Assembly (NCBI GenBank): GCA_030680175.1
Contig: JAUXWO010000051.1
Location: 62,001 to 126,000 of the forward strand
Source of the DNA: Vicinamibacterales bacterium
GTDB lineage: Bacteria > Acidobacteriota > Vicinamibacteria > Vicinamibacterales > UBA2999
Length of the DNA: 64,000 bases
Reading direction: 5' to 3'
The translations under genes were made by a program, and so were the position numbers. Shown here one piece after another: positions 1-64,000 of this stretch (positions within the stretch are counted from its first letter, which is position 1; each line of letters opens with the position of its first letter). The notes beneath the pieces were generated by a model, which had not been told where the DNA came from, did not search any database, and saw nothing but the letters and a program-made list of their open reading frames with translations.

Positions 1-903
1 CGAACGCTGCGCGTCGCCGGTCACCACGGTGAACGTGCGCACCGGCGCGTCCGAGACCGCGCGGCTCGCCTTGACGAGCGCGGCCGAGTCGAGTCCCCCC
101 GACAGGAAGACGCCAACGGGGACATCCGCCACCAGGTGCGCGCGCACCGCGTCGGTGATCCCCTCCTCGATGCGGTGAGCCAACGCGCCGGTGCCCGCGG
201 GAGGTCCTGCCTCGCTCACCCATGCCTCACGGACGTCGGCGAACCGGCCGTCTGTCGCGTGCCCATCCGGCCCGAAGCGGCGCCAGACGCCGGGCATCAG
301 GGCGTGGACGTCCTCCACCCAGGTGAGCGGCGGCGGGATGCTGGCCCAGTGCAGGTACGCGAGCACCCCGGCGGCGGACGGACGGCGTGGGACGAGATCC
401 GCCGCCAGCAGCGCGCCGACCTCGGAGGCGAAGACCACGCCCTCGCGCGTCGCCGACCAGTAGAGCGGCTTGATCCCGAAGCGGTCACGCGCGAGGAGCA
501 GCGTCCGGTCCGCGCGATCCCAGAGCGCGCAGGCGAACATCCCGCGCACGCGCGCGAGCCCGGCCGCGCCCTCATGGATGAGGAGCCGCAGCAGCACCTC
601 GGTGTCGCTGTCCGATCGCCATGGCTCGCCACCGGCCAGCGCGGCCCGCAGCTCGCGGTGGTTGTAGATTTCCCCGTTGTAGGTCAGCCAGTACCGCCCG
701 TCCGGCGAGGCCATCGGCTGGCGCCCGCTGTCGCCGGGCGCGATGATCGCCAGGCGGCGATGCACCAGGAGCGCACCGCCCTCGGCGTCGGTGTACACGC
801 CCTCGCCGTCGGGCCCACGATGGGCCAGCGCCGCCAGAAGCGCCGCCGCGTGCCGATCGGACACCGGCGCCCCGAAGCGCACGACGCCGGCGATGCCGCA
901 CAT
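1..903 (-). CDS. asnB: Asparagine synthase (glutamine-hydrolysing), class II, 3' end cut by window edge
   Basis: Cytoplasmic enzyme making asparagine from aspartate, ATP and glutamine. The start gives Met-Cys-Gly-Ile-Ala-Gly, so Cys2 is the N-terminal nucleophile of the class II glutaminase domain. The RGPDGEG and YNGEIYNH motifs follow within the first 90 residues. The ATP-pyrophosphatase loop SGGLDS is near residue 268. The frame is open to base 1, so 301 codons are seen of a usual ~600-650. It lies 54 bp downstream of the SLBB export gene on the same strand. Asparagine synthases are common in exopolysaccharide and exosortase-type loci, where they are thought to supply amidated sugars. That role is inferred here. 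Confidence 0.95.
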   Translation of the reverse strand, partial: MCGIAGVVRFGAPVSDRHAAALLAALAHRGPDGEGVYTDAEGGALLVHRRLAIIAPGDSGRQPMASPDGRYWLTYNGEIYNHRELRAALAGGEPWRSDSDTEVLLRLLIHEGAAGLARVRGMFACALWDRADRTLLLARDRFGIKPLYWSATREGVVFASEVGALLAADLVPRRPSAAGVLAYLHWASIPPPLTWVEDVHALMPGVWRRFGPDGHATDGRFADVREAWVSEAGPPAGTGALAHRIEEGITDAVRAHLVADVPVGVFLSGGLDSAALVKASRAVSDAPVRTFTVVTGDAQRS

Positions 904-957
904 GCAGAAGTGGAGGAGGGTCGCGCGGGCGGGCCGGCCCCGAGGGGCCGGCGCACG

Positions 958-1815
958 TCAGATCAGACGCTGCGCGATCATGATGGTGTCGCCCGGCAAC
1001 ACCGGATCCGTGAGCTGGATGCTCAGTTCCTGGAACTCGCCCTTGATCTGCCGGCGCACCTTGATGCGGCGGTTGGATCCGCGTTCGGTGAGCCCGCCGG
1101 CGACGGCGATCGCCTGCTGGACGGTCATGCCCTTCTCGAGCACGTAGGTCCCAGGCGTCCGCACGTGTCCCGTGATGTAGAAGCGCTCGACGACCGGCAC
1201 GAAGATGGTGTCGCCATCCTGGAGGATGAGGTTGCTGGCCAGGCGGCCGGCCTGCAGGTCGTCGCGGTTCACCCGCAGGATTTCAGCCGCCGCCTCGTCA
1301 TCGGGCATCGCCGGGGTCTCGGTCCGGGCCGGGTCCTGCGGTCGCAGCACGATGATCTCGCTGCTGGCCGTCGGCGTGAACGAGCCGGCCAGCGCCAGCA
1401 CCTCGAGGAGCGTCACCTCGCCGGCCAGCGGGTACTTCCCGGGCGACCGGACCTCGCCCATGATGAAGATGCTGCGGCTGCGGTACTGCTCGATCCCGAC
1501 TGACACCTGCGGACGCCGCACGTACCCGTCCTGCAGCAGCTCCGTCAACCGGGCTTCCACCTCGCGCACGGTCATCCCGCCCACTTCCACGCGGCCGAGG
1601 ATGGGATAGCTGATGCTGCCATCCGCGTCGATCCGGAACTGCCCGCTCAGGGCGGCCTCGTCGTACACCGTGACGCGGATCAGGTCCTGCGACCCGAGCT
1701 TGTAGTTCAGATCGGTGGTGGTCGACGTCGGCGCGAGCGGTTGCGGCGCCTGGGGGGCGACGGCCCCCTGGGCGACCACGGCCAGCAGCGCCAGTGCGAC
1801 GAAGTGGGTATGCAT
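958..1815 (-). CDS. Polysaccharide export protein, Wza-like, with SLBB domains
   Basis: A 285-residue secreted protein of the polysaccharide biosynthesis/export (Wza/Wzx-associated) family, which forms or lines the outer-membrane export channel. A signal peptide (MHTHFVALALLAVVAQ) ends near residue 20. It has no lipobox Cys, unlike E. coli Wza. The Poly_export domain spans about residues 36-115 (LGSQDLIRVTVYDE, DGSISYPILGRV). SLBB-type ligand-binding repeats follow at about 120-165 (GEVRSPGKYPL) and 205-285 (GHVRTPGTYVL). The start at 1815 was chosen because it places the signal peptide first; the frame is open further upstream with no sensible sequence. It lies 32 bp after the beta-barrel gene and before asnB. 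Confidence 0.9.
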   Translation of the reverse strand: MHTHFVALALLAVVAQGAVAPQAPQPLAPTSTTTDLNYKLGSQDLIRVTVYDEAALSGQFRIDADGSISYPILGRVEVGGMTVREVEARLTELLQDGYVRRPQVSVGIEQYRSRSIFIMGEVRSPGKYPLAGEVTLLEVLALAGSFTPTASSEIIVLRPQDPARTETPAMPDDEAAAEILRVNRDDLQAGRLASNLILQDGDTIFVPVVERFYITGHVRTPGTYVLEKGMTVQQAIAVAGGLTERGSNRRIKVRRQIKGEFQELSIQLTDPVLPGDTIMIAQRLI

Positions 1816-1847
1816 GATTTCGTGTGACGAACCCGGCGGAGGCGCCG

Positions 1848-3092
1848 TCAGAATTCGTATGTCCAGGAACCGTAGATCCGTTGCCTGTCGAAGCGGCGGT
1901 CCGCGCGCGTCGGGGCGCTGCGTTCCGTGTACTCGTAGTTCAGGCCGATCCGGGACCGATCCTGCAGATTGTACCCAAGGCCGACCGCATAGGTATCCAC
2001 GTGATCGTTCCGTGCGCCGTCCAGCTGAGCCGCGCCGTAGTCGAGCCAGCTCCGGCCCGCGCGGCCCCGCAGATCCCACGCCCCGAACAGCCGCTGCGTG
2101 TAGGTGAGGACCGCCCCCGTCTGCACGAAGTAGCCCGCCTCCTCCTCGAACGAGTACTCGACATCGCGCGTGCCGTCAATCTCCAAGCGCGCAGTGCCGA
2201 ACGCGGAGAACCCGATGCCGGCCGTGCCCGTCACCCCCTGGTAACGAGCCAGCGCCGGATCCACCGGCTGGAAGTCACGATAGCCAATCCGCAGCCGCCC
2301 CCGAATCACCGCGTCCGCCGAGAACTGCAACTCGACCGACGCCGTCCGGCTCTCCGAATCGCGGAGCGGCGCCTCGGCGAACCGGTCGCGCTGCACCCCG
2401 CCCTGCAGGACCATCGTGGTGAACGGCGTCAGGCTCAGCTGCAGGCCGCCGTTGGCCACGTCGCTCTCCCGGTCGAAGGCCGAGGCCAGGTCCACGCCCT
2501 GGAACACCTCGCCGTCCCGGAAGGTGGTCTCCGTGCGCGCCGCCGCCACATACACCCGGGTCGTCGGTGACACCTCGAACCCGAGGCCGCCCCCGTATTC
2601 GACGCCGGCGCGACGGGCCCGCCGGTCGAGTTCCGTGTTCAGCCGGTCGCGCGTCTGCACGAACGCGCCCGACACCCACGGCCGGAGGCGGCTGAGCAGC
2701 AGGTCGGTGCGCACGCGAATCTGGCGGCTGATGCCGCGCTCTTCCTTGTACTCGCGGTAGTAGGTGAAGTCGGCCGCGCTCAGCGCCGACACCCGCAGCA
2801 CCCCCACGCGCATGAACAACCGGAGATCCGGCGATACCGTGGCGGTGTAGTCCCGCTTCGGATCGACCGGCTCGTCGAAGACGTTCGTGTCGACGCCAAT
2901 TTCCCGGACCGTGAGCCCCGGCGTCGCCAGCACCGGCCCGAGCCGGAACGCGAACGTGGCCGGGTCGGCCTCGCCGAACCCTTCGGTGAGCGGCCCCTGC
3001 GCCCACACCGAAGAGGGCATGAGGGCCACTGTCCCCGTGATTGTTAAGACGCGCAACGCGTGCCGGATGGTCTGATGAACGCTCGTAGTCAT
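1848..3092 (-). CDS. Outer-membrane beta-barrel protein of the exopolysaccharide locus
   Basis: A 414-residue protein with an N-terminal signal peptide (residues 1-31, ending SVWAQ). The rest shows alternating hydrophobic/polar beta-strand texture with many aromatic girdle residues and ends in Tyr-Glu-Phe, the C-terminal Phe typical of proteins inserted by the BAM complex. It resembles the large beta-barrel proteins next to Wza-like genes in exosortase-type polysaccharide loci; I cannot assign a precise family. The start at 3092 overlaps the upstream Fis-like stop as ATGA. The same frame stays open to about 3470, but that extension has no plausible protein. It probably acts as an export or anchoring pore for the polymer (inference from position). 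Confidence 0.8.
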   Translation of the reverse strand: MTTSVHQTIRHALRVLTITGTVALMPSSVWAQGPLTEGFGEADPATFAFRLGPVLATPGLTVREIGVDTNVFDEPVDPKRDYTATVSPDLRLFMRVGVLRVSALSAADFTYYREYKEERGISRQIRVRTDLLLSRLRPWVSGAFVQTRDRLNTELDRRARRAGVEYGGGLGFEVSPTTRVYVAAARTETTFRDGEVFQGVDLASAFDRESDVANGGLQLSLTPFTTMVLQGGVQRDRFAEAPLRDSESRTASVELQFSADAVIRGRLRIGYRDFQPVDPALARYQGVTGTAGIGFSAFGTARLEIDGTRDVEYSFEEEAGYFVQTGAVLTYTQRLFGAWDLRGRAGRSWLDYGAAQLDGARNDHVDTYAVGLGYNLQDRSRIGLNYEYTERSAPTRADRRFDRQRIYGSWTYEF

Positions 3093-3340
3093 GGCTGTGG
3101 GCCTGCCGTAAGGCGGCGAAGGTCGATGCGGAGCTGCCGGGCTTTCCGGTAGAGATTGGGCCGCTGCAGGCCCAGGGCCCGGGCGGCCTCCGCCACCCGT
3201 CCGCCGTGCGCGCGCAGCACCGCCGTGATGTACGCGCGCTCGAAGGCACGCCGCGCCTCGCGCAACGGGGCCGGCGTCCCGCCGAGGCCGACGCTGGCGA
3301 GCACCGTCGACGGGGTCTCGGGGCGTTCCGGCTGGCTCAT
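3089..3340 (-). CDS. Stand-alone Fis-type helix-turn-helix protein
   Basis: An 83-residue protein. After a non-conserved N-terminus (1-30), residues 31-75 match the Fis/NtrC C-terminal DNA-binding domain: the helix FERAYITAVLRAHGGRVAEAA, then RALGLQRPNLYRKARQL as the HTH. In family members this domain is normally the tail of sigma54-dependent activators such as PrsR, which regulate exopolysaccharide loci. Here no receiver or AAA+ domain precedes it. It overlaps the lipoprotein gene and the beta-barrel gene by ATGA on both sides, so the three are likely translated together. It may be an autogenous regulator of this operon or a degenerate activator fragment. Confidence 0.8.
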   Translation of the reverse strand: MSQPERPETPSTVLASVGLGGTPAPLREARRAFERAYITAVLRAHGGRVAEAARALGLQRPNLYRKARQLRIDLRRLTAGPQP

Positions 3341-3960
3341 CGGACTCCCTCGGACTCGACGCGGGTGAAGACGCCCGAGCCGTCCAGATCGGCCTCGACG
3401 TGCGAGAACTGGCCGTCGGCGTCATACACCGCACGCCGGTCGGGACGCCCCGCGCCGTACGTGGTGTCAAACGCCACCACGCGCAGCACCCCGGACTCGT
3501 AGGTCTCCCACTTGTCCGGCCGGCCGTCGCCGTTGACGTCGTCTTCGGCCCGAATCAGATCGTCGCCGAGGTAGAACTCGCGCCGGTCGACCCGCCGGTC
3601 GCGCGCGGTCGACAGGTCCACGCGGCGCTCGCCGTCCGGGGTCAGCGCGTGCGTCCAGGTGTCCTCGATGCCGTCGCCGGTGCTCGAGGTGCCCACGCGC
3701 GCGAGCTGGCCGGCGCCGTCGAAGTACTCCCACCGGTCGATGCGTCCAGAGCCGGCCTCGTCGATCTCCGATCGCAGCGGGCGATTCCCGTCGAGGTAGG
3801 TGCGGACGTCCACCCGTCCGTCGCCGTTCTGATCGACGTCGAGCCGCACGAGCCGGCGTGTCGCCGGGTCGTACGAGGGATGCGGCGGCGGCGCGGCCGG
3901 ACCGCATCCGGCCACGCTGGCCACAGCCACAGCGAGGATGACGCCGCGGAGTCGGGACAT
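3337..3960 (-). CDS. Lipoprotein with repeated Asp-rich, EF-hand/dockerin-like motifs
   Basis: A 207-residue lipoprotein. Residues 1-18 form a signal peptide with the lipobox VAGC (Cys18/19). About six imperfect repeats follow, of the form D-x-[ND]-G-D-G-R-x-D followed by an aromatic strand (DVDQNGDGRVDVRTY, DDVNGDGRPDKWETY and similar). These resemble calcium-binding EF-hand/thrombospondin-3-like loops. The location is likely the outer membrane or periplasm. It is the first gene of the polysaccharide operon and its stop overlaps the Fis-like start (ATGA). The start at 3960 gives the signal peptide; the ribosome-binding site upstream is weak. Function unknown: calcium-dependent anchoring of the polymer is a guess. 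Confidence 0.8.
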   Translation of the reverse strand: MSRLRGVILAVAVASVAGCGPAAPPPHPSYDPATRRLVRLDVDQNGDGRVDVRTYLDGNRPLRSEIDEAGSGRIDRWEYFDGAGQLARVGTSSTGDGIEDTWTHALTPDGERRVDLSTARDRRVDRREFYLGDDLIRAEDDVNGDGRPDKWETYESGVLRVVAFDTTYGAGRPDRRAVYDADGQFSHVEADLDGSGVFTRVESEGVR

Positions 3961-3983
3961 GGTCTGGTAAAGCTTCGCCCTCT

Positions 3984-4011
3984 CGCTTACAGAATTTGAA
4001 TTCTGGAAGCG
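3984..4011. promoter_or_regulatory. 28-bp near-perfect palindrome upstream of the polysaccharide operon
   Basis: Two 14-nt half-sites pair at 12 of 14 positions, around the core CAGAAT-TTGA-ATTCTG at 3990-4005. It starts 23 bp upstream of the lipoprotein start codon. It is AT-rich at its centre in a GC-rich region. The size and position suit an operator for a dimeric regulator, possibly the Fis-like protein encoded in the operon. It could also form an RNA hairpin in the leader. Confidence 0.45.
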
Positions 4012-4298
4012 AGTCGACTTAGAGACAGGAACGAACTTGATGTGACTCTTTATTCCCGCCAAGCCTCGATTGTCGTCCCAGCCAGGTCGTTGTGTCAAAT
4101 GAGATACACCGCGGCCGCGTCCGGGAGCCCAAGGGGGCACTGCATGTATCGGCTGGACGGAGAGGGCAAGACAGGCGGGCGACTGGTGGAGTGTCAACTG
4201 CCGGTCCGCCCGTGGGGCGGCCGGCGGAATCGCGCCGGGGCACAAGGGCTGGTGGTGCCGCTTCAGTCGATCCACACCACTGGTTGCCCGACGGGGGG
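4012..4298. other. Intergenic region, no gene seen
   Basis: Short overlapping frames are present here but none has a recognisable protein. On the minus strand this is the upstream region of the polysaccharide operon. I looked for a sigma54 promoter (TGGCAC-N5-TTGC) and found none, and saw no convincing sigma70 pair. Confidence 0.5.
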
Positions 4299-4316
4299 GC
4301 CGGCTGATCAGCCGGC
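4299..4316. terminator. Perfect 18-bp palindrome over the stop codon of the small membrane protein gene
   Basis: GCCGGCTGATCAGCCGGC is a perfect inverted repeat containing the minus-strand TGA of the gene ending at 4308. No T-run follows, so an intrinsic terminator is doubtful; it may stabilise the mRNA 3' end. Confidence 0.3.
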
Positions 4317-4688
4317 GCGGCGGGCGATGAGGGCGTTGACCACAAAGGCGCAACCGAGCACGACGATGGCGCCGCCGACGCCGATGCCGACCGACGGCGT
4401 CTCCCCCGCCACCCCGATCAGCAGCATCATGCCGAGTCCCATGCCGATGATGACGATCCCCGCCGACAGCGACCGCGAGTGCGGACGCACGGGCTCGTTG
4501 GTGCCGGTCAGCGCCGCGAACCCCTGCGGGTCCTGCTCGGGCGAGGGCGCAAGCCCGCGCTCGATCAGCGCCATCCGCTCACGGTGCGCCATCTCGCGCC
4601 GCCGGGTCTGCTGATGCATGGCCAGCATCACGATGGCGATCCCGCCGAGCATCGTCAGCGCAGGCACGAGATAGAGCGCGTCTTCCAT
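4308..4688 (-). CDS. Small inner-membrane protein (DUF6249-like)
   Basis: A 126-residue protein with an N-terminal membrane segment (about residues 5-23). A charged helix follows (QQTRRREMAHRERMALIERG, residues 27-46), then a linker and two C-terminal membrane segments (about 73-93 and 98-118). The HRERMALIERG motif is shared with small bacterial proteins annotated DUF6249; the assignment is from memory. The start at 4686-4688 has a good Shine-Dalgarno (GGAGGG, 5-6 nt upstream). It is divergent from an ECF sigma gene, and its promoter carries the same ECF-type boxes as the sigma gene, so it is probably a regulon member. Function unknown. Confidence 0.75.
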   Translation of the reverse strand: MEDALYLVPALTMLGGIAIVMLAMHQQTRRREMAHRERMALIERGLAPSPEQDPQGFAALTGTNEPVRPHSRSLSAGIVIIGMGLGMMLLIGVAGETPSVGIGVGGAIVVLGCAFVVNALIARRAG

Positions 4689-4719
4689 GAATCCCTCCGG
4701 ACAATGACCAACGTGTAGC

Positions 4720-4749
4720 TTAGACCAGCCGGTGCCACGGAATGTTTCA
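4720..4749 (-). promoter_or_regulatory. ECF-type promoter for the small membrane protein gene
   Basis: On the minus strand, TGAAACATT (4749-4741) is followed after 15 nt by GTCTAA (4725-4720). This is the RpoE-like layout GAAC-N15/16-TCTAA. The start codon is about 32 bp downstream. It mirrors the promoter at 4770-4799. Confidence 0.6.
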
Positions 4750-4769
4750 GACCGCGCGGGGGGCTTCGG

Positions 4770-4799
4770 TGAAACAATGCGCCGTGTGCTTCCCTCTAA
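4770..4799 (+). promoter_or_regulatory. ECF-type autoregulatory promoter for the sigma factor gene
   Basis: TGAAACAAT (4770-4778), a 15-nt spacer and CTCTAA (4794-4799). It has the same boxes and spacing as the divergent promoter at 4720-4749, with 20 bp between the two -35 elements. It lies 86 bp upstream of the sigma start codon. Autoregulation is typical of ECF sigma factors. Confidence 0.6.
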
Positions 4800-4885
4800 T
4801 GGAGTGTCGTTGACGATCGACGACCGGGCCGCCCGTTGGGTGGCCCGTCCGGACCCGGTGAGCGATCCACGCGCAGGCATGGCGG

Positions 4886-5458
4886 ATGTCAGACACGGCT
4901 GAACGCGACCTGATCGCGCGATGCCGGCAGGGCGAGGATGGGGCGTTTCGCGAGCTCGTCGACCAGTACAAGGGGCTGGTCTTCGCGCTGGTGGCGCGCA
5001 CGATCCGTGATCCGTCCCGCGCCGAGGATCTCGCGCAGGAGGTGTTTCTCAAGATTCACCGCGGGCTGCCGTACTTCCGCGGCGACGCGCGGCTCTCGAC
5101 GTGGATCTACCGGATCGTCGTCAACCTCTGCGCGAGCGAGCGGCCGTCGCGCGACGTGCCGCTCGACGCGGGCGACGAGGAGCGGCCGGCCTGGGAGCCG
5201 GGCGGGCCGGATCGGGCCTACGGCGATGTCGAGCTCCGGGACCGCCTGGACAAGGCCATCCGCCGCCTGCCCGCGCACTACCGCGTGCTGGTAGCCGGCC
5301 ACTACCTGCGCGGCATGAAGTACGAGGACCTGGCCGAGGCGCTCCACCTGCCGATGGGCACCGTGAAGACGCACCTGCACCGTGCCAAACGGCTCCTCCG
5401 CGAGATGCTCGAGGAACCCCGGCCCGGAAGCGAACAGCGAACAGCGAACAGCGAATGA
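4886..5458 (+). CDS. RNA polymerase ECF sigma factor (RpoE-like)
   Basis: A 190-residue sigma-70 family factor. Region 2 spans about residues 10-75 (FRELVDQYKGLVFALVARTI, DLAQEVFLKIHRGL, STWIYRIVVNLC). Region 4 spans about 118-170 (AIRRLPAHYRVLVAGHYLRG, then YEDLAEALHLPMGTVKTHLH as the HTH). The C-terminal residues SEQRTANSE are encoded by a heptanucleotide repeat array. The stop overlaps the anti-sigma start (ATGA), so the two are translationally coupled. It probably directs RNA polymerase to the paired promoters at 4720-4799. The inducing signal is unknown. Confidence 0.93.
   Translation: MSDTAERDLIARCRQGEDGAFRELVDQYKGLVFALVARTIRDPSRAEDLAQEVFLKIHRGLPYFRGDARLSTWIYRIVVNLCASERPSRDVPLDAGDEERPAWEPGGPDRAYGDVELRDRLDKAIRRLPAHYRVLVAGHYLRGMKYEDLAEALHLPMGTVKTHLHRAKRLLREMLEEPRPGSEQRTANSE
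5429..5456 (+). repeat. Heptanucleotide array (AGCGAAC)3-AGCGAAT
   Basis: Four 7-bp units, three identical and one with a final T, at the 3' end of the sigma gene. The last unit supplies the A-T of the ATGA overlap with the anti-sigma gene. Related 7-bp arrays lie at 10326, 42291 and 56672. Confidence 0.85.
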
Positions 5459-5937
5459 CCTGCGACCAGATCAACCTGCGGATCGACGCCGTCCTCGACG
5501 GCGACGAGGCCTGGACCAGCGACGCCCGGGCGCACCTCGACACGTGCTCGCGCTGTCAGTCGCGCGTCGCGCTCGCGCAGGGCATCAACCGGTGGCTCCC
5601 GCAGCTGCCCGTCGACACGCCGCCGGCCACGTTCACCTCGGGCGTGATGGCCCGCGTGCGGCGGGAGCGGTGGCGCGCCGAGCAGGCGCTCGATGCCGGC
5701 TTCAACGTCGCGATCGCCGCCGGCCTCCTGCTGATTGTCGCCGGCGTCGCGGGGCTCGCCTGGTCCAGCGGCCTCATCGTGGTGGGCGCGGATGTGGTCG
5801 CGCTGATGCGCGAAGCGATCGCGGTCACCGGCGCCGAGATCGCGCCGCAGCTGCCCACCTACAGCGTCGCGGCGCTGCTGCTGACGATGGGGCTGGGCGT
5901 GTGGTGGTGGACCGAACACGCGAACTTTGAGCGGTGA
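5455..5937 (+). CDS. Anti-sigma factor with putative zinc finger (zf-HC2/ZAS)
   Basis: A 160-residue protein. The N-terminus carries the His-x3-Cys-x2-Cys motif of ZAS anti-sigma factors (HLDTCSRCQ, residues 30-38), which holds the sigma factor in the cytoplasm. Two hydrophobic segments follow (about residues 82-103 and 130-150), consistent with a membrane anchor. The start is fixed by the ATGA overlap with the sigma stop. It most likely inhibits the adjacent ECF sigma factor. No clear periplasmic sensor domain is seen, so release may depend on the membrane segments or the zinc site. Confidence 0.85.
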   Translation: MTCDQINLRIDAVLDGDEAWTSDARAHLDTCSRCQSRVALAQGINRWLPQLPVDTPPATFTSGVMARVRRERWRAEQALDAGFNVAIAAGLLLIVAGVAGLAWSSGLIVVGADVVALMREAIAVTGAEIAPQLPTYSVAALLLTMGLGVWWWTEHANFER

Positions 5938-5968
5938 GCCCCGTGCTCCTGGACTAAGATCGACGGCG

Positions 5969-6925
5969 GTGTCTCCCGTCACGTCCGCGGTGCGCCCCTT
6001 CCTGAAGTGGGCGGGCGGCAAACGCCAGCTGCTGCCGGCCCTGCGCCGCTTCTACCCGTCCGACATCCGTCACTACTACGAACCGTTCCTCGGCAGCGGC
6101 GCGGTGTTCTTCGACCTCTGGTCGCTCGGACGGCTCGAGGGCCGTGCCGTGTCGCTCACCGACGGCAACGCCGACCTGATTGGGTGCTACCTCCGCGTGC
6201 GCGACAGCGTGGACGCGCTCATGGCCGAACTCGAGGCCCTGGCGGACGGGCATGGGCGCCGCGGCAGCGCGCACTACTACGAGGTCCGCAACGAGCGCTT
6301 CAACCCGGCGCGGGCCGCGTGGCGCGCGCACGGCGGCGCGGCGGCCGCCTACACCCCGGCGCTCGCGGCCATGCTGATCTACCTGAACCGCACCGGCTAC
6401 AACGGCCTCTTCCGGCAGAATGCCCGGGGCGAGTTCAACGTCCCGGCCGGCCGCTACACGCGGCCGCGGATCCTCGACGCCCCGCTGCTCACGGCGACGT
6501 CCGCGGTGCTCGCCGCACCGCAGATCACGATCGCGGAGGCGCCGTTCGAGCGCGCGATCGCGAAGGCGGAGGGCGGCGACTTCGTCTACTTCGATCCGCC
6601 GTACGCGCCGCTCAGCCCGACGTCCGCCTTCCGCACCTACATGGCCGGCGGCTTCTCCGACGAGGATCAGGCGCGCCTGCAGGCGACCGCGGCCACGCTC
6701 GCCCGCCGCGGCGTGGCCGTGCTGCTCAGCAATTCCACGGCCCCGGCGATCCGGCGCCTCTACGAGCAGAACGCCGAGGCGCGCGGCGCGGGCCTGCGCA
6801 CGTGCCGCGTCCCCGCGCGCCGCGCGATCAACTCGCGCGGCGACCGGCGCGGCGTGATCGAGGAGCTGCTGGTGAGCAACCAGCCGGGCGGCAAGGGCCG
6901 GACCGCCACCGTCACGCGCTCATGA
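5969..6925 (+). CDS. Dam-family (D12 class) DNA adenine-N6 methyltransferase
   Basis: A 318-residue enzyme transferring a methyl group from SAM to adenine-N6 in DNA. FLKWAGGKRQLLPAL (residues 8-22) is the D12-class motif X, FLGSGAVFFDL is motif I, and DPPYAPLS (about residues 209-216) is catalytic motif IV. The GTG at 5969 was chosen because it gives the usual short leader before FLKWAGGK; a TTG at 5927 would overlap the anti-sigma gene. No restriction endonuclease is nearby, so it looks like an orphan methylase. The target could be GATC, as for Dam, but cannot be read from sequence. Its stop overlaps the FkbM-family gene (ATGA). Confidence 0.9.
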   Translation: MSPVTSAVRPFLKWAGGKRQLLPALRRFYPSDIRHYYEPFLGSGAVFFDLWSLGRLEGRAVSLTDGNADLIGCYLRVRDSVDALMAELEALADGHGRRGSAHYYEVRNERFNPARAAWRAHGGAAAAYTPALAAMLIYLNRTGYNGLFRQNARGEFNVPAGRYTRPRILDAPLLTATSAVLAAPQITIAEAPFERAIAKAEGGDFVYFDPPYAPLSPTSAFRTYMAGGFSDEDQARLQATAATLARRGVAVLLSNSTAPAIRRLYEQNAEARGAGLRTCRVPARRAINSRGDRRGVIEELLVSNQPGGKGRTATVTRS

Positions 6926-7641
6926 TTGCCGGCCTGATCCGCCGCGCGTTGCGATGGCTTCCGCCTACCACGATCGTCCGCGTGGTGACCGGGCCGCTCA
7001 AGGGCGCACGCTGGATGATCGGGGCCGCGCCCCACGGCGCGTGGCTCGGGCGGCTCGAACGCCCGCAGCTCGACGACTTCGCCGCCCACAGCCGCGCGGG
7101 CGGCTGTGTGTGGGATGTCGGGGCCCATGTCGGCCTGTACACGCTCACCGCCGCGCGACGCGTCACCCCGCGAGGCGCCGTCGTCGCCTTCGAGCCGGTG
7201 CCGGCCAATGCGGCCGTCCTCGACCGGCATCTCACGCTGAACGCGTGCGACTGGGTGCAGGTCGTGCGCATGGCCGTCACCGATCACGTGGGCCACGTGC
7301 GCATGCGCGAGGACCGCTCGTCCTCGGAGTGCCGCATCGACCCCGACGGGACCCTGGAGGTCCCCTCAACCACGCTGGATGCGTGGCATGCCGCGCACGG
7401 GGGACCGCTGCCGGACATCATCAAGATCGATACGGAAGGGGCGGAAGCCGCCGTGCTGAGGGGGGGCGCCGGTGTCATTCAGCAGGCGCGTCCCCGCCTC
7501 TACCTGGCCCTCCACGGCGACGACCGGGCGGCAGACTGCGCCGCGCTCCTCGAGTCCTGGGGCTACCAGCGGATGACGGTGGACGGATCGCCGCTCGAGG
7601 GCGCCGCCGAGTGGATCGCCACGGCCGGCCGCGATCGGTAG
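6922..7641 (+). CDS. FkbM-family SAM-dependent methyltransferase
   Basis: A 239-residue protein of the Methyltransf_21/FkbM family, which O-methylates sugars or small molecules. VWDVGAHVGLYTL (about residues 60-72) is the SAM-binding motif I, VAFEPVPAN is motif II, and DIIKIDTEGAEAAVLRG (about 168-184) is the FkbM signature. No membrane segment or signal is seen, so it is cytoplasmic. The start overlaps the stop of the DNA methylase (ATGA), so the two are probably co-translated although their substrates appear unrelated. The substrate is unknown; a surface glycan is a reasonable guess. Confidence 0.88.
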   Translation: MIAGLIRRALRWLPPTTIVRVVTGPLKGARWMIGAAPHGAWLGRLERPQLDDFAAHSRAGGCVWDVGAHVGLYTLTAARRVTPRGAVVAFEPVPANAAVLDRHLTLNACDWVQVVRMAVTDHVGHVRMREDRSSSECRIDPDGTLEVPSTTLDAWHAAHGGPLPDIIKIDTEGAEAAVLRGGAGVIQQARPRLYLALHGDDRAADCAALLESWGYQRMTVDGSPLEGAAEWIATAGRDR

Positions 7642-7650
7642 CGTCCGCAC

Positions 7651-8286
7651 TCACGGCTGGCGCACGAGCGACCAGTAGTCCACGCCCTCGCGAAACCATC
7701 CGGCCAGCACGGTGCGCGGCGCGTCGCCCTCGACGGGCGTCACCTGGTGCTCGAGCGCCTCGTCAATCCGGAAGATCATCGCATCCCCGAACGCCTCGGT
7801 CGCCACATCCGCCAGCGGCCGGGCGGTGGCCGCCTCGCGAATCTGCAGGCGTCCCCCGCGGTACGGCTGCTCGCTCAGGTTGATCGACAGGCCGACGAGC
7901 CGGCCATCAATCACGTCGTTGTGCCACGGGAAGTAATGGTCGCCGCCGGGGCGAGACGCACGCCGGTAGATGCGGCCGCTGAACGTGGAGATGGGACGGC
8001 AGCCGGTGACGGACTCGATGAACCTCCAGAGCGCCGGGTCGCCGAGCACCGCCTGCAGCGCCCCAAGCAGCACCGCATCGTCGAGGACATGCTCGATCTC
8101 GCGCGTGCCCTCGGTGCGCAGGGTGATGGGCGCGACGGCCAGCCGCCGGCGGACGAGCCCGGAGAGATCGGGGGCGAGGAAGCCGGGCCAGCCCACCGTG
8201 TGCGTCGTGGCGAACTGCTGCCGCCACCGATCGAGATCAGCGGGGGTCGCGTCGAGACGAAGCGCGGTGCGTGTCAGGGCCACCAT
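7651..8286 (-). CDS. 2-oxoglutarate/Fe(II)-dependent oxygenase
   Basis: A 211-residue protein with a prolyl-hydroxylase-like double-stranded beta-helix. The iron ligands are the His and Asp of WHND (about residue 123) and the distal His of LEHQVTP (about residue 187). The 2OG-binding Arg is in PRTVLAGW just after. SINLSEQPYRGGRLQI is the usual core strand pair. It is convergent with the FkbM gene (9 bp between stops). The upstream frame has no start until the zinc-ribbon gene, so 8286 is the natural start. The substrate is unknown; relatives hydroxylate proteins, amino acids or small metabolites. Confidence 0.85.
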   Translation of the reverse strand: MVALTRTALRLDATPADLDRWRQQFATTHTVGWPGFLAPDLSGLVRRRLAVAPITLRTEGTREIEHVLDDAVLLGALQAVLGDPALWRFIESVTGCRPISTFSGRIYRRASRPGGDHYFPWHNDVIDGRLVGLSINLSEQPYRGGRLQIREAATARPLADVATEAFGDAMIFRIDEALEHQVTPVEGDAPRTVLAGWFREGVDYWSLVRQP

Positions 8287-8326
8287 GGCGGTGCGAGGAC
8301 GGACGCCAGGCCGCGCGCGGCGCGCG

Positions 8327-8593
8327 TCAGGCGCCGGCGAGCCAGACCAGCGTCCGGCAGCTCGGGCAGGCGTAGGCGAGGCGCAAGTCGGCTTCGAACG
8401 AGACGTAGCCGCCGTCGCCCGGCGCCTCACACTGCGGACAGATGGCGCGCGTCTCGGTCTCGACCGTCGCGACCCGCAGCGGCCGCCCGGTGGCCGGGTC
8501 GGGAACGGCCGATGGTCCATCGACGTGGCGCGTGACGCGCATGGCGCCGTCGGCGCCGGTGATCAACTGGAAGAGGCCGTGGAAGAGGTCCAT
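8327..8593 (-). CDS. Small zinc-ribbon protein
   Basis: An 88-residue protein with two Cys pairs, CPQC (about residues 53-56) and CPSC (about 78-81), that would form one zinc ribbon. I recognise no named family. The start at 8593 (MDLFHGLFQLI) was preferred over an in-frame ATG 12 codons upstream, because the extra residues look non-coding. It lies upstream of the 2OG oxygenase on the same strand, with a 40-bp gap. It could be a nucleic-acid-binding or protein-interaction module; function unknown. Confidence 0.65.
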   Translation of the reverse strand: MDLFHGLFQLITGADGAMRVTRHVDGPSAVPDPATGRPLRVATVETETRAICPQCEAPGDGGYVSFEADLRLAYACPSCRTLVWLAGA

Positions 8594-8667
8594 GGAAGCG
8601 GCCGGATGGTAGCACGCCCGTGCGCGCACCGCAATATCTTGGGGTCGTCGCCTGGTAGGGCCGTGTA

Positions 8668-8695
8668 TTCGACGGCCGGTGAGTCATGCTACGCT
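8668..8695 (+). promoter_or_regulatory. Candidate sigma70 promoter for tRNA-Leu
   Basis: TTCGAC, a 16-nt spacer and TACGCT, ending 19 bp before the mature 5' end of the tRNA. Both boxes are moderate matches; position is the main support. Confidence 0.4.
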
Positions 8696-8714
8696 TGGCA
8701 GTTCAGTCATCCAC

Positions 8715-8801
8715 GCGAAAGTGGCGGAACTGGCAGACGCGCCGGACTTAGGATCCGGTAGCCGAAAGGCTGTGGGGGTTCGACTCCCCCCTTTCGCACC
8801 A
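8715..8801 (+). tRNA. tRNA-Leu (anticodon UAG)
   Basis: An 87-nt class II tRNA with encoded CCA. The acceptor stem is GCGAAAG (8715-8721) with CTTTCGC (8791-8797), then ACCA. The anticodon stem is CCGGA/TCCGG with loop CTTAGGA, giving anticodon TAG. A long variable arm (GTAGCCGAAAGGCTGT region) and the T-arm loop GTTCGACTC are present. It reads CUN leucine codons. Confidence 0.97.
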
Positions 8802-8813
8802 GCCTTCGCTCAC

Positions 8814-8984
8814 GCTTGCCAGGCGTCGTGAGCTACGGCTGGCAGGCCAGACGGAGGCTGTCCCGCCGAAGCGGCGGCGCCGCGAAGGCGGACTGAAACG
8901 CGCACGGTGGCCGGCGTCGTGCGCGACGGCTGGCACGCCACGCGGAGGCTGTCCCGCCGAAGCGGCGGCGCCGCGAAGGCGGAC
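8814..8984. repeat. Two direct copies of a ~75-bp two-hairpin repeat after the tRNA
   Basis: Copies end at 8893 and 8984, offset by 91 bp. The last 42 bp of each (8852-8893 and 8943-8984) are identical. Each unit has a hairpin-forming left part (TGCCAG with CTGGCA in copy 1) and a right part pairing CCGCC(GAAGC) with (GCGAA)GGCGG. No coding sequence is seen in 8802-9016. Such tRNA-adjacent hairpin repeats recur in related genomes (from memory). Confidence 0.8.
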
Positions 8985-9016
8985 CTCAGAATGACCCGAA
9001 CGGCAGCTCTTATCTC

Positions 9017-10309
9017 ATGAAAACAGAACTCGTCGACGTCAACGACACGCGCAAAACCCTCACGGTGGAGATCCCGAGCGGCGAGGTGGATGCCGCCATC
9101 GACCGCGTGGCCCGCCAGTACGGCAAGTCGGCGAAGATCCCCGGCTTCCGCCCCGGCAAGATTCCGCCGAAGGTGGTGCGCCAGCGCTATCGCAGCCAGA
9201 TCCTTCACGACGTGGCGCACGACCTCATCCCGCGCGCGGTGGATGCGGCGCTCGGTGAGCGTGGCGTCGAGCCCGTCGACACGCCCGACATCCGCGACGT
9301 GGTCGTCGAGGAGGGCAAGGCGCTCACCTTCACGGCCGCCTTCGATGTCCTGCCGCCGTTCGACCCGGGCGACTTCAGCACCATCCAGTTGCGGCGCGCC
9401 AAGGTGGACCTCGACGAGCAGGCCGTGCCGGCCGCCCTGGAGCGGCTGCGTGAACGTGCGGCGCGGTTCGAGCCGGTCGAGGCCGGCGCGGTGGCCGGCG
9501 ATGGCCACACGCTGATCCTGGATCTCTCGCGCACGGCGGCCGGCAAGGACGGCACGCCCGGCGAGACCGACCACCACCAGCAGGTGTCGATCGAGATGGG
9601 CGGCCAGGCGAACCCGCCCGGCTTCGACGCCGAGGTCGCGGGCCTCGCCGTCGGCGAGACGCGCGCCTTCACGCTCACCTATCCCGAGGACTACGCCGTG
9701 GCGGAACTGGCCGGCGGCCAGGTGTCGTACACCGTCACCCTCAAGGAGATCCGCCAGCGTGTCGTCCCCGCGCTCGATGACGAATTCGCGAAGGACGTGG
9801 GCGACTTCGCGTCGCTCGAGGCCCTGCGCGAGCGGGTGCAGTCGGACCTGACGACGGAGGCGACCGAGGCGGCCGAGCGCGAGCTGCGCGCCGACATGCT
9901 GAAGCAACTTGCCCAGCGCCTGCCGTTCGCGGTGCCGGATTCGCTCATCGATCGCGAGATCGACCGGCGCGTCGAGGAGTTCGCGCGCCGCCTGATGGAG
10001 CAGCGCATCGACCCGCGCACGACCAACATCGACTGGGCCGCCTTCCGGGATGGGCAGAAGGGGCCGGCCACCGAGGCCGTCGGCTCGGCGCTCGTGCTCG
10101 ACGAGGTGTCGCGCCGCGAGCAGCTCACGGTGACGGAGGCGGAACTCGAGGCCGAACTCGATCGCTACGCCCAGCAGACCGGGCGTACCCCGGCCGCGGT
10201 CCGCGCCCAGCTCGAGCGCGACGGCGGCGTGGGCCGCCTGCAGACCGGCATCCGGCGGGAGAAGGCCGTGACCTTCGTCCTCGGCAAGGCCCAGATCCTC
10301 GACGCGTGA
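9017..10309 (+). CDS. tig: Trigger factor, ribosome-associated chaperone and PPIase
   Basis: A 430-residue protein, normal length for the family. The N-terminal ribosome-binding domain (residues 1-115) contains the signature GFRPGKIP, which docks at L23 by the tunnel exit. The FKBP-like PPIase domain spans about residues 155-245, and the C-terminal substrate-binding domain follows from about 255 to the end. It receives nascent chains in the cytoplasm. It is followed by clpP, clpX and lon, the common tig-clpP-clpX-lon order, but a 346-bp repeat-rich gap separates it from clpP. No strong Shine-Dalgarno is seen before the ATG. Confidence 0.97.
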   Translation: MKTELVDVNDTRKTLTVEIPSGEVDAAIDRVARQYGKSAKIPGFRPGKIPPKVVRQRYRSQILHDVAHDLIPRAVDAALGERGVEPVDTPDIRDVVVEEGKALTFTAAFDVLPPFDPGDFSTIQLRRAKVDLDEQAVPAALERLRERAARFEPVEAGAVAGDGHTLILDLSRTAAGKDGTPGETDHHQQVSIEMGGQANPPGFDAEVAGLAVGETRAFTLTYPEDYAVAELAGGQVSYTVTLKEIRQRVVPALDDEFAKDVGDFASLEALRERVQSDLTTEATEAAERELRADMLKQLAQRLPFAVPDSLIDREIDRRVEEFARRLMEQRIDPRTTNIDWAAFRDGQKGPATEAVGSALVLDEVSRREQLTVTEAELEAELDRYAQQTGRTPAAVRAQLERDGGVGRLQTGIRREKAVTFVLGKAQILDA

Positions 10310-10325
10310 TCAGGCCGGGGGCGAT

Positions 10326-10381
10326 CGGCTTTCGGCTTTCGGCGCTCGGCGCTCGGCGCTCGGCGCTCGGCGATCAGCCTG
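10326..10381 (+). repeat. Heptanucleotide array, eight 7-bp units
   Basis: Units run CGGCTTT x2, CGGCGCT x4, CGGCGAT and CAGCCTG. On the opposite strand the core is AGCGCCG, related to the AGCGAAC and AGCGAAG arrays at 5429 and 42291. It begins 17 bp after the tig stop. Confidence 0.85.
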
Positions 10382-10387
10382 CACCTC

Positions 10388-10423
10388 GGGCACCGTGGGC
10401 ACCCCGGGCACCGTGGGCACCCC
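10388..10423 (+). repeat. Perfect 18-bp tandem duplication
   Basis: GGGCACCGTGGGCACCCC occurs twice head to tail. Further degenerate GGCACC units continue to about 10460. The rest of 10310-10655, between tig and clpP, shows no gene. Confidence 0.85.
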
Positions 10424-10466
10424 GCCGCTCCGGCCCCCCGGCACCCCGGCACCTCCCCCCCTTCCA

Positions 10467-10497
10467 TTCAATGTTTGGCCCCCCGAGCCGATATATA
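10467..10497 (+). promoter_or_regulatory. Weak candidate promoter for clpP
   Basis: TTCAAT and TATATA (10492-10497) are separated by 19 nt, longer than ideal. TACAAT at 10550-10555 is an alternative -10 box without a clear -35. It is listed because a promoter is expected in this gap. Confidence 0.25.
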
Positions 10498-10655
10498 GGT
10501 GAACAGGGCGGCGCGGCAGGGCGGGGCCGGAGGGTCCCGGTACGCGTGGTACAATGGGCAGCGTGACGGCAGGCGCCGTCCGCCCATTCCTGACGGCGCG
10601 TCCCGGCGGCCCGGACGCCCCTCACCACGACACCCCGAACCGATCACCGAGGCAT

Positions 10656-11264
10656 ATGAACAGGACGGACTCCCGCATGCAGTTGATCCCGATGGTGGTC
10701 GAGCAGACCAACCGCGGGGAACGCGCGTACGACATCTTCTCGCGCCTGCTGAAGGACAACATCATCTTCATCGGGACGCCGATCGACGACGCGGTGGCGA
10801 ACCTCGTGGTCGCGCAGATGCTGTTTCTCGAGGCGGAAGATCCGGACAAGGACATCCTGCTGTACATCAACAGCCCGGGCGGGTCGATCACGGCGGGCTT
10901 TGCGATCTACGACACGATGCAGTTCATCCGTCCCGACGTGCAGACGTACTGCATCGGCCAGGCGGCGTCGATCGCGGCGGTGCTGCTGGCGGCGGGGACG
11001 AAGGGCAAGCGCTTCTCGCTGCCGAACTCGCGCATCCTGATCCACCAGCCGTGGATGTCTGGGCTCGGGGGCCAGGCGACGGACATCGACCTGGCGGCGC
11101 GTGAGATTCTGCGCATGCGCGAGCGGATCAACGAGATCCTGGTGCAGCACACCGGGCAGGACATGAAGCGGATTCAGCAGGACACGGAACGCGACTACAT
11201 CATGTCGCCGGACCAGGGCAAGGACTACGGAATTCTTGACGATGTCATCCGGAAACGGGTGTAA
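10656..11264 (+). CDS. clpP: ATP-dependent Clp protease proteolytic subunit
   Basis: A 202-residue serine protease forming the ClpP tetradecamer with ClpX. Catalytic Ser lies in [10 protein letters not shown] (about residue 101), His in ILIHQPW (about 126) and Asp in TERDYIM (about 175). The frame is open from 10554, but ATG 10656 gives the normal length and has GAGG just upstream. ATG 10677 ([10 protein letters not shown]) is an equally plausible start. clpX starts 25 bp after the stop, so they are probably co-transcribed. Confidence 0.96.
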
Positions 11265-11289
11265 CATCGAAGGCACAGGCGCGATCTCT

Positions 11290-12537
<1,248 letters not shown>

Positions 12538-12613
12538 CGGACACGGGGCCGGCTTCGGCCGGCCGCGCCCGCTCGGATCCGCCGTTGCCAGCGCGCTGGC
12601 CCCCAAGAGCCTG

Positions 12614-14992
<2,379 letters not shown>

Positions 14993-15549
14993 TTGAAGAT
15001 CACCGTCGAGTTCGTCACGAGCGCCGCCGGCCCCGAGGGCTTCCCCCGCGAGGGGCCGCCCGAGGTGGCGATGGTCGGCCGCTCCAACGTGGGCAAGTCG
15101 ACGCTCATCAACGCGCTCGTGCGCAAGAGCGTCGCGCGGACCAGCGCGGCCCCGGGCAAGACCCGTCTGGTCAACTTCTTTCGCGTGAAGGCCGAGGGCC
15201 GGCCGGAGTTCCTGCTCGTGGACCTCCCCGGCTACGGGTACGCCAGGGGCGGCGAGTCGGCTGCCCGGGAGTTCGGCGCCCTCACCGGCGCCTACTTCGC
15301 GTCGCGGGTCTCGACGGGCCGGCTCGTCGGGGCCCTGCAGCTCGTCGATGCCCGCCACCCGGGCCTCCCGAGCGATCGCCACGCGTGGGCGTGGCTGGCC
15401 GAGATTGGCGCCCCGCGCCACGTCGTGGCCACCAAGCTGGACAAGCTGACGCGCGCCGAACGCTCGCGTCTGATTCGGGAGCTCGCAACCATCCACGAGG
15501 CCCCGGCGGTGCTGGTTTCGGTACCGGCGGGCGAAGGACTGAACGAACT

Positions 15550-16866
<1,317 letters not shown>

Positions 16867-16877
16867 GCTCAACGAGC

Positions 16878-18314
16878 ATGCCTTCTCCGGTCCGGCTGCT
16901 CGCCGACCAGGCCTTCTCGCGCGCCGCCGGCGCGCCGCTCGTGCAGGGCAACGCCGTCCGGATCCTGAAGGACGCGCGCGAGAACTACCCGGCCTGGCTC
17001 GACGCCATCGCCGGCGCCGAGCGCTGGATTCACTTCGAAAGCTACATCATCCACGGCGACGCCGTCGGCCGCCGCTTCGCCGAGGCGCTCGCCGAGCGCG
17101 CGCGCGCGGGCGTCCGCGTCCGTGTCCTGTACGACTGGGCGGGCGGGCTCTTCACGGGGTCGGGGCCGCTCTGGCGGCTCCTCCGCGCGGCCGGCGCCGA
17201 GATCCGGGTCTTCAATCCGCCCCGCCTCCACCATCCCGTCAGCTGGATGTCACGCGATCACCGCAAGATGCTGGCGGTCGACGGCGAGATCGGGTTCGTC
17301 GCCGGCCTCTGCGTCGGACAGGCGTGGGAGGGCGACACGGCGCGGGGCGTCGAGCCGTGGCGCGACACCGGCGTCGCCATCCGCGGCCCCGCCGTCGCCG
17401 ACATCGAGCATGCCTTCGTCCAGGTGTGGAACGACGTCGGCGATCCGCTCCCTGCCGACGAACGCGTCGACGCCGCGACGATCCCGCCCGCCGGGGAGGT
17501 CGCGCTCCGCGTGATCGACACGATGCCCGCCACCGCCGGCATGATGCGCCTCGACCAGCTCGTGGCGGCGCTGGCGCGCCGTACGCTGTGGATCGCCGAC
17601 GCCTACTTCGTTGGCACGCCCGCGCACACGCAGGCGCTCCGCGCCGCGGCCGACGACGGCGTGGACGTCCGCCTGCTCGTGCCCGGCGGCAGCGATCTGG
17701 TGCTGCTGCAGCCTCTGACCCGCGCCGGCTACCGGCCGCTGCTCGAAGGCGGCGTGCGGATCTTCGAGTGGAACGGGCCGATGATGCACGCGAAGACGGC
17801 CGTCGCCGACGGCAAGTGGTCGCGCGTCGGCTCGAGCAACCTCAACCTCCAGAGCTGGCTGGGCAACTGGGAGCTCGACGTCGCCATCGAGGACGAGGTG
17901 ATCGGACGCGACATGGCCGCGATGTTCGAGGACGACCTGGCCCACGCCACCGAGGTCGTGCTCGACGGGCGGCACCGCGTGCCCCGGATCCGCCCGGCGC
18001 GGCGCTCGCCCGCCAGACGCGGCAGCGCCGGCCGCGCGGCCGCCGGCGCCCTTCGCCTCGGCAACACCCTCGGCGCGGTGCTGACGCTGACACGCACGCT
18101 CGGGCCGTCCGATGCACGCACCCTCTTCTACGGCGCCCTGTTCCTGCTCGTCACCGGCGCCGTGGGCCTGGCCTGGCCCCGTGCGCTGGCGTGGCCGCTC
18201 GGCGCGGTCTGCCTCTGGGTCGGACTCGGCTGGACGGTGGAAGCGTGGCATCTGTGGCGGAGACGGCGGGCGCCGTCGTCGACAGGCGGACCGGATCAAC
18301 CTGCTCGGAAATAA
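16878..18314 (+). CDS. Cardiolipin synthase-like phospholipase D family protein
   Basis: A 478-residue protein with two PLD half-sites: SRDHRKMLAVDG (HxK-x4-D, about residues 128-139) and MMHAKTAVADG (about 300-310), each followed by Gly/Asn-Ser residues typical of PLD enzymes (RVGSSNLN after the second). Family members condense phosphatidylglycerol or PG/PE to cardiolipin at the inner membrane. Unlike E. coli ClsA it has no N-terminal membrane hairpin. Instead two C-terminal hydrophobic segments (about residues 410-430 and 435-455) follow a basic linker. It starts 11 bp after rho. ClsB-type activity is plausible; substrate specificity is not resolved. Confidence 0.85.
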   Translation: MPSPVRLLADQAFSRAAGAPLVQGNAVRILKDARENYPAWLDAIAGAERWIHFESYIIHGDAVGRRFAEALAERARAGVRVRVLYDWAGGLFTGSGPLWRLLRAAGAEIRVFNPPRLHHPVSWMSRDHRKMLAVDGEIGFVAGLCVGQAWEGDTARGVEPWRDTGVAIRGPAVADIEHAFVQVWNDVGDPLPADERVDAATIPPAGEVALRVIDTMPATAGMMRLDQLVAALARRTLWIADAYFVGTPAHTQALRAAADDGVDVRLLVPGGSDLVLLQPLTRAGYRPLLEGGVRIFEWNGPMMHAKTAVADGKWSRVGSSNLNLQSWLGNWELDVAIEDEVIGRDMAAMFEDDLAHATEVVLDGRHRVPRIRPARRSPARRGSAGRAAAGALRLGNTLGAVLTLTRTLGPSDARTLFYGALFLLVTGAVGLAWPRALAWPLGAVCLWVGLGWTVEAWHLWRRRRAPSSTGGPDQPARK

Positions 18315-18332
18315 GGAGTTACGCGGTTGCGA

Positions 18333-18362
18333 GGGACAGACGGCCCGCGCGCATGCTATACT
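18333..18362 (+). promoter_or_regulatory. Candidate sigma70 promoter for rpmE
   Basis: GGGACA (4 of 6 to the -35 consensus), an 18-nt spacer and TATACT (5 of 6 to the -10). It ends 62 bp upstream of the L31 start codon, in the only gap in front of that gene. Confidence 0.5.
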
Positions 18363-18424
18363 CGGTAGCTTCAGTGAGGCCGGTAAGTGGCAGTGAGCCC
18401 GGATCCGGCGAAAGGACCTGAATC

Positions 18425-18697
18425 GTGAAGGCTGGCATTCATCCCGACTACTTCGACGTCACCGCCACGTGCGCCTGCGGCGCCTCCTGGCAGACGAAAT
18501 CCACCAAGCAGGAACTCCACCTCGAGATCTGCTCCCAGTGCCACCCGTTCTTCACGGGCCGGCAGAAGCTGATCGACACCGAGGGCCGCGTCGAACGCTT
18601 CACCAAGAAGTACGGCGCCACCACGCTCGAAGGCCAGAAGGCCGCCCAGGCGGAAGCCAAGGCGAAGAAGGCCAAGGCCAAGCCGAAGCCCAACTAG
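18425..18697 (+). CDS. rpmE: 50S ribosomal protein L31 (zinc-binding, C+ type)
   Basis: A 90-residue ribosomal protein of the large subunit, at the inter-subunit bridge. MKAGIHPDYFDV is the L31 signature. Cys-x-Cys (CAC, about residues 16-18) and Cys-x2-Cys (CSQC, about 36-39) form the zinc site of the C+ form. The C-terminal 20 residues are a Lys/Ala/Pro tail longer than in most L31 proteins. The start codon is GTG with AAAGGA eight bases upstream. It is convergent with the MrfB-like gene; the two stop codons share a hairpin. Confidence 0.95.
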   Translation: MKAGIHPDYFDVTATCACGASWQTKSTKQELHLEICSQCHPFFTGRQKLIDTEGRVERFTKKYGATTLEGQKAAQAEAKAKKAKAKPKPN

Positions 18698-18711
18698 TGG
18701 CGCTCCACTAG
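18694..18711. terminator. Bidirectional hairpin holding both convergent stop codons
   Basis: CTAGTGG-CGCT-CCACTAG, a perfect 7-bp stem with a 4-nt loop. The left arm contains the rpmE TAG and the right arm the reverse-strand TAG of the neighbouring gene. No T-run follows on either strand, so termination is likely Rho-dependent or the hairpin protects 3' ends. Confidence 0.5.
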
Positions 18712-20138
18712 TCGATCTGCAGGCGGCCGGCGCCCCGGTCGCCCATCTTCCGCTCGAGGCGCCGCAGGCGGTGTTCCGCCGCGGCGCGTCCGCGCCCTCC
18801 CGGCGCCTCGTCGAGCGACGCCAACACCAGCAGACGCGCCTCCTCCAGATCACGCGAGCGATGCTCGTGGTGGATGGCCAGCGCCTCGCGCGCCTCGCGG
18901 CGGAGCGCCTGCGCCACCCCGCGGACACCGAGCAGCGCCGTCCAGGCGGCCGCCGCCTCCTCCGCCCGTCCGGCGCGCCGCCGGATCAGCGCGAGCCGCC
19001 GCAGCGCTTCCCCCTGCACATGCCCCAGCCGGCCGATGCGCCCCGCGGCCTGCGCCGCCTCGTGGAAGCACGCCTCCGCGTGGCCGGCCGCACCCGCCCG
19101 CTCGTAGAGGCGGCCGAGGCCCAGGCACTCCGCCGCGCTCCCCGTCGCCGACGGCCCGCGGCCGATCAGCCGGATCGCGCGCGCCATCAGCAACGCCGTC
19201 GAGAGCAGGTCCAGCCGGTTGTGCTCCAGCACCGCCTCGAGCGGACGCGCGTCACCGTCGCGGACGAACTGGAAGTACCGTGACGGAATCTCGAAACCGG
19301 GAACGTCCCCGACGCGATGGACGCCGCCCAGCTGGCGCTCGAGCGTGGTGAGCGCACACCCCGTGCCCGCGATCGGATCCCGCCACAGGCGCCGCGCCGG
19401 GTGCAGCATGTCGAGATGCGGACGCGCCTCGAGCGGGCTCGTGATCCGGTGATAGAGGTAGCGGGTCTCCACGAGCGGGACGTCGAAGGTGCGGCCGTTG
19501 AAGGTGATGAGCGAGAGCGGGTCGGACGGGTCCGAGGGGTCCGAGGGGTCCGAGGGGTCCGGCGGGTCCGAGGGGTCCGACGGGTCCGCTTGCCCTGAGC
19601 GAAGTCGAAGGGAGGGGGCCGACGACACGGGCGGACGGCGGGTCAGTGTGGTGATCCAGTCGGTGAGGGCGGCCAGTTGCGCGCGCTCGTGCTCGAGTCC
19701 GGGCATCAGGAACTGCCGCACCTGCACGCCGTCCGGCGTCACCAGGGCGCAACCGATCAGGAAGGCCTGCGTGCCCGCACCGCCGGCCAGGCCCGTCGTC
19801 TCGAGGTCGAGCAGGCACAGCGTCCCGTCGAGGCCCGCGGCCGAGGGCCAGGCACGGCCGAGGACGGCCCACTCATCGCGGCCGTCGAGCAGCGTCTCCA
19901 CGATGGCGTCGACCGGCTCGCGGCCGTGTCGCGTGCCGGCTCCGTAGTGGCGCTCTACGATCAGGCACGCGCCGCCGCCCGCGTCCATCACCGTGCCGCC
20001 GAGCGTGTCCGCCGCCTCCGACAGGCGGCGCGCGCCGCGCGGGCCCTCGACGGCCGGTGCGGCGCCGGGCACGCGCACGACGGGCACCGCGGCGCCACGG
20101 CCGCCCACGATGTTGCGCAGTCGATCCTGCAGGCTCAC
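18708..20138 (-). CDS. MrfB/YprB-like DEDDh exonuclease with TPR region
   Basis: A 476-residue protein with an RNase H-like exonuclease fold. Exo I is LLDLETTGL (about residues 109-117), exo II includes TFNGRTFDVPL, and exo III is HNRLDLLS (about 318-325). The C-terminus holds TPR-like helical repeats. Bacillus MrfB has this order of exonuclease then TPR, and works with the helicase MrfA in mitomycin C lesion repair; the helicase gene here ends 5 bp upstream. Oddity: residues about 175-210, between exo I and exo II, are a Ser-Asp-Pro repeat (about 30 residues) encoded by a dispersed repeat element (19519-19612). Activity with this insertion is untested. Confidence 0.8.
   Translation of the reverse strand: MSLQDRLRNIVGGRGAAVPVVRVPGAAPAVEGPRGARRLSEAADTLGGTVMDAGGGACLIVERHYGAGTRHGREPVDAIVETLLDGRDEWAVLGRAWPSAAGLDGTLCLLDLETTGLAGGAGTQAFLIGCALVTPDGVQVRQFLMPGLEHERAQLAALTDWITTLTRRPPVSSAPSLRLRSGQADPSDPSDPPDPSDPSDPSDPSDPLSLITFNGRTFDVPLVETRYLYHRITSPLEARPHLDMLHPARRLWRDPIAGTGCALTTLERQLGGVHRVGDVPGFEIPSRYFQFVRDGDARPLEAVLEHNRLDLLSTALLMARAIRLIGRGPSATGSAAECLGLGRLYERAGAAGHAEACFHEAAQAAGRIGRLGHVQGEALRRLALIRRRAGRAEEAAAAWTALLGVRGVAQALRREAREALAIHHEHRSRDLEEARLLVLASLDEAPGGRGRAAAEHRLRRLERKMGDRGAGRLQID
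19519..19612 (+). repeat. Composite repeat: eight 9-bp units plus REP-like hairpin, inside a coding sequence
   Basis: Eight units of GGGTCCGAN run from 19519 to 19590, followed by the imperfect palindrome CCCTGAGCGAAGTCGAAGGG (19593-19612). The same composite in the same order lies at 37231-37288. On the minus strand the 9-bp units read as Asp-Pro-Ser tripeptides in the MrfB-like protein, keeping the frame open. Confidence 0.9.
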
Positions 20139-20143
20139 GGTAC

Positions 20144-22576
20144 TCAGAACGGGACGTCGTCAGACGCCGGGATCTGCGCGGGCGGCGCGGCGCCGGACTG
20201 CAGGCTGTCAAGGATCCGCAGGGCCGCGACTTTGGCCAGCGGGCCGGTGTTCCCCACGGGGCCGACGCAGGTCGGACAGCCGTTCTCACACTCGCAGCCG
20301 GCGATCAGCTCGCGCGTGCGCGCCAGCAGCTCGCCGTGCATCTGGTACAGCGGCTCGCTGAAGCCGATGCCGCCAGGATAGGCGTCGTACAGGAAGATGC
20401 GCGGCTCGTCGGCCGGCGCGTCTTCCTCGCCGGCATTGATCGACAACCCCACGTCGTGGCGGTCGCACATCAGCAGGAGCTGCGCGACCTGCTTCATCGC
20501 GAAGCCGAGGCCGACGACCCCGTCGCGCCGGTCGTCGATGGCGAACGGCAGCGCCCCCATCACCGCCGCCGGCACCGAGAGCCAGTAGGCGGTCGTGTGC
20601 ATCTGCTGCTCCGGCAGCTCGAGGTCGCCCGACCCGACGTTCTCGTTCGTGTGGAACTTGATCTTCTTGAATCCCACCACGCGCGACACGACGTGCACCT
20701 CTCCGCACGTCGCCACGCCATCGCCGCTCGCCAGCGCGACATCGAGCGCCGTCACGCGCGTGTAGTCGATGGCGTCGGTGTAGTAATCGCAGTCCACCGC
20801 GCGGACGTACGCCTTGCGCCCCTCGAAGTCGAGCCGCTCGACCTGGAACAGCCGGCCCTCGACGATGTAGATCGCCTTCGGATGGAGCGTCGACGGGCCG
20901 CTCGTGAAGTCGGTCTCGCCGATCACGCGGGACCCGCCATCGGTGATGTCGACGACGACGAAGTTATCGGAGGAGATCGAGCGCAGGCTGACCGCGTCCG
21001 CCGGGTAGGAGTCGCTCGTCCAGTGCCACTGCCCCGGCGCGTCCTCGGCCTCATCGAGCCCGCCGCCCGAGCGGTGCACGAGGCCCGCCTCCTGCAGCAC
21101 CGCCAGCACGTCCTGCACGTCCACGCCGCCGAACGCCTCGCCCGTGCCGAGCGGCAGTTCGAAGGCCGCGCACTTCACGTGGTCCACGAGGATGTGAAGG
21201 TTGTCCGGATTGACGAGCGCGTGCTCAGGGGTGGCGTCGAAGAAGTACGACGGATGCCTCACGACGAACTGATCGATGGGCGCGCTCGAGGCCACCATCA
21301 CGGCCGCGGATCGCGCGGCCCGCCGGCCGGCACGGCCCGCGCGCTGCCACGTGGCGGCGATCGTGCCCGGATAGCCCGTCAGCACGGCCACGTCGAGCGC
21401 GCCGATGTCGATGCCGAGCTCGAGCGCGTTGGTCGATACGACGCCGCGCACCTGCCCCTCGCGCAGGCCCTTCTCGATCTCGCGACGCCGGAGCGGCAGA
21501 TACCCCCCGCGGTACCCGCGGATCCGCTCTGGCATCCCGGGCACATCGTCGAAGTCTTCCTTCAGGTACGTCGTGAGGATCTCGGTGGCCAGCCGGCTCT
21601 GGGCGAAGACGATCACCTGGAGCTGGCGCCGCAGGAACTCGCCCGCCACGCGGCGCGCCTCCGCGATGTAGGACCGGCGGATGCCGAGCTCGCGGTTGAC
21701 GACCGGCGGGTTCACGAACACGAAGAACTTCTCGCCGCGGGGCGCGCCGCTCTCGCTGACGAGCGAGAACGGACGCTCGGCGAGCCGGCCGGCCAGCTCC
21801 GCCGGATTCGCGATCGTCGCCGACGAGCAGATGAACTGCGGGTCCGACCCGTAGTGCCGGCAGACGCGCTGCAGCCGCCGCAGCACGTTGCAGAGATGGC
21901 TGCCGAACACGCCGCGGTAGGCGTGCAGCTCGTCGATCACGACGTAGCGCAGGTTCTCGAAGAGCTTCGCCCACCGCGGATGGTGCGGCAGGATCCCCGA
22001 GTGCAGCATGTCGGGGTTGCTGAGGACGATGTGCGCGCGCGAGCGGATCGTGCGCCGCGCATCCTGCGGCGTGTCGCCGTCGTAGGTGTGCACGCCGATG
22101 CCGCCCTCGACCGCCTCCTCGATCTGCCCGACCAGCTCGTGCAGCTCGGCCATCTGGTCCTGGGCCAGGGCCTTGGTCGGAAACAGGTAGAGCGCGCGGG
22201 TGGCCGGATCCTTCAGGATCCGGTCGAGCACCGGCAGGTTGTAGCAGAGCGTCTTGCCCGACGCCGTCGGTGTGGTCACGACGATGTCGCGGCCGCCCGC
22301 GACGTGGGCGAACGCCTCGGCCTGGTGGCTGTACAGCTGGCTGATCCCCCGCCGTTCGAAGGCCGCCACCAGTCGGGGATCGAGCCCCTCGGGAAACGGC
22401 GCATACCGCGCCTCGACCGGCGCCAGCCGGCGCACCGCCGTGACGACGGCATCCGGGGTGTCGGGCCGCTCGACAAAGGCCCCTGGAGCCAGGTGATCGA
22501 GGGCGCCCTTCAGCGCCACGTCCTTCCGCTCGACGAGGCTCTGGGAGGCGGAACGGGCGGCCGGATGGGCGGACAT
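20144..22576 (-). CDS. MrfA/YprA/Hrq1-type DEXH-box helicase (DUF1998)
   Basis: An 810-residue SF2 helicase. Motif I is TTPTASGKT (about residues 99-107), motif II is VIDELHAY (DEXH type, about 213-220), and the conserved helicase C motif includes STNALELGIDIGALD. The C-terminal MZB/DUF1998 domain carries four Cys (GCECENGCPTC) that bind zinc in this family. Bacillus MrfA and fungal Hrq1 are 3'-5' helicases in crosslink and mitomycin repair. It lies upstream of the MrfB-like exonuclease on the same strand with a 5-bp gap, as in Bacillus yprAB. Start ATG 22576 (MSAHPAAR) gives normal length. The frame continues upstream into the kinase gene region without homology. Confidence 0.9.
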   Translation of the reverse strand: MSAHPAARSASQSLVERKDVALKGALDHLAPGAFVERPDTPDAVVTAVRRLAPVEARYAPFPEGLDPRLVAAFERRGISQLYSHQAEAFAHVAGGRDIVVTTPTASGKTLCYNLPVLDRILKDPATRALYLFPTKALAQDQMAELHELVGQIEEAVEGGIGVHTYDGDTPQDARRTIRSRAHIVLSNPDMLHSGILPHHPRWAKLFENLRYVVIDELHAYRGVFGSHLCNVLRRLQRVCRHYGSDPQFICSSATIANPAELAGRLAERPFSLVSESGAPRGEKFFVFVNPPVVNRELGIRRSYIAEARRVAGEFLRRQLQVIVFAQSRLATEILTTYLKEDFDDVPGMPERIRGYRGGYLPLRRREIEKGLREGQVRGVVSTNALELGIDIGALDVAVLTGYPGTIAATWQRAGRAGRRAARSAAVMVASSAPIDQFVVRHPSYFFDATPEHALVNPDNLHILVDHVKCAAFELPLGTGEAFGGVDVQDVLAVLQEAGLVHRSGGGLDEAEDAPGQWHWTSDSYPADAVSLRSISSDNFVVVDITDGGSRVIGETDFTSGPSTLHPKAIYIVEGRLFQVERLDFEGRKAYVRAVDCDYYTDAIDYTRVTALDVALASGDGVATCGEVHVVSRVVGFKKIKFHTNENVGSGDLELPEQQMHTTAYWLSVPAAVMGALPFAIDDRRDGVVGLGFAMKQVAQLLLMCDRHDVGLSINAGEEDAPADEPRIFLYDAYPGGIGFSEPLYQMHGELLARTRELIAGCECENGCPTCVGPVGNTGPLAKVAALRILDSLQSGAAPPAQIPASDDVPF

Positions 22577-22625
22577 GGGCAGGATCAGGAAACCATGGGC
22601 ATGGTACCAGCCGCCCGAGGGGTGA

Positions 22626-25070
22626 TCAAGAGGCGAAAGCGCCGTCGGATCCAGGCACCTGGGCGATCCCGAGCGCGGCGAGGGCGGGGCGGACCGGGTC
22701 GAAGTCGGCGTCGCGGCCGATCCGCCAGCGCGTGAGCGGGCCGAGTTCCGTGAGCGGCTTCTGCAGGTGCCCGATGGCCTCCTCCGCATCCCCGCGCAAC
22801 CCGAAGAGCGACGCCATGTAGTACCGCGTGAACGCATCGTCCGCGCCGGTGGCGAGCCGCGCTTGGAACTGGCGGATGGCGCGCTCGCCATGCACGGCGG
22901 CGGCCTCGTCGTCACCCTTCCGGAAGAAGGCGGCGCTCAGCTTCTGCTGGAGTTCGATGAGCGTGCGATCGCGGAGGGCGTGATCGCTGGCCGCCAGGTA
23001 CTCGAGCTCGCGGCGGTACTCGGCAATCGCCTCGTCGTGGCGGCCACGGCGATAGAAGGCGTAGCCGAGGCGGGCGTGCGCGCCGACAATCAGCAGGCCC
23101 TGCGTGCCGGACATCGCCTGCTCCTGCAGGGCGATGGCGGCGCGCGCCGCCGCCTCGGCCTCGACCGCCTGGTCGTTCAGGGCGTAGAGCAGGGCGAGCT
23201 GCAGGTGCGCGTAGCCGGACTCGGGATTCAGCCGCACGGCCAGCTCGAGCTCGGCGATGGCCTCGGGCACGAGGCCCCGCCCCACCCAGTAGGCGCGGCC
23301 GAGCGTGCCGTGTGCCATCGAGTGATCGGGCTGCCCGCGCACGGCGTCCTGCAGCGCCGCGATCGCCGCATCCACGTCGCCCTCCATCAGCAGGCCGGTG
23401 CCGAGCCGCACGCGCGCGTCGGCCAGCGTGGGCCGGAGCGCCAGCGCCTGGCGGAGCAGGTCGATGCCGCGTGCGTTGAGTTCGCGGAGGGACAGGAAGC
23501 TGGCCTTGAGCTGATAGGCGGCCCCGAGACCCGCGAGTGCCTCGGCGTACTGCGGGTCGATGGCGACGGCACGCTCGAACAGCGTCACCGCGCGATCGAG
23601 CGAGTCGCGCGAGGCCAGCCGCAGGTTCAGCATGCCGCGCGCGTACGCCTCGTAGGCCTCGATCGAGGACGTCTCCCCGCCGGCGATCGCCGCGATCTCG
23701 CTGTCGCCGAGATGCAGCTCGAGGCTTGCCGCGAGATCCCGGACGAGGCGATCCTGCAGATCGAACAACTCGTCGATGCGCCCGTCGACCTTCAACGAGG
23801 CCGCGACGCGTGAGGACGCCACCTCGATCGCCTGCGCCGTGATGCGAACGCGCTCCCCGATGCGCTGATACGCACCGGAGACCACCCATCCCGCGCCCAG
23901 CCGCCGCCCGATTTCGATCGCCTGCCGTTCGTCGAGGTGGCCGCCCGTCGTCAGGTGCCGGAGCTGATCGAAGATCTGCTCGCGCGGCATGACCGACAGG
24001 TGCTGCACTTTCTTCAGATCCGCGGTCAGGGTCTCGGCGATGCCCTGCCCGATCCAGTCGTCGCTGGCATCGCGCGTGATGTTGGCAAAGGCCAGTACCG
24101 CCAGCGACCGTGGCGGCGCGACGGGCACGCGCAGCGACGAGGTCGACGCCTGGCCCAGGGGACTGCCGTGATGCCACACCGTGGACCCGTGCGTCGAGAC
24201 GCCGTCGAGCCGCCGTCGCGCATTCCGCAGGTCGACGTACAGCTCGCGTGCCGACTGGTAGCGGAAGTCCGCGGGCTTCTCGAGCGCCTTGCGTACGATG
24301 GCCTCGACGTCGGACGGCACGCCGTAGTTGTAGCGGGCCAGCGCCTCGGGCTCGTGGTTCAGGATGCGGTCCGCGATCTCCGTCAGGGTGTCGCCCGTGA
24401 ACGGGAGCCGCCCTGTCAGCATTTCGTAGAGCACGACGCCCAGCGAGAACAGGTCGGCGCGATGATCGACCGCGGCGCCACGCAGCTGCTCCGGCGCCAT
24501 GTAGTTCAGCGTCCCCAGCACCAGCCCTGGCATCGTCAGGTTCGCGACGGTGTGGACATCATGTGGCGCCGGCGCCAGGATCTTCGCCAGGCCGAAATCG
24601 AGCACCTTGACGAGTTCCCGCGGCGTGACGATCAGGTTGGCGCTCTTGATGTCGCGGTGCACGATGCCGTGGCCGTGCGCCTCGTCGAGGGCGTCGGCCA
24701 CCTGCAGGGCGACGTCAAGCGCGACGGGCACGGGGAGCGGGCCGGTGGCCAGGCGGGCGGAGAGCGACTGGCCCTCCACGTACTCCATGGCGATGAAGAG
24801 CGCGTGGTCGAGTTCGATCAGATCGTAGGTGACGGCGATGTGTGGCGAGCGGAGGATCGAGGCGGCCTGCGCCTCGCGCACGAGGCGCGCGCGCGCGTCG
24901 GGATCGGTGGCATCGGCCGCGGCCAGGAACTTGAGCGCGACCCGCCGGCCAAGCCGCGTATCCTCGGCGAGATACACCTCGCCCATACCTCCGCTGCCGA
25001 GGCGGTCGACGATGCGGTAGTGCAGGAGAGTCGTGCCGACGAGCGCCGGTCCAGGGACCACGGATTTCAT
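22626..25070 (-). CDS. Serine/threonine protein kinase with TolB-like and TPR regions
   Basis: An 814-residue protein. The Hanks-type kinase domain (residues 18-290) has the Gly loop LGSGGMGEVY, catalytic Lys in VALKFL, catalytic loop HRDIKSANLIV, the DFG in LDFGLAK and MAPEQL. A TolB/FlgO-like region (about 315-450; AVLAFANITRDASDDWIGQGIAETL is its opening) is followed by at least six TPR repeats (about 470-800). No membrane segment is seen, so it is cytoplasmic. This kinase-TolB-TPR architecture is frequent in Acidobacteriota. Substrates are unknown. It lies 49 bp upstream of the helicase gene and downstream of a long inverted repeat. Confidence 0.9.
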   Translation of the reverse strand: MKSVVPGPALVGTTLLHYRIVDRLGSGGMGEVYLAEDTRLGRRVALKFLAAADATDPDARARLVREAQAASILRSPHIAVTYDLIELDHALFIAMEYVEGQSLSARLATGPLPVPVALDVALQVADALDEAHGHGIVHRDIKSANLIVTPRELVKVLDFGLAKILAPAPHDVHTVANLTMPGLVLGTLNYMAPEQLRGAAVDHRADLFSLGVVLYEMLTGRLPFTGDTLTEIADRILNHEPEALARYNYGVPSDVEAIVRKALEKPADFRYQSARELYVDLRNARRRLDGVSTHGSTVWHHGSPLGQASTSSLRVPVAPPRSLAVLAFANITRDASDDWIGQGIAETLTADLKKVQHLSVMPREQIFDQLRHLTTGGHLDERQAIEIGRRLGAGWVVSGAYQRIGERVRITAQAIEVASSRVAASLKVDGRIDELFDLQDRLVRDLAASLELHLGDSEIAAIAGGETSSIEAYEAYARGMLNLRLASRDSLDRAVTLFERAVAIDPQYAEALAGLGAAYQLKASFLSLRELNARGIDLLRQALALRPTLADARVRLGTGLLMEGDVDAAIAALQDAVRGQPDHSMAHGTLGRAYWVGRGLVPEAIAELELAVRLNPESGYAHLQLALLYALNDQAVEAEAAARAAIALQEQAMSGTQGLLIVGAHARLGYAFYRRGRHDEAIAEYRRELEYLAASDHALRDRTLIELQQKLSAAFFRKGDDEAAAVHGERAIRQFQARLATGADDAFTRYYMASLFGLRGDAEEAIGHLQKPLTELGPLTRWRIGRDADFDPVRPALAALGIAQVPGSDGAFAS

Positions 25071-25098
25071 TCTACCCGGGCAGGGGTCTTACCCGGGG

Positions 25099-25204
25099 AG
25101 GGGTCTGGCACCGTGACATCGAAAACAGCGCAGTTCCTGCACTCCCTCCCCAAGAGGGGGACGCAGGAACTGCGCCCTTTTCGATGTCACGGTGCCAGAC
25201 CCCT
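25099..25204. repeat. Long inverted repeat, 42-bp arms with 22-bp loop
   Basis: Arms 25099-25140 and 25163-25204 match at 40 of 42 positions. The loop itself contains CTCCCC facing GGGGGA. The right arm includes the first two bases of the minus-strand stop codon of the SDR gene. An 18-bp imperfect direct repeat (ACCCGGGCAGGGGTCT) lies at 25073-25106. It looks like a REP/MITE-type element; no transposase is in the window. Confidence 0.9.
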
Positions 25205-25979
25205 AGAACATGCGCGACTGGCAGCCATCGACGACCACGGTGGTCCCGGTCACCCAGCTGGCACGCGGCGACGCGAGGAAGGCGACGACGTCGCCGACCT
25301 CCTGCGGGCGGCCGAAGCGGCCGGCCGGCAGTTCCTGCCTGATGAAAGCGGCGATGCCTTCGGGATCGGACTGCTGGCGCTTGTGCCACGAGCCGCCCGG
25401 GAAGAGGATCGAGCCGGGCGCCACGCCGACCACGCGGATGGCCTCCGGCGCGAGCTGCTGCGCCAGCGACTTGACCAGGCTGATCTCGGCCGCCTTCACC
25501 GCGTTGTACGTCATGCGTCCGCCCGCTTCGCGGCCGTAGATCGACGAGATGATGAGGATGGCGCCGCCGCCGCGCGCCCGCATCGACGGCACGACGAGGC
25601 GCGAGGCGCGAATGGCCGGGAAGAGCGTCTGGTCGAAGGCCTCCTGCCACTCGGCATCGGTCGTGCTGACGAGGTCGGCGCCCTTTGCCAGGCCGATGTT
25701 GTTCACCAGCACGTCCACCCCGCCGAATCGATCGACGGTCCGGTTCACGACCTCGGCGACGCCGGCCTCGGTGGAGAGATCCGCGGCCACCGACAGGATC
25801 TCGACGCCCGCGGGCGCCGACACGCGCAGTTCGTCCGCGGCCTGCTCGAGCCGGTCCGCGCCCCGCGCGCACACCGTCACATGGCAGCCCTCCGAGACGA
25901 GCGCGCCCGCGCCTGCAAATCCGAGCCCGCGGCTCGACCCGGTGACAATCGCCACCTTCCCCGACAACTGCAAATCCAT
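25203..25979 (-). CDS. Short-chain dehydrogenase/reductase (3-oxoacyl-ACP reductase-like)
   Basis: A 258-residue classical SDR. The cofactor motif TGSSRGLG is at residues 14-21 with ARG at about 38-40, suggesting NADP(H). NNIG is near residue 92, the catalytic Ser is in IISSIYG (about 145) and Tyr-x3-Lys in YNAVK (about 159-163). Length is normal for the family. Its stop codon lies in the right arm of the long inverted repeat. Annotated relatives are often called FabG-like or glucose dehydrogenase-like; the substrate cannot be told from sequence. No operon partner is obvious. Confidence 0.9.
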   Translation of the reverse strand: MDLQLSGKVAIVTGSSRGLGFAGAGALVSEGCHVTVCARGADRLEQAADELRVSAPAGVEILSVAADLSTEAGVAEVVNRTVDRFGGVDVLVNNIGLAKGADLVSTTDAEWQEAFDQTLFPAIRASRLVVPSMRARGGGAILIISSIYGREAGGRMTYNAVKAAEISLVKSLAQQLAPEAIRVVGVAPGSILFPGGSWHKRQQSDPEGIAAFIRQELPAGRFGRPQEVGDVVAFLASPRASWVTGTTVVVDGCQSRMF

Positions 25980-26066
25980 CGACGCCTCCGTGGAGGGTCA
26001 CAGACTCAGGCGCGTGTCACAGTTCGACCCCGAACCGTGCCCTCTGAGACTGCGACCGTGAACTGA

Positions 26067-26912
26067 TCAGGGTCTGTTCGTCAGGTCGTTGATCGCCCAG
26101 TCGAACTCATGGAACACGACACGGAAGTCGTTCCGTCGCAGGTAGTCGCGTTCCGAGGTGACCAGATGCGGATCGACAAGCGCGAGGATGGCCCGTTCGA
26201 TCGCGCTGCGCGTGGCGAAGGTGGCCGGTGCGCGGTCGGCGAAGGAGGCGACGAACATCGGCTCGCGCCACGAGAACACGGGGCTCGCGCTCAGCACGCC
26301 GGCCACCTGATCCACCTGCACGAGGGCGTGGCGCGTCACGGACTCGGCCGCGGCCTGCGACAACTGCGCGTCGAGCCGCTCGCCGGTGAAGGCCTCGGAC
26401 CGCAGCCGCATGCTGCCGACGGCGCCACGGCCGAGTACGAGGTACGCGCGCGCATCGCCGAAGCCCGGCAGAATCTCCTTCTCGATGCCATCGAGGGTCA
26501 CCGTCCGGCCCGCGGCGCGGAACGTGCGCGCCTCGAACGCGCCCGGGATCTGCCGGATGCTGCTGGCCGGATACTGCGGCGCGCGCCCGCGGATCGGGTA
26601 GTGGTCGATGACGGTGCGGAGCACGAACGCATTGTAGGCATTCAGCCAGAACGCGAGTTGGCGCGGCGGCGTCCACGCCTGGTAGACGGCCGGCGCGACG
26701 TCGAGCGACGCCACGTATCGATCGAACCGGGGCCGCTCGAGTTTCAGCGCGTGGTAGTAGACGAGCCCGTCGCGCACGTAGATGTCGAGGATCTCGTCAA
26801 ACGGCCGGTGCAGCGGATCCATGGCGGGCGGCGCCGGCTCCTGCGCGACGGCCGACCATCCTCCGAGGCACACGAGGGCCCCCAGCAGGACCCGTAACGC
26901 CGTGTGACGCAT
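26067..26912 (-). CDS. Secreted DUF547 protein
   Basis: A 281-residue protein with a signal peptide (residues 1-23, ending AVAQ) and a DUF547 domain over the remainder. The family hallmark FWLNAYNAFVLRTVIDHYP is at about residues 93-111, and LGRGAVGSMRLRSEAF covers the later conserved Cys/Ser-Pro-type block. Family function is unknown; structures suggest a papain-like or transglutaminase-related fold, but that link is uncertain. The location is likely periplasmic. The start at 26912 gives the signal peptide; the frame is open upstream over unrelated sequence. Confidence 0.85.
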   Translation of the reverse strand: MRHTALRVLLGALVCLGGWSAVAQEPAPPAMDPLHRPFDEILDIYVRDGLVYYHALKLERPRFDRYVASLDVAPAVYQAWTPPRQLAFWLNAYNAFVLRTVIDHYPIRGRAPQYPASSIRQIPGAFEARTFRAAGRTVTLDGIEKEILPGFGDARAYLVLGRGAVGSMRLRSEAFTGERLDAQLSQAAAESVTRHALVQVDQVAGVLSASPVFSWREPMFVASFADRAPATFATRSAIERAILALVDPHLVTSERDYLRRNDFRVVFHEFDWAINDLTNRP

Positions 26913-27019
26913 CCCGTGGGGTGTCCTGTCGACACGTCGAGGGCCCGTGCCGCAGGAACGATCCGGACGCCCGGCTCGATCAGCCGATCGCACCTGAGGG
27001 AAATCGTCGATACCGTCCA

Positions 27020-27841
27020 CTAGAACCGCTCCTGCAGGAACGCCGCCAGCGCGGCGGTGAAGGCGTCGGGGGACTCGAGGCTCGACAGGTGCCCGGCGCC
27101 AAGCAGCGTGACCAGCAACGCGTCGGGGATCGCCGCGGCCAGCGCCTCGGACTCGGCGGGCGGTGTCAGCACGTCCTCCTCGCCGACGATCACCAGCGTC
27201 GGTACGCCGATCGCCGCGAGGCCTGGCGTCGCGTCGGGCCGGTCCTTCATGCGCAGGATGGCCCCGCGGATCGCGGCGGGCGACTGGCCCTTGATGAGCC
27301 GCCGCACGGTCTCCGTCGCGTCGGGATTCGTCTCGATCGTCGTCTTGCCGAGCAGCTTCGGCATCATCTCCTGCGCGATGCCCTGCGGGCCTTCGCGATC
27401 GAGCAGCGCCAGCATGCCGCGGCGCGCCGCGCGGCCCTCGCTCGTGTCGGCGCCCGCGCGGGTGTCGGCGAGCACGAGCCCGCGCGCCCATTCGGGCTGG
27501 CGGCGCATCACGGCGAGCGCGACGTAGCCGCCCATCGAGAGGCCGCCGATCACCACCGAATCGAGCTCGAGCCCCTCGACGAGGTCCACCATGTCATCGG
27601 CATACTCGTCGAGCGACGGCATCGACGAGTCGGGTTCGGGATCAGTGGAGCCGCCAAACCCGCGGAGGTCGAGCGCGATCAGCCGCCAGCCCTCGGGCAT
27701 CGCCCGCAACTGCGGCTCCCACATCTGGGCGCCGAGGGGAAAGGCGTGCGCCAGCACGAGCGTGTGACGCGGCCCCGCGCCGGGCGCCGAATCGATATAG
27801 GCGATCGTGCGCGCGCCGGCCTGCAGGTACTGTCGAGCCAT
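27020..27841 (-). CDS. Alpha/beta-fold hydrolase
   Basis: A 273-residue cytoplasmic enzyme. The oxyanion-hole motif is HAFPLG (about residues 32-37), the nucleophile Ser lies in GLSMGG (about 99-104), the acid in VGEEDVLTP (about 219-227) and the His in GAGHLSSLE (about 247-255). It is similar to 3-oxoadipate enol-lactonases and related esterases; the exact substrate is not determinable. Length and motif order are complete. It is flanked upstream by a repeat-rich decayed region and downstream (107 bp) by the DUF547 gene. Confidence 0.9.
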   Translation of the reverse strand: MARQYLQAGARTIAYIDSAPGAGPRHTLVLAHAFPLGAQMWEPQLRAMPEGWRLIALDLRGFGGSTDPEPDSSMPSLDEYADDMVDLVEGLELDSVVIGGLSMGGYVALAVMRRQPEWARGLVLADTRAGADTSEGRAARRGMLALLDREGPQGIAQEMMPKLLGKTTIETNPDATETVRRLIKGQSPAAIRGAILRMKDRPDATPGLAAIGVPTLVIVGEEDVLTPPAESEALAAAIPDALLVTLLGAGHLSSLESPDAFTAALAAFLQERF

Positions 27842-27880
27842 CGCCTTTGATTGTAGCTCAGGAGAATCTGGCGATCTCGT

Positions 27881-27996
27881 GATGTGGTGATGTGGTGATG
27901 TGATGTGGGATCTGGAGATGTGGAGATGTTCTTCTGATCTTGGGAGCTTCTGATCTTGGGATGTTCTGATCTTGGGATGTTGGGATCTTGGGATGT
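27881..27996. repeat. Low-complexity tandem repeats (8-bp and 16-bp units)
   Basis: GATGTGGT occurs twice in tandem at 27881-27896. Then TTCTGATCTTGGGA recurs with a 16-bp period at 27932, 27948 and 27964, followed by degenerate copies. It is markedly less GC-rich than its surroundings. No gene is seen in 27842-28017. Confidence 0.8.
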
Positions 27997-28017
27997 GAGA
28001 GGGGCGGTGCGGCGGGC

Positions 28018-28254
28018 CTATTCACCCCGCAGCGCGGCCACGGGGCTCAGGTGCAGGAGTCGCCGGGTCGGGATGATCGTGGCCGCCAGGGCGGCGAGCG
28101 TCAGCGTGGCGGCCGCCCCGGCGTAGGCCGTGAGTTCGATGGCGGCCACCTCGAAGAGCAGGGACTGCAGGACGCGGCTGAGGACCAGGGCGCCGGGGAG
28201 GCCGACGACCACGCCGATGGCCACGGGCCGCATGCCTCCCCCCAGCAGGCGCAC
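28018..28254 (-). pseudogene. C-terminal fragment of a MacB/ADOP-type FtsX permease
   Basis: The 78 residues match only the last two membrane helices and tail of FtsX/MacB-type permeases: a Gly-rich start, then LSRVLQSLLFEVAAIEL, two hydrophobic stretches, IPTRRLLHLSPVAALRGE. The tail PxxALRxE is characteristic of acidobacterial duplicated orphan permeases, which normally have about 800 residues. Upstream of 28254 the sequence is non-coding repeats. This is a remnant left after deletion or repeat invasion and is unlikely to be functional. Confidence 0.75.
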
Positions 28255-28348
28255 GATGGGGCAAGGAAGGGTTGGCCGGAGACGGGAATAGGACAGAAGG
28301 CGTAAGGCACGAGGTGTAAGCCGGGAGAGACGAAGGCGGGGATGGGGG

Positions 28349-28453
28349 AGATCGGCGGCGCAAGGAAGTGTCGATCAGGAGACAGATCGGCGGCGCGGGG
28401 AAGTGCCGATCACGAGATAGATCGGCGGCGCGAGGAGCGCCGCCAAGATCGGA
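28349..28453 (+). repeat. Three 35-bp tandem repeats
   Basis: Units start at 28349, 28384 and 28419, each opening with AGATCGGCGGCGC. Units 1 and 2 are close copies; unit 3 diverges in its second half. There are no spacers, so this is not a CRISPR. Nothing coding is seen in 28255-28498. Confidence 0.8.
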
Positions 28454-28498
28454 ACATCCTCAGATCCGAGATCACCACATCACGACATCGCCAGAACG

Positions 28499-29215
28499 TC
28501 AGATCTCAATGGCCCCTCCCCTTCCCTTGAGGTGCTCGCGGAACGTGAGGTCCGGGCGGTCGCGGCGGGCGGCGAGGTAGTCGTCGAGGCCGAGCTGATC
28601 CCAGAGACGGTCCCCCTGCAGCAGGCGCGCGGCCTGGGCCGTCTCGCGCGCCGCCAGGTCGCGCGCGGCCTCGATCACGCGCGCCACCTCCTGCACCTCG
28701 ACCACGATCACCCCGTCGTCATCGAGGAACACGGCGTCGTCGCGCGTGACGGTGGTGTGGCGGCCGATGGAGGCCGCGTCGCGGGCGTGCAGCGACCGTG
28801 CGCGGAGTTCCTGCGGACCCACCGGGCAGGTGCCCAGCGACCAGACCGGCAGGTCGAGCGCGCGGATCGCCGCCGAGTCGCGGTGCACGCCGTAAACGAG
28901 GATCCCCGACAGGCCGGCGGCCCGCGCCTCCCCCGCCACCAGGTCACCGATGCAGCCTTCGTCGAGACGGCCCACGTTGTCGATCACGAGCACGTCGCCC
29001 TGTGCCGCGTCGTGGATCGCCTCGAGGAAGACGTCCACGCTGCCCGCGTGCTTCGCGGGACAGGCGCGACCTGCCACGCGGGCGCCGGCGACGAGCGGCC
29101 GGAGGCCGGGGGCACCCGTGCGCACGGGCAGGCCAAGCGCCACGCAGGCGTCGGCGATGAAGGGCGTGCACCAGTCGAAGCCGGCGAGGCGGGCGAGCGG
29201 ATCCGTGGCGGTCAT
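28499..29215 (-). CDS. RraA-like/HMG aldolase family protein
   Basis: A 238-residue protein of the RraA/dimethylmenaquinone-methyltransferase-like fold. GDVLVIDNVGRLDEGCIGDLVAGEA (from about residue 73) and the YGVHRDSAAIRAL stretch (about 108-120) carry the conserved Gly-rich loop and the Arg-Asp pair that bind metal and substrate in HMG/CHA aldolases. Members are either RNase E regulators (RraA) or aldolases and oxaloacetate decarboxylases. With no RNase E context, an aldolase or decarboxylase is more likely. It lies 24 bp downstream of recQ on the same strand. Confidence 0.85.
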   Translation of the reverse strand: MTATDPLARLAGFDWCTPFIADACVALGLPVRTGAPGLRPLVAGARVAGRACPAKHAGSVDVFLEAIHDAAQGDVLVIDNVGRLDEGCIGDLVAGEARAAGLSGILVYGVHRDSAAIRALDLPVWSLGTCPVGPQELRARSLHARDAASIGRHTTVTRDDAVFLDDDGVIVVEVQEVARVIEAARDLAARETAQAARLLQGDRLWDQLGLDDYLAARRDRPDLTFREHLKGRGGAIEI

Positions 29216-29239
29216 GGTCTTCGCAGTATACGTCCGGCG

Positions 29240-31144
29240 TCAGGCGCTCGTGCCGGCGTGCGCGTGGATGGTCTCGAGCACGACAGCCCCGAGCTCGTCG
29301 AGCTTGCGGGTGCCCATGCCGTACACCGTACGCAGGCCGGCCAGCGAGGTCGGCTTCAGCCGCGCCAGCTCGCGCAGCGTGGTGTCGTGAAAGATCACGT
29401 ACGGCGGCACGCCGCGGCCGCGTGCGATCTCGAGGCGCATCGCGCGCAGGCGCTCGAAGAGCTCGCGGTCCACGCCCTCCCACGACTCCGACTCGACCTT
29501 CGAGCGGCGCGGCAGGCGCCCCTTCTCGGGCTTCTTCTGCCGCGCGAGCGACAGGCCCGGCTCGGCGCCGGCGTCCTTCAATAGCGCCACGCCCTCGGGC
29601 GTCAGCTGCAACACGGGGTAGCCGTCCTCGGTCTGCCGCAGGAGGCCGTGGCCGATGAGCTGGTCGATGTACCCGCGCACCTCGTCGATGCTCGCGTCGC
29701 CGAGGAGCCCGAAGGTCGGGATCTGGTCGTGGCCGCGCAGCACCACCTGCTCGCTGGCCTGCCCGCGCAGGACGCTCGTGACGTGCGCCGCGCCAAACCG
29801 CTGCCCCGTCCGTGCGACCGCCGACAGGATCTTCCGCGCCAGCGTCACCGCATCGTCCACCCCCTCGAGCTCGCCGAGGCAGTAGTCGCACGCCGCGCAG
29901 TCGTCCTTGCCGAACGTCTCGCCGAAGTAGCCCACGAGCCGCTTGTGGCGGCAGCCCACGCTGGCGGCGTAACGCTCCATGTCGCGCATCAGCGCGCGGC
30001 GGGCGTCGCTCAGCTCCCCGTTCTTCTCGAGCATCGAGCGCCACTTGAGGAAGTCGCCCGCCGAGTAGATGAGCACGCACTCGGCCTCGAGGCCGTCGCG
30101 GCCCGCACGGCCCGACTCCTGCTGGTAGTGCTCGAGCGACTGCGGCGCCCCGGCGTGAATGACGAACCGCACGTCCGACCGGTCGATCCCCATCCCGAAG
30201 GCGACGGTCGCCACGATGATGTCGATCTCCTCGTTGAGGAACGCATCCTGATTGCGGTGGCGCTCCACGTCGGAGAGCCCTGCATGGTACGCGCGCGCGC
30301 GGTACCCCTCGTCCGCGAGCCACGCGGCCAGCGCATCGACCTCTCGGCGGGACGGGCAGTAGACGATGCCGGACTGCCCTTTGTGACGGCCGAGCACGTC
30401 GAGGATCTGCTTCTTGAGGCCCGCGCGCGCGAGCACGCGGTACACGAGGTTGGGCCGGTCGAAGGAGCCGACGAGTTCCTGCGGCTCGCGCAGGCCGAGC
30501 TGCGTCAGGATGTCGCGGCGCACACGCGTCGTCGCCGTCGCCGTGAAGGCGTGCAGGCTGACCCCGGGGAAGCGGTCGCGCAACTGGCCGAGCTGCCGGT
30601 ACTCCGGCCGGAAGTCGTGCCCCCACTGGCTGATGCAGTGCGCTTCGTCGACGGCGATGAAGCTGAGCTTCTGCGCGCCGATCAGGCTCAGGAAGCCGTC
30701 GCTGCCCTCGCCCACGAGCCGCTCGGGCGCGACGTAGAGCAGCCGGTACCGGCCCTCGCGCACGCCGCGCGCCACCTCGCTCTTCTTCTCGGACGACAGC
30801 GACGAGTTGTAGCAGGCCGCCGAGACGCCATTGCCGGTGAGCGTGTCAACCTGATCCTTCATCAACGAGATCAGCGGCGAGACGACGACGGCGAGGCCAT
30901 CGCGCAGGAGGGCGGGGGCCTGGAAGCAGAGTGACTTGCCGCCGCCGGTCGGCAGCACGAGCAAGGAATCCTGGCCGGCGAGCACGGCGTCCATGGCTTC
31001 CCGTTGCAGGGGCCGGAAGCTCGTGTAACCCCAGTAGCGCTCGAGGATCTCAGGCAGGGACGCGGCGGGTGGCACCACGTGATTGTACTGCGCCACCAGG
31101 GACGCGGGGCATCCGCGGGCGGGGGTTCCGTGGGGTCGTGCCAT
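29240..31144 (-). CDS. recQ: ATP-dependent DNA helicase RecQ
   Basis: About 634 residues, a 3'-5' DNA helicase for recombination and fork repair. Motif 0 is FRPLQ, motif I is LPTGGGKSLC, motif II is VDEAHCISQWGHDFRPEY (DEAH), and motif VI is QESGRAGRDG. The RQC zinc site uses four Cys around CRHKRL and CAACDYC. A winged-helix region and a C-terminal HRDC domain (about 555-634) complete the RecQ order. ATG 31144 is a compromise: ATG 31165 and GTG 31078 are also possible, the last giving the usual short leader before the helicase core. It is divergent from the sulfatase-like gene. Confidence 0.93.
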   Translation of the reverse strand: MARPHGTPARGCPASLVAQYNHVVPPAASLPEILERYWGYTSFRPLQREAMDAVLAGQDSLLVLPTGGGKSLCFQAPALLRDGLAVVVSPLISLMKDQVDTLTGNGVSAACYNSSLSSEKKSEVARGVREGRYRLLYVAPERLVGEGSDGFLSLIGAQKLSFIAVDEAHCISQWGHDFRPEYRQLGQLRDRFPGVSLHAFTATATTRVRRDILTQLGLREPQELVGSFDRPNLVYRVLARAGLKKQILDVLGRHKGQSGIVYCPSRREVDALAAWLADEGYRARAYHAGLSDVERHRNQDAFLNEEIDIIVATVAFGMGIDRSDVRFVIHAGAPQSLEHYQQESGRAGRDGLEAECVLIYSAGDFLKWRSMLEKNGELSDARRALMRDMERYAASVGCRHKRLVGYFGETFGKDDCAACDYCLGELEGVDDAVTLARKILSAVARTGQRFGAAHVTSVLRGQASEQVVLRGHDQIPTFGLLGDASIDEVRGYIDQLIGHGLLRQTEDGYPVLQLTPEGVALLKDAGAEPGLSLARQKKPEKGRLPRRSKVESESWEGVDRELFERLRAMRLEIARGRGVPPYVIFHDTTLRELARLKPTSLAGLRTVYGMGTRKLDELGAVVLETIHAHAGTSA

Positions 31145-31200
31145 AATCCGGCTCACGATGTGCATGCCACGCCCGCGCTCGCGGGCCAGGAGGCCATGAC

Positions 31201-33036
31201 GTGCCGCGGGTGCTCCTGATCCACCTCACGCTGAGCGCGATCGCCTCGGCGGCACTCGCCGCCTGGTACGACCAGTCGCAGTGGAACGTCGTGGGCCACG
31301 TCACGGTGGTCGCGCTCGGCCAGGCCTGTCTGCTGCTGCTGCTGGGCCTCCTCCGCTCCCGGGGCGATGGCCTCTGGCGCGCGCTGCTCGTCGTGGCGCC
31401 GCTCAGCCTGCTCACGGCCCAGTCGGTGCTCTACCTGCTGCACGCCTTCGCCTTCGCGTACTGGGGGCGCCCGTTCACCCTGCAGATTCTCCTCGCCTAT
31501 GCCCCCGGGGTAATTGACGGATCCGAACCGCTCCCGCTGCCGCGGGTGCTGCTGGCCGCGGCCCTCGCCCTGTGCGGCATCGTCCAGTTCCTGCTGGTCC
31601 CGCTGTGGGCTCCGCCACTCGCCGCCTTCCTCGAACGGGACTGCGATGGCGCCCTGCCTCGCCGGTCTCGCGCCTGGCTCCCCGCGACGATCGGGGTCTG
31701 GGTGCTGACGGCCGCGACCGTGGTGGCCGGGATCCGGAGCGATCACCCCGTCTGGTACACCGCGCCGATCGTCAGCTTCCTGCGCAGCAACCCGGTGATC
31801 TTCGAACCAACGCTGCAGCGCCGCGTCGTCGGTCGCCTGGATGCGGCCACGCGTGCCGCCTATCCGGTGCGTGCGGCCGGCGCCGGCCAGCCGCATGTGG
31901 TGCTGATCGTGATCGACTCGCTCCGCGCCGACCGCCTCGGACCGTACGGAGCGCCCGCGGACACGGCGCCGTTCCTCTCGTCACTGCCCGCACGGGGGGC
32001 CCACGTCGTGCAGCGGGCGATGGCCACCTGCCCGGAGTCCTTCTGCGGGATCGGCAGCATCCTGTCGTCGCGATCCTTCCGCGACCTGACACCGCAGAAC
32101 TTCACACTCCCGGAGGTGCTCACGCGCAGCGGCTACACGCCGTGGTTCCTGCTGTCCGGCCTGCACCTGACCTGGTACAACATGGGCCAGTACTACCGGG
32201 GCGATCCCGCCCGCACCTTCGACGGCACGGACAGCACCGGCCTGAGCATCACCGACGATCGGCGGGTCTGGCAGTGGCTCGACCGGATGCCCGCGGCCAG
32301 CGACCACCCGGTCTTCCTCCACATCCATCTGATGTCCGTCCACGAGGGGGGCGTGCTCCTGGAGAGCCCCGGCCACTCCTCCAGTGAGGACGCCGGCCGC
32401 CGCCGGCCGATCCTCCGGCCCGCGCTCAGCCGATCGGTCTACGACGCCAGCGTGCGGCAGGCCGACATGATCGTGGAAGGCATCTTCGACCGGCTCGACC
32501 GTCTCGGGTACCTCGAGCGGGCGCTGGTGGTCATCACGAGCGACCATGGAGAAGCGCTCGGCCGGCGCTCCTTCGGCCACGCCTTCGAGGTGTTCGACGA
32601 GGCCCTGCGCATTCCGCTGCTGATCCTCGACCCGGCGGACACCGAGTACCGAAACCTCGAGTACGCCACGCACCTCGACATCGCGCCGACGATCGTCGAC
32701 CGGCTGGGCCTGCCGATCCCGGCGACGTGGGCCGGCCGCTCGTTGCTGCGCGCGCCGGTCAACCGGATGACCGTCCACCAGACCTACTTCGCCCCGGAGC
32801 GGTACGCCGTCGTGTACCGTGAGGGCCGGCGCACGTGGAAGTACATGGCCACGCCGGGGCTGGGCGAGGAGCACCTGTTCGAGCTGGAATCCGATCCACG
32901 AGAGGAGCAGGACCGCCTCTCCACGGCCGACCCCATCCTCGTCGCACGGCTTCGCGGGCGCCTCCAGGGGTACCTGAGAGGCGAGAATGCCCCCGCACGC
33001 CGCCCGAGCAGCGCGGGGCCGCCAGCGCCCCGCTGA
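31201..33036 (+). CDS. Membrane-anchored sulfatase/phosphoglycerol transferase-like protein
   Basis: A 611-residue protein with about four to five N-terminal membrane helices (residues 1-180) and a C-terminal alkaline-phosphatase-superfamily domain. IDSLRADRLGPYG is the sulfatase metal-binding opening (about 238-250). The nucleophile position falls in the CPESFCGIG region rather than the canonical Cys/Ser-x-Pro-x-Arg. SDHGEALG (about 449-456) carries the second metal-ligand Asp-His pair. The topology resembles LTA synthase and phosphoethanolamine transferases acting on envelope lipids or glycans. GTG start with AGGAGG seven bases upstream. Substrate unknown. Confidence 0.85.
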   Translation: MPRVLLIHLTLSAIASAALAAWYDQSQWNVVGHVTVVALGQACLLLLLGLLRSRGDGLWRALLVVAPLSLLTAQSVLYLLHAFAFAYWGRPFTLQILLAYAPGVIDGSEPLPLPRVLLAAALALCGIVQFLLVPLWAPPLAAFLERDCDGALPRRSRAWLPATIGVWVLTAATVVAGIRSDHPVWYTAPIVSFLRSNPVIFEPTLQRRVVGRLDAATRAAYPVRAAGAGQPHVVLIVIDSLRADRLGPYGAPADTAPFLSSLPARGAHVVQRAMATCPESFCGIGSILSSRSFRDLTPQNFTLPEVLTRSGYTPWFLLSGLHLTWYNMGQYYRGDPARTFDGTDSTGLSITDDRRVWQWLDRMPAASDHPVFLHIHLMSVHEGGVLLESPGHSSSEDAGRRRPILRPALSRSVYDASVRQADMIVEGIFDRLDRLGYLERALVVITSDHGEALGRRSFGHAFEVFDEALRIPLLILDPADTEYRNLEYATHLDIAPTIVDRLGLPIPATWAGRSLLRAPVNRMTVHQTYFAPERYAVVYREGRRTWKYMATPGLGEEHLFELESDPREEQDRLSTADPILVARLRGRLQGYLRGENAPARRPSSAGPPAPR

Positions 33037-33067
33037 CGCGATCGGCCCTGGGTCGAGGCCAGCGGAG

Positions 33068-33892
33068 TCAGGCGTCGAGCGCATCGCGGCGACGCGCCAG
33101 GCGATCGCGTTCGTGCGCGGCCTGCTCGACCGCCTGCTGCACGCGGGGCCGCTGCACCGTCAGGTCGTGGAGCCGGGCCGCCGCCTCGTCGAGCGCCGCC
33201 TGCCGGCGATCGCGTTCACGCACCGCGGCCTCGAGTGCGCGCGTGTGCGCCTCAAGCGCGGCCTCGGCCTCGCGCAGCGTGGCGCTCGCCGCGGCCACAT
33301 CCCGGGCCACGCGCGCGCGTTCGCGCGCCGCCTCGCGGGCGTCTGCCTTGACGGTCTCCGCGCCCTTCTGCAGCCGCAGCGGCGGCATGCGGTCGCGGGG
33401 GGCCGCGCGGGGTGGAAGGGCCGTGATGCCCGCGAACGCCTCGAACCCGGACACCGGTGTGAGGGGCCTGGTCAACCGGCCGACGGGATCGGCCGACGGC
33501 AGCGCGCGCAACGTGCCCGCCACGGCCGCGAGGACGGCGGGCGACGCCGGCGTCGGACTCTCCGCCAGCGCCGCGCGCGCCACGTCCATGGCCAGGGCGA
33601 GCGCCTCGGCGTGCGCGGCCTCGGCCGCCGCGACATCGGCCGCTTCCCCGCTGACGAGACGCCGATGCGCGGCCCGCACCGCCTCGGCGGCCGTGATCAG
33701 CCGATCGAACGCGATGCGGTCGCGCCAGTACACCTGGTTGACCGCCCAGGCGGCCAGCGGCGGCTTGACGAGCGCGCGGATCGCCTTCCCCATGTCACCG
33801 CCCGCGCGCGTCGCCAGTGCATTGCGCTGATCGGTGAACGTGGCCAGCGGCCCCCGATACAAGCCGTCGATCTCGTCGTCGAACGCATGCAT
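33068..33892 (-). CDS. Coiled-coil protein of unknown function
   Basis: A 274-residue protein. The N-terminus (LYRGPLATFTDQRNALATRA, about 11-30, and KPPLAAWAVNQVYW, about 43-56) resembles a conserved hypothetical family best known from Actinobacteria. Residues about 170-270 are strongly heptad-like Ala/Arg/Glu and would form a coiled coil. There is no signal or membrane segment. Function unknown. It is convergent with the sulfatase-like gene and upstream of the REP-marked end of nrdJ. Confidence 0.75.
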   Translation of the reverse strand: MHAFDDEIDGLYRGPLATFTDQRNALATRAGGDMGKAIRALVKPPLAAWAVNQVYWRDRIAFDRLITAAEAVRAAHRRLVSGEAADVAAAEAAHAEALALAMDVARAALAESPTPASPAVLAAVAGTLRALPSADPVGRLTRPLTPVSGFEAFAGITALPPRAAPRDRMPPLRLQKGAETVKADAREAARERARVARDVAAASATLREAEAALEAHTRALEAAVRERDRRQAALDEAAARLHDLTVQRPRVQQAVEQAAHERDRLARRRDALDA

Positions 33893-33984
33893 GGCGTGAG
33901 GATAGCGCGAGCGGGCCCCGTACAGACGACGGGCCGGGGATGCCCCCGGCCCGTGGTCCGTGCGTGTCGTTCGAGCCGGCTCTA

Positions 33985-34063
33985 GGCGCAGCCGCTCGTC
34001 GTGCCGCCCTTCGACGCGCTCAGGGTGGGCACGACGTCAGGCGCAGCCTGACGTCGTGCCGCA
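33985..34063. repeat. Duplicated nrdJ 3' end around a REP-like hairpin
   Basis: Two 24-bp direct copies (33985-34008 and 34040-34063, 20 of 24 identical), both reading Gly-Thr-Thr-Ser-Gly-Cys-Ala-stop or nearly so on the minus strand, flank CCCTTCGACGCGCTCAGGG (34007-34025). In addition 34028-34060 is a perfect 15-bp stem with 3-nt loop spanning the actual nrdJ stop. Confidence 0.85.
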
Positions 34064-36877
34064 GTTGCTGCACTTGTAGCAGGCGCCGCTGCGCACCATG
34101 ATCGACCCGCAGGTGGAACACGGCGGCGCGTCCTCCTGGTTCTGGATCGCGGCGAAGGTCGAAGTCGACTTCACCGGGGCCGGCTTCGGTGCGGGTGCGG
34201 CCTCGACGGCGGCCGCGTGGCCGTTGCCGTTCGGCTTGTCCATCACCTCGTCACGGTTGTTCACGCCGGCGACGTACTGCGCCTCGGCCGAGAGGAACTT
34301 CGACGCCATCCAGCGGAAGATGTAGTCGACGATCGACTTCGCGAAGCGCACGTCGGGGTTCTTCGTCATGCCCGACGGCTCGAACCGCACGTGGCTGAAC
34401 TTGTCGACCAGCGCCTGGAGCGGCACGCCGAACTGCAGCGCATAGCTCACGGCCTGGGCGAAGGCGTCGGCGAAGCCCGAGATGGTGGAGCCTTCCTTGG
34501 CCATGACCAGGAAGATCTCGCCCGGCTGCCCGTTCTCGAACAGGCCGACCGTGATGTAGCCCTCGTGGCCGGCGATGTCGAACTTGTGCGTCAGGGCCTG
34601 GCGCTCGTCGGGCAGCTTGCGCCGCACCGGCTGCGCCACGGTGGCCACCGCCGCCTGCGCCACCGCCTGCACGGCCGCGGCGGGCGCCTTGTCCTTCGAC
34701 GTGTTCAGCGGCTGCGTCCGCTTGCTGCCGTCGCGGTAGATCGAGATCGCCTTGGCGCCGAGGCGCCAGCTCTCGAGGTAGGCCTGCTCGATCTCCTCGA
34801 CCGTCGCCTCCTTCGGCACGTTGACGGTCTTGCTGATCGCGCCCGAGATGAACGGCTGCACGGCGCCCATCATCTTGATGTGGCCCATGTAGTGGATCGA
34901 CCGGTCGCCGTTGGCCGCCTTGAAGGCGCAGTCGAAGACCGGCAGGTCGCGCTCGAGCAGGTGCGGCGCGCCCTCGATGGTCTCCTGCTCGTCGATGTAG
35001 CGGATGATGTCGTCGACCTGCGCGGCCGTGTAGCCCAGCTTGCTGAGCGCCATCGGGACCGTCTGGTTGACGATCTTCATCATGCCGCCGCCCACGAGCT
35101 TCTTGTACTTCACGAGCGCGATGTCGGGCTCGACCCCCGTCGTGTCGCAGTCCATCATGAAGCCGATGGTGCCGGTCGGCGCGAGCACGGTGGCCTGCGC
35201 GTTGCGGTAGCCGAAGTCCTCGCCGAGCTCCACGGCCTCGTCCCACGACTGCTTCGCGCCGTTGTACAGATCGGCCGGCACGTGCTTCTGGTTGATGCCC
35301 TTGAGCGAGTCGCGGTGCTTACGCATCACGCGCAGGAACGGCTCGCGGTTGGCCTCGTACCCGGCGAACGGCCCGCCGTGGTCGCGCGCCACGCGCGCCG
35401 ACTGCGCGTACGCCTCGCCCGTCATCACCGCGGTGATGGCGGCGGCGTAGTCGCGGCCCGTGTCGCCGTCGTACGGCAGGCCGCGCGACATGAGCAGCGC
35501 GCCCAGGTTCGCGTAGCCGAGGCCGAGCGGCCGGTAGGCGTGGCTGTTCTTCTCGATCGCCTTGGTCGGGTAGCTCGAGTTGTCGACGAGGATCTCCTGG
35601 GCCGTGATGAGCGTCCGGCAGGCCGCCTTGAAGGCGTCCACGTCGAACTCGCCGTCCTCGCGGACGAACTTCATCAGGTTGATCGACGCCAGATTGCACG
35701 CCGAGTCATCCAGGAACATGTACTCCGAGCACGGGTTGCTCGCGTTGATGCGCGCCGTGTTCGGGCAGGTGTGCCACTCGTTGACGGTCGAGTCGAACTG
35801 CATGCCCGGGTCGCCGCACACCCACGTGCCCTCGGCGATGAGCCGCATCAGGTCGCGCGCCTGGTAGGTGTCCATCGGCTCGCCCGACGTCACCGCCTTG
35901 GTCTGCCACGTGCTGTCGTCGAGCACCGCGCGCATGAACTCGTCGTTCACGCGGACCGAGTTGTTCGAGTTCTGGAAGAACACCGAGCCGTACGCCGTGC
36001 CCGTGAACGAGCCGTCGTAGCCGGCGTCGATGAGCGCCCACGCCTTGCGCTCCTCCTCGACCTTGCAGTTGATGAACTCGACGATGTCGGGGTGCTCGGC
36101 GTTGAGGATGACCATCTTCGCCGCGCGGCGCGTCTTGCCGCCCGACTTGATCACGCCCGCGAACGCGTCGAAGCCCTTCATGAACGACACGGGACCCGAC
36201 GCCGTCCCGCCGCCGGCCAGCAGCTCCCGCGACGAGCGGATCGCCGACAGGTTCGACCCCGTCCCCGACCCGAACTTGAAGAGCATGCCCTCCGTCTTGG
36301 CGAGCGTGAGGATCGACTCCATCGTGTCGTCCACGGCGTTGATGAAGCACGCCGAGCACTGCGGCGCCTTCTCGAAGCCGCAGTTGAACCACACGGGGCT
36401 GTTGAACGCCGCCTTCTGCTCGACGAGCAGGTGGCGCAGGTCGTCGCTGAACGCCGACAGCGCCTCGGGCGTCGCGAAGTACTTCTGCCGCCCCGCCCAG
36501 CCGGTGATCGTGTCCACGACCCGGCCAATGAGCTGGCGGACGGAGTGCTCGCGCTCGGGCGACCCCACGTGCCCGCGGAAGTACTTCGAGACGACGATGT
36601 TGGTGGCCTGCTGCGACCAGGCGCGGGGCATCTCGACCCCCCGCTGTTCGAACACGACCGTGCCCTTCTCGTTGCCGATGACCGCATCGCGCAGATCCCA
36701 CTCGACCTGGTCGAACGGATCCACGCCAGCCGTCGAGAAGAACCGCGGGAAGTCGAGCCCTGGCGAGCTGTCCGTCGCGCGCGCCGCCCGCGCGCCCGTC
36801 TCCCCCGTCTCGCTATAGCTTCCAGCAGCCTGACCCGCCGATGCGGCCGCCAGCTTCTGAGCAGCGCCGTCCTGCAT
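34037..36877 (-). CDS. nrdJ: Vitamin B12-dependent (class II) ribonucleotide reductase
   Basis: A 946-residue adenosylcobalamin-dependent enzyme reducing ribonucleotides to deoxyribonucleotides. The conserved Cys, Asn and Glu positions lie in the barrel (NPCSEYMFLDDSACNL about residue 376, with the Asn-x-Cys-x-Glu active-site pattern). GTIGFMMDCDTTGVEPDIAL follows at about 570. The C-terminal extension ends in a Cys-rich ribbon (CSTCGSIM, CYKCSNC) that probably transfers reducing equivalents. ATG 36877 was chosen for its strong GGAGG site; an ATG 16 codons upstream is weaker. It appears independent of oxygen. It is transcribed from a promoter ~200 bp upstream with a long leader. The 3' end is duplicated by a repeat insertion. 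Confidence 0.96.
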   Translation of the reverse strand: MQDGAAQKLAAASAGQAAGSYSETGETGARAARATDSSPGLDFPRFFSTAGVDPFDQVEWDLRDAVIGNEKGTVVFEQRGVEMPRAWSQQATNIVVSKYFRGHVGSPEREHSVRQLIGRVVDTITGWAGRQKYFATPEALSAFSDDLRHLLVEQKAAFNSPVWFNCGFEKAPQCSACFINAVDDTMESILTLAKTEGMLFKFGSGTGSNLSAIRSSRELLAGGGTASGPVSFMKGFDAFAGVIKSGGKTRRAAKMVILNAEHPDIVEFINCKVEEERKAWALIDAGYDGSFTGTAYGSVFFQNSNNSVRVNDEFMRAVLDDSTWQTKAVTSGEPMDTYQARDLMRLIAEGTWVCGDPGMQFDSTVNEWHTCPNTARINASNPCSEYMFLDDSACNLASINLMKFVREDGEFDVDAFKAACRTLITAQEILVDNSSYPTKAIEKNSHAYRPLGLGYANLGALLMSRGLPYDGDTGRDYAAAITAVMTGEAYAQSARVARDHGGPFAGYEANREPFLRVMRKHRDSLKGINQKHVPADLYNGAKQSWDEAVELGEDFGYRNAQATVLAPTGTIGFMMDCDTTGVEPDIALVKYKKLVGGGMMKIVNQTVPMALSKLGYTAAQVDDIIRYIDEQETIEGAPHLLERDLPVFDCAFKAANGDRSIHYMGHIKMMGAVQPFISGAISKTVNVPKEATVEEIEQAYLESWRLGAKAISIYRDGSKRTQPLNTSKDKAPAAAVQAVAQAAVATVAQPVRRKLPDERQALTHKFDIAGHEGYITVGLFENGQPGEIFLVMAKEGSTISGFADAFAQAVSYALQFGVPLQALVDKFSHVRFEPSGMTKNPDVRFAKSIVDYIFRWMASKFLSAEAQYVAGVNNRDEVMDKPNGNGHAAAVEAAPAPKPAPVKSTSTFAAIQNQEDAPPCSTCGSIMVRSGACYKCSNCGTTSGCA

Positions 36878-37078
36878 GCTCCCTCCGACTGACAAAAGGC
36901 CCCCCCGCCCCGCGATGGGGGTCATTTGCCCTCAAAAATTCTGTAGTGACTACCGTAGTGGTTGCGCGCGACTGAAGAACGCCTTCTCGCTGAACACTTT
37001 CCACACCTTCGCAACCGTTGCGCGGCAGCCAGGATGCTGGGAGATCCCACCGCCACGCTCGACTCGCGCGCGAGGCTC
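36878..37078 (-). other. Long 5' leader of nrdJ (no gene seen)
   Basis: About 195 nt lie between the predicted transcription start and the nrdJ start codon. I looked for the cobalamin-riboswitch B12 box and found none. Several short inverted repeats are present. A structured RNA motif named nrdJ has been described upstream of such genes (recalled, not checked), so a covariance-model search is warranted. Confidence 0.4.
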
Positions 37079-37107
37079 AATATGCGCCCGCCTACGGTGT
37101 TTGTCAA
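37079..37107 (-). promoter_or_regulatory. Sigma70 promoter for nrdJ
   Basis: On the minus strand, a perfect TTGACA (37107-37102), 17-nt spacer and CATATT (37084-37079; 4 of 6). It is the best housekeeping promoter in the window. Confidence 0.65.
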
Positions 37108-37194
37108 GGTGTGAACCACAAGATGTTGCGTTTTTGTTTTAGGTCATACGCTAGATGTCGTGAAAATCTCCAGAACAGAAATGTTTCGCTTTAT

Positions 37195-37209
37195 TTTCGT
37201 TTAACGAAA
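37195..37209. promoter_or_regulatory. AT-rich palindrome upstream of the nrdJ promoter
   Basis: TTTCGTT-T-AACGAAA, perfect 7-bp arms, within an unusually AT-rich 120-bp stretch (37110-37230) in the 419-bp gap between nrdJ and the lipoprotein gene. It could be an operator or the end of the upstream gene's transcript. I did not find a clear NrdR box. Confidence 0.35.
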
Positions 37210-37230
37210 CGGTTTCGGCAAGGAAAATTC

Positions 37231-37288
37231 GGGTCCGACGGGTCCGACGGGTCCGGCTGGTCCGCTCGCCCTGAGCGGAGTCGAAGGG
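37231..37288 (+). repeat. Composite repeat: four 9-bp units plus REP-like hairpin
   Basis: Units GGGTCCGAC x2, GGGTCCGGC and TGGTCCGCT (37231-37266) precede CCCTGAGCGGAGTCGAAGGG (37269-37288). Same order and orientation as the copy at 19519-19612, here in non-coding DNA just after the lipoprotein stop. Confidence 0.9.
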
Positions 37289-37296
37289 ACCGGGGG

Positions 37297-37836
37297 CTAG
37301 CGGACGAGGACGGCGGCCATCGAGGCCGCCTTGTCGGCCAGCTTGCCCGCAAACATCAGGTTGCCATCGGCGAGCGCCGCCTCCGCCTGCTGCATGAAGC
37401 GCCGCGCGGTGTCGTGCTGGACGCGCGCGTCGCGGCCCAGCGTCTGATACGGCACGCGGCCCAGATCCCGCGCGGCCTCGGCCAGCAGACGCCGGATCGC
37501 GGCATGCGCCTTCTGGTCACTCCCCGGCGGGCGCAGGACGAGCCCGGGCTCCGCGGCGGCCGGGACCGGCGGCGCAGGCACCGGACGGGCCGCGGGTGAG
37601 GCCGGAGGACTGGGCGACGGGCGCGACGGCGCCGACGCCGGGACGGCCGCCTCCCGGTCGCCGGTCACGGGCGGCACCGCTTCCGCGTACTGCGCAATGA
37701 CGCGCGGGGGCGGCGCCGGCGCCGCCAGCGTGACGTCCGGCGCCACCGGGACCACGCGGGCCTGCGTCGTCGCACACCCCGTCCCGAGCGAGGCCAGCAC
37801 GGCCGCACAGGCCAGCGTCAGGGGGGAGCGGCGCAT
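37297..37836 (-). CDS. Proline-rich lipoprotein
   Basis: A 179-residue lipoprotein. The signal peptide ends at the lipobox LGTGC (Cys about residue 21). A Pro/Ala-rich linker (about 35-105) would span the envelope. A helical C-terminal domain follows (about 108-179), with ARRFMQQAEAALADGNLMFAGKLADKA resembling a TPR-like or DUF4398-like helical hairpin. Function unknown. It lies 60 bp downstream of the sensor kinase gene on the same strand, so it may belong to the two-component operon. Confidence 0.75.
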   Translation of the reverse strand: MRRSPLTLACAAVLASLGTGCATTQARVVPVAPDVTLAAPAPPPRVIAQYAEAVPPVTGDREAAVPASAPSRPSPSPPASPAARPVPAPPVPAAAEPGLVLRPPGSDQKAHAAIRRLLAEAARDLGRVPYQTLGRDARVQHDTARRFMQQAEAALADGNLMFAGKLADKAASMAAVLVR

Positions 37837-37896
37837 CTCGTGATTCTACCCTTCGCTGGCCCCGCGGACGTCCCCCGGGTCGCGCCGTGCCGCGTC

Positions 37897-39351
37897 TCAG
37901 CCGGCCACCGGCAGCGTGACCGTGAATGTGGTCCCGGCCCGCGGCACCGACTCGACCGTGATCTCGCCCTGGTGCAACTGGATCGTGCGAAACACCATCG
38001 ACAGGCCGATCCCCGAGCCCCGGGGCTTGGTGGTGTAGTAGAGGTCGAAGACGCGCCCGAGTTGCTCGGGCGTCATCCCGGCGCCGGTGTCGGTCAGGCG
38101 CACCTCGACGCGGCCGTCGTGAGCGACCCGGCTCTGCACCTCGAACCGCCCGCCCTCGGGCATCGCCTGGACGGCGTTCACGGCCAGGTTGAAGAGCGCC
38201 TGGCGCAGCATGCCCGCGTCGGCCTCGACCGGCGGCAGGTCCGGGTCCGCGCTCGCGCGAAGCGCCACGCCGGCCGCATCGGCCTCGGGCCGCACCATCT
38301 TGAACACCTCGCCCACGAGGCCTCCGATGTCGACCGGACCGAGCTGCAGATCCTCCGGACGCGCGAATTTCAGGAACCCCTGGATCACCTCGTCGAGCCT
38401 GGCGATCTCGGTGCCGATCACGTCGAGGTGCGCGGTGATCGCCTCGGACGCGGCCCCCTGCGCGAGCTTCTGGCGGACGAGCTCGAGGTGAATCGTCATC
38501 GCGTTGAGCGGATTCTTCACCTCGTGCGCGACGCCCGCGGTGAGCCGTCCGAGCGCGGCCACGCGCTGCGACATCGCGACCAGCTGCGCCCGGCGCGCCT
38601 CGCTCTGCGCCGGCAGCGCGCGCAACTGCGCACTGACGGCGTCGAACACGCTGCCGAGCTCCGGCACGCCGGCCTCCCGCAGGTCCAGCGTCACGCCCAG
38701 TTCGCCGCGGCCGAGCCGCGTCAGGCCGCTGCTGATCACGTGAATGGGACGCAGCACGACGCGCGCGAGCACGAGCGCCCCGGCCACCGCCACGATCAGC
38801 GCGATGACGGCCGTGCCGAGCGCCGGCGCCAGCGCCTCGTCCATCTCCTCACGGACGAGCAGCGTGGACACCCCCACGCGGATCTCGCCGAAGGCTTCGT
38901 CGCCGAGGAGCATGGGCGCGCGATGCTCGAGCGTCCGTCCATCGCCGCGATAGACCTCCCGCAACGGCGCGAGCCAGCCCGCCGACAACAGGACCTCGAG
39001 GTCGCCGCTGTCCGGCAGCCGCTCCCCGACCCGCGCCGGGTCACTGTGCGCCACGATGAAGCCCTGCGGATCCACGATGGCCGCGAAGGTGACGTTCTGG
39101 CCGTAGATGGCGGAGGCGAGGATGGCGCGCACGCCGGGGTCCTGGCGCAGCGACGCATAGGCCGTGTCGCGCGCCGTCACGACCTCGTAGGCGCGGTGGT
39201 AGACGGCGCTCGCGAGCAGTTCGCCCCGGGCGCGGCTCTCGATGAGCGCCACGCGCGCCAGCGTCGTGACGTGGATGACGCTGAGCCCCACGACCACCAT
39301 CGCCACGAGCGAGGTCACCCCGAGGATCTGCTTCTGGCGGATGGAGAACAT
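37897..39351 (-). CDS. Sensor histidine kinase (HAMP, HisKA, HATPase)
   Basis: A 484-residue membrane kinase. TM1 is at about 8-30, followed by a periplasmic sensor region (31-170) with a PAS/CACHE-like strand pattern (FAAIVDPQGFIVAHSDP). TM2 is at about 178-200 and HAMP at about 200-255. The phospho-acceptor His lies in GVAHEVKNPLNAM (about 275-287). HATPase boxes are the N-box NLAVNAVQA, G1 DTGAGM and G2 GSGIGLSM. It resembles NtrB/ZraS-type kinases that partner NtrC-type regulators; that partner ends 12 bp upstream. Signal unknown. Confidence 0.93.
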   Translation of the reverse strand: MFSIRQKQILGVTSLVAMVVVGLSVIHVTTLARVALIESRARGELLASAVYHRAYEVVTARDTAYASLRQDPGVRAILASAIYGQNVTFAAIVDPQGFIVAHSDPARVGERLPDSGDLEVLLSAGWLAPLREVYRGDGRTLEHRAPMLLGDEAFGEIRVGVSTLLVREEMDEALAPALGTAVIALIVAVAGALVLARVVLRPIHVISSGLTRLGRGELGVTLDLREAGVPELGSVFDAVSAQLRALPAQSEARRAQLVAMSQRVAALGRLTAGVAHEVKNPLNAMTIHLELVRQKLAQGAASEAITAHLDVIGTEIARLDEVIQGFLKFARPEDLQLGPVDIGGLVGEVFKMVRPEADAAGVALRASADPDLPPVEADAGMLRQALFNLAVNAVQAMPEGGRFEVQSRVAHDGRVEVRLTDTGAGMTPEQLGRVFDLYYTTKPRGSGIGLSMVFRTIQLHQGEITVESVPRAGTTFTVTLPVAG

Positions 39352-39363
39352 CAGCGCGCCGGG

Positions 39364-40752
39364 CTAGCGGCCTTCCTCTTTCATCTTGTTCAGCTTGTTG
39401 TGCAGCGTCTTCAGGCTGATGCCGAGCGTCTCGGCGGCGCGCGTCTTGTTGCCGCCGGCGGCCTCGAGCGTCGCCACGATCAACTGCTCTTCCATCTCCC
39501 GCACCGTCATGCCGGGCTGGAGGCCCGGCGCCGCCGCCGGCGCCCCCGGCGCCGGGGCGGGCGCCGCGAAGACGGGCAGGTGATCCGGCTGGAGGAACTC
39601 GCCGCGCGAGAGAATCACCGCCCGCTCGACGACGTTGCGCAGTTCGCGCACGTTGCCGGGCCAGTGGTGGCGCTCGAGCCGGCGCATCGCCTCCGGCGCC
39701 ACGGCCTTCACCGCACGGCCGTCCCGCTGGTTGAACTCGTCGAGAAACGTCTGCACGAGGAGCGGCAGGTCGTCGAGCCGATCGCGCAGCGGCGGCAGCG
39801 CCAGCGTGAAGACGTTCAGGCGGTAATAGAGATCCTCGCGCAGCGACCCGTCGCGGACGGCCTCGAGCGGATCCCGGTTGGTGGCGGCGAGGATGCGGAC
39901 GTCCACCGCCTGCTCGGTGCGCCCGCCGAGGCGGCGGAACCGGCGCTCCTGCAGCACGCGCAGCAGCTTCACCTGCGTGGTGGCCTGCATCTCGGCGATC
40001 TCGTCGAGGAAGAGCGTGCCGCGATCGGCCAGCTCGAAGCAGCCCGCGCGGCGCTCGAGCGCGCCGGTGAAAGCGCCCTTCTCGTGGCCGAAGATCTCGC
40101 TTTCGAGCAGGGCTTCGGGAATCGCCGCGCAGTTGATCGCGACAAACGGCTGCGAGGCGCGCGGGCTCAGCTGGTGCAGGGTCTGCGCCACCAGTTCCTT
40201 GCCCGTGCCCGACTCGCCGATGATGAGCACCGAGGCCTGCGTCGGCGCCGCCTGTTCGATCACCTCGTAGATCTGCCGCATCACGCGGCTGGCCCCGACC
40301 AGCCGCCCGAAGCGGCCCTCTTCGCGCAGCCGCCGGCGCAGCGTCGAGTTCTCGCGGCGCGCGGCCTCGAGTTCGGCGAGCCGCTCGAGCAGGTGGCGCA
40401 GCCGCTGTGGATCGACGGGCTTGGTCAGGTAGTCTTCGGCCCCGCGCTTGAGCGCATCCACCGCCGTCTCGACGCTGCCCTGTGCCGTGAGCAGGACCAC
40501 CTTGATGTGCGCGGTCTCGCCCGCGAGGGCCTCGAGCAGTTCGAGGCCGGTCATCCGGGGCATCACCATGTCCGTCACGATGATGGACGGGCGGAACGAG
40601 GCCACCTTCGCCAGCCCCTCGCGGCCGTCCTCGGCCGCCTCCACGGTGAACCCCCAGGCACTGACGAGCTCGGTCAGCCCCAGCCGCGCCGACCGGTCGT
40701 CCTCGACAATCAGCACGCGCGTCGCGCTGTTGGCCTTGGTGGTTTGTGTCAC
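39364..40752 (-). CDS. NtrC-family sigma54-dependent response regulator
   Basis: A 462-residue regulator. The receiver domain (residues 10-120) has the phospho-acceptor Asp in [11 protein letters not shown] (about 57) and Lys in TKPVD (about 107). The AAA+ domain (about 145-380) has Walker A GESGTGKE, the sigma54-contact GAFTGA loop (HEKGAFTGA, intact) and Walker [12 protein letters not shown]. The Fis-type HTH is at the end ([20 protein letters not shown]). GTG 40752 is the likely start, since no ATG fits ahead of the receiver domain. It should activate sigma54 promoters on phosphorylation by the adjacent kinase. No sigma54 promoter was found in the window. Confidence 0.93.
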
Positions 40753-40789
40753 GATGGGAGTGTACCATCGCCGAATCGGCACCCCCCGC

Positions 40790-41551
40790 ATGACGAGTCC
40801 CGACACGCCGGCCGACGCGGCCGCCCCTCCGCCGCCGCCCGGCACGCCGTCCCCGGGGCCCCCGTCCGCCCGCGTGGCGCTGGCGGAGGTGGTGCTCTGC
40901 TCGGGGTTCCCGACGCAGCTGGCGATCGCGGGCGTGCTCCGGCTCGGCGGGCTCACCGCCACCGACGAGGCCGGCCGGCTGTCGCCGGCCTTCCTCTTCA
41001 CGCTCTCGCTGGCCGACTCCGTGCTGCTGCTCGGGCTGATCCTGCTCTGCCTGCGCGCGCACGGCGAACGCGCCCGCGATGTGTTCCTCGGATCGCGCCC
41101 GGTCTGGCGCGAAGCGCTCGTCGGCGTGGCCCTCGCCCCGCTGCTCCTTACCGCGACCCTCACGCTGCTGCTCGTGCTGCGCCGCGTGGTGCCGGCCCTG
41201 CACAACGTGCCGGACAATCCGCTCGGCGCGCTGGCCGATTCGCCCGCGGCGGTGGCGCTCTTCCTGATCGTGGTGCTGGTGGCTGGTGGCCTGCGCGAGG
41301 AACTGCAACGCGCGTTCCTGCTGCACCGCTTCGAGCAGCGGCTGGGCGGCGCCTGGATGGGGCTCGTCGTGACGAGCGTGGCGTTCGGCCTTGGCCACAC
41401 CCTGCAGGGCCGGGACGCGGCGATCGCCACGGGGGTCCTCGGCTTCGTCTGGGGCCTGCTCTACCTCGCCCGCCGCAGCAGCATCGCCCCCATCGTCAGC
41501 CACGCCCTGTTCAACAGCGCGGAGCTGCTGCGCGCCGTGCTCATGCGGTAG
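40790..41551 (+). CDS. CPBP-family intramembrane metalloprotease
   Basis: A 253-residue membrane protein of the CAAX-prenyl-protease-2-like (Abi/CPBP) family. After a Pro-rich N-terminus it has about seven hydrophobic segments. The motifs are EELQRAFLLHRFEQ (EExxxR type, about 164-177), FGLGHTLQG (about 195-203) and HALFN (about 238-242), giving the Glu and His residues of the active site. Members process prenylated or bacteriocin-immunity related substrates; the target here is unknown. It is divergent from the response regulator (37 bp gap). ATG 40790 was chosen; ATG 40754 in frame is possible. Confidence 0.88.
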   Translation: MTSPDTPADAAAPPPPPGTPSPGPPSARVALAEVVLCSGFPTQLAIAGVLRLGGLTATDEAGRLSPAFLFTLSLADSVLLLGLILLCLRAHGERARDVFLGSRPVWREALVGVALAPLLLTATLTLLLVLRRVVPALHNVPDNPLGALADSPAAVALFLIVVLVAGGLREELQRAFLLHRFEQRLGGAWMGLVVTSVAFGLGHTLQGRDAAIATGVLGFVWGLLYLARRSSIAPIVSHALFNSAELLRAVLMR

Positions 41552-41561
41552 CGGGACACGG

Positions 41562-41659
41562 GTGGAGTGCCTCGACGGCAGAGGTGCTACCAGCGCCTCT
41601 GCTCAGACGCGATGCTGCGGGCCGGGCGGCCCGCAAGTAGATCGTCGACGACACTCCAC
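41562..41659. other. 98-nt multi-branched inverted-repeat element between convergent genes
   Basis: The outer stem is GTGGAGTG (41562-41569) with CACTCCAC (41652-41659), continuing as TCGACG with CGTCGA. Inside are two hairpins: GCAGAGG/CCTCTGC (41578-41602) and TGCGGGCC/GGCCCGCA (41616-41635, loop GGGC). It sits between the CPBP stop and the SurA-like stop, and its right end includes the first base of that stop. It is a candidate bidirectional terminator, structured RNA or remnant of a mobile repeat. Confidence 0.6.
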
Positions 41660-44600
41660 TAGGGGCGCTGGTAGAGCGCCACGATCTCGGTGCGACGGCG
41701 CAGCCCCTCGACCCAGTCGGCGATCAGCTCGCGCCGGCGTTCGCCGGCCAGCCGCGCCCGCACGAGCGGCGCAATCTCCTCGAAGGGCAGGCCGCTCGAC
41801 TCGAACTCCTCGCGATGCGCGCTGTAGTAGGCGCCGATGTCCTGATCGGTGGGCACGCCCGCCGCGGCAAACCGCTGCTCCAGGTAACTCGCGATCCGGA
41901 GATCGTCGCGCACCCAGGCGCGCAGCCGCGCGGGCGTGAAGCCCCCGGTCTCGAGCGCGCGCGTCAGGGCGAGCGGCGTCTCGAACCGGTCGCGTACCTC
42001 GGCGAGGCGCGCCTCGATCGCCGCCTCGGACGGCTCGCCCGGCGCGTAGCGCTCCACCTCGCGCAGCATCAGCGTGCGCTCGATCAGCCGCTCGGTCCCG
42101 CGTGCCACGCGGTCCTCGGCGTCCGGCAGGTCGACGAGTCCGAGCGCGGTGACCGCGCGCACGTCCGCCAGGGTGATGATCTGCCCGCCGACGAGCGCCA
42201 GCGTCCGCTCGATGACGACCGGCCCCTGTGCGGACAGGGCCACCCCGAGCAGCAGCGCGCCCACGGTCACGGCGATTTGCGTGTGCATCCGCTTCGCTCT
42301 TCGCTCTTCGCTCTTCGTCATTCGTCTCTCGCTCTTCGTGAGGGGTCTGGCCGAGGGAGATGTGGAATACCACGCGGCGTTCCAGCCCATCACCCACCGT
42401 GCGCCGATCGAGCTTGAAGCCGAGATCGAAGCGCAGCGGTCCGAGCGGCGACCGGTAGCGCAGCCCGACGCCCGCCGCGCCGCGCAGGTCGGCCAGCGCG
42501 ATGTCCCCCGTGCGCTGGAACACGTTGCCGGCGTCGACGAACGTGACGAGGCCCAGGCCCTTCCAGTACGGCGCGCGCACTTCCAGGTTCAGGACGAGAA
42601 GGCCCGCACCGCCGGAGGGGAACCCCTGGGCGTTCAGCGTGGACTCGCTCCCGAGCCGGTCGAGCGGGAACCCGCGCACCGTCGCATCGCCGCCTGCGAA
42701 GAAGCGCTGGCTCGCGGGCAGGTCCTGCACCACGTCCACCTCCGGCTGCCCGTCGGGGCCGAGGATCGGGTTGCCGTTCGTGTCCTCGCGCACCACCGTT
42801 CGCTCGAATCCCCGTGCGAGGCCGACGCGCGCGCCGCCGGCCACCACGAAGCGCGACCCGGGAACGCGACGGTACACGAACCCCTGCAGGAAGCTCTTCG
42901 CGTACCCGACCTCCGACCCGAGCGACCGCACCGCCAACTCGCCGTCCGCGCCGATCACCGTGCCCCGCTGCGGGTCGAGCACGTCGTCGCGCGAGTCGCG
43001 CAGGATCGACCCCGCCACCGTGGACAGCCGCACCTGCGGGAAGATCCGGTCGATCAGCAGCTGGTCCTCCACCAGGATCTTCGTGTCGAACAGGCGTGTC
43101 TGGTCGTAGGCGTAGCGCCCGCTCGCCGTGATCTGCGGCGTCAGCCGCCTGGCGTACTCGGCGCGCATCCCGCGCCGGTTGAAGTTGAAGCTGGATCGAA
43201 TCGCCTGCTCGACAAACGCCGTCACCTGCGCGTCGCCCGTCGTGCCGAACGCGCGGGGCTCGCGGAAGGTGCCGACGACCCGGTACTCGTTGAACCCGTA
43301 CCCGCCCTCGTCGTCCGGGTCCGTCGCGTCGACGCCGGGATCGCGCGGCCGGAGGCTGACGCGCGTGAAGAGGTTCACCGCGCGGTTCTTGCCCCACAGG
43401 TTGCGGCGGCCGATCTCGAAGAAGCCGCGCGGCGCGACGCTGATCCGCTCGCGTGCCACGCCGCTTTCGCGGTCGGGCCGCAGGAGCTGATCGACCTCGA
43501 GCCCGCCGCCGTACGAGATCGTCGTCGCCGGCGCTTCCTCGACCTCGATGAGCAGGTCACGATTGGCGCTCGAGCCGTGCGGCAGCTCCGTAATGCGCAC
43601 CCGCCGGAACAGCCCGAGCGCGCTCAGCCGCTGCTGGCTCTCGAGCAGGGCGTCGTAGCCCAGCGGATCCCCGGGCCCCAGCGTGAGCTCGCGGCGGATG
43701 GTCCCGGCGCTCGTCCGCCGGTTGCCGGTCACGATGATGTGATCGACGATGGTGCGCGGGCCTTCGCGAATCAGGTACCGGAGGGCCACGGCGCCGCCCC
43801 CCTCCGCCACCACCGGGTCCACCTCGATGACCGCGGACTGGAATCCCTCGTTGCGATAGGCGCGTTCGATGGCATCCCGATCCGCCAGGAGCCGCGGCCG
43901 GTAGAACGGCCGCCCCGTGTCGAGACCCACCAGCGGCCGGAGCCGCGCGTCCGGCAGCGCACCGGCCCCCTCGAAGGTGACCCCGCTCACGATCGTCTGC
44001 GGCCCCTCCTCGATCTCGTAGGTCACCGCGACCGGCCGGAACGCCCCGCCCCCCTCCCCGCGGAGCGGACGGACCTGGATGTCGGGCGTGACGGTGGCGC
44101 GGGTGAAGCCCCGCACGCGGTAGAGCTCGGTGAGGGCGGCCGCGACCGTGCTGACACGGGCATCCACGAACGGCTCGCCCGGCTCGAGCACGAGCAGCGG
44201 AGCGAGCTCCTCGCGTGTCAGCGCGCCGTAGCCGGTCACGTCGAGGTCGTCCAGCCGATGCAGGGGGCCGCGGGCCACGATGAACGTCAGCACCAGCTCG
44301 CCATCGCGCTCGTCGCGCGTGTAGGGCGCCTCCGCGCCCCGGTACCCCTCGTTCCGCAGGTACTGCTCGATGCCGCGGCTGGCATCCTCGAGCAGATCCT
44401 CGTCCACCGACCGCTCGCGGCGGATCGGCACGAGGGCGTCCTGGCGGACGCCGGACAGCGGATCACCCGCGAACACGACACGCACGCGGGGCCCGGGATC
44501 CACCAGCAGGGTCAGCGCCACGCCGCGGCCATCCTCGCTCTCGACCACGCGATGCGAGACGTCGGCCTCGTAGTGTCCGCTGGCGCGCAGTTCCTCTTCG

Positions 44601-45289
44601 TGGGCGGCCAGGCGCCTCTCGATCGCCTGCCGGTCGTAGGGGCGGCCGGGTTCGATGGCGAGCCGGACCAGTAACTGCGCCGGTGGGATGGTGCCCGTCC
44701 CCGACACCCTGGCCGCTCGGATCATCGCCTGCGGGCCCGGCTCGATCGTGAACACCGCCGTCACGTCCTCGGGGGCGCGCCCCGGCTCGAGGACCGGCGT
44801 GATCACGGCGGCCGGGTAGCCGCGCTCCCGGTAGAGCGCCGCCAGCGTCTGCGCCATCTCGCCGAGCCGCGCGGCCGAGGGCGCGTCGCCGTGCCGTTCA
44901 TCGAGCGCCGTGCGCAGGTCGCTGGCGCGCAGCTGCAGGGTCCCCCGCAGATCGATCTTCCGGATCCGGCGCACCGGCACCAGCACGTAGCGCAGCGCCA
45001 CGCCCTCGGCGCCGCCGCTGGCCACGACCCGCACGTCCTCGAACCGGCCGAGGCCCACCAGGTGATCGATCGTCTCCCGAATCGCCCGCATCGTCACCGG
45101 CTGGCCGATGCGCGTCTCCACGAGGGCCAGCACGTCAGGCTCGGTGAAGGGACGGCCGGCCACCTCGACCTCGACATCCGAGAGCGGCCGGCCGAGAAAC
45201 GCGGCCGGATCCGCCTGCGCCGCCGCCGGCACGGCGCCGGCCAGCCAGGCCGCGACGGCACACGCGAGGACACACGCGCGGGCCCGCAT
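41603..45289 (-). CDS. Omp85/BamA-like outer-membrane assembly protein with anomalous C-terminal read-through
   Basis: A 1228-codon frame. It has a signal peptide (residues 1-25), then several POTRA domains (repeats of GxPYDRxAIERR and VxxGPxxxVxxVxFxG type, about 27-610). The beta-barrel has the Omp85 motif RGFPLD (in DATVRGFPLD) and ends near residue 982 with VVFHISLGQTP. Normal members stop within a residue or two of this strand, usually after Phe. Here the frame continues for about 246 Arg/Ala-rich codons, reading a heptamer array and then the whole downstream gene in another frame, to a stop at 41603. The functional protein probably ends near 42344. The cause is likely loss of a stop by repeat insertion. 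Start overlaps the TamB-like stop (TGATG). Confidence 0.85.
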   Translation of the reverse strand: MRARACVLACAVAAWLAGAVPAAAQADPAAFLGRPLSDVEVEVAGRPFTEPDVLALVETRIGQPVTMRAIRETIDHLVGLGRFEDVRVVASGGAEGVALRYVLVPVRRIRKIDLRGTLQLRASDLRTALDERHGDAPSAARLGEMAQTLAALYRERGYPAAVITPVLEPGRAPEDVTAVFTIEPGPQAMIRAARVSGTGTIPPAQLLVRLAIEPGRPYDRQAIERRLAAHEEELRASGHYEADVSHRVVESEDGRGVALTLLVDPGPRVRVVFAGDPLSGVRQDALVPIRRERSVDEDLLEDASRGIEQYLRNEGYRGAEAPYTRDERDGELVLTFIVARGPLHRLDDLDVTGYGALTREELAPLLVLEPGEPFVDARVSTVAAALTELYRVRGFTRATVTPDIQVRPLRGEGGGAFRPVAVTYEIEEGPQTIVSGVTFEGAGALPDARLRPLVGLDTGRPFYRPRLLADRDAIERAYRNEGFQSAVIEVDPVVAEGGGAVALRYLIREGPRTIVDHIIVTGNRRTSAGTIRRELTLGPGDPLGYDALLESQQRLSALGLFRRVRITELPHGSSANRDLLIEVEEAPATTISYGGGLEVDQLLRPDRESGVARERISVAPRGFFEIGRRNLWGKNRAVNLFTRVSLRPRDPGVDATDPDDEGGYGFNEYRVVGTFREPRAFGTTGDAQVTAFVEQAIRSSFNFNRRGMRAEYARRLTPQITASGRYAYDQTRLFDTKILVEDQLLIDRIFPQVRLSTVAGSILRDSRDDVLDPQRGTVIGADGELAVRSLGSEVGYAKSFLQGFVYRRVPGSRFVVAGGARVGLARGFERTVVREDTNGNPILGPDGQPEVDVVQDLPASQRFFAGGDATVRGFPLDRLGSESTLNAQGFPSGGAGLLVLNLEVRAPYWKGLGLVTFVDAGNVFQRTGDIALADLRGAAGVGLRYRSPLGPLRFDLGFKLDRRTVGDGLERRVVFHISLGQTPHEERETNDEERRAKSEADAHANRRDRGRAAARGGPVRTGAGRHRADAGARRRADHHPGGRARGHRARTRRPAGRRGPRGTRDRAADRAHADAARGGALRAGRAVRGGDRGAPRRGTRPVRDAARPDARARDRGLHARAAARLGARRSPDRELPGAAVCRGGRAHRSGHRRLLQRASRGVRVERPALRGDCAARAGAAGRRTPARADRRLGRGAAPSHRDRGALPAPLVECRRRSTCGPPGPQHRV
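41659..42288 (-). CDS. SurA N-terminal-domain-like periplasmic protein
   Basis: A 209-residue secreted protein with a signal peptide (1-20, ending LSAQ). An all-helical region (about 24-185) follows the SurA/PpiC N-domain pattern (VVIERTLALVGGQIITLADVRA, then RLIERTLMLREVERY). It has no parvulin PPIase domain, so it is shorter than SurA (~430). It probably acts as a chaperone for the Omp85/TamB cluster in which it is encoded. ATG 42288 was chosen; an in-frame ATG 13 codons upstream begins inside the heptamer array. The whole gene lies within the read-through frame of the upstream Omp85 gene. Confidence 0.75.
   Translation of the reverse strand: MHTQIAVTVGALLLGVALSAQGPVVIERTLALVGGQIITLADVRAVTALGLVDLPDAEDRVARGTERLIERTLMLREVERYAPGEPSEAAIEARLAEVRDRFETPLALTRALETGGFTPARLRAWVRDDLRIASYLEQRFAAAGVPTDQDIGAYYSAHREEFESSGLPFEEIAPLVRARLAGERRRELIADWVEGLRRRTEIVALYQRP
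42291..42338 (-). repeat. Heptanucleotide array, about seven 7-bp units (CTCTTCG)
   Basis: CTCTTCG at 42297, 42304, 42311 and 42332, with variants TCATTCG and TCTCTCG between and a truncated unit at 42291. On the minus strand the core is AGCGAAG. It sits exactly at the junction of the Omp85 barrel end and the SurA-like start, and is followed by AGGGGTCTGG, shared with the long inverted repeat at 25099. Confidence 0.9.
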
Positions 45290-48200
45290 CAGAAGGAGAC
45301 GCGCTTTCTGACCTCGAGCGCGTAGGTCCGGTCCTCGTTCTGCGAGAAGACCCAGGCCAGGCTGTCACTCTGGTCGTACTCGAGCAGGATGATCTCGTCG
45401 CGCGTCGACGACGACAGGCTGCGCGCGTAGGTGAGGAAGAGGCGATCCGACAACCGCTTGCCGATCGTCACCCGCGCCGCCGGATTCACGTTGAGCCGCG
45501 ACGACTGCTGGTAGGGATCGACGAGCAGCGGCGTGATCTGGAAGGTATCGACGCCGAACGTCTGCTCGACGACGCGGCCGACTTCGGCGGAGAGCGCGCC
45601 GGTAAGCGCCCGCGTGGCGCGCGCCTGCAGCAGCTCCTGCTCGCGCTGGTTGGGCGACCGGAGCGAGGCGAGCTCGACGTCGCCACCGGGCACGCTGTCA
45701 CTGAAGAGCAGGGTCAGGATCTCGACCGGCGGCAGCGGCGGATCGGACGTGAACTCCGGCTGCATCCGCTCCGTCGTGCCCGCCATCCGGAGCGTGACGC
45801 GATAGGTCTGCCCCGGCACCCGCACGCGCGTCTCCGCTTCCACGTCGAAGAACGGCTCGATCGCCACCGGGTTCGTGAAGTCGAGGCTCCCCCGCGTGAC
45901 GATGTAGCGCCGGCCCTCGAACCGCGCCTCGCCACGCTCGATCTCCGCGCGGCCGAACAGCAGCGGGCGGTCGTAGGTGCCCCGCAGTTCCAGATCCGCG
46001 CTGGCCACGATGCGCGCCTGGTCGTTCTCGATGCGGAGCGTAGATGGGGCCGTGATCTGCACGTCGTAGCTGAGCGGCACGGTTCCGCCCGGTCCGCCGC
46101 CGACGTCGAGTCCGAGCCCCGCGTCCCCCCCGCCCAGGCTGAACACGTTGCCGGGGGTATCGAAGCCGCGCGTCCAGACGGCGCTGCGCACGAACACGTC
46201 GCCGCCGAGCACGAGGCCGTCGGGCGGCCCCTGCAGCGACAGGGTCGCGTCGATCAGCGAGCGCATGCCCTCGGGGAAGCGAAGCCGCATCTGCTCGCCC
46301 GTGGCGGTCACATCGAACTCGCCGAGCGCCAGGCCGTTCAGGCCGATGCGGCCGCCGAACCGGATGTCGCCGCCGGCGAGCCGCGCCGTGATGCCGTCGA
46401 GCCGGATGCCGGTCGTGTTGAACGTGACGATCCCGTTGACGGCCTCGAGCGCGTGCGGCGCCGAGAAGTGGCGCACGCGGCCGTCGGTGATGAGCGCGGT
46501 CCCCGACACCAGCGGCCGCGCCATCGGGCCGTCGATGCGCGCCGCCACCTCGGTGCGGCCCGCGCTGCGCACGTCGCGCACGAGCCCCTGCAGCACCGCG
46601 AAGTTGGCATCGCCGTTGGCCGTGAGCGACACGGTCTCGTTGACGAGGTCGACCGTCCCGACGAGGTCGAGCTCCGTCTGGTCGCCCACGAGCCGCAGCG
46701 CGTTCACTTCGATCACCTGGCGGTCCATCGCCACCTGGATGGGGCTCGCGTTCCGCAGCTGGTAGTCGAAGAACCGGAGATCCAGCTGTTCGATGGTGGT
46801 GTCGACCCTCAGTGCATCGAAGTTGTAGAGTTCGCCGGTGACCCGGATCGTCCCGCTGCCGACGGCCGTCGTGTACGGCGACAGGTCCGGGCGGAACGCG
46901 AGCGCGCGCACATAGGGATCGAGCGACGTGTCGGTCACGCGGAACGACATCTCGGCGTCGCCTTCATCGGTCAGCGCCAGCCGTCCGGTGCCCGAGACGG
47001 CGAGCCGCGGCGACGCGGCCTCGACCTCGAACGTGAGGAGGATGTTCCGCACGGCCAGGCGCGCGGTCACCTGGCCGATGCCTTCATCGTTGACGAACAC
47101 GTCGCGCGCGGTGACGCGCACGTCGTAGCGCGGCTCCTCGAAGACGCCGCTCCCGCTCGCCGAGAAGTCCACGAGCCCCGTGAACACCGGCCCGTCCGGA
47201 AACGTCGCGATGTAGAGGGTCTCCAGCGCCAGCCGCCGCCCATCCGCATTGAAGGAGTAGGCGCCGTTCCAGCCAACCCACGCCGCGCCCGTGATCACCC
47301 CGCCGCCCTTGAGCGCCTCGATGCCGTCAAGACGGACGCCCGTCCCCTCGAAGCGGAGGCTGGCCGACGCCGTCGCGAACGGCTCGTCGTACGCCACGCC
47401 GCGATCGATCGTGACGCGGCCGAAGCCGTACGGCCCCTCGTACGGGCCGTAGATGTGAATGTCGCCGGAGACGGCGCCCGTAATCGGGTAGTCCTCCAGA
47501 TCGAAGGACTGCTGGAAGTCGCCGATCGGACGTTCTTCCACCCGGATGCGCGCGTCGATCTCCTCGCCGCCGTCCCGGCGTGGATAGCCGAGCGCGAACT
47601 GCCCGTCGATGAACATGCGCGAGTGGTCACGTTCGACCACGACGCCCGTCACGATCGCGTAGAGGTTCTCGATGACGCTCTCGCCGCGCACCCGCCCCCA
47701 CGTCACGTCCCAGGCGCGCATCTCGCGGCCGTCGAACGTGCCTTCGATACGGGGGTCGCTGAACGCGCCGATCAGCACGCCGGTGAACTCGCCCACGCCG
47801 TCCACCGCGACGGCGTTGGTCGCCGACCCGAACATCGTCATGATGCCGGCCAGGAAGCGATGGCTCTCCTGCCAGTCGGCGCTCGTGACGTGGAACGGCA
47901 TCCGGCTGCGCTCACCCCACCCCGTCACGCCCTCGTACGCGATGTAGGTCTCGGGCGTCGCGATGTGGCCGGGCTCGAAGACAATCTGCTCAGGGTCGTA
48001 CCGGTAGCGCGCCTCGCCGCCGAGGGCGACCGGGGCCAGCGGCCGGTGCGCGCTGAAGGGCCCCCACTGCTCGGCCCGCTGCTGCGCGCGGATGTCCGCA
48101 TCGGCGGGCAGCGTCCGGCCCAGCACGGGCCGGTCCGCCGGCGGCGTCACGACGACCTCGCCCTCCCCCGTCAGCGCATCGAACGCGCCAAGCGGCCACT

Positions 48201-49368
48201 CCAGCAGGTGGCGCCCGCGGGCGGTGCCGGCCAGGCGCATGCCGCGCGTCTCGAGGAAATTGGTGAACGTGGTCAGGTCCACGCCCTCGTAGGTGACGTC
48301 GAAGCGCGAGCGCGTCGGCTGCGCGTCATCATTGAGCGGCCACATCTTGTAGGTGAACGCCGTCGTGCCTCCGTAGAAGCGCGACGTGCCGCGCGTGACC
48401 TCCATCGACTCCGGCACCCAAACGAGCGATCCCTTGACGTCGGGGAAGCGGTAGTCGTTCACGCCCGCCTCGGCACTGCGGAACTCGCCCTCGAGCCGCC
48501 GGCCGCCCGAGAACATGTGGAACGTGCCGGTGAAGTCGCCCACGCCATGCAGCGTGAAGTCGTCGTCCTTGAAGAAAATCGGACGCATCTCCGGCAGCTG
48601 GATGCGCGATTCGAGCTGCCACAGCTGCTCGGGCCACTGGCCGAGATCCGCGACGCCGGTGCCGGTCGTGCGCGCGCCATCCGTGCGCAGTTCGAGCGCG
48701 TCGAAGATGAGCCGGGCGCCCTCGAAGTGAAAGCTGCCCTCGAGCGCCGCCGTCATCGGCAGGTAGTCCTGGATCGTGAGCGTGCCGCCGGAGTACCGGA
48801 TCTGCCCGCGATAGTCGGCCAGTTTCGTGACCGTGATCTCGAGGTTGGGCGCGATGCTGCTCCAATCGGACCCGTGATCGAGGTACACGAACTCGCCGCG
48901 GTGGGCGTGGATGAACTGCAGCGTGGTGACGACGGGCGACGGCCCGTCGCGGGGCGGCCGGGGCGGCCCGGTGACGCGCGGGAAGCTCTGGCGGCCGTCC
49001 ATGTAGCTTTCGGCCACCATGCGCCAGTCGGCCATCTCGATGGAGTCGAGCAGCACCTCGCGGCCGAGGAGCGCACCCCAGGTGAGCGAGGCCTCGATGC
49101 GGCCCGCCACCAGCCAGGGCTCGCTGCCCTCGAGCAGCCCCGCGATGCGCAGATCCTCGATGACCACGCGGCCGCGGGCGATCTGGACGCCGAGCCGTCC
49201 GATCGTCGTCGGACGTTCGAACCAGGCGGCGATGAACTGCTCGGCCCGGCCCTTGAGGACGGGGCCGAGATCGACCGTCACGGTCGTCACGAGCGTCACG
49301 GCGAGCGCGACGGCCAGCACGAGCACGACGAGGCGCAGGTGCCGCAGGACCGCCCGCAGGAGTCGCAT
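45289..49368 (-). CDS. TamB/DUF490-domain translocation and assembly protein
   Basis: A 1359-residue protein anchored by one N-terminal membrane helix (about 10-30). A long AsmA/TamB-like beta-rich region of repeating amphipathic strands follows, and a C-terminal DUF490/TamB domain covers about 1000-1359 (VEILTLLFSDSVPGG is the family hallmark at about 1250; it ends RKRVSF). Members span the periplasm and either help autotransporter assembly with TamA or move phospholipids to the outer membrane. The order tamB-like then Omp85 with a one-base overlap (TGATG) mirrors TamA/TamB pairing. The start overlaps the biotin-carrier stop in the same way. A GTG one codon upstream is possible. Confidence 0.9.
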   Translation of the reverse strand: MRLLRAVLRHLRLVVLVLAVALAVTLVTTVTVDLGPVLKGRAEQFIAAWFERPTTIGRLGVQIARGRVVIEDLRIAGLLEGSEPWLVAGRIEASLTWGALLGREVLLDSIEMADWRMVAESYMDGRQSFPRVTGPPRPPRDGPSPVVTTLQFIHAHRGEFVYLDHGSDWSSIAPNLEITVTKLADYRGQIRYSGGTLTIQDYLPMTAALEGSFHFEGARLIFDALELRTDGARTTGTGVADLGQWPEQLWQLESRIQLPEMRPIFFKDDDFTLHGVGDFTGTFHMFSGGRRLEGEFRSAEAGVNDYRFPDVKGSLVWVPESMEVTRGTSRFYGGTTAFTYKMWPLNDDAQPTRSRFDVTYEGVDLTTFTNFLETRGMRLAGTARGRHLLEWPLGAFDALTGEGEVVVTPPADRPVLGRTLPADADIRAQQRAEQWGPFSAHRPLAPVALGGEARYRYDPEQIVFEPGHIATPETYIAYEGVTGWGERSRMPFHVTSADWQESHRFLAGIMTMFGSATNAVAVDGVGEFTGVLIGAFSDPRIEGTFDGREMRAWDVTWGRVRGESVIENLYAIVTGVVVERDHSRMFIDGQFALGYPRRDGGEEIDARIRVEERPIGDFQQSFDLEDYPITGAVSGDIHIYGPYEGPYGFGRVTIDRGVAYDEPFATASASLRFEGTGVRLDGIEALKGGGVITGAAWVGWNGAYSFNADGRRLALETLYIATFPDGPVFTGLVDFSASGSGVFEEPRYDVRVTARDVFVNDEGIGQVTARLAVRNILLTFEVEAASPRLAVSGTGRLALTDEGDAEMSFRVTDTSLDPYVRALAFRPDLSPYTTAVGSGTIRVTGELYNFDALRVDTTIEQLDLRFFDYQLRNASPIQVAMDRQVIEVNALRLVGDQTELDLVGTVDLVNETVSLTANGDANFAVLQGLVRDVRSAGRTEVAARIDGPMARPLVSGTALITDGRVRHFSAPHALEAVNGIVTFNTTGIRLDGITARLAGGDIRFGGRIGLNGLALGEFDVTATGEQMRLRFPEGMRSLIDATLSLQGPPDGLVLGGDVFVRSAVWTRGFDTPGNVFSLGGGDAGLGLDVGGGPGGTVPLSYDVQITAPSTLRIENDQARIVASADLELRGTYDRPLLFGRAEIERGEARFEGRRYIVTRGSLDFTNPVAIEPFFDVEAETRVRVPGQTYRVTLRMAGTTERMQPEFTSDPPLPPVEILTLLFSDSVPGGDVELASLRSPNQREQELLQARATRALTGALSAEVGRVVEQTFGVDTFQITPLLVDPYQQSSRLNVNPAARVTIGKRLSDRLFLTYARSLSSSTRDEIILLEYDQSDSLAWVFSQNEDRTYALEVRKRVSF

Positions 49369-49886
49369 CACTCCACCAGTACCAGCACCGTTCCGGCGTC
49401 AACCGACTGTCCTTCGACAACCGAGACGTCCTTGACGCGCCCGTCGCGCGCGGCCCGGAGTTCGTTCTCCATCTTCATCGCTTCCACGACGACGAGTCCC
49501 TGGCGCGCCGTCACGGCATCCCCGGGCTTGACGAGGACCCGCACGACCTTGCCCGGCATCGGGGCCAGCACGCGCTGCGGGCCGCTCCCCGTGGCGCCGG
49601 CCTCGCGGCGGCGCCCGAGTCCGCTGCCGTTCTGCACCTGTACCGGCACGCGCCGGCCGGCCACGTGGACGTCGACAGCGCCGGGCGCGCCCCCCGGCGA
49701 CAGGGCCGCGGCGAGGCTGCGCCGGCCGCCCGCGGCGTCATGGACGACGAGCGACAGCGTGGCCGGATCGATCCGCACGGCATCGACGTGGTGCGTCGTG
49801 CCGTCGATCGTCACTTCGTAGACGCCGTTCTTCCGCTGCACGAACACGTGCCGCAGTGTGTTCCCTGCCTCGATGCGCATCTGCAT
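49368..49886 (-). CDS. Biotin carboxyl carrier domain protein of an acyl-CoA carboxylase
   Basis: A 172-residue protein. The C-terminal biotinyl domain (about 100-172) has the biotinylation Lys in EAMKMENEL (about residue 138). PMPGKVVRVLVKPGDAV is the preceding strand, and VDAGTVLVLVE closes the fold. The N-terminal 95 residues form a beta-rich linker often seen ahead of BCCP domains in separate acyl-CoA carboxylase subunits. It acts with the biotin carboxylase encoded 23 bp upstream. ATG 49886 was chosen; the frame is open further into the preceding gene. Confidence 0.9.
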   Translation of the reverse strand: MQMRIEAGNTLRHVFVQRKNGVYEVTIDGTTHHVDAVRIDPATLSLVVHDAAGGRRSLAAALSPGGAPGAVDVHVAGRRVPVQVQNGSGLGRRREAGATGSGPQRVLAPMPGKVVRVLVKPGDAVTARQGLVVVEAMKMENELRAARDGRVKDVSVVEGQSVDAGTVLVLVE

Positions 49887-49909
49887 GATTGTCGGTCCCG
49901 GCGTCCCCG

Positions 49910-51424
49910 CTAGCGCAGCGCGTCGTGGCGTGCGCGGCTGGTCCACAGGCTGCGCGACGCGGCGGGCCTGGCCGCCGCGGGGGTGCGCGTCACCTGGTCG
50001 AGGGCCACGGCCAGCACGGCCAGCGTTTCGTGATCGGCGTCAATGGCCTGCAGCGGCGCGCCCTGGCGCGCGCCCAGCTTGCGGTCGATGAACGTGGTGT
50101 CGAAGCGCGACGCCTGGAAGTCCGCGTCCTCGAGGACCCAGAGAAAGAAGGGGATGGTCGTCTTGATCCCCCGCACCTCGTACTCCGCCAGCGCGCGCCG
50201 CATGCGCGCGAGCGCGTGGTCGCGATCCTCGCCCCACGTGATGAGCTTCGAGATCATGGGGTCGTAGTAGATCGGCACCTCGCCGCCTTCGTACGTGCCG
50301 CTGTCGTCGCGCACCCCCGGCCCGTGGGGGACGCGCAGGCCCAGGATGCGCCCGGGCGACGGCATGAAGTTGCTGTCGGGATCCTCCGCGTAGATGCGGC
50401 ACTCGACCGCGTGCCCGCGCGGGATGAGCAGGGTCTCGGGGTCGAGCGTGAGCCGCTCGCCACGGGCGATGCGGATCTGCCAGCGCACGAGGTCGACGCC
50501 GGTCACCATCTCGGTGATCGGGTGCTCGACCTGCAGGCGCGTGTTCATCTCGAGGAAGTAGTACGAGCCGTCCTCGTCGAGGAGGAACTCGATCGTCCCG
50601 GCGTTGGTGTAGCCGACCGTGCGCGCGACGGCCGCGGCGTCCGACGTCATCGCGCGGCGGAGGGCGGGCGACACCGCAAGCGACGGGCTCTCCTCGATCA
50701 CCTTCTGGTGCCGGCGCTGGATGGAGCACTCGCGTTCCACGAACGGCAGCACCGTGCCGTGGTGGTCACCGAGCAACTGCACTTCGATATGGCGCGGCGA
50801 GAGGATGCGGCGCTCGAGATAGACGGCCGAGTCGCCGAACGCGGAGCCGGCCTCGGAGCGCGCGGCGCGGAGCGCGCCGGGGAGTTCGTCCGGCGTCGCG
50901 ACCATCCGCATGCCCTTGCCGCCGCCGCCGGCCACGGCCTTGAGCATCAGCGGATAGCCGATCCCTTCCGCAATCCGGAGGACCTCGGCGTCGGGCACGT
51001 CGTCGCCGAGCGGCTCCTCGGTGCCGGGCACCACGGGCACGCCGGCCTTGATGGCGGCCTGGCGCGCGGCCGTCTTGCTGCCCATGAGGGTGATGGCTTC
51101 GGGGGACGGCCCGATGAAGACCAGCCCCGCGTCACGACACGCGGCGGCGAAGTCCTCGTTCTCGGCCAGGAAGCCGTAGCCGGGATGCACGGCATCGGCG
51201 CCGCTCTGGCGGGCGACGTCGAGGATCGTGTCGATGCGGAGGTAGCTCTCGCGGGGCGGATTGGGCCCCACGGGCCACGCTTCATCCGCGAGGCGGACGT
51301 GCAGCGCGGCGCGGTCGCAGTCGGAGTAGACGGCGACGGTGGCGATGCCCATGTCGCGGCACGCCCGGATGATGCGCACGGCGATCTCGCCGCGGTTGGC
51401 AATCAGAACCTTGGTGATAGGCAC
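49910..51424 (-). CDS. Acyl-CoA carboxylase, biotin carboxylase subunit
   Basis: A 504-residue ATP-grasp enzyme carboxylating the biotin carrier. KVLIANRGEIAVRIIRACR (residues 5-23) opens the BC domain. The Gly-rich ATP loop GGGGKGMRMV is at about 166-175, and catalytic residues lie in EMNTRLQVEHPITE (about 290-303). The C-terminal domain includes YYDPMISKLITWG. Length fits AccC/PccA-type subunits of propionyl- or methylcrotonyl-CoA carboxylases. It lies upstream of the carrier gene. The carboxyltransferase beta subunit at 62468-64000 is the likely partner although 11 kb away. Acetyl-CoA carboxylase remains possible. Confidence 0.93.
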   Translation of the reverse strand: MPITKVLIANRGEIAVRIIRACRDMGIATVAVYSDCDRAALHVRLADEAWPVGPNPPRESYLRIDTILDVARQSGADAVHPGYGFLAENEDFAAACRDAGLVFIGPSPEAITLMGSKTAARQAAIKAGVPVVPGTEEPLGDDVPDAEVLRIAEGIGYPLMLKAVAGGGGKGMRMVATPDELPGALRAARSEAGSAFGDSAVYLERRILSPRHIEVQLLGDHHGTVLPFVERECSIQRRHQKVIEESPSLAVSPALRRAMTSDAAAVARTVGYTNAGTIEFLLDEDGSYYFLEMNTRLQVEHPITEMVTGVDLVRWQIRIARGERLTLDPETLLIPRGHAVECRIYAEDPDSNFMPSPGRILGLRVPHGPGVRDDSGTYEGGEVPIYYDPMISKLITWGEDRDHALARMRRALAEYEVRGIKTTIPFFLWVLEDADFQASRFDTTFIDRKLGARQGAPLQAIDADHETLAVLAVALDQVTRTPAAARPAASRSLWTSRARHDALR

Positions 51425-51497
51425 GATATCGTTTCGATTCTATCACTTAGCGTCTGGAACCGGGGGGGATGAGGAGTCAGAGAGGTCCGAGGGAGGG

Positions 51498-51546
51498 CCG
51501 GGGTCAGATCTTGATTCTGGGCGCAAGGATCAAGATCTGACCCCGG
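51498..51546. repeat. Perfect inverted repeat, 18-bp arms, 13-bp loop
   Basis: CCGGGGTCAGATCTTGAT (51498-51515) and its exact complement (51529-51546). It lies in the 139-bp gap after the YceI gene and before the biotin carboxylase start (both minus strand). It resembles, in design, the 42-bp-arm repeat at 25099. No T-run follows. It is a REP-like element or terminator. Confidence 0.9.
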
Positions 51547-51563
51547 GGCAGGAACTACCCCCG

Positions 51564-52109
51564 CTACTTCGCGGCGAGGGCCTGGACCTGCAGGCTGACC
51601 TTCACCTCGTCGCCCACGAGGAAGCCGCCCGTCTCGAGCGCGGCGTTCCACGTCAGGCCGAAGTCCTTCCGGTTCAGCGTGATCTCCGCGTCGAAGGCCA
51701 GGCGCTCGTTGCCCCACGGATCCTTCGCCGTTCCGAGGAACGTCACCGGCAGCACGATCGCCTTCGCCACGCCCCGGATCGTCAGGGTGCCGGTCACGTC
51801 GAACGCCTCGTCGCTCCGGCGGGCGATGGACTCGCTCACGAACGTCAGCGTCGGATACTCCTCGACAGAGAAGAAGTCGGCGGAGCGCAGGTGCGCGTCG
51901 CGATCGGGCTGGTTCGTGTGAATGCTGGCCGCCTGGATGGTGAACTGCACGGACGAGCGCTCCGGCTCGGCCGCGTCGAACGCAATCGTGCCGGCGAAGT
52001 CCTCGAAGGTGCCGCGCACCTTCGTCAGCAGGTGGCGCACCTGGAAGGCCGCCTCGGAGTGCGCGAGGTCCATCTGGTAGGTCGTGGTCGTGGCCGTGGC
52101 AGTCGTCAT
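51564..52109 (-). CDS. YceI-family protein
   Basis: A 181-residue lipocalin-like YceI domain protein. YQMDLAHSEAAFQVRHLLTKVRG (from about 11) is the family opening, with FTIQAASIHTNQPDRDAHLRS and DFGLTWN later. The family binds isoprenoid chains such as polyprenyl derivatives. No signal peptide is present (MTTATATTTT start), so it is probably cytoplasmic, unlike E. coli YceI. AAGGAG seven bases upstream supports the start at 52109. It is likely repressed by the adjacent MarR protein through GTGTTACAACAC at 52174. Confidence 0.92.
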   Translation of the reverse strand: MTTATATTTTYQMDLAHSEAAFQVRHLLTKVRGTFEDFAGTIAFDAAEPERSSVQFTIQAASIHTNQPDRDAHLRSADFFSVEEYPTLTFVSESIARRSDEAFDVTGTLTIRGVAKAIVLPVTFLGTAKDPWGNERLAFDAEITLNRKDFGLTWNAALETGGFLVGDEVKVSLQVQALAAK

Positions 52110-52173
52110 GAGAGCGCTCCTTGAATGAGGCGGGGCCTGAGCGCCGCCGGGTTACTGCATGTTTTAACAGTCA

Positions 52174-52185
52174 GTGTTACAACAC
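52174..52185. promoter_or_regulatory. Candidate MarR operator upstream of yceI
   Basis: GTGTTACAACAC, a perfect 5-bp-arm palindrome about 65 bp upstream of the YceI start, next to TAACA-N5-TGTTA. It closely matches GTGTTATCACAC in front of the marR gene (52696-52707), which suggests one regulator binds both. Confidence 0.5.
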
Positions 52186-52214
52186 CTATTGACGCCAAAA
52201 AAACAGCCGGGGGT

Positions 52215-52682
52215 TCACGGCCGGCTTCGGACCTCGTCCAGCAGGTCCACGAGCGTCCGCAGCCGGGCCTCGGCCACGTGGCCGAGCTGGGCACGGTGGA
52301 TCTCCGTGATCGGGCCCTCGAGCCTCGCCAGGAGGTCGAGCCCCTTCTTCGCGATCGTCGTCGTGACATAGCGACGGTCGGTCCCGCTCCGCTGACGCAC
52401 CAGCAGGCCGGTCTCCTCCATCCGGTCGAGCAGCCGCGTCACGTCCGGCACCCGCCGGATCAACCGCGCGCCCACCTCGTTCCGGCACAGCCCCTCGGCG
52501 CCCGCGCCGCGCAGAATCCGGAGCACGTTGTACTGCGTCGGCGTGATGTCGTAGGGCTTCAGCGCCTGCGCCACCTCGTGCTCGAGGGCCGCGGCCGTCC
52601 GCGCGATGTTCAGGAGGGCCTCCTCACGGAGGCTGCGGAACGGCTTCCGCTGCTTGATTTCGTCCTGCAGGCGCGTGACCAT
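52215..52682 (-). CDS. MarR-family transcriptional regulator
   Basis: A 155-residue winged-helix regulator. ITPTQYNVLRILRGAGAEGLCRNEVGARLIRRVPDVTRLLDRMEETGLL (starting at about 62) contains the HTH, and GTDRRYVTTTIAKKG is the wing. Flanking N- and C-terminal helices form the dimer interface. It lies upstream of the YceI gene on the same strand and is divergent from a transporter. Matching palindromes lie in front of both yceI and marR, consistent with autorepression and control of yceI. The YceI-MarR pair is common, with members annotated as responsive to solvents or phenolics; the ligand is unknown. Confidence 0.92.
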   Translation of the reverse strand: MVTRLQDEIKQRKPFRSLREEALLNIARTAAALEHEVAQALKPYDITPTQYNVLRILRGAGAEGLCRNEVGARLIRRVPDVTRLLDRMEETGLLVRQRSGTDRRYVTTTIAKKGLDLLARLEGPITEIHRAQLGHVAEARLRTLVDLLDEVRSRP

Positions 52683-52692
52683 GGACGGATCA

Positions 52693-52710
52693 TGCGTGTT
52701 ATCACACGCA
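52693..52710. promoter_or_regulatory. Candidate MarR operator in the marR-transporter intergenic region
   Basis: TGCGTGTTATCACACGCA, 7-bp arms with a 4-nt centre, 11 bp upstream of the marR start and about 45 bp before the transporter start. Its core resembles the yceI operator. It could control both divergent genes. Confidence 0.55.
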
Positions 52711-52754
52711 TTGTCAAGCCCCGCCTCAGGGCCGTCTCTGCTATCGTCCCCGCC

Positions 52755-53831
52755 ATGCCCTCCGCGTTCCGCCGCTACCTCCTTCCGGGGCTCGTCTTCC
52801 AGTCGGTCGTCATCGCCGGCGGCTACGGGACCGGGCGCGAGCTCGTCGAGTTCTTCCTCACCCAGGGCCCGCTCGGCGGCCTGCTGGCCATCGGCGTCTC
52901 GACGCTCATCTGGAGCGCCGTCTGCATGGCCACGTTCGAATTCGCGCGGCGCTACCGCGCGTTCGACTACCGCCACTTCTTCCAGCACCTGCTCGGACGC
53001 GGATGGGTGCTCTTCGAAGGCTGCTATCTCGTGCTGATGGTGATCGTGCTCGCCGTCATCGCGGCCGCCGCGGGGACGATCGCCCAGGAGGCGTTCGGCC
53101 TCGCCTACTGGACCGGGGTCGCCGCGATCATGCTGGCCGTCGCCGGACTCGTGCTCGGCGGGAGCCCGCTCGTCGAGCGCTTTCTCGCGGGATGGTCGTT
53201 CGTCCTCTACGCGCTCTACGTGGTCTTCTTCCTCTGGTGCTTTCGTGACTTCGGTGACGCGATTGTCGCGACGCTCCCCTCCGAACCCGCGGGACAGGGA
53301 TGGGCGTGGGCGGGCCTCCGGTACGCCGGCTACAACCTCGCCGTCATCCCCGCCGTGCTGATCACGCTCCGCCACCACACCGCGCAGCGGGACACGCTCA
53401 TCGCCGGCGCCCTGGCCGGCCCGATTGCGATTCTGCCCGGGCTGCTCTTCTTCCTGTGCATGGTCGGCCAGTATCCCGCCGTGACGAGCCAGGCCATCCC
53501 CGCTAACTACCTGCTCGAGATCCTCGGGTCGCGGGGGTTTCAGATCGCGTTCCAGATCGTGCTCTTCGGCACGCTGATCGAGACCGGCGCCGGCCTGCTC
53601 CACGCGGTCAATGAGCGGCTGTCCGGCGTCGTGCGCGACGCCGGCCGCGAGATGCCGTCCTGGCTGCGCCCGGCCGTCGCCGCCGGGTTCCTCGCCCTCG
53701 GGACGGCCCTCTCGCAGTTCGGCCTGATCGGCCTCATCGCCCAGGGCTACGGCACGCTGACGCTGGCCATCATCGCCGTGTACGTCATCCCGATGCTCAC
53801 CATCGGCGTCTGGAAGATGCGCGCCGTCTGA
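52755..53831 (+). CDS. YkvI-like membrane transporter
   Basis: A 358-residue membrane protein with about ten hydrophobic helices. The N-terminus (LLPGLVFQSVVIAGGYGTGRELVEFF, from about residue 8) has the broken-helix Gly motif of the amino-acid/polyamine/organocation-like YkvI family. YkvI function is unproven; related folds transport amino acids with Na+. It is divergent from the MarR gene and shares its operator region, so it may be part of that regulon. The start ATG 52755 gives the first helix directly; the frame extends upstream over the marR region without homology. Confidence 0.8.
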   Translation: MPSAFRRYLLPGLVFQSVVIAGGYGTGRELVEFFLTQGPLGGLLAIGVSTLIWSAVCMATFEFARRYRAFDYRHFFQHLLGRGWVLFEGCYLVLMVIVLAVIAAAAGTIAQEAFGLAYWTGVAAIMLAVAGLVLGGSPLVERFLAGWSFVLYALYVVFFLWCFRDFGDAIVATLPSEPAGQGWAWAGLRYAGYNLAVIPAVLITLRHHTAQRDTLIAGALAGPIAILPGLLFFLCMVGQYPAVTSQAIPANYLLEILGSRGFQIAFQIVLFGTLIETGAGLLHAVNERLSGVVRDAGREMPSWLRPAVAAGFLALGTALSQFGLIGLIAQGYGTLTLAIIAVYVIPMLTIGVWKMRAV

Positions 53832-53850
53832 GGTACGATCGAGGCTTCCC

Positions 53851-55092
53851 ATGCCTCTGCACGTCCGGTCCGCCCTCCGGGCCCGAGCCGTCCGCGTGGC
53901 GACAGGCCTGGCCACACTCGCGCTGCTGGTGGCGCTCACCCCGCCTCTCGCCGCGTCCGCGCCCGCGCGCGTGATCGCCGTCGGTGATGTCCATGGCGAA
54001 CTGGACGGGTTCGTCGCGCTGCTGGAGGCCACCGGCGTGATCGACGCGCGCCGCCGGTGGACCGCCGGCGCCGCCACCCTCGTGCAGACCGGTGACATCA
54101 GCGACCGGGGTGACGGCGTGCGCGCCGCGATGGATCTGCTGATGGCCCTCGAACGGAACGCGCCGCGCGCCGGCGGCCGCGTTGTCGCGCTGCTCGGCAA
54201 CCACGAACTCATGGTCCTGCTCGGCGACTTCACCGAGGTGACGCCCGCCATCTGCGCGGCCTTTGCCGACGGCGGCTCGGAGCGGCGCCGCGAGCGCGCC
54301 TGGCGCGATCAGGCCGCGCTCGTCGCTCGCCACAGCGGCGCCTTCGCGACCCCGCCGTCGATCGCGGCGCAGACCCGCGAGGCGTTCGTCGCGCAGTGGC
54401 CGCTCGGTTGCCTCGAGTACCGCGAGGCGCTCGGCCCGCGCGGCCGGTACGGCCGCTGGCTCCGCGCGCGCGACGTCGCAGCCGTCGTCGAAGGCACGCT
54501 CTACATGCATGCGGGCGTCCGGCCCGATCTGCCGGTCGCCTCGGTCGCCGAGATGAACACCCGCGTGCGTGAGGAACTCGCCCGGTACGACCAGCTGACC
54601 GCGGCGCTGGTCCGCGCGCGCCTCGTGCTGCCGCACTTCACGCTGACGCAGATGGTGGAGGTGGCCGTCGCCCAGGTGACCGCCGCCAACGCCTACATCG
54701 CCGAGGCGCGCGCCCGCGGCCGCCTGCCGGACGGCCCGGCGCTCGACATGCCGGCGACGCAGGCGGCCGCCGACCTCACCACCATCGCCGACTGGTGGCT
54801 CGTGGACCCCGACGGCCCGATGTGGTACCGCGGCTACGCCCGCGAAGCCGACGGCGAGATCACCACGCCGCTCCTGGCGATGCTCGCGCGTCTCGGCGCC
54901 ACGCACATGGCCGTCGGCCACACGCCCACCGCCGACGGGCGGATCCACGTGCGCGCCGGCGGCCATCTCTTCCTGATCGACACCGGCATGCTCGCGCACG
55001 TCTACAACGGCCGCCCCGCCGCGCTCGAACACCTGCCGGATGGCACGTTCGCCGCGCGCTACCTCGACCGCCTCGACCACCTGACGCCGTAG
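53851..55092 (+). CDS. Secreted metallophosphoesterase
   Basis: A 413-residue protein with a signal peptide (about 1-36, AASA cleavage region). The calcineurin-like domain has the metal-binding motifs GDVHGE (about 45-50), GDISDRGDG (about 81-89), GNHEL (about 116-120) and late His ligands (VGHTPTADGR about 360-369). Shewanella-type or ApaH-like secreted phosphoesterases are the nearest types I can name. The substrate is unknown. The gap to the transporter is 19 bp, same strand. Confidence 0.9.
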   Translation: MPLHVRSALRARAVRVATGLATLALLVALTPPLAASAPARVIAVGDVHGELDGFVALLEATGVIDARRRWTAGAATLVQTGDISDRGDGVRAAMDLLMALERNAPRAGGRVVALLGNHELMVLLGDFTEVTPAICAAFADGGSERRRERAWRDQAALVARHSGAFATPPSIAAQTREAFVAQWPLGCLEYREALGPRGRYGRWLRARDVAAVVEGTLYMHAGVRPDLPVASVAEMNTRVREELARYDQLTAALVRARLVLPHFTLTQMVEVAVAQVTAANAYIAEARARGRLPDGPALDMPATQAAADLTTIADWWLVDPDGPMWYRGYAREADGEITTPLLAMLARLGATHMAVGHTPTADGRIHVRAGGHLFLIDTGMLAHVYNGRPAALEHLPDGTFAARYLDRLDHLTP

Positions 55093-55126
55093 TCGGGTCC
55101 AGCCTCACACATCACCCGTTCAACGA

Positions 55127-55141
55127 CACACCGCAGGTGTG
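55127..55141. terminator. Short hairpin after the phosphoesterase gene
   Basis: CACACC-GCA-GGTGTG, a perfect 6-bp stem, 35 bp past the stop. No T-run. The rest of the 197-bp gap (55093-55289) shows no gene. Confidence 0.3.
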
Positions 55142-55289
55142 CATCGACATGCCCGCGCCTCCGCCGATGGCTCCTTCGACCGAGACGGGTAGACTGGGGG
55201 CGGCCGGACGGGCGCGAGCGGCAGGCGCCGCCCCTCGAGCGGCCCGACCACATTCACGAGCGGCGCCCGCCCGCGCCGAGGAGGTCCCC

Positions 55290-56663
55290 GTGCCCGTACG
55301 CGCCTGGCTGCTCTGCCTGTCCCTGCTGCTCACGTGTGACGCCGCCCCCGCGGCCGCTCAGAACGGGGATCCCTTCGACCAGGGACGGCTGATGGCCGCG
55401 GCCGACGGCCACGTCCTGCCCCAGCGCGAGCGGGTCGCGGCCGTCAACCGCATGCTTCGGGACCGGCTCGATACGCTCCTGCCCGCGCTGATGCGTGAAA
55501 CCGGGATCGACTTCTGGGTGGTCATCAACCGCGAGTACGCCGAGGATCCGCTCTACCTGACCCTCGTACCCGAACCGGTCTTCGCCGCGCGCCGGACGAC
55601 GATGCTCGTCTTTCATGACCGCGGCGGCGAGGCGGGCGTCGAGCGCCTCACCGTGAGCCGCTACCCGATGCCGGGCTTCTACGAGCCCGCGTGGGAAGGC
55701 GGTGAGGTCGACGAGCAGTGGGCGCGGCTCGGCGCCATCATCGCGGAGCGCAACCCGCGCCGCATCGGCGTCAACACCAGCCGCGACTGGGCCTTCGGCG
55801 ACGGCCTGTCGAGCGGCATGCGCGCGCGCCTGATGGCGGTCCTGCCGGAGGGCGCGGCCACCCGCGTCGTCAGCGCCGAGGCGCTGGCCGTCCGCTGGCT
55901 CGAATCTCGCACCGCGCTCGAACTCGAGGTCTACCCCCACATCGTCGGCCTCGCGCGGGGCGTGATCGCCGAGGCGTTCTCGCCGCGTGTCATCACGCCC
56001 GGCGTGACCACGACCGACGACGTGGCCTGGTACATCCGGCAGCGGTTCGCGGACCTGGATCTGCCGGCGTGGTTCATGCCGAACGTCAACCGCCAGCGTC
56101 CCGGTACGACGTGCGACGCCACGACGCCGTTCTGCGGCGACAGCGGCGTCATCGACCGCGGGGACGTCCTGCACACCGATGTCGGCGTCACGTACCTCCG
56201 CCTCGCGACCGACACGCAGGAGATGGGCTACGTGCTGCGCCTCGGCGAGACCGATGTCCCCGAGGGCTTGAAGCGTGCGCTCGCGGTCGGGAACCGCTGG
56301 CAGGATCTCCTCACCGCGGAGTTCCGTGTGGGCCGCTCGGGCAACGAGGTGCTGGCCGCCTTGCAGGCCGCGGCCAGGCGCGAGGGGATCGACCACAACA
56401 CCTATACGCACCCGATCGGGTTCCACGGGCATGGGGCGGGCGCCACCATCGGCATGTGGGACACCGATGCGGCGGTCCCGATTCACGGGGACTGGCCGCT
56501 CCATGCGAACACCGGCTTCTCGATCGAGGGCGGCGTCAAGGTGGCGGTGCCCGAGTGGCAGGGGCAGCTCGTGAACATCAAGCTCGAACAGACCAGCGTC
56601 TTCGACGGCGAGCGCGTGATCTATCTGGCCGGCCGCCAGACGCGCTGGCACGTAGTGCCCTGA
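55290..56663 (+). CDS. Secreted M24-family metallopeptidase (Xaa-Pro aminopeptidase-like)
   Basis: A 457-residue protein starting at GTG, with GGAGG five bases upstream and a signal peptide (about 1-25). The N-terminal creatinase-like domain (30-200) is followed by the pita-bread domain. Metal ligands are the Asp pair in LHTDVGVTYLRLATD (about 294-308), His in THPIGFHGHGAG (about 371-382), Glu in FSIEGGVKV (about 411-419) and a final Glu near KLEQTS (about 432-437). Family members remove N-terminal residues next to proline or cleave creatine. The location is likely periplasmic. Substrate unknown. Confidence 0.9.
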   Translation: MPVRAWLLCLSLLLTCDAAPAAAQNGDPFDQGRLMAAADGHVLPQRERVAAVNRMLRDRLDTLLPALMRETGIDFWVVINREYAEDPLYLTLVPEPVFAARRTTMLVFHDRGGEAGVERLTVSRYPMPGFYEPAWEGGEVDEQWARLGAIIAERNPRRIGVNTSRDWAFGDGLSSGMRARLMAVLPEGAATRVVSAEALAVRWLESRTALELEVYPHIVGLARGVIAEAFSPRVITPGVTTTDDVAWYIRQRFADLDLPAWFMPNVNRQRPGTTCDATTPFCGDSGVIDRGDVLHTDVGVTYLRLATDTQEMGYVLRLGETDVPEGLKRALAVGNRWQDLLTAEFRVGRSGNEVLAALQAAARREGIDHNTYTHPIGFHGHGAGATIGMWDTDAAVPIHGDWPLHANTGFSIEGGVKVAVPEWQGQLVNIKLEQTSVFDGERVIYLAGRQTRWHVVP

Positions 56664-56671
56664 GGGGACCC

Positions 56672-56699
56672 GGGGATCGGGGATTGGGGATCGGGGGAC
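56672..56699 (+). repeat. Short heptanucleotide array (GGGGATY)
   Basis: Four 7-bp units: GGGGATC, GGGGATT, GGGGATC and GGGGGAC, starting 9 bp after the M24 stop. It has the same period as the arrays at 5429, 10326 and 42291 but a different sequence. Confidence 0.75.
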
Positions 56700-56711
56700 G
56701 CAGAATTTCGC

Positions 56712-56742
56712 GATGTTACAAGTGTCTCAGCCGTGTAACATC
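56712..56742. promoter_or_regulatory. Inverted repeat upstream of the Na/Pi cotransporter-phoU pair
   Basis: GATGTTACA (56712-56720) and TGTAACATC (56734-56742), perfect 9-bp arms with a 13-bp centre, 50 bp before the start codon. It is a candidate operator for phosphate-responsive control, or a transcript hairpin. It does not look like the E. coli Pho box. Confidence 0.45.
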
Positions 56743-56792
56743 TTGAGGCGTTGGCCGCCACGCTCAAATCCCGTGCCTCTGATCGCCCCCCC

Positions 56793-57893
56793 ATGCCCCC
56801 GGCGGCGCGGGGCCTGCTGGTCGTCCTGTTCCTGTACGTGTTCCTGGTCGGGATCGCGTTCCTCGAAGCGGGGATCGCGTCGACCGGAGAGGCCTTCCAG
56901 GCCGACCTGCTGAGGTCCGTCTCCCACCCGATCTCGGGCTTGTGCGCCGGACTGCTCGCGACGGTGCTCGTGCAGTCCTCGTCGGTCTCCACCTCCACCA
57001 TCGTCGGCCTGGTCGGCGCGGGCACGCTGCCCGTGTCCCTGGCGATTCCGATGGTGATGGGGGCCAACATCGGCACCACAGTCACGAACACGCTGGCGTC
57101 GCTCGGCAGCCTGCGCCGTGCCGAGGAGTTCCGGCGGGCCTTCGCCGCCGCGATCGTGCACGACTTCTTCAACCTCTTTGCCGTGGCGCTGCTGCTGCCC
57201 CTGGAACTCGCGACCGGGTTCCTCGGCCGGACGGCCGACGGACTCACCGACCTGCTCACGGACGCGGGCTTTGAAACGAACCAGCCGCAGCGCAGCCCCA
57301 TCCGCCTCGCCGTCCGCCTGCCGGTGAACTGGCTCTCGTCACAGCTCGGCGAGGGAACCCTGACGAGCGTGATTCTGCTCGCCCTCGGACTCGCCTTGAT
57401 CTTCCTGGCGCTGGCGCTCATCACGCGGAACATGCGGCGCCTCGTCGCCCAGAGCGTCGAGCGCGCGATGAACCGCTTCATCGGCCAGGGCGGCGGCCTG
57501 TTCGGCATCCTCGTCGGCATCGGGATGACGGTCGCGGTGCAGTCGTCGACCATCACGACCTCGATCCTGGTGCCCCTGGTGGCGGCCGGCATCCTCACGC
57601 TGCGCAGCGCCTATCCGGTGACCCTCGGCGCCAACGTCGGGGCGACGATCACGGCGCTGCTGGCGTCGCTCGCGGTCCTGCGGCCCGAAGGGCTGACCAT
57701 CGCGCTCGTGCACTTTCTGTTCAACATCGTGGCCCTCGGCGTCGTGTATCCGATTCCCGCCGTGCGCATGTTGCCGGTGCGCCTGGCAGAGTTCACCGCC
57801 GACATCGCGGCCCGGCGCCACACGCTGGTCTTCGCCTACGTCGTCGGGCTGTTCCTCGTTTTGCCGCTCGCCGGCGTGTTATTCATTCGGTAG
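56793..57893 (+). CDS. Na/Pi cotransporter family protein
   Basis: A 366-residue membrane protein with two inverted PNaS repeats. The first has QSSSVSTSTIVGLVGAGTL and GANIGTTVTNTLASLG (about 64-110). The second has QSSTITTSILVPLVAAGIL and GANVGATITALLASLA (about 250-295). The paired QSS motifs bind sodium and phosphate in NptA-type carriers. About eight to nine hydrophobic helices. It is followed 10 bp later by PhoU, the usual partner. ATG 56793 was preferred to TTG 56751. Confidence 0.92.
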   Translation: MPPAARGLLVVLFLYVFLVGIAFLEAGIASTGEAFQADLLRSVSHPISGLCAGLLATVLVQSSSVSTSTIVGLVGAGTLPVSLAIPMVMGANIGTTVTNTLASLGSLRRAEEFRRAFAAAIVHDFFNLFAVALLLPLELATGFLGRTADGLTDLLTDAGFETNQPQRSPIRLAVRLPVNWLSSQLGEGTLTSVILLALGLALIFLALALITRNMRRLVAQSVERAMNRFIGQGGGLFGILVGIGMTVAVQSSTITTSILVPLVAAGILTLRSAYPVTLGANVGATITALLASLAVLRPEGLTIALVHFLFNIVALGVVYPIPAVRMLPVRLAEFTADIAARRHTLVFAYVVGLFLVLPLAGVLFIR

Positions 57894-57903
57894 GAGAACG
57901 ACG

Positions 57904-58569
57904 ATGCCCTTCAAGTTCCTGCGCGGCGACGGCGAGGACCGCCTCGACGAGATCGAAGCGAAGGTCCAGGCGATGTTCGGGCACGACCGCCACGAGTTCG
58001 ATCTGGCGATGTCGGCGCTGCTCGGGGACGTCGCGGCGGCGGAGGTGAACGCCGAGCTCCGGGCCCACGACCAGAAGGTGAACCAGCTCGAGCGCGAGAT
58101 CCGCCGGGCGCTCGTGGTCCATGCCTCCGTCGCCGGCGGCCTCGACACGCCCGCCGTGCTCGTCTACATGTCGGTCGTGAAGGACATCGAACGCATCGGC
58201 GACTACGCGAAGAATCTGCTCGATCTCGCCCGGGACGGCGCCCGGTTCTCCGGGGCGCCCGACGAGGTCGAGTGGCGGCGGCTCACGTCGGACATCTCGC
58301 GGTCGATCGCCGACGTCGGTGCGGTCTTCAAGTCGCGTGACACGGAACGCGCGCGCCAGCTGCTGGCGCCGAGCGGCCAATGGCTGGCGCTCTTCGACGA
58401 GCGCGTGTCGGCGCTCGTGCGCGGCGGGGACGCGCCACAGCCCGTGGCGCGCGCGCTGGCCTACCGCTACCTCAAGCGCGTGGTCGCCCACCTGATGAAT
58501 GTGCTGTCCGCCGTCGTCATGCCGGTCGACAAGCTCGACTACTTCGATGAGGACCCCGAGGACCGGTAA
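57904..58569 (+). CDS. phoU: PhoU domain protein
   Basis: A 221-residue all-helical protein with two PhoU helical bundles (about 10-105 and 115-215). VYMSVVKDIERIGDYAKNL (about 88-106) holds the metal-binding E/DxxxD-type motif; the equivalent in the second half is weaker. PhoU proteins next to Na/Pi carriers are thought to regulate phosphate uptake. GGAGAA precedes the ATG, and the transporter stop is 10 bp upstream, so they form an operon. Confidence 0.9.
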   Translation: MPFKFLRGDGEDRLDEIEAKVQAMFGHDRHEFDLAMSALLGDVAAAEVNAELRAHDQKVNQLEREIRRALVVHASVAGGLDTPAVLVYMSVVKDIERIGDYAKNLLDLARDGARFSGAPDEVEWRRLTSDISRSIADVGAVFKSRDTERARQLLAPSGQWLALFDERVSALVRGGDAPQPVARALAYRYLKRVVAHLMNVLSAVVMPVDKLDYFDEDPEDR

Positions 58570-58573
58570 CGCG

Positions 58574-59314
58574 CTACCGGCGCGACGCCAGGATCCATCG
58601 CGCGGTCGCCTGCTGCACGGCGAGCGAGCACAGGCAGTACGCCGTGAACCAGTAGAAGCCCGGCCCGAACGACGCGGAGAAGGCGACCACCGACGGACCC
58701 GCGGCCGCCGAGGGCGCAGCGGGGCTGGCCTGCGCCGCCAGGTAGGCAATGAAGAGGGCCACGGCGAAGACATCCGCCATCGACCACTTCGCGATCATCT
58801 CGACGAAGTACAGCGTGCGCATCCGCCGCGCGAGGTCGCGCAGGAACATGGCCCACACCACCAGGGCGGTCTTGGCGAGCGGCACGACGATGCTGAAGAG
58901 GAGGATGAGGGTGGCAGCCGTGGGGCTGCCGACCGCGTAGAGGTGACGCACGGCGCCGGCAATGCTGCGGGTCTGCTGGTAGACCTCGATCTCCGGCCCG
59001 GCGGCGAGCTGGGCCGTCACCTGCTCGCCCAGGCGGGCGAGGAGCGCCTGACGGAGGCCGCCGGGCGCGGCATCGAGGAAGCCGAGCGCCAGCGGATTCA
59101 ACAGGGGCCGCAGTGATTGCACGGTCTCGTCGGAGATGCCCTGCTCGAGCAGTTGCGGGGCCAGCGCAGCCAGCCCCTCCGGCTGCAGCGTGCCCCTGAT
59201 ACTCAGCACCGGCAGGATGAGCCCGGGCGCGAGCAGCGCCAGCGAGACGACCAACCCTCCGAGCGCGAGCCACCGCCGGTCGGGCGCCGCCGCCCCGTTC
59301 TGTGGAGTCTCCAT
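58574..59314 (-). CDS. PqiA-like (paraquat-inducible protein A family) membrane protein
   Basis: A 246-residue inner-membrane protein with four hydrophobic segments (about 15-35, 130-150, 175-195, 210-232). LLFSIVVPLAKTALVVWAMF and MRTLYFVEMIAKWSMADVFAVALFIAYL are characteristic of the PqiA domain, which works with MCE-type PqiB proteins in lipid transport. Only one PqiA half is present, as in many single-domain members, and no MCE gene is nearby. Convergent with phoU (4 bp between stops). Start ATG 59314; ATG 59335 is possible. Confidence 0.82.
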   Translation of the reverse strand: METPQNGAAAPDRRWLALGGLVVSLALLAPGLILPVLSIRGTLQPEGLAALAPQLLEQGISDETVQSLRPLLNPLALGFLDAAPGGLRQALLARLGEQVTAQLAAGPEIEVYQQTRSIAGAVRHLYAVGSPTAATLILLFSIVVPLAKTALVVWAMFLRDLARRMRTLYFVEMIAKWSMADVFAVALFIAYLAAQASPAAPSAAAGPSVVAFSASFGPGFYWFTAYCLCSLAVQQATARWILASRR

Positions 59315-59365
59315 CGTGTCCCGTCTCTCCCGCATCCCGTGCTGCGCCGCCGCCTGCATTCTACG

Positions 59366-59503
59366 ATGGCGCCGCCGCGACCCGTGCGCGCGGGCGAGCC
59401 GGACCCGGCCGCCATCGCGAGCCTGGCGGACGAGTACGGCATCGAGTTCGACTTCGAGGGGGTGCCGGCCCTGTGCGCGCGGTTCGGCCTGATGTTCGGA
59501 TGA
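59366..59503 (+). pseudogene. Possible C-terminal remnant of a cupin-type protein
   Basis: A 45-codon frame whose last 33 residues (EPDPAAIASLADEYGIEFDF, then EGVPALCARFGLMFG) look like the conserved tail found at the end of some cupin-domain proteins. No cupin barrel precedes it: the upstream sequence belongs to the divergent PqiA-like gene. It could also be a small gene of its own. The assignment is from memory and weak. Confidence 0.35.
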
Positions 59504-59575
59504 GTCCGCGCCGGTCGCCTGGCAGAGGCCCAGGCGACCGGCGCCCTCGGTGTGTCCCGGCCGGGGAACGCCCGG

Positions 59576-60466
59576 TCAGTCCTGCGTGGGCTTGTACGGC
59601 GTCGGTCCGGGCGGCGGCAGGCGCGGCGCCCCGGCCTTCACCCACTGGTCGTAGCGCATCCGCAGCGTCTTCACGGGGTTGCCGCTCTCGCCGAGTTGGA
59701 TGGTGTCGTCGGTGACGCTCAGGTACGCGTAGTACTGCCCATCGTTGTGTGTCACGCCGGGCGCATCGTCCTTCTCGGCGATGGCGATGTAGGCGACGTG
59801 CGAGGTCTTGTCATCGCACGGCACGAAGGTCGTCGGATTGTTGCCGCAGTTGCAGCGGTGATCGCCGCCGTTGGCATCGGCCGCGTCCATGGCGGCCATC
59901 ACGCGATCGGCCAGCGTGCCCTGCGTGCGGGTGAAGGCGAGCGCGGCCTGCACCATCACCTGATCACCGAACAGCGTGTTGCCCTGCACCTGGTAGTAGA
60001 TGTCTGGACCGACGCGGCCGCCCCAGAAGAGCGACGACTGCGAGTTGTTCGCGCCGTTGAAGCCCACGCGGTTGTTCTGCGGGGTGATGGTGCCGCCGTT
60101 CGGGATCGCGAGCAGGCCGAACTGCCGGCGATCGATGTTGGGATCCTTCTTCAGCATCTCGAGGATGTCGGCCGGGGGCGTGCCCTTGCGCATCTCGTTG
60201 TAGACCAGCATCTGGTTCGCGCGCGTGTTGTCCACGCCGGCCTGACAGGCGGCCACGCCGATCCCGGGGATGATGACGGCCTGCACGTCCATCAGGTCGC
60301 GGGCGCCGTTCGGCTGGCGCGACGGGAACCCCTGCTGCCGCACGCAGGTCGCGGACGCGATGATCACCTGGCCGGTGCGCGCGTCGATCGCGATCACCGA
60401 CCAGGTGGCGAATGCCGTCGAATGCGCCAGCAGCACGAGCGCCAGCGAGAGAAGGACACGTGTCAT
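59576..60466 (-). CDS. Secreted DUF1028 protein
   Basis: A 296-residue protein with a signal peptide (1-20, AFA). The mature part begins TWSVIAIDARTGQVIIASATC, the DUF1028 opening, in which the residue after cleavage resembles an Ntn-hydrolase nucleophile position. IPGIGVAACQAGVDNTRANQML is the second conserved block. It has five or so Cys (CVRQQ, CQAG, CNC, PCDD), suiting a disulphide-bonded secreted protein. The family is widespread in Acidobacteriota and of unknown function. Strong GGAGGT seven bases before the ATG. Confidence 0.88.
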   Translation of the reverse strand: MTRVLLSLALVLLAHSTAFATWSVIAIDARTGQVIIASATCVRQQGFPSRQPNGARDLMDVQAVIIPGIGVAACQAGVDNTRANQMLVYNEMRKGTPPADILEMLKKDPNIDRRQFGLLAIPNGGTITPQNNRVGFNGANNSQSSLFWGGRVGPDIYYQVQGNTLFGDQVMVQAALAFTRTQGTLADRVMAAMDAADANGGDHRCNCGNNPTTFVPCDDKTSHVAYIAIAEKDDAPGVTHNDGQYYAYLSVTDDTIQLGESGNPVKTLRMRYDQWVKAGAPRLPPPGPTPYKPTQD

Positions 60467-60632
60467 ACCCACACCTCCAAGCCAGAGAAGGCGCGCACTA
60501 TAACACGCGGGTACACCGGCGCGGCACGCGGTCTCCGCCACGCGGACTCGCATGCGGCGCACCGATGCCCCCCATCTGGCCGGCGCATGCCTCTGGGCCT
60601 GCGGCACGAGGCCCGTGGTCTAAGATCATCCC

Positions 60633-61556
60633 GTGAGTGAAACACCCCCACAGGGGCGCCGCAATCGTGGTTGGACATACCGCGAGCAGCTCGGGCCGCG
60701 GGCCGCAGGACGCCGGGTGATCGACTATCTGGCGGCCTCGCGGACGCACTCGCCCGCGGACGTGTGGGCCGCGCGCCTGGCGCGCGGCGAAGTGGAGATC
60801 GATGGCGCGCGTGCGGCCGCCGACGCGGTCCTCCGCGCGGGACACACGCTCGTGTGGCACCGGCCACCCTGGGTGGAGCCGGACGTGCCACTGCACTTCG
60901 ACGTGCTCCATGAAGACGAGGCCGTGCTCGCCGTGGCGAAACCCCGAGGCCTGCCCACCATGCCGGCGGGCGGGTTCCTCGACCACACGCTGATGACCCT
61001 CGTGCAGGCGCGCTATCCCGGCGCGCACCCCCTGCACCGGCTCGGCCGGCACACGTCCGGCATCGTGCTGTTCGCCCGCACCCCGGACGCCGCCGCGGCG
61101 CTCGGCCGCGCCTGGCGGGCGCAGGAGGTGACGAAGGCCTATCGCGCGCTCGCCTCCGGGGTGATCGCGGCCGACCGCTTCGACATCGACACCCCGATCG
61201 GCCCCGTGCCGCACCCGCGCCTCGGCCACGTGCAGGCGGCGTCGCCGTCGGGACGGCCCGCGCACAGCCACGTGTCGGTGCTCGAGCGCCGGGCGGCCAC
61301 GACGCTCGCGCGCGTCCACATCACGACGGGGCGCCCGCACCAGATCCGGATTCATCTCGCCACGGCCGGTCATCCACTGGCCGGGGATCCGTTGTACGAC
61401 GCCGGCGGACGCCCCCGGGACGATGACCCCGCACTGCCCGGGGAGGGCGGGTACCTCCTGCACGCCGAGCACCTGGCATTCGCGCATCCGCGGACGCACG
61501 CGCCGATCGCCGTGCACGCCCCGCCGCCGCCCGACCTGCGAGCCGCGACGGAGTGA
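60633..61556 (+). CDS. RluA-family pseudouridine synthase-like protein lacking the usual catalytic Asp
   Basis: A 307-residue protein. An N-terminal S4-like region (about 20-75) precedes the RluA/RsuA catalytic fold. FDVLHEDEAVLAVAKPRGLPTMPAGG and TGRPHQIRIHLATAGHPLAGDPLYD are family blocks. The active-site motif, normally HRLD-x2-TSG, reads HRLGRHTSG (about residues 135-143), with Gly at the Asp position. The codon is GGC, so a single base change from GAC would explain it. The protein may be inactive as a synthase or a divergent paralogue. GTG start. No partner genes. Confidence 0.85.
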   Translation: MSETPPQGRRNRGWTYREQLGPRAAGRRVIDYLAASRTHSPADVWAARLARGEVEIDGARAAADAVLRAGHTLVWHRPPWVEPDVPLHFDVLHEDEAVLAVAKPRGLPTMPAGGFLDHTLMTLVQARYPGAHPLHRLGRHTSGIVLFARTPDAAAALGRAWRAQEVTKAYRALASGVIAADRFDIDTPIGPVPHPRLGHVQAASPSGRPAHSHVSVLERRAATTLARVHITTGRPHQIRIHLATAGHPLAGDPLYDAGGRPRDDDPALPGEGGYLLHAEHLAFAHPRTHAPIAVHAPPPPDLRAATE

Positions 61557-61616
61557 TCCAGCGCCCGCCGTGTCCCCGCCGGACACTTCCGGTATTGCCG
61601 TCCCAACGTTGAACCT

Positions 61617-61664
61617 CCCCGGTCCGTCAAACGTATCGATCACCAATCGATACCGGGACCGGGG
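61617..61664 (+). promoter_or_regulatory. Two-tier hairpin in front of a 55-residue gene
   Basis: Outer arms CCCCGGTCC (61617-61625) and GGACCGGGG (61656-61664), inner arms GTATCGAT (61633-61640) and ATCGATAC (61646-61653). The outer right arm runs into the ribosome-binding site of the gene at 61674. It could be an operator at DNA level or a translation-controlling RNA structure. Confidence 0.5.
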
Positions 61665-61673
61665 GGAGCACCA

Positions 61674-61841
61674 ATGTCACTGTTGAAGCGGTTGTTTGGC
61701 AAGGGCGAGGCCGCGAAGCCGCGCGTGCGGGTGTGCGTCGAGTGCGGCATGCCCATCGAAGAGCACCGCGACTGGTGCTCGATCCTGCGCGGACAGCACG
61801 AGATGTCGCGCAAGGCGGCCGGCGCCACCGACGCGCCGTAG
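61674..61841 (+). CDS. Small Cys-rich protein, 55 residues
   Basis: A 55-residue protein. After a basic amphipathic N-terminus (MSLLKRLFGKG) it has CVECGMPIEEHRDWC (residues 21-35), a Cys-x2-Cys...His...Cys set that could bind zinc. A good GGGGAG site lies seven to eight bases before the ATG. I recognise no named family; the N-terminal LLKRLFGK pattern occurs in several small zinc-ribbon proteins. Preceded by the two-tier hairpin at 61617. Function unknown. Confidence 0.6.
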   Translation: MSLLKRLFGKGEAAKPRVRVCVECGMPIEEHRDWCSILRGQHEMSRKAAGATDAP

Positions 61842-61911
61842 CCGGCCGGGGTAACATGGGGGGAGCGGGGCGGCCACGACGGGGCCGGCCCCCTTCGTCA
61901 CGAGGCGCCCC

Positions 61912-62430
61912 ATGACCCACGCTGTCGCGATCCTGCTCGTGAGCCTCCTCGGCCAGGCGCCGGCGGAGTACCTCGAGGCGGCCCGGGAACTGGCGCCGCT
62001 CCTCGGCGGCATCGAACGCCGCCTGCCGAGCGAGGTCACCGTCCGTCCGGGCGCGCTCCCCCCGTCCCCCTTCAGCGGCCAGCGCGCCACGCTCTTCGCG
62101 TTTCGCGTGACGAAGGAGCGGCCGCTGCTGACCCCGGCCACCGAGAAGGCCATCGCGGACCTCTTGGCCTGGCAGAAGTCCCCCCGGCAGCATCCGGGCA
62201 CCGCGCCGCTCGCAGGGGCGTGGGCGGAATACCTGGTCGCCGCGGTGGAGGACCTCCTGGCGGAGGCCCCCGCCGGCGCCGAGGCCTGTGACCTCCCGTG
62301 CGTCGTCTCGCTGCTGGCCGATCCCTCCGACGCATTCGGCGCGACCCCGCTCGAGCGCCAGCAGACGCGCGACGTGATCCTGCTCGAGGCGATCGCCCTC
62401 GCCGCCGCCGACCAGACGCCGCCGCGCTGA
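61912..62430 (+). CDS. Hypothetical protein, possibly secreted
   Basis: A 172-residue protein with a short hydrophobic N-terminus (MTHAVAILLVSLLGQAPA) that may be a signal peptide. The rest is mostly helical and Ala/Leu/Glu-rich, with two Cys close together (CDLPC, about 125-129). No domain is recognised. The codon usage and third-position GC look like the neighbouring genes, which supports it being real. It is convergent with the carboxyltransferase gene (37 bp). Confidence 0.6.
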   Translation: MTHAVAILLVSLLGQAPAEYLEAARELAPLLGGIERRLPSEVTVRPGALPPSPFSGQRATLFAFRVTKERPLLTPATEKAIADLLAWQKSPRQHPGTAPLAGAWAEYLVAAVEDLLAEAPAGAEACDLPCVVSLLADPSDAFGATPLERQQTRDVILLEAIALAAADQTPPR

Positions 62431-62467
62431 ACGGCATCACCCTACCGGTGCCCGCCGCTCGTGCCGC

Positions 62468-64000
62468 CTACAGCGGGATGTTGCCGTGCTTCTTGGGCGG
62501 GTTGCGGTCGCGCTTGCTCTCGAGGGTGCCGAGCACCTGGATCAGGCGCCGGCGGGTCGTGCGCGGCAGGATCACCTCGTCGATGAACCCCTTCTCGGCC
62601 GCCACGTACGGGTTGGCGAACTTCTCGCGGAACTCCGCGACCTTCGCGGCGCGCATCGCGGCCGGGTCGGCGGCCTTGTCGATCTCGCGCTTGTAGAGGA
62701 TGTTCACGGCGCCTTCGGCCCCCATCACGGCGATCTCGGCCGTGGGCCACGCGAAGTTCACGTCCGTGCGGATGTGCTTGCTGGCCATCACGCAGTAGGC
62801 GCCGCCGTACGCCTTGCGCGTGATGACGGTGACTTTCGGGACGGTGGCCTCGGCGAACGCATACAGCAGCTTCGCGCCGTGGCGGATGATGCCGCCGTAC
62901 TCCTGCACCGTGCCCGGCAGGAAGCCGGGAACGTCCTCGAAGGTGACGAGCGGGATGTTGAAGGCGTCGCAGAACCGCACGAACCGCGCCCCCTTCACCG
63001 CCGCGTCGATGTCGAGCGTCCCGGCAAGAAACGCCGGCTGATTGGCCACGATGCCCACGGAGCGCCCGCCGAGCCGCGCGAACCCGACGAGGATGTTCTT
63101 CGCGTAGTGCTGATGCACCTCGAGAAAATACCCGTCGTCAGCGATCGTGTGGATGAGATCCAGCATGTCGTAGGGCTGGTTCGGCGACGGCGGCACGAGC
63201 GTATCGAGCGTGGAGTCCTCGCGGTCGGACGGGTCCATCGTGTCGACGCGGGGCGGCTCGTCGACGTTGTTGCCCGGCATGAACGAGAGGAGCTCGCGGA
63301 TGAGCATGAGGCACTCGCGGTCATCCTCCACCGCGAAGTGCGCCACGCCGCTCTTCTCGTTGTGCGTCATCGCACCGCCGAGCGCTTCCTTGGTCACGTC
63401 CTCGTGCGTCACGGTCTTGATGACGTCGGGCCCCGTGACGAACATGTAGCTCGTGCGCTTCACCATGATGGTGAAGTCCGTGATGGCCGGCGAGTAGACC
63501 GCGCCGCCCGCGCAGGGGCCCATGATGGCGGAAATCTGCGGCACGACCCCCGACGCCAGCGTATTGCGGAGGAAGATGTCGGCGTAGCCGCCGAGCGAGA
63601 GCACGCCTTCCTGGATGCGCGCGCCGCCGGAGTCGTTCAACCCCACCACCGGCGCGCCGATGCGCATCGCCATGTCCATGATCTTGACGATCTTGGCGGC
63701 GTTGGTCTCCGACAGTGAGCCCCCGAACACGGTGAAATCCTGCGCAAATGCGTAGACGGGCCGGCCGAACACGCGCCCATGCCCGGTGACGACGCCGTCG
63801 CCGGGAATCACCTGCGCGTCCATGCCGAAGTCGCGGCAGCGGTGGACGACGAGCTTGTCCACTTCCTCGAACGTGCCGGGGTCGAAGAGCAGCGTCATGC
63901 GCTCGCGCGCGGTGAGCTTGCCCTGCTCGTGCTGCTTCTGCAGGCGCGCCTCGCCACCGCCGAGCTCCGCGCGCCGCTCCCGTTCCCTGAGGGTCTCAAT
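62468..64000 (-). CDS. Acyl-CoA carboxylase carboxyltransferase (beta) subunit, 5' end cut by window edge
   Basis: 511 codons are seen, open to base 64000 with no start, so the N-terminus is missing. Crotonase-fold carboxyltransferase domains are complete. [19 protein letters not shown] is the PccB/MmdA opening, and [19 protein letters not shown] and [11 protein letters not shown] form the N-half acyl-CoA site. [26 protein letters not shown] and [11 protein letters not shown] form the C-half biotin site. It ends [10 protein letters not shown], the usual PccB tail. It most resembles propionyl-CoA carboxylase beta. The carrier and biotin carboxylase at 49368-51424 are likely partners. Confidence 0.95.

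Follow-up and report, generated by a model that had tools for sequence, protein, structure and literature searches.

Among the described systems closest to the locus discussed here are the REP and REPIN sequences, other palindromic repeats, and the Rickettsia palindromic elements, which are inserted in open reading frames. REPs are surveyed in PMC3733652. Tandem heptanucleotides are also among them: TAACTGA arrays occur in many copies in the intergenic regions of marine Beggiatoaceae and cyanobacteria, mostly a few nucleotides upstream of start codons and in one orientation, and 13 of them overlap the stop of the upstream gene (PMC4679880). In Geobacter metallireducens, the relevant passages of PMC2700814 present heptanucleotides (GGGACCG, MTYCTGA) as multi-copy elements of four to five units lying between or within genes. 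Our literature search found no report of heptad arrays in Acidobacteria. As to the protein affected here, a paper on neisserial Omp85, citing earlier work, describes the last phenylalanine as crucial for the integration of bacterial β-barrel proteins (PMC3596097).

The window (the whole stretch of 64,000 nucleotides that was analysed) carries on its minus strand an open reading frame (45289..41603) of 1228 amino acids without the stop, consisting of 981 native bamA codons (42347..45289, minus strand), which end in ...VVFHISLGQ with Gln 981 at 42349-42347, and 247 more. The predicted product consists of five POTRA repeats (Pfam POTRA, E 2e-51, 5 stretches) followed by an Omp85 barrel, matched by Pfam at residues 663-982 and over positions 14-324 of the 325 in the profile; the NCBIfam BamA model TIGR03303 gives 283.3 bits (E 4e-84) against a curated cut-off of 297.15. 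GC by codon position in the native part is 0.77/0.50/0.93 (GC3 0.925). In its POTRA repeats and in a barrel complete to the last strand it resembles the BamA/Omp85 proteins with a C-terminal aromatic β-signal; unlike them, it has neither the terminal Phe nor the stop and carries an out-of-frame tail. We regard bamA as an outer-membrane assembly gene that is probably essential, and it is the only BamA-type copy in the genome. A spare copy was rejected, the other Omp85 match (contig C142) being a TamB-TamA-like fusion. In the latter, a single frame of about 2270 amino acids encodes a TamB-like domain together with a TamA-like barrel and has a normal end (GIGQVF*); the matching frames in relatives are about as long.

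The end of bamA was compared with relatives found by searching 58 genomes at the family or order level, none of them of the window's genus. The end column reads G[Q/E][A/V]F* in 28 of the 28 homologues with a complete end, and a scan of GTDB contigs from Acidobacteriota to Proteobacteria, in a set that partly overlaps the former, gave an F* end in 80 of 80. The earlier note had placed the end of the barrel at VVFHISLGQTP, where family members normally terminate, and rightly so: the homologues stop there, two codons past the last native codon of the window. The window instead reads LGQ-TP-HEERE..., so that an aromatic residue directly before a stop is missing, and both the terminal Phe and the stop are absent, unlike in every homologue checked. 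The Phe is missing in all frames, and no single base change restores the conserved end. The same note had called for a comparison of the junction in related genomes and had named homologues with the same long tail as what would speak against its reading; the relatives keep the conserved F* end, and a tail like that of the window was seen in none of about 100 bamA relatives compared. Most of the closest relatives have a TGATG stop/start overlap between bamA and the next gene.

In the window, 58 nt separate the Gln codon from the downstream start codon (ATG, 42288). They consist of ACCCCTCAC (42338..42346, minus strand), where relatives have the conserved [A/T]F-stop codons (GCCTTCTGA), and of seven 7-nt units of the (AGCGAAN)n family (42289..42337, minus strand): GAAGAGC GAGAGAC GAATGAC GAAGAGC GAAGAGC GAAGAGC GAAGCGG. 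As was claimed before, the bamA frame crosses the heptamer array (42337..42289) and then the entire SurA-like gene in another frame. The ACCCCTCAC segment does not belong to the heptads, and the array alone does not explain it; the junction also has a CCCC run. As read from the sequence, GAAGAGC and GAACAGC units are free of stops whatever the frame; with the commoner AGCGAAT units, every frame meets a TAG within 21 nt. The frame translations place an ATGA (42318..42321, minus strand) within the heptad GAATGAC, its TGA lying one frame off bamA and overlapping an ATG from which the SurA-like gene might start further upstream (MTKSEERRAKRMHTQ...). Nine of 27 relatives also have 7-nt periodic arrays between bamA and the next gene, with quite different units and always after an intact stop; these arrays (in L021, L023, L024, L028, L030 and L036-L039), whose units differ, seem to arise repeatedly at this place.

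The array belongs to a genome-wide family. The AGCGAANAGCGAANAGCGAA pattern has 159 matches in this genome and 0 for the reversed control pattern; it is absent from 57 of the 58 relatives, and the remaining one has 2. The 7-nt tandem unit thus recurs at many loci of one genome, as heptanucleotide arrays do. The surroundings of 33 arrays were read, with genes called by a rule based on GC by codon position that makes single assignments approximate: 14 of the 33 have an ATG at -10 to +20 nt relative to their sense end, compared with 3 start codons on the antisense side, and these arrays accordingly lie near start codons in one orientation. Nine others face a convergent gene, whose stop is 0-8 nt away from the sense end. 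The sense end of the 33 arrays is sharply set at a start codon or a convergent stop, and the other end is not. A second array within the window (5429..5455, plus strand, AGCGAAC units) lies at the junction of a sigma factor and the next gene; it adds SEQRTANSE to the C-terminus of the sigma factor and sits directly ahead of an ATGA stop/start overlap, which is retained; in four relatives the stop comes 1-4 codons past the corresponding point. The family is like the TAACTGA arrays in its 7-nt tandem units, many copies, nearness to start codons and single orientation. Its unit sequence differs, and whereas TAACTGA provides stops in all three frames, the GAAGAGC units provide none and leave the upstream gene open. 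The Geobacter metallireducens elements are likewise multi-copy heptads with another unit sequence, and the removal of a stop is not among the features reported in those passages of the source.

The explanation we favour, and consider reasonably probable, is that growth of the array into the bamA/SurA-like junction removed the end of bamA, the tail being an unselected by-product. A lineage-specific (AGCGAAN)n array would have grown into the junction until, as is now the case, it abutted the start codon of the SurA-like gene. The ancestral stop and start probably overlapped (TTC-TGATG), and an array ending at the ATG of such an overlap would therefore have destroyed the TGA of bamA: insertion up to the ATG, together with a loss of about 8 nt, would have removed both the terminal Phe codon and the stop. 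No new stop in the bamA frame would come from the array, since GAAGAGC-type units carry none, and the frame would run antiphase through the SurA-like gene until it met a stop by chance at 41603. The open frame, the lost conserved end, the array with its genome-wide family and the lack of a coding signature in the tail are observed; from them we infer the sequence of events, a TGATG overlap in the ancestor and any translation of the tail. The comparison covered genomes from outside the window's genus, in which neither fixation nor the ancestral sequence can be read. The loss of a conserved terminal Phe from a presumed essential BamA would be expected to be costly, so that a sequence error or a rescue is possible. 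The earlier proposal that insertion of a repeat had removed the stop thus stands in part: replacement of the end by the heptad array, which is the clearly repeat-derived part, is well supported, the role given to the inverted repeat is possible but weak at this site, and what was called an "insertion" could just as well have been a deletion leaving a stub behind.

The gene downstream (P0002, 41659..42288, minus strand, 209 amino acids) is a neighbour of bamA that is conserved in relatives. It has a GC by codon position of 0.79/0.49/0.94 (GC3 0.938), no significant domain match of its own and a weak match to NifM. Two of nine aligned orthologues match Rotamase_2 of the PPIC rotamase family (best E 3e-7) and the orthologues have no relative in PDB; the SurA/PpiC-like assignment is to be taken with caution. 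The read-through tail (41603..42346, minus strand) comprises 247 codons and a stop and is antiphase to this gene. The 246 codons counted earlier had the long open frame right, and the count is 247 after the Gln or 245 after "TP". Its GC at the three codon positions is 0.907/0.757/0.506, an anti-coding pattern compared with the GC3 of about 0.93 in native bamA, and it is composed of 27% Arg and 20% Ala. On this shadow-like GC pattern, selection in the tail was rejected. In 4 of 27 relatives the corresponding frame, antiphase to the SurA-like gene, has no stop for at least 200 codons; once the stop of bamA has gone, an open tail of this length is therefore unsurprising. The tail is the shadow of the downstream gene and, most likely, an unselected and non-adaptive by-product.

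The inverted repeat to which the junction had been linked is a REP-like element with 42-nt arms at 25099..25204, present in about 30 copies in the genome. The decamer AGGGGTCTGG (42341..42350, plus strand, of which 42347-42350 is native bamA) does occur, as had been said, both at the junction and at both ends of this repeat. It is the outer end of an inverted repeat of about 100 nt, of which this genome has 60 exact 20-nt ends and the 58 relatives none. Genome-wide there are 71 copies against 4 of the reversed pattern, and chance as the full explanation of these copies was rejected on that count. It is possible that such a repeat once lay between bamA and the array and that a GCCAG-GCCAG deletion left an ACCCCT stub, and tentatively we give this reading, which is compatible with growth of the array, rather less than an even chance. 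The outer 10 nt of the repeat match the breakpoint exactly, with 5 nt of microhomology. Moreover, a gene with a conserved C-terminal region on contig C32 (about 14944-15199; L185/L216) continues straight into a 19-nt end of the repeat, and its frame then meets no stop for 187 codons, where four relatives stop within 2-19 codons; it lost its stop at an unambiguous repeat end, so that the route exists in this genome and the link at bamA becomes more plausible, in favour of the earlier proposal. Against it, four of the ten bases (CCAG) belong to native codons, and up to seven do so if Thr, which LGQTF* homologues share, is also native, leaving just 3-6 of the 10 non-native to bamA. At another locus (L143) a native coding sequence, LRQTP, yields the same decamer. 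As nearly all genomic copies are complete inverted repeats, the decamer at bamA proves little: copies without the rest of the repeat number about 6, near the 4 of the reversed control, and the bamA site carries the outer decamer alone, with no two-arm hairpin of about 100 nt at 42341. The link at bamA is therefore possible but weak. The elements resemble REP/REPIN and Rickettsia elements as short multi-copy inverted repeats at gene boundaries and sometimes within frames; unlike them, the element here is of about 100 nt with AGGGGTCTGGCACCGTGACA ends, and bamA has at most a possible stub of 6-10 nt.

A different reading accepts that the end of bamA was replaced and places a one-base indel in the assembly, or a ribosomal frameshift, at the junction, so that the real stop would be the TGA at 42320-42318 in GAATGAC. 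The tail would then have about ten residues, and the stop would overlap, as ATGA, an extended start of the SurA-like gene. The neighbouring frame does end at this TGA, the array at 5429 uses exactly such a GAATGA stop/start overlap, and the CCCC run lies in the junction; yet the surrounding long genes are intact, and the terminal Phe is absent whatever the frame. Furthermore, of the 19 places in the window where coding switches frame on the same strand, the bamA junction has a read-through of 252 codons and all others at most 27, with no other long read-through; altogether we hold this reading to be unlikely but not negligible. Less probable again is an assembly or library chimera, in which bamA and the SurA-like gene would have been misjoined or an intervening repeat skipped. 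The genome is indeed a draft of 143 contigs and several copies of the inverted repeat lie at contig ends, but the two genes adjoin in relatives, the 5 nt common to the repeat at the joint are not enough overlap for an assembler to have made the join, and at the inverted repeat contigs break rather than join. We consider it very improbable that the extended BamA is made and has a function of its own, for instance as a protein with an additional periplasmic domain at its C-terminus: 247 codons are open and barrels with domains beyond the last strand exist (OmpA type), whereas the composition of the tail is that of another gene's shadow, its like is found in no homologue, and chance opens the same frame in relatives. 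Just as little weight can be given to the idea that the stop-less array is a frame-setting hinge between bamA and a periplasmic chaperone gene, its length tuning outer-membrane assembly; if true, gain or loss of a single 7-nt unit would switch between a BamA-chaperone fusion, a long antiphase tail and an early stop.

Provided that the assembled bases are correct, growth of the array into the junction, as we favour, would mean that a presumably essential gene has lost the last residue of its β-signal and its stop to neutral repeats, and the locus would test how strictly BamA needs its terminal Phe. It would also offer a concrete route by which heptad arrays abutting start codons break overlapping stop/start pairs, and a warning that long read-through frames in GC-rich genomes from metagenomes may be repeat scars and not new proteins. 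Elsewhere in the window, same-strand frame switches at 12535, 57891, 1850 and 22628 lead to a next gene without a clear nearby start, and are possible frameshifts or wrong calls.
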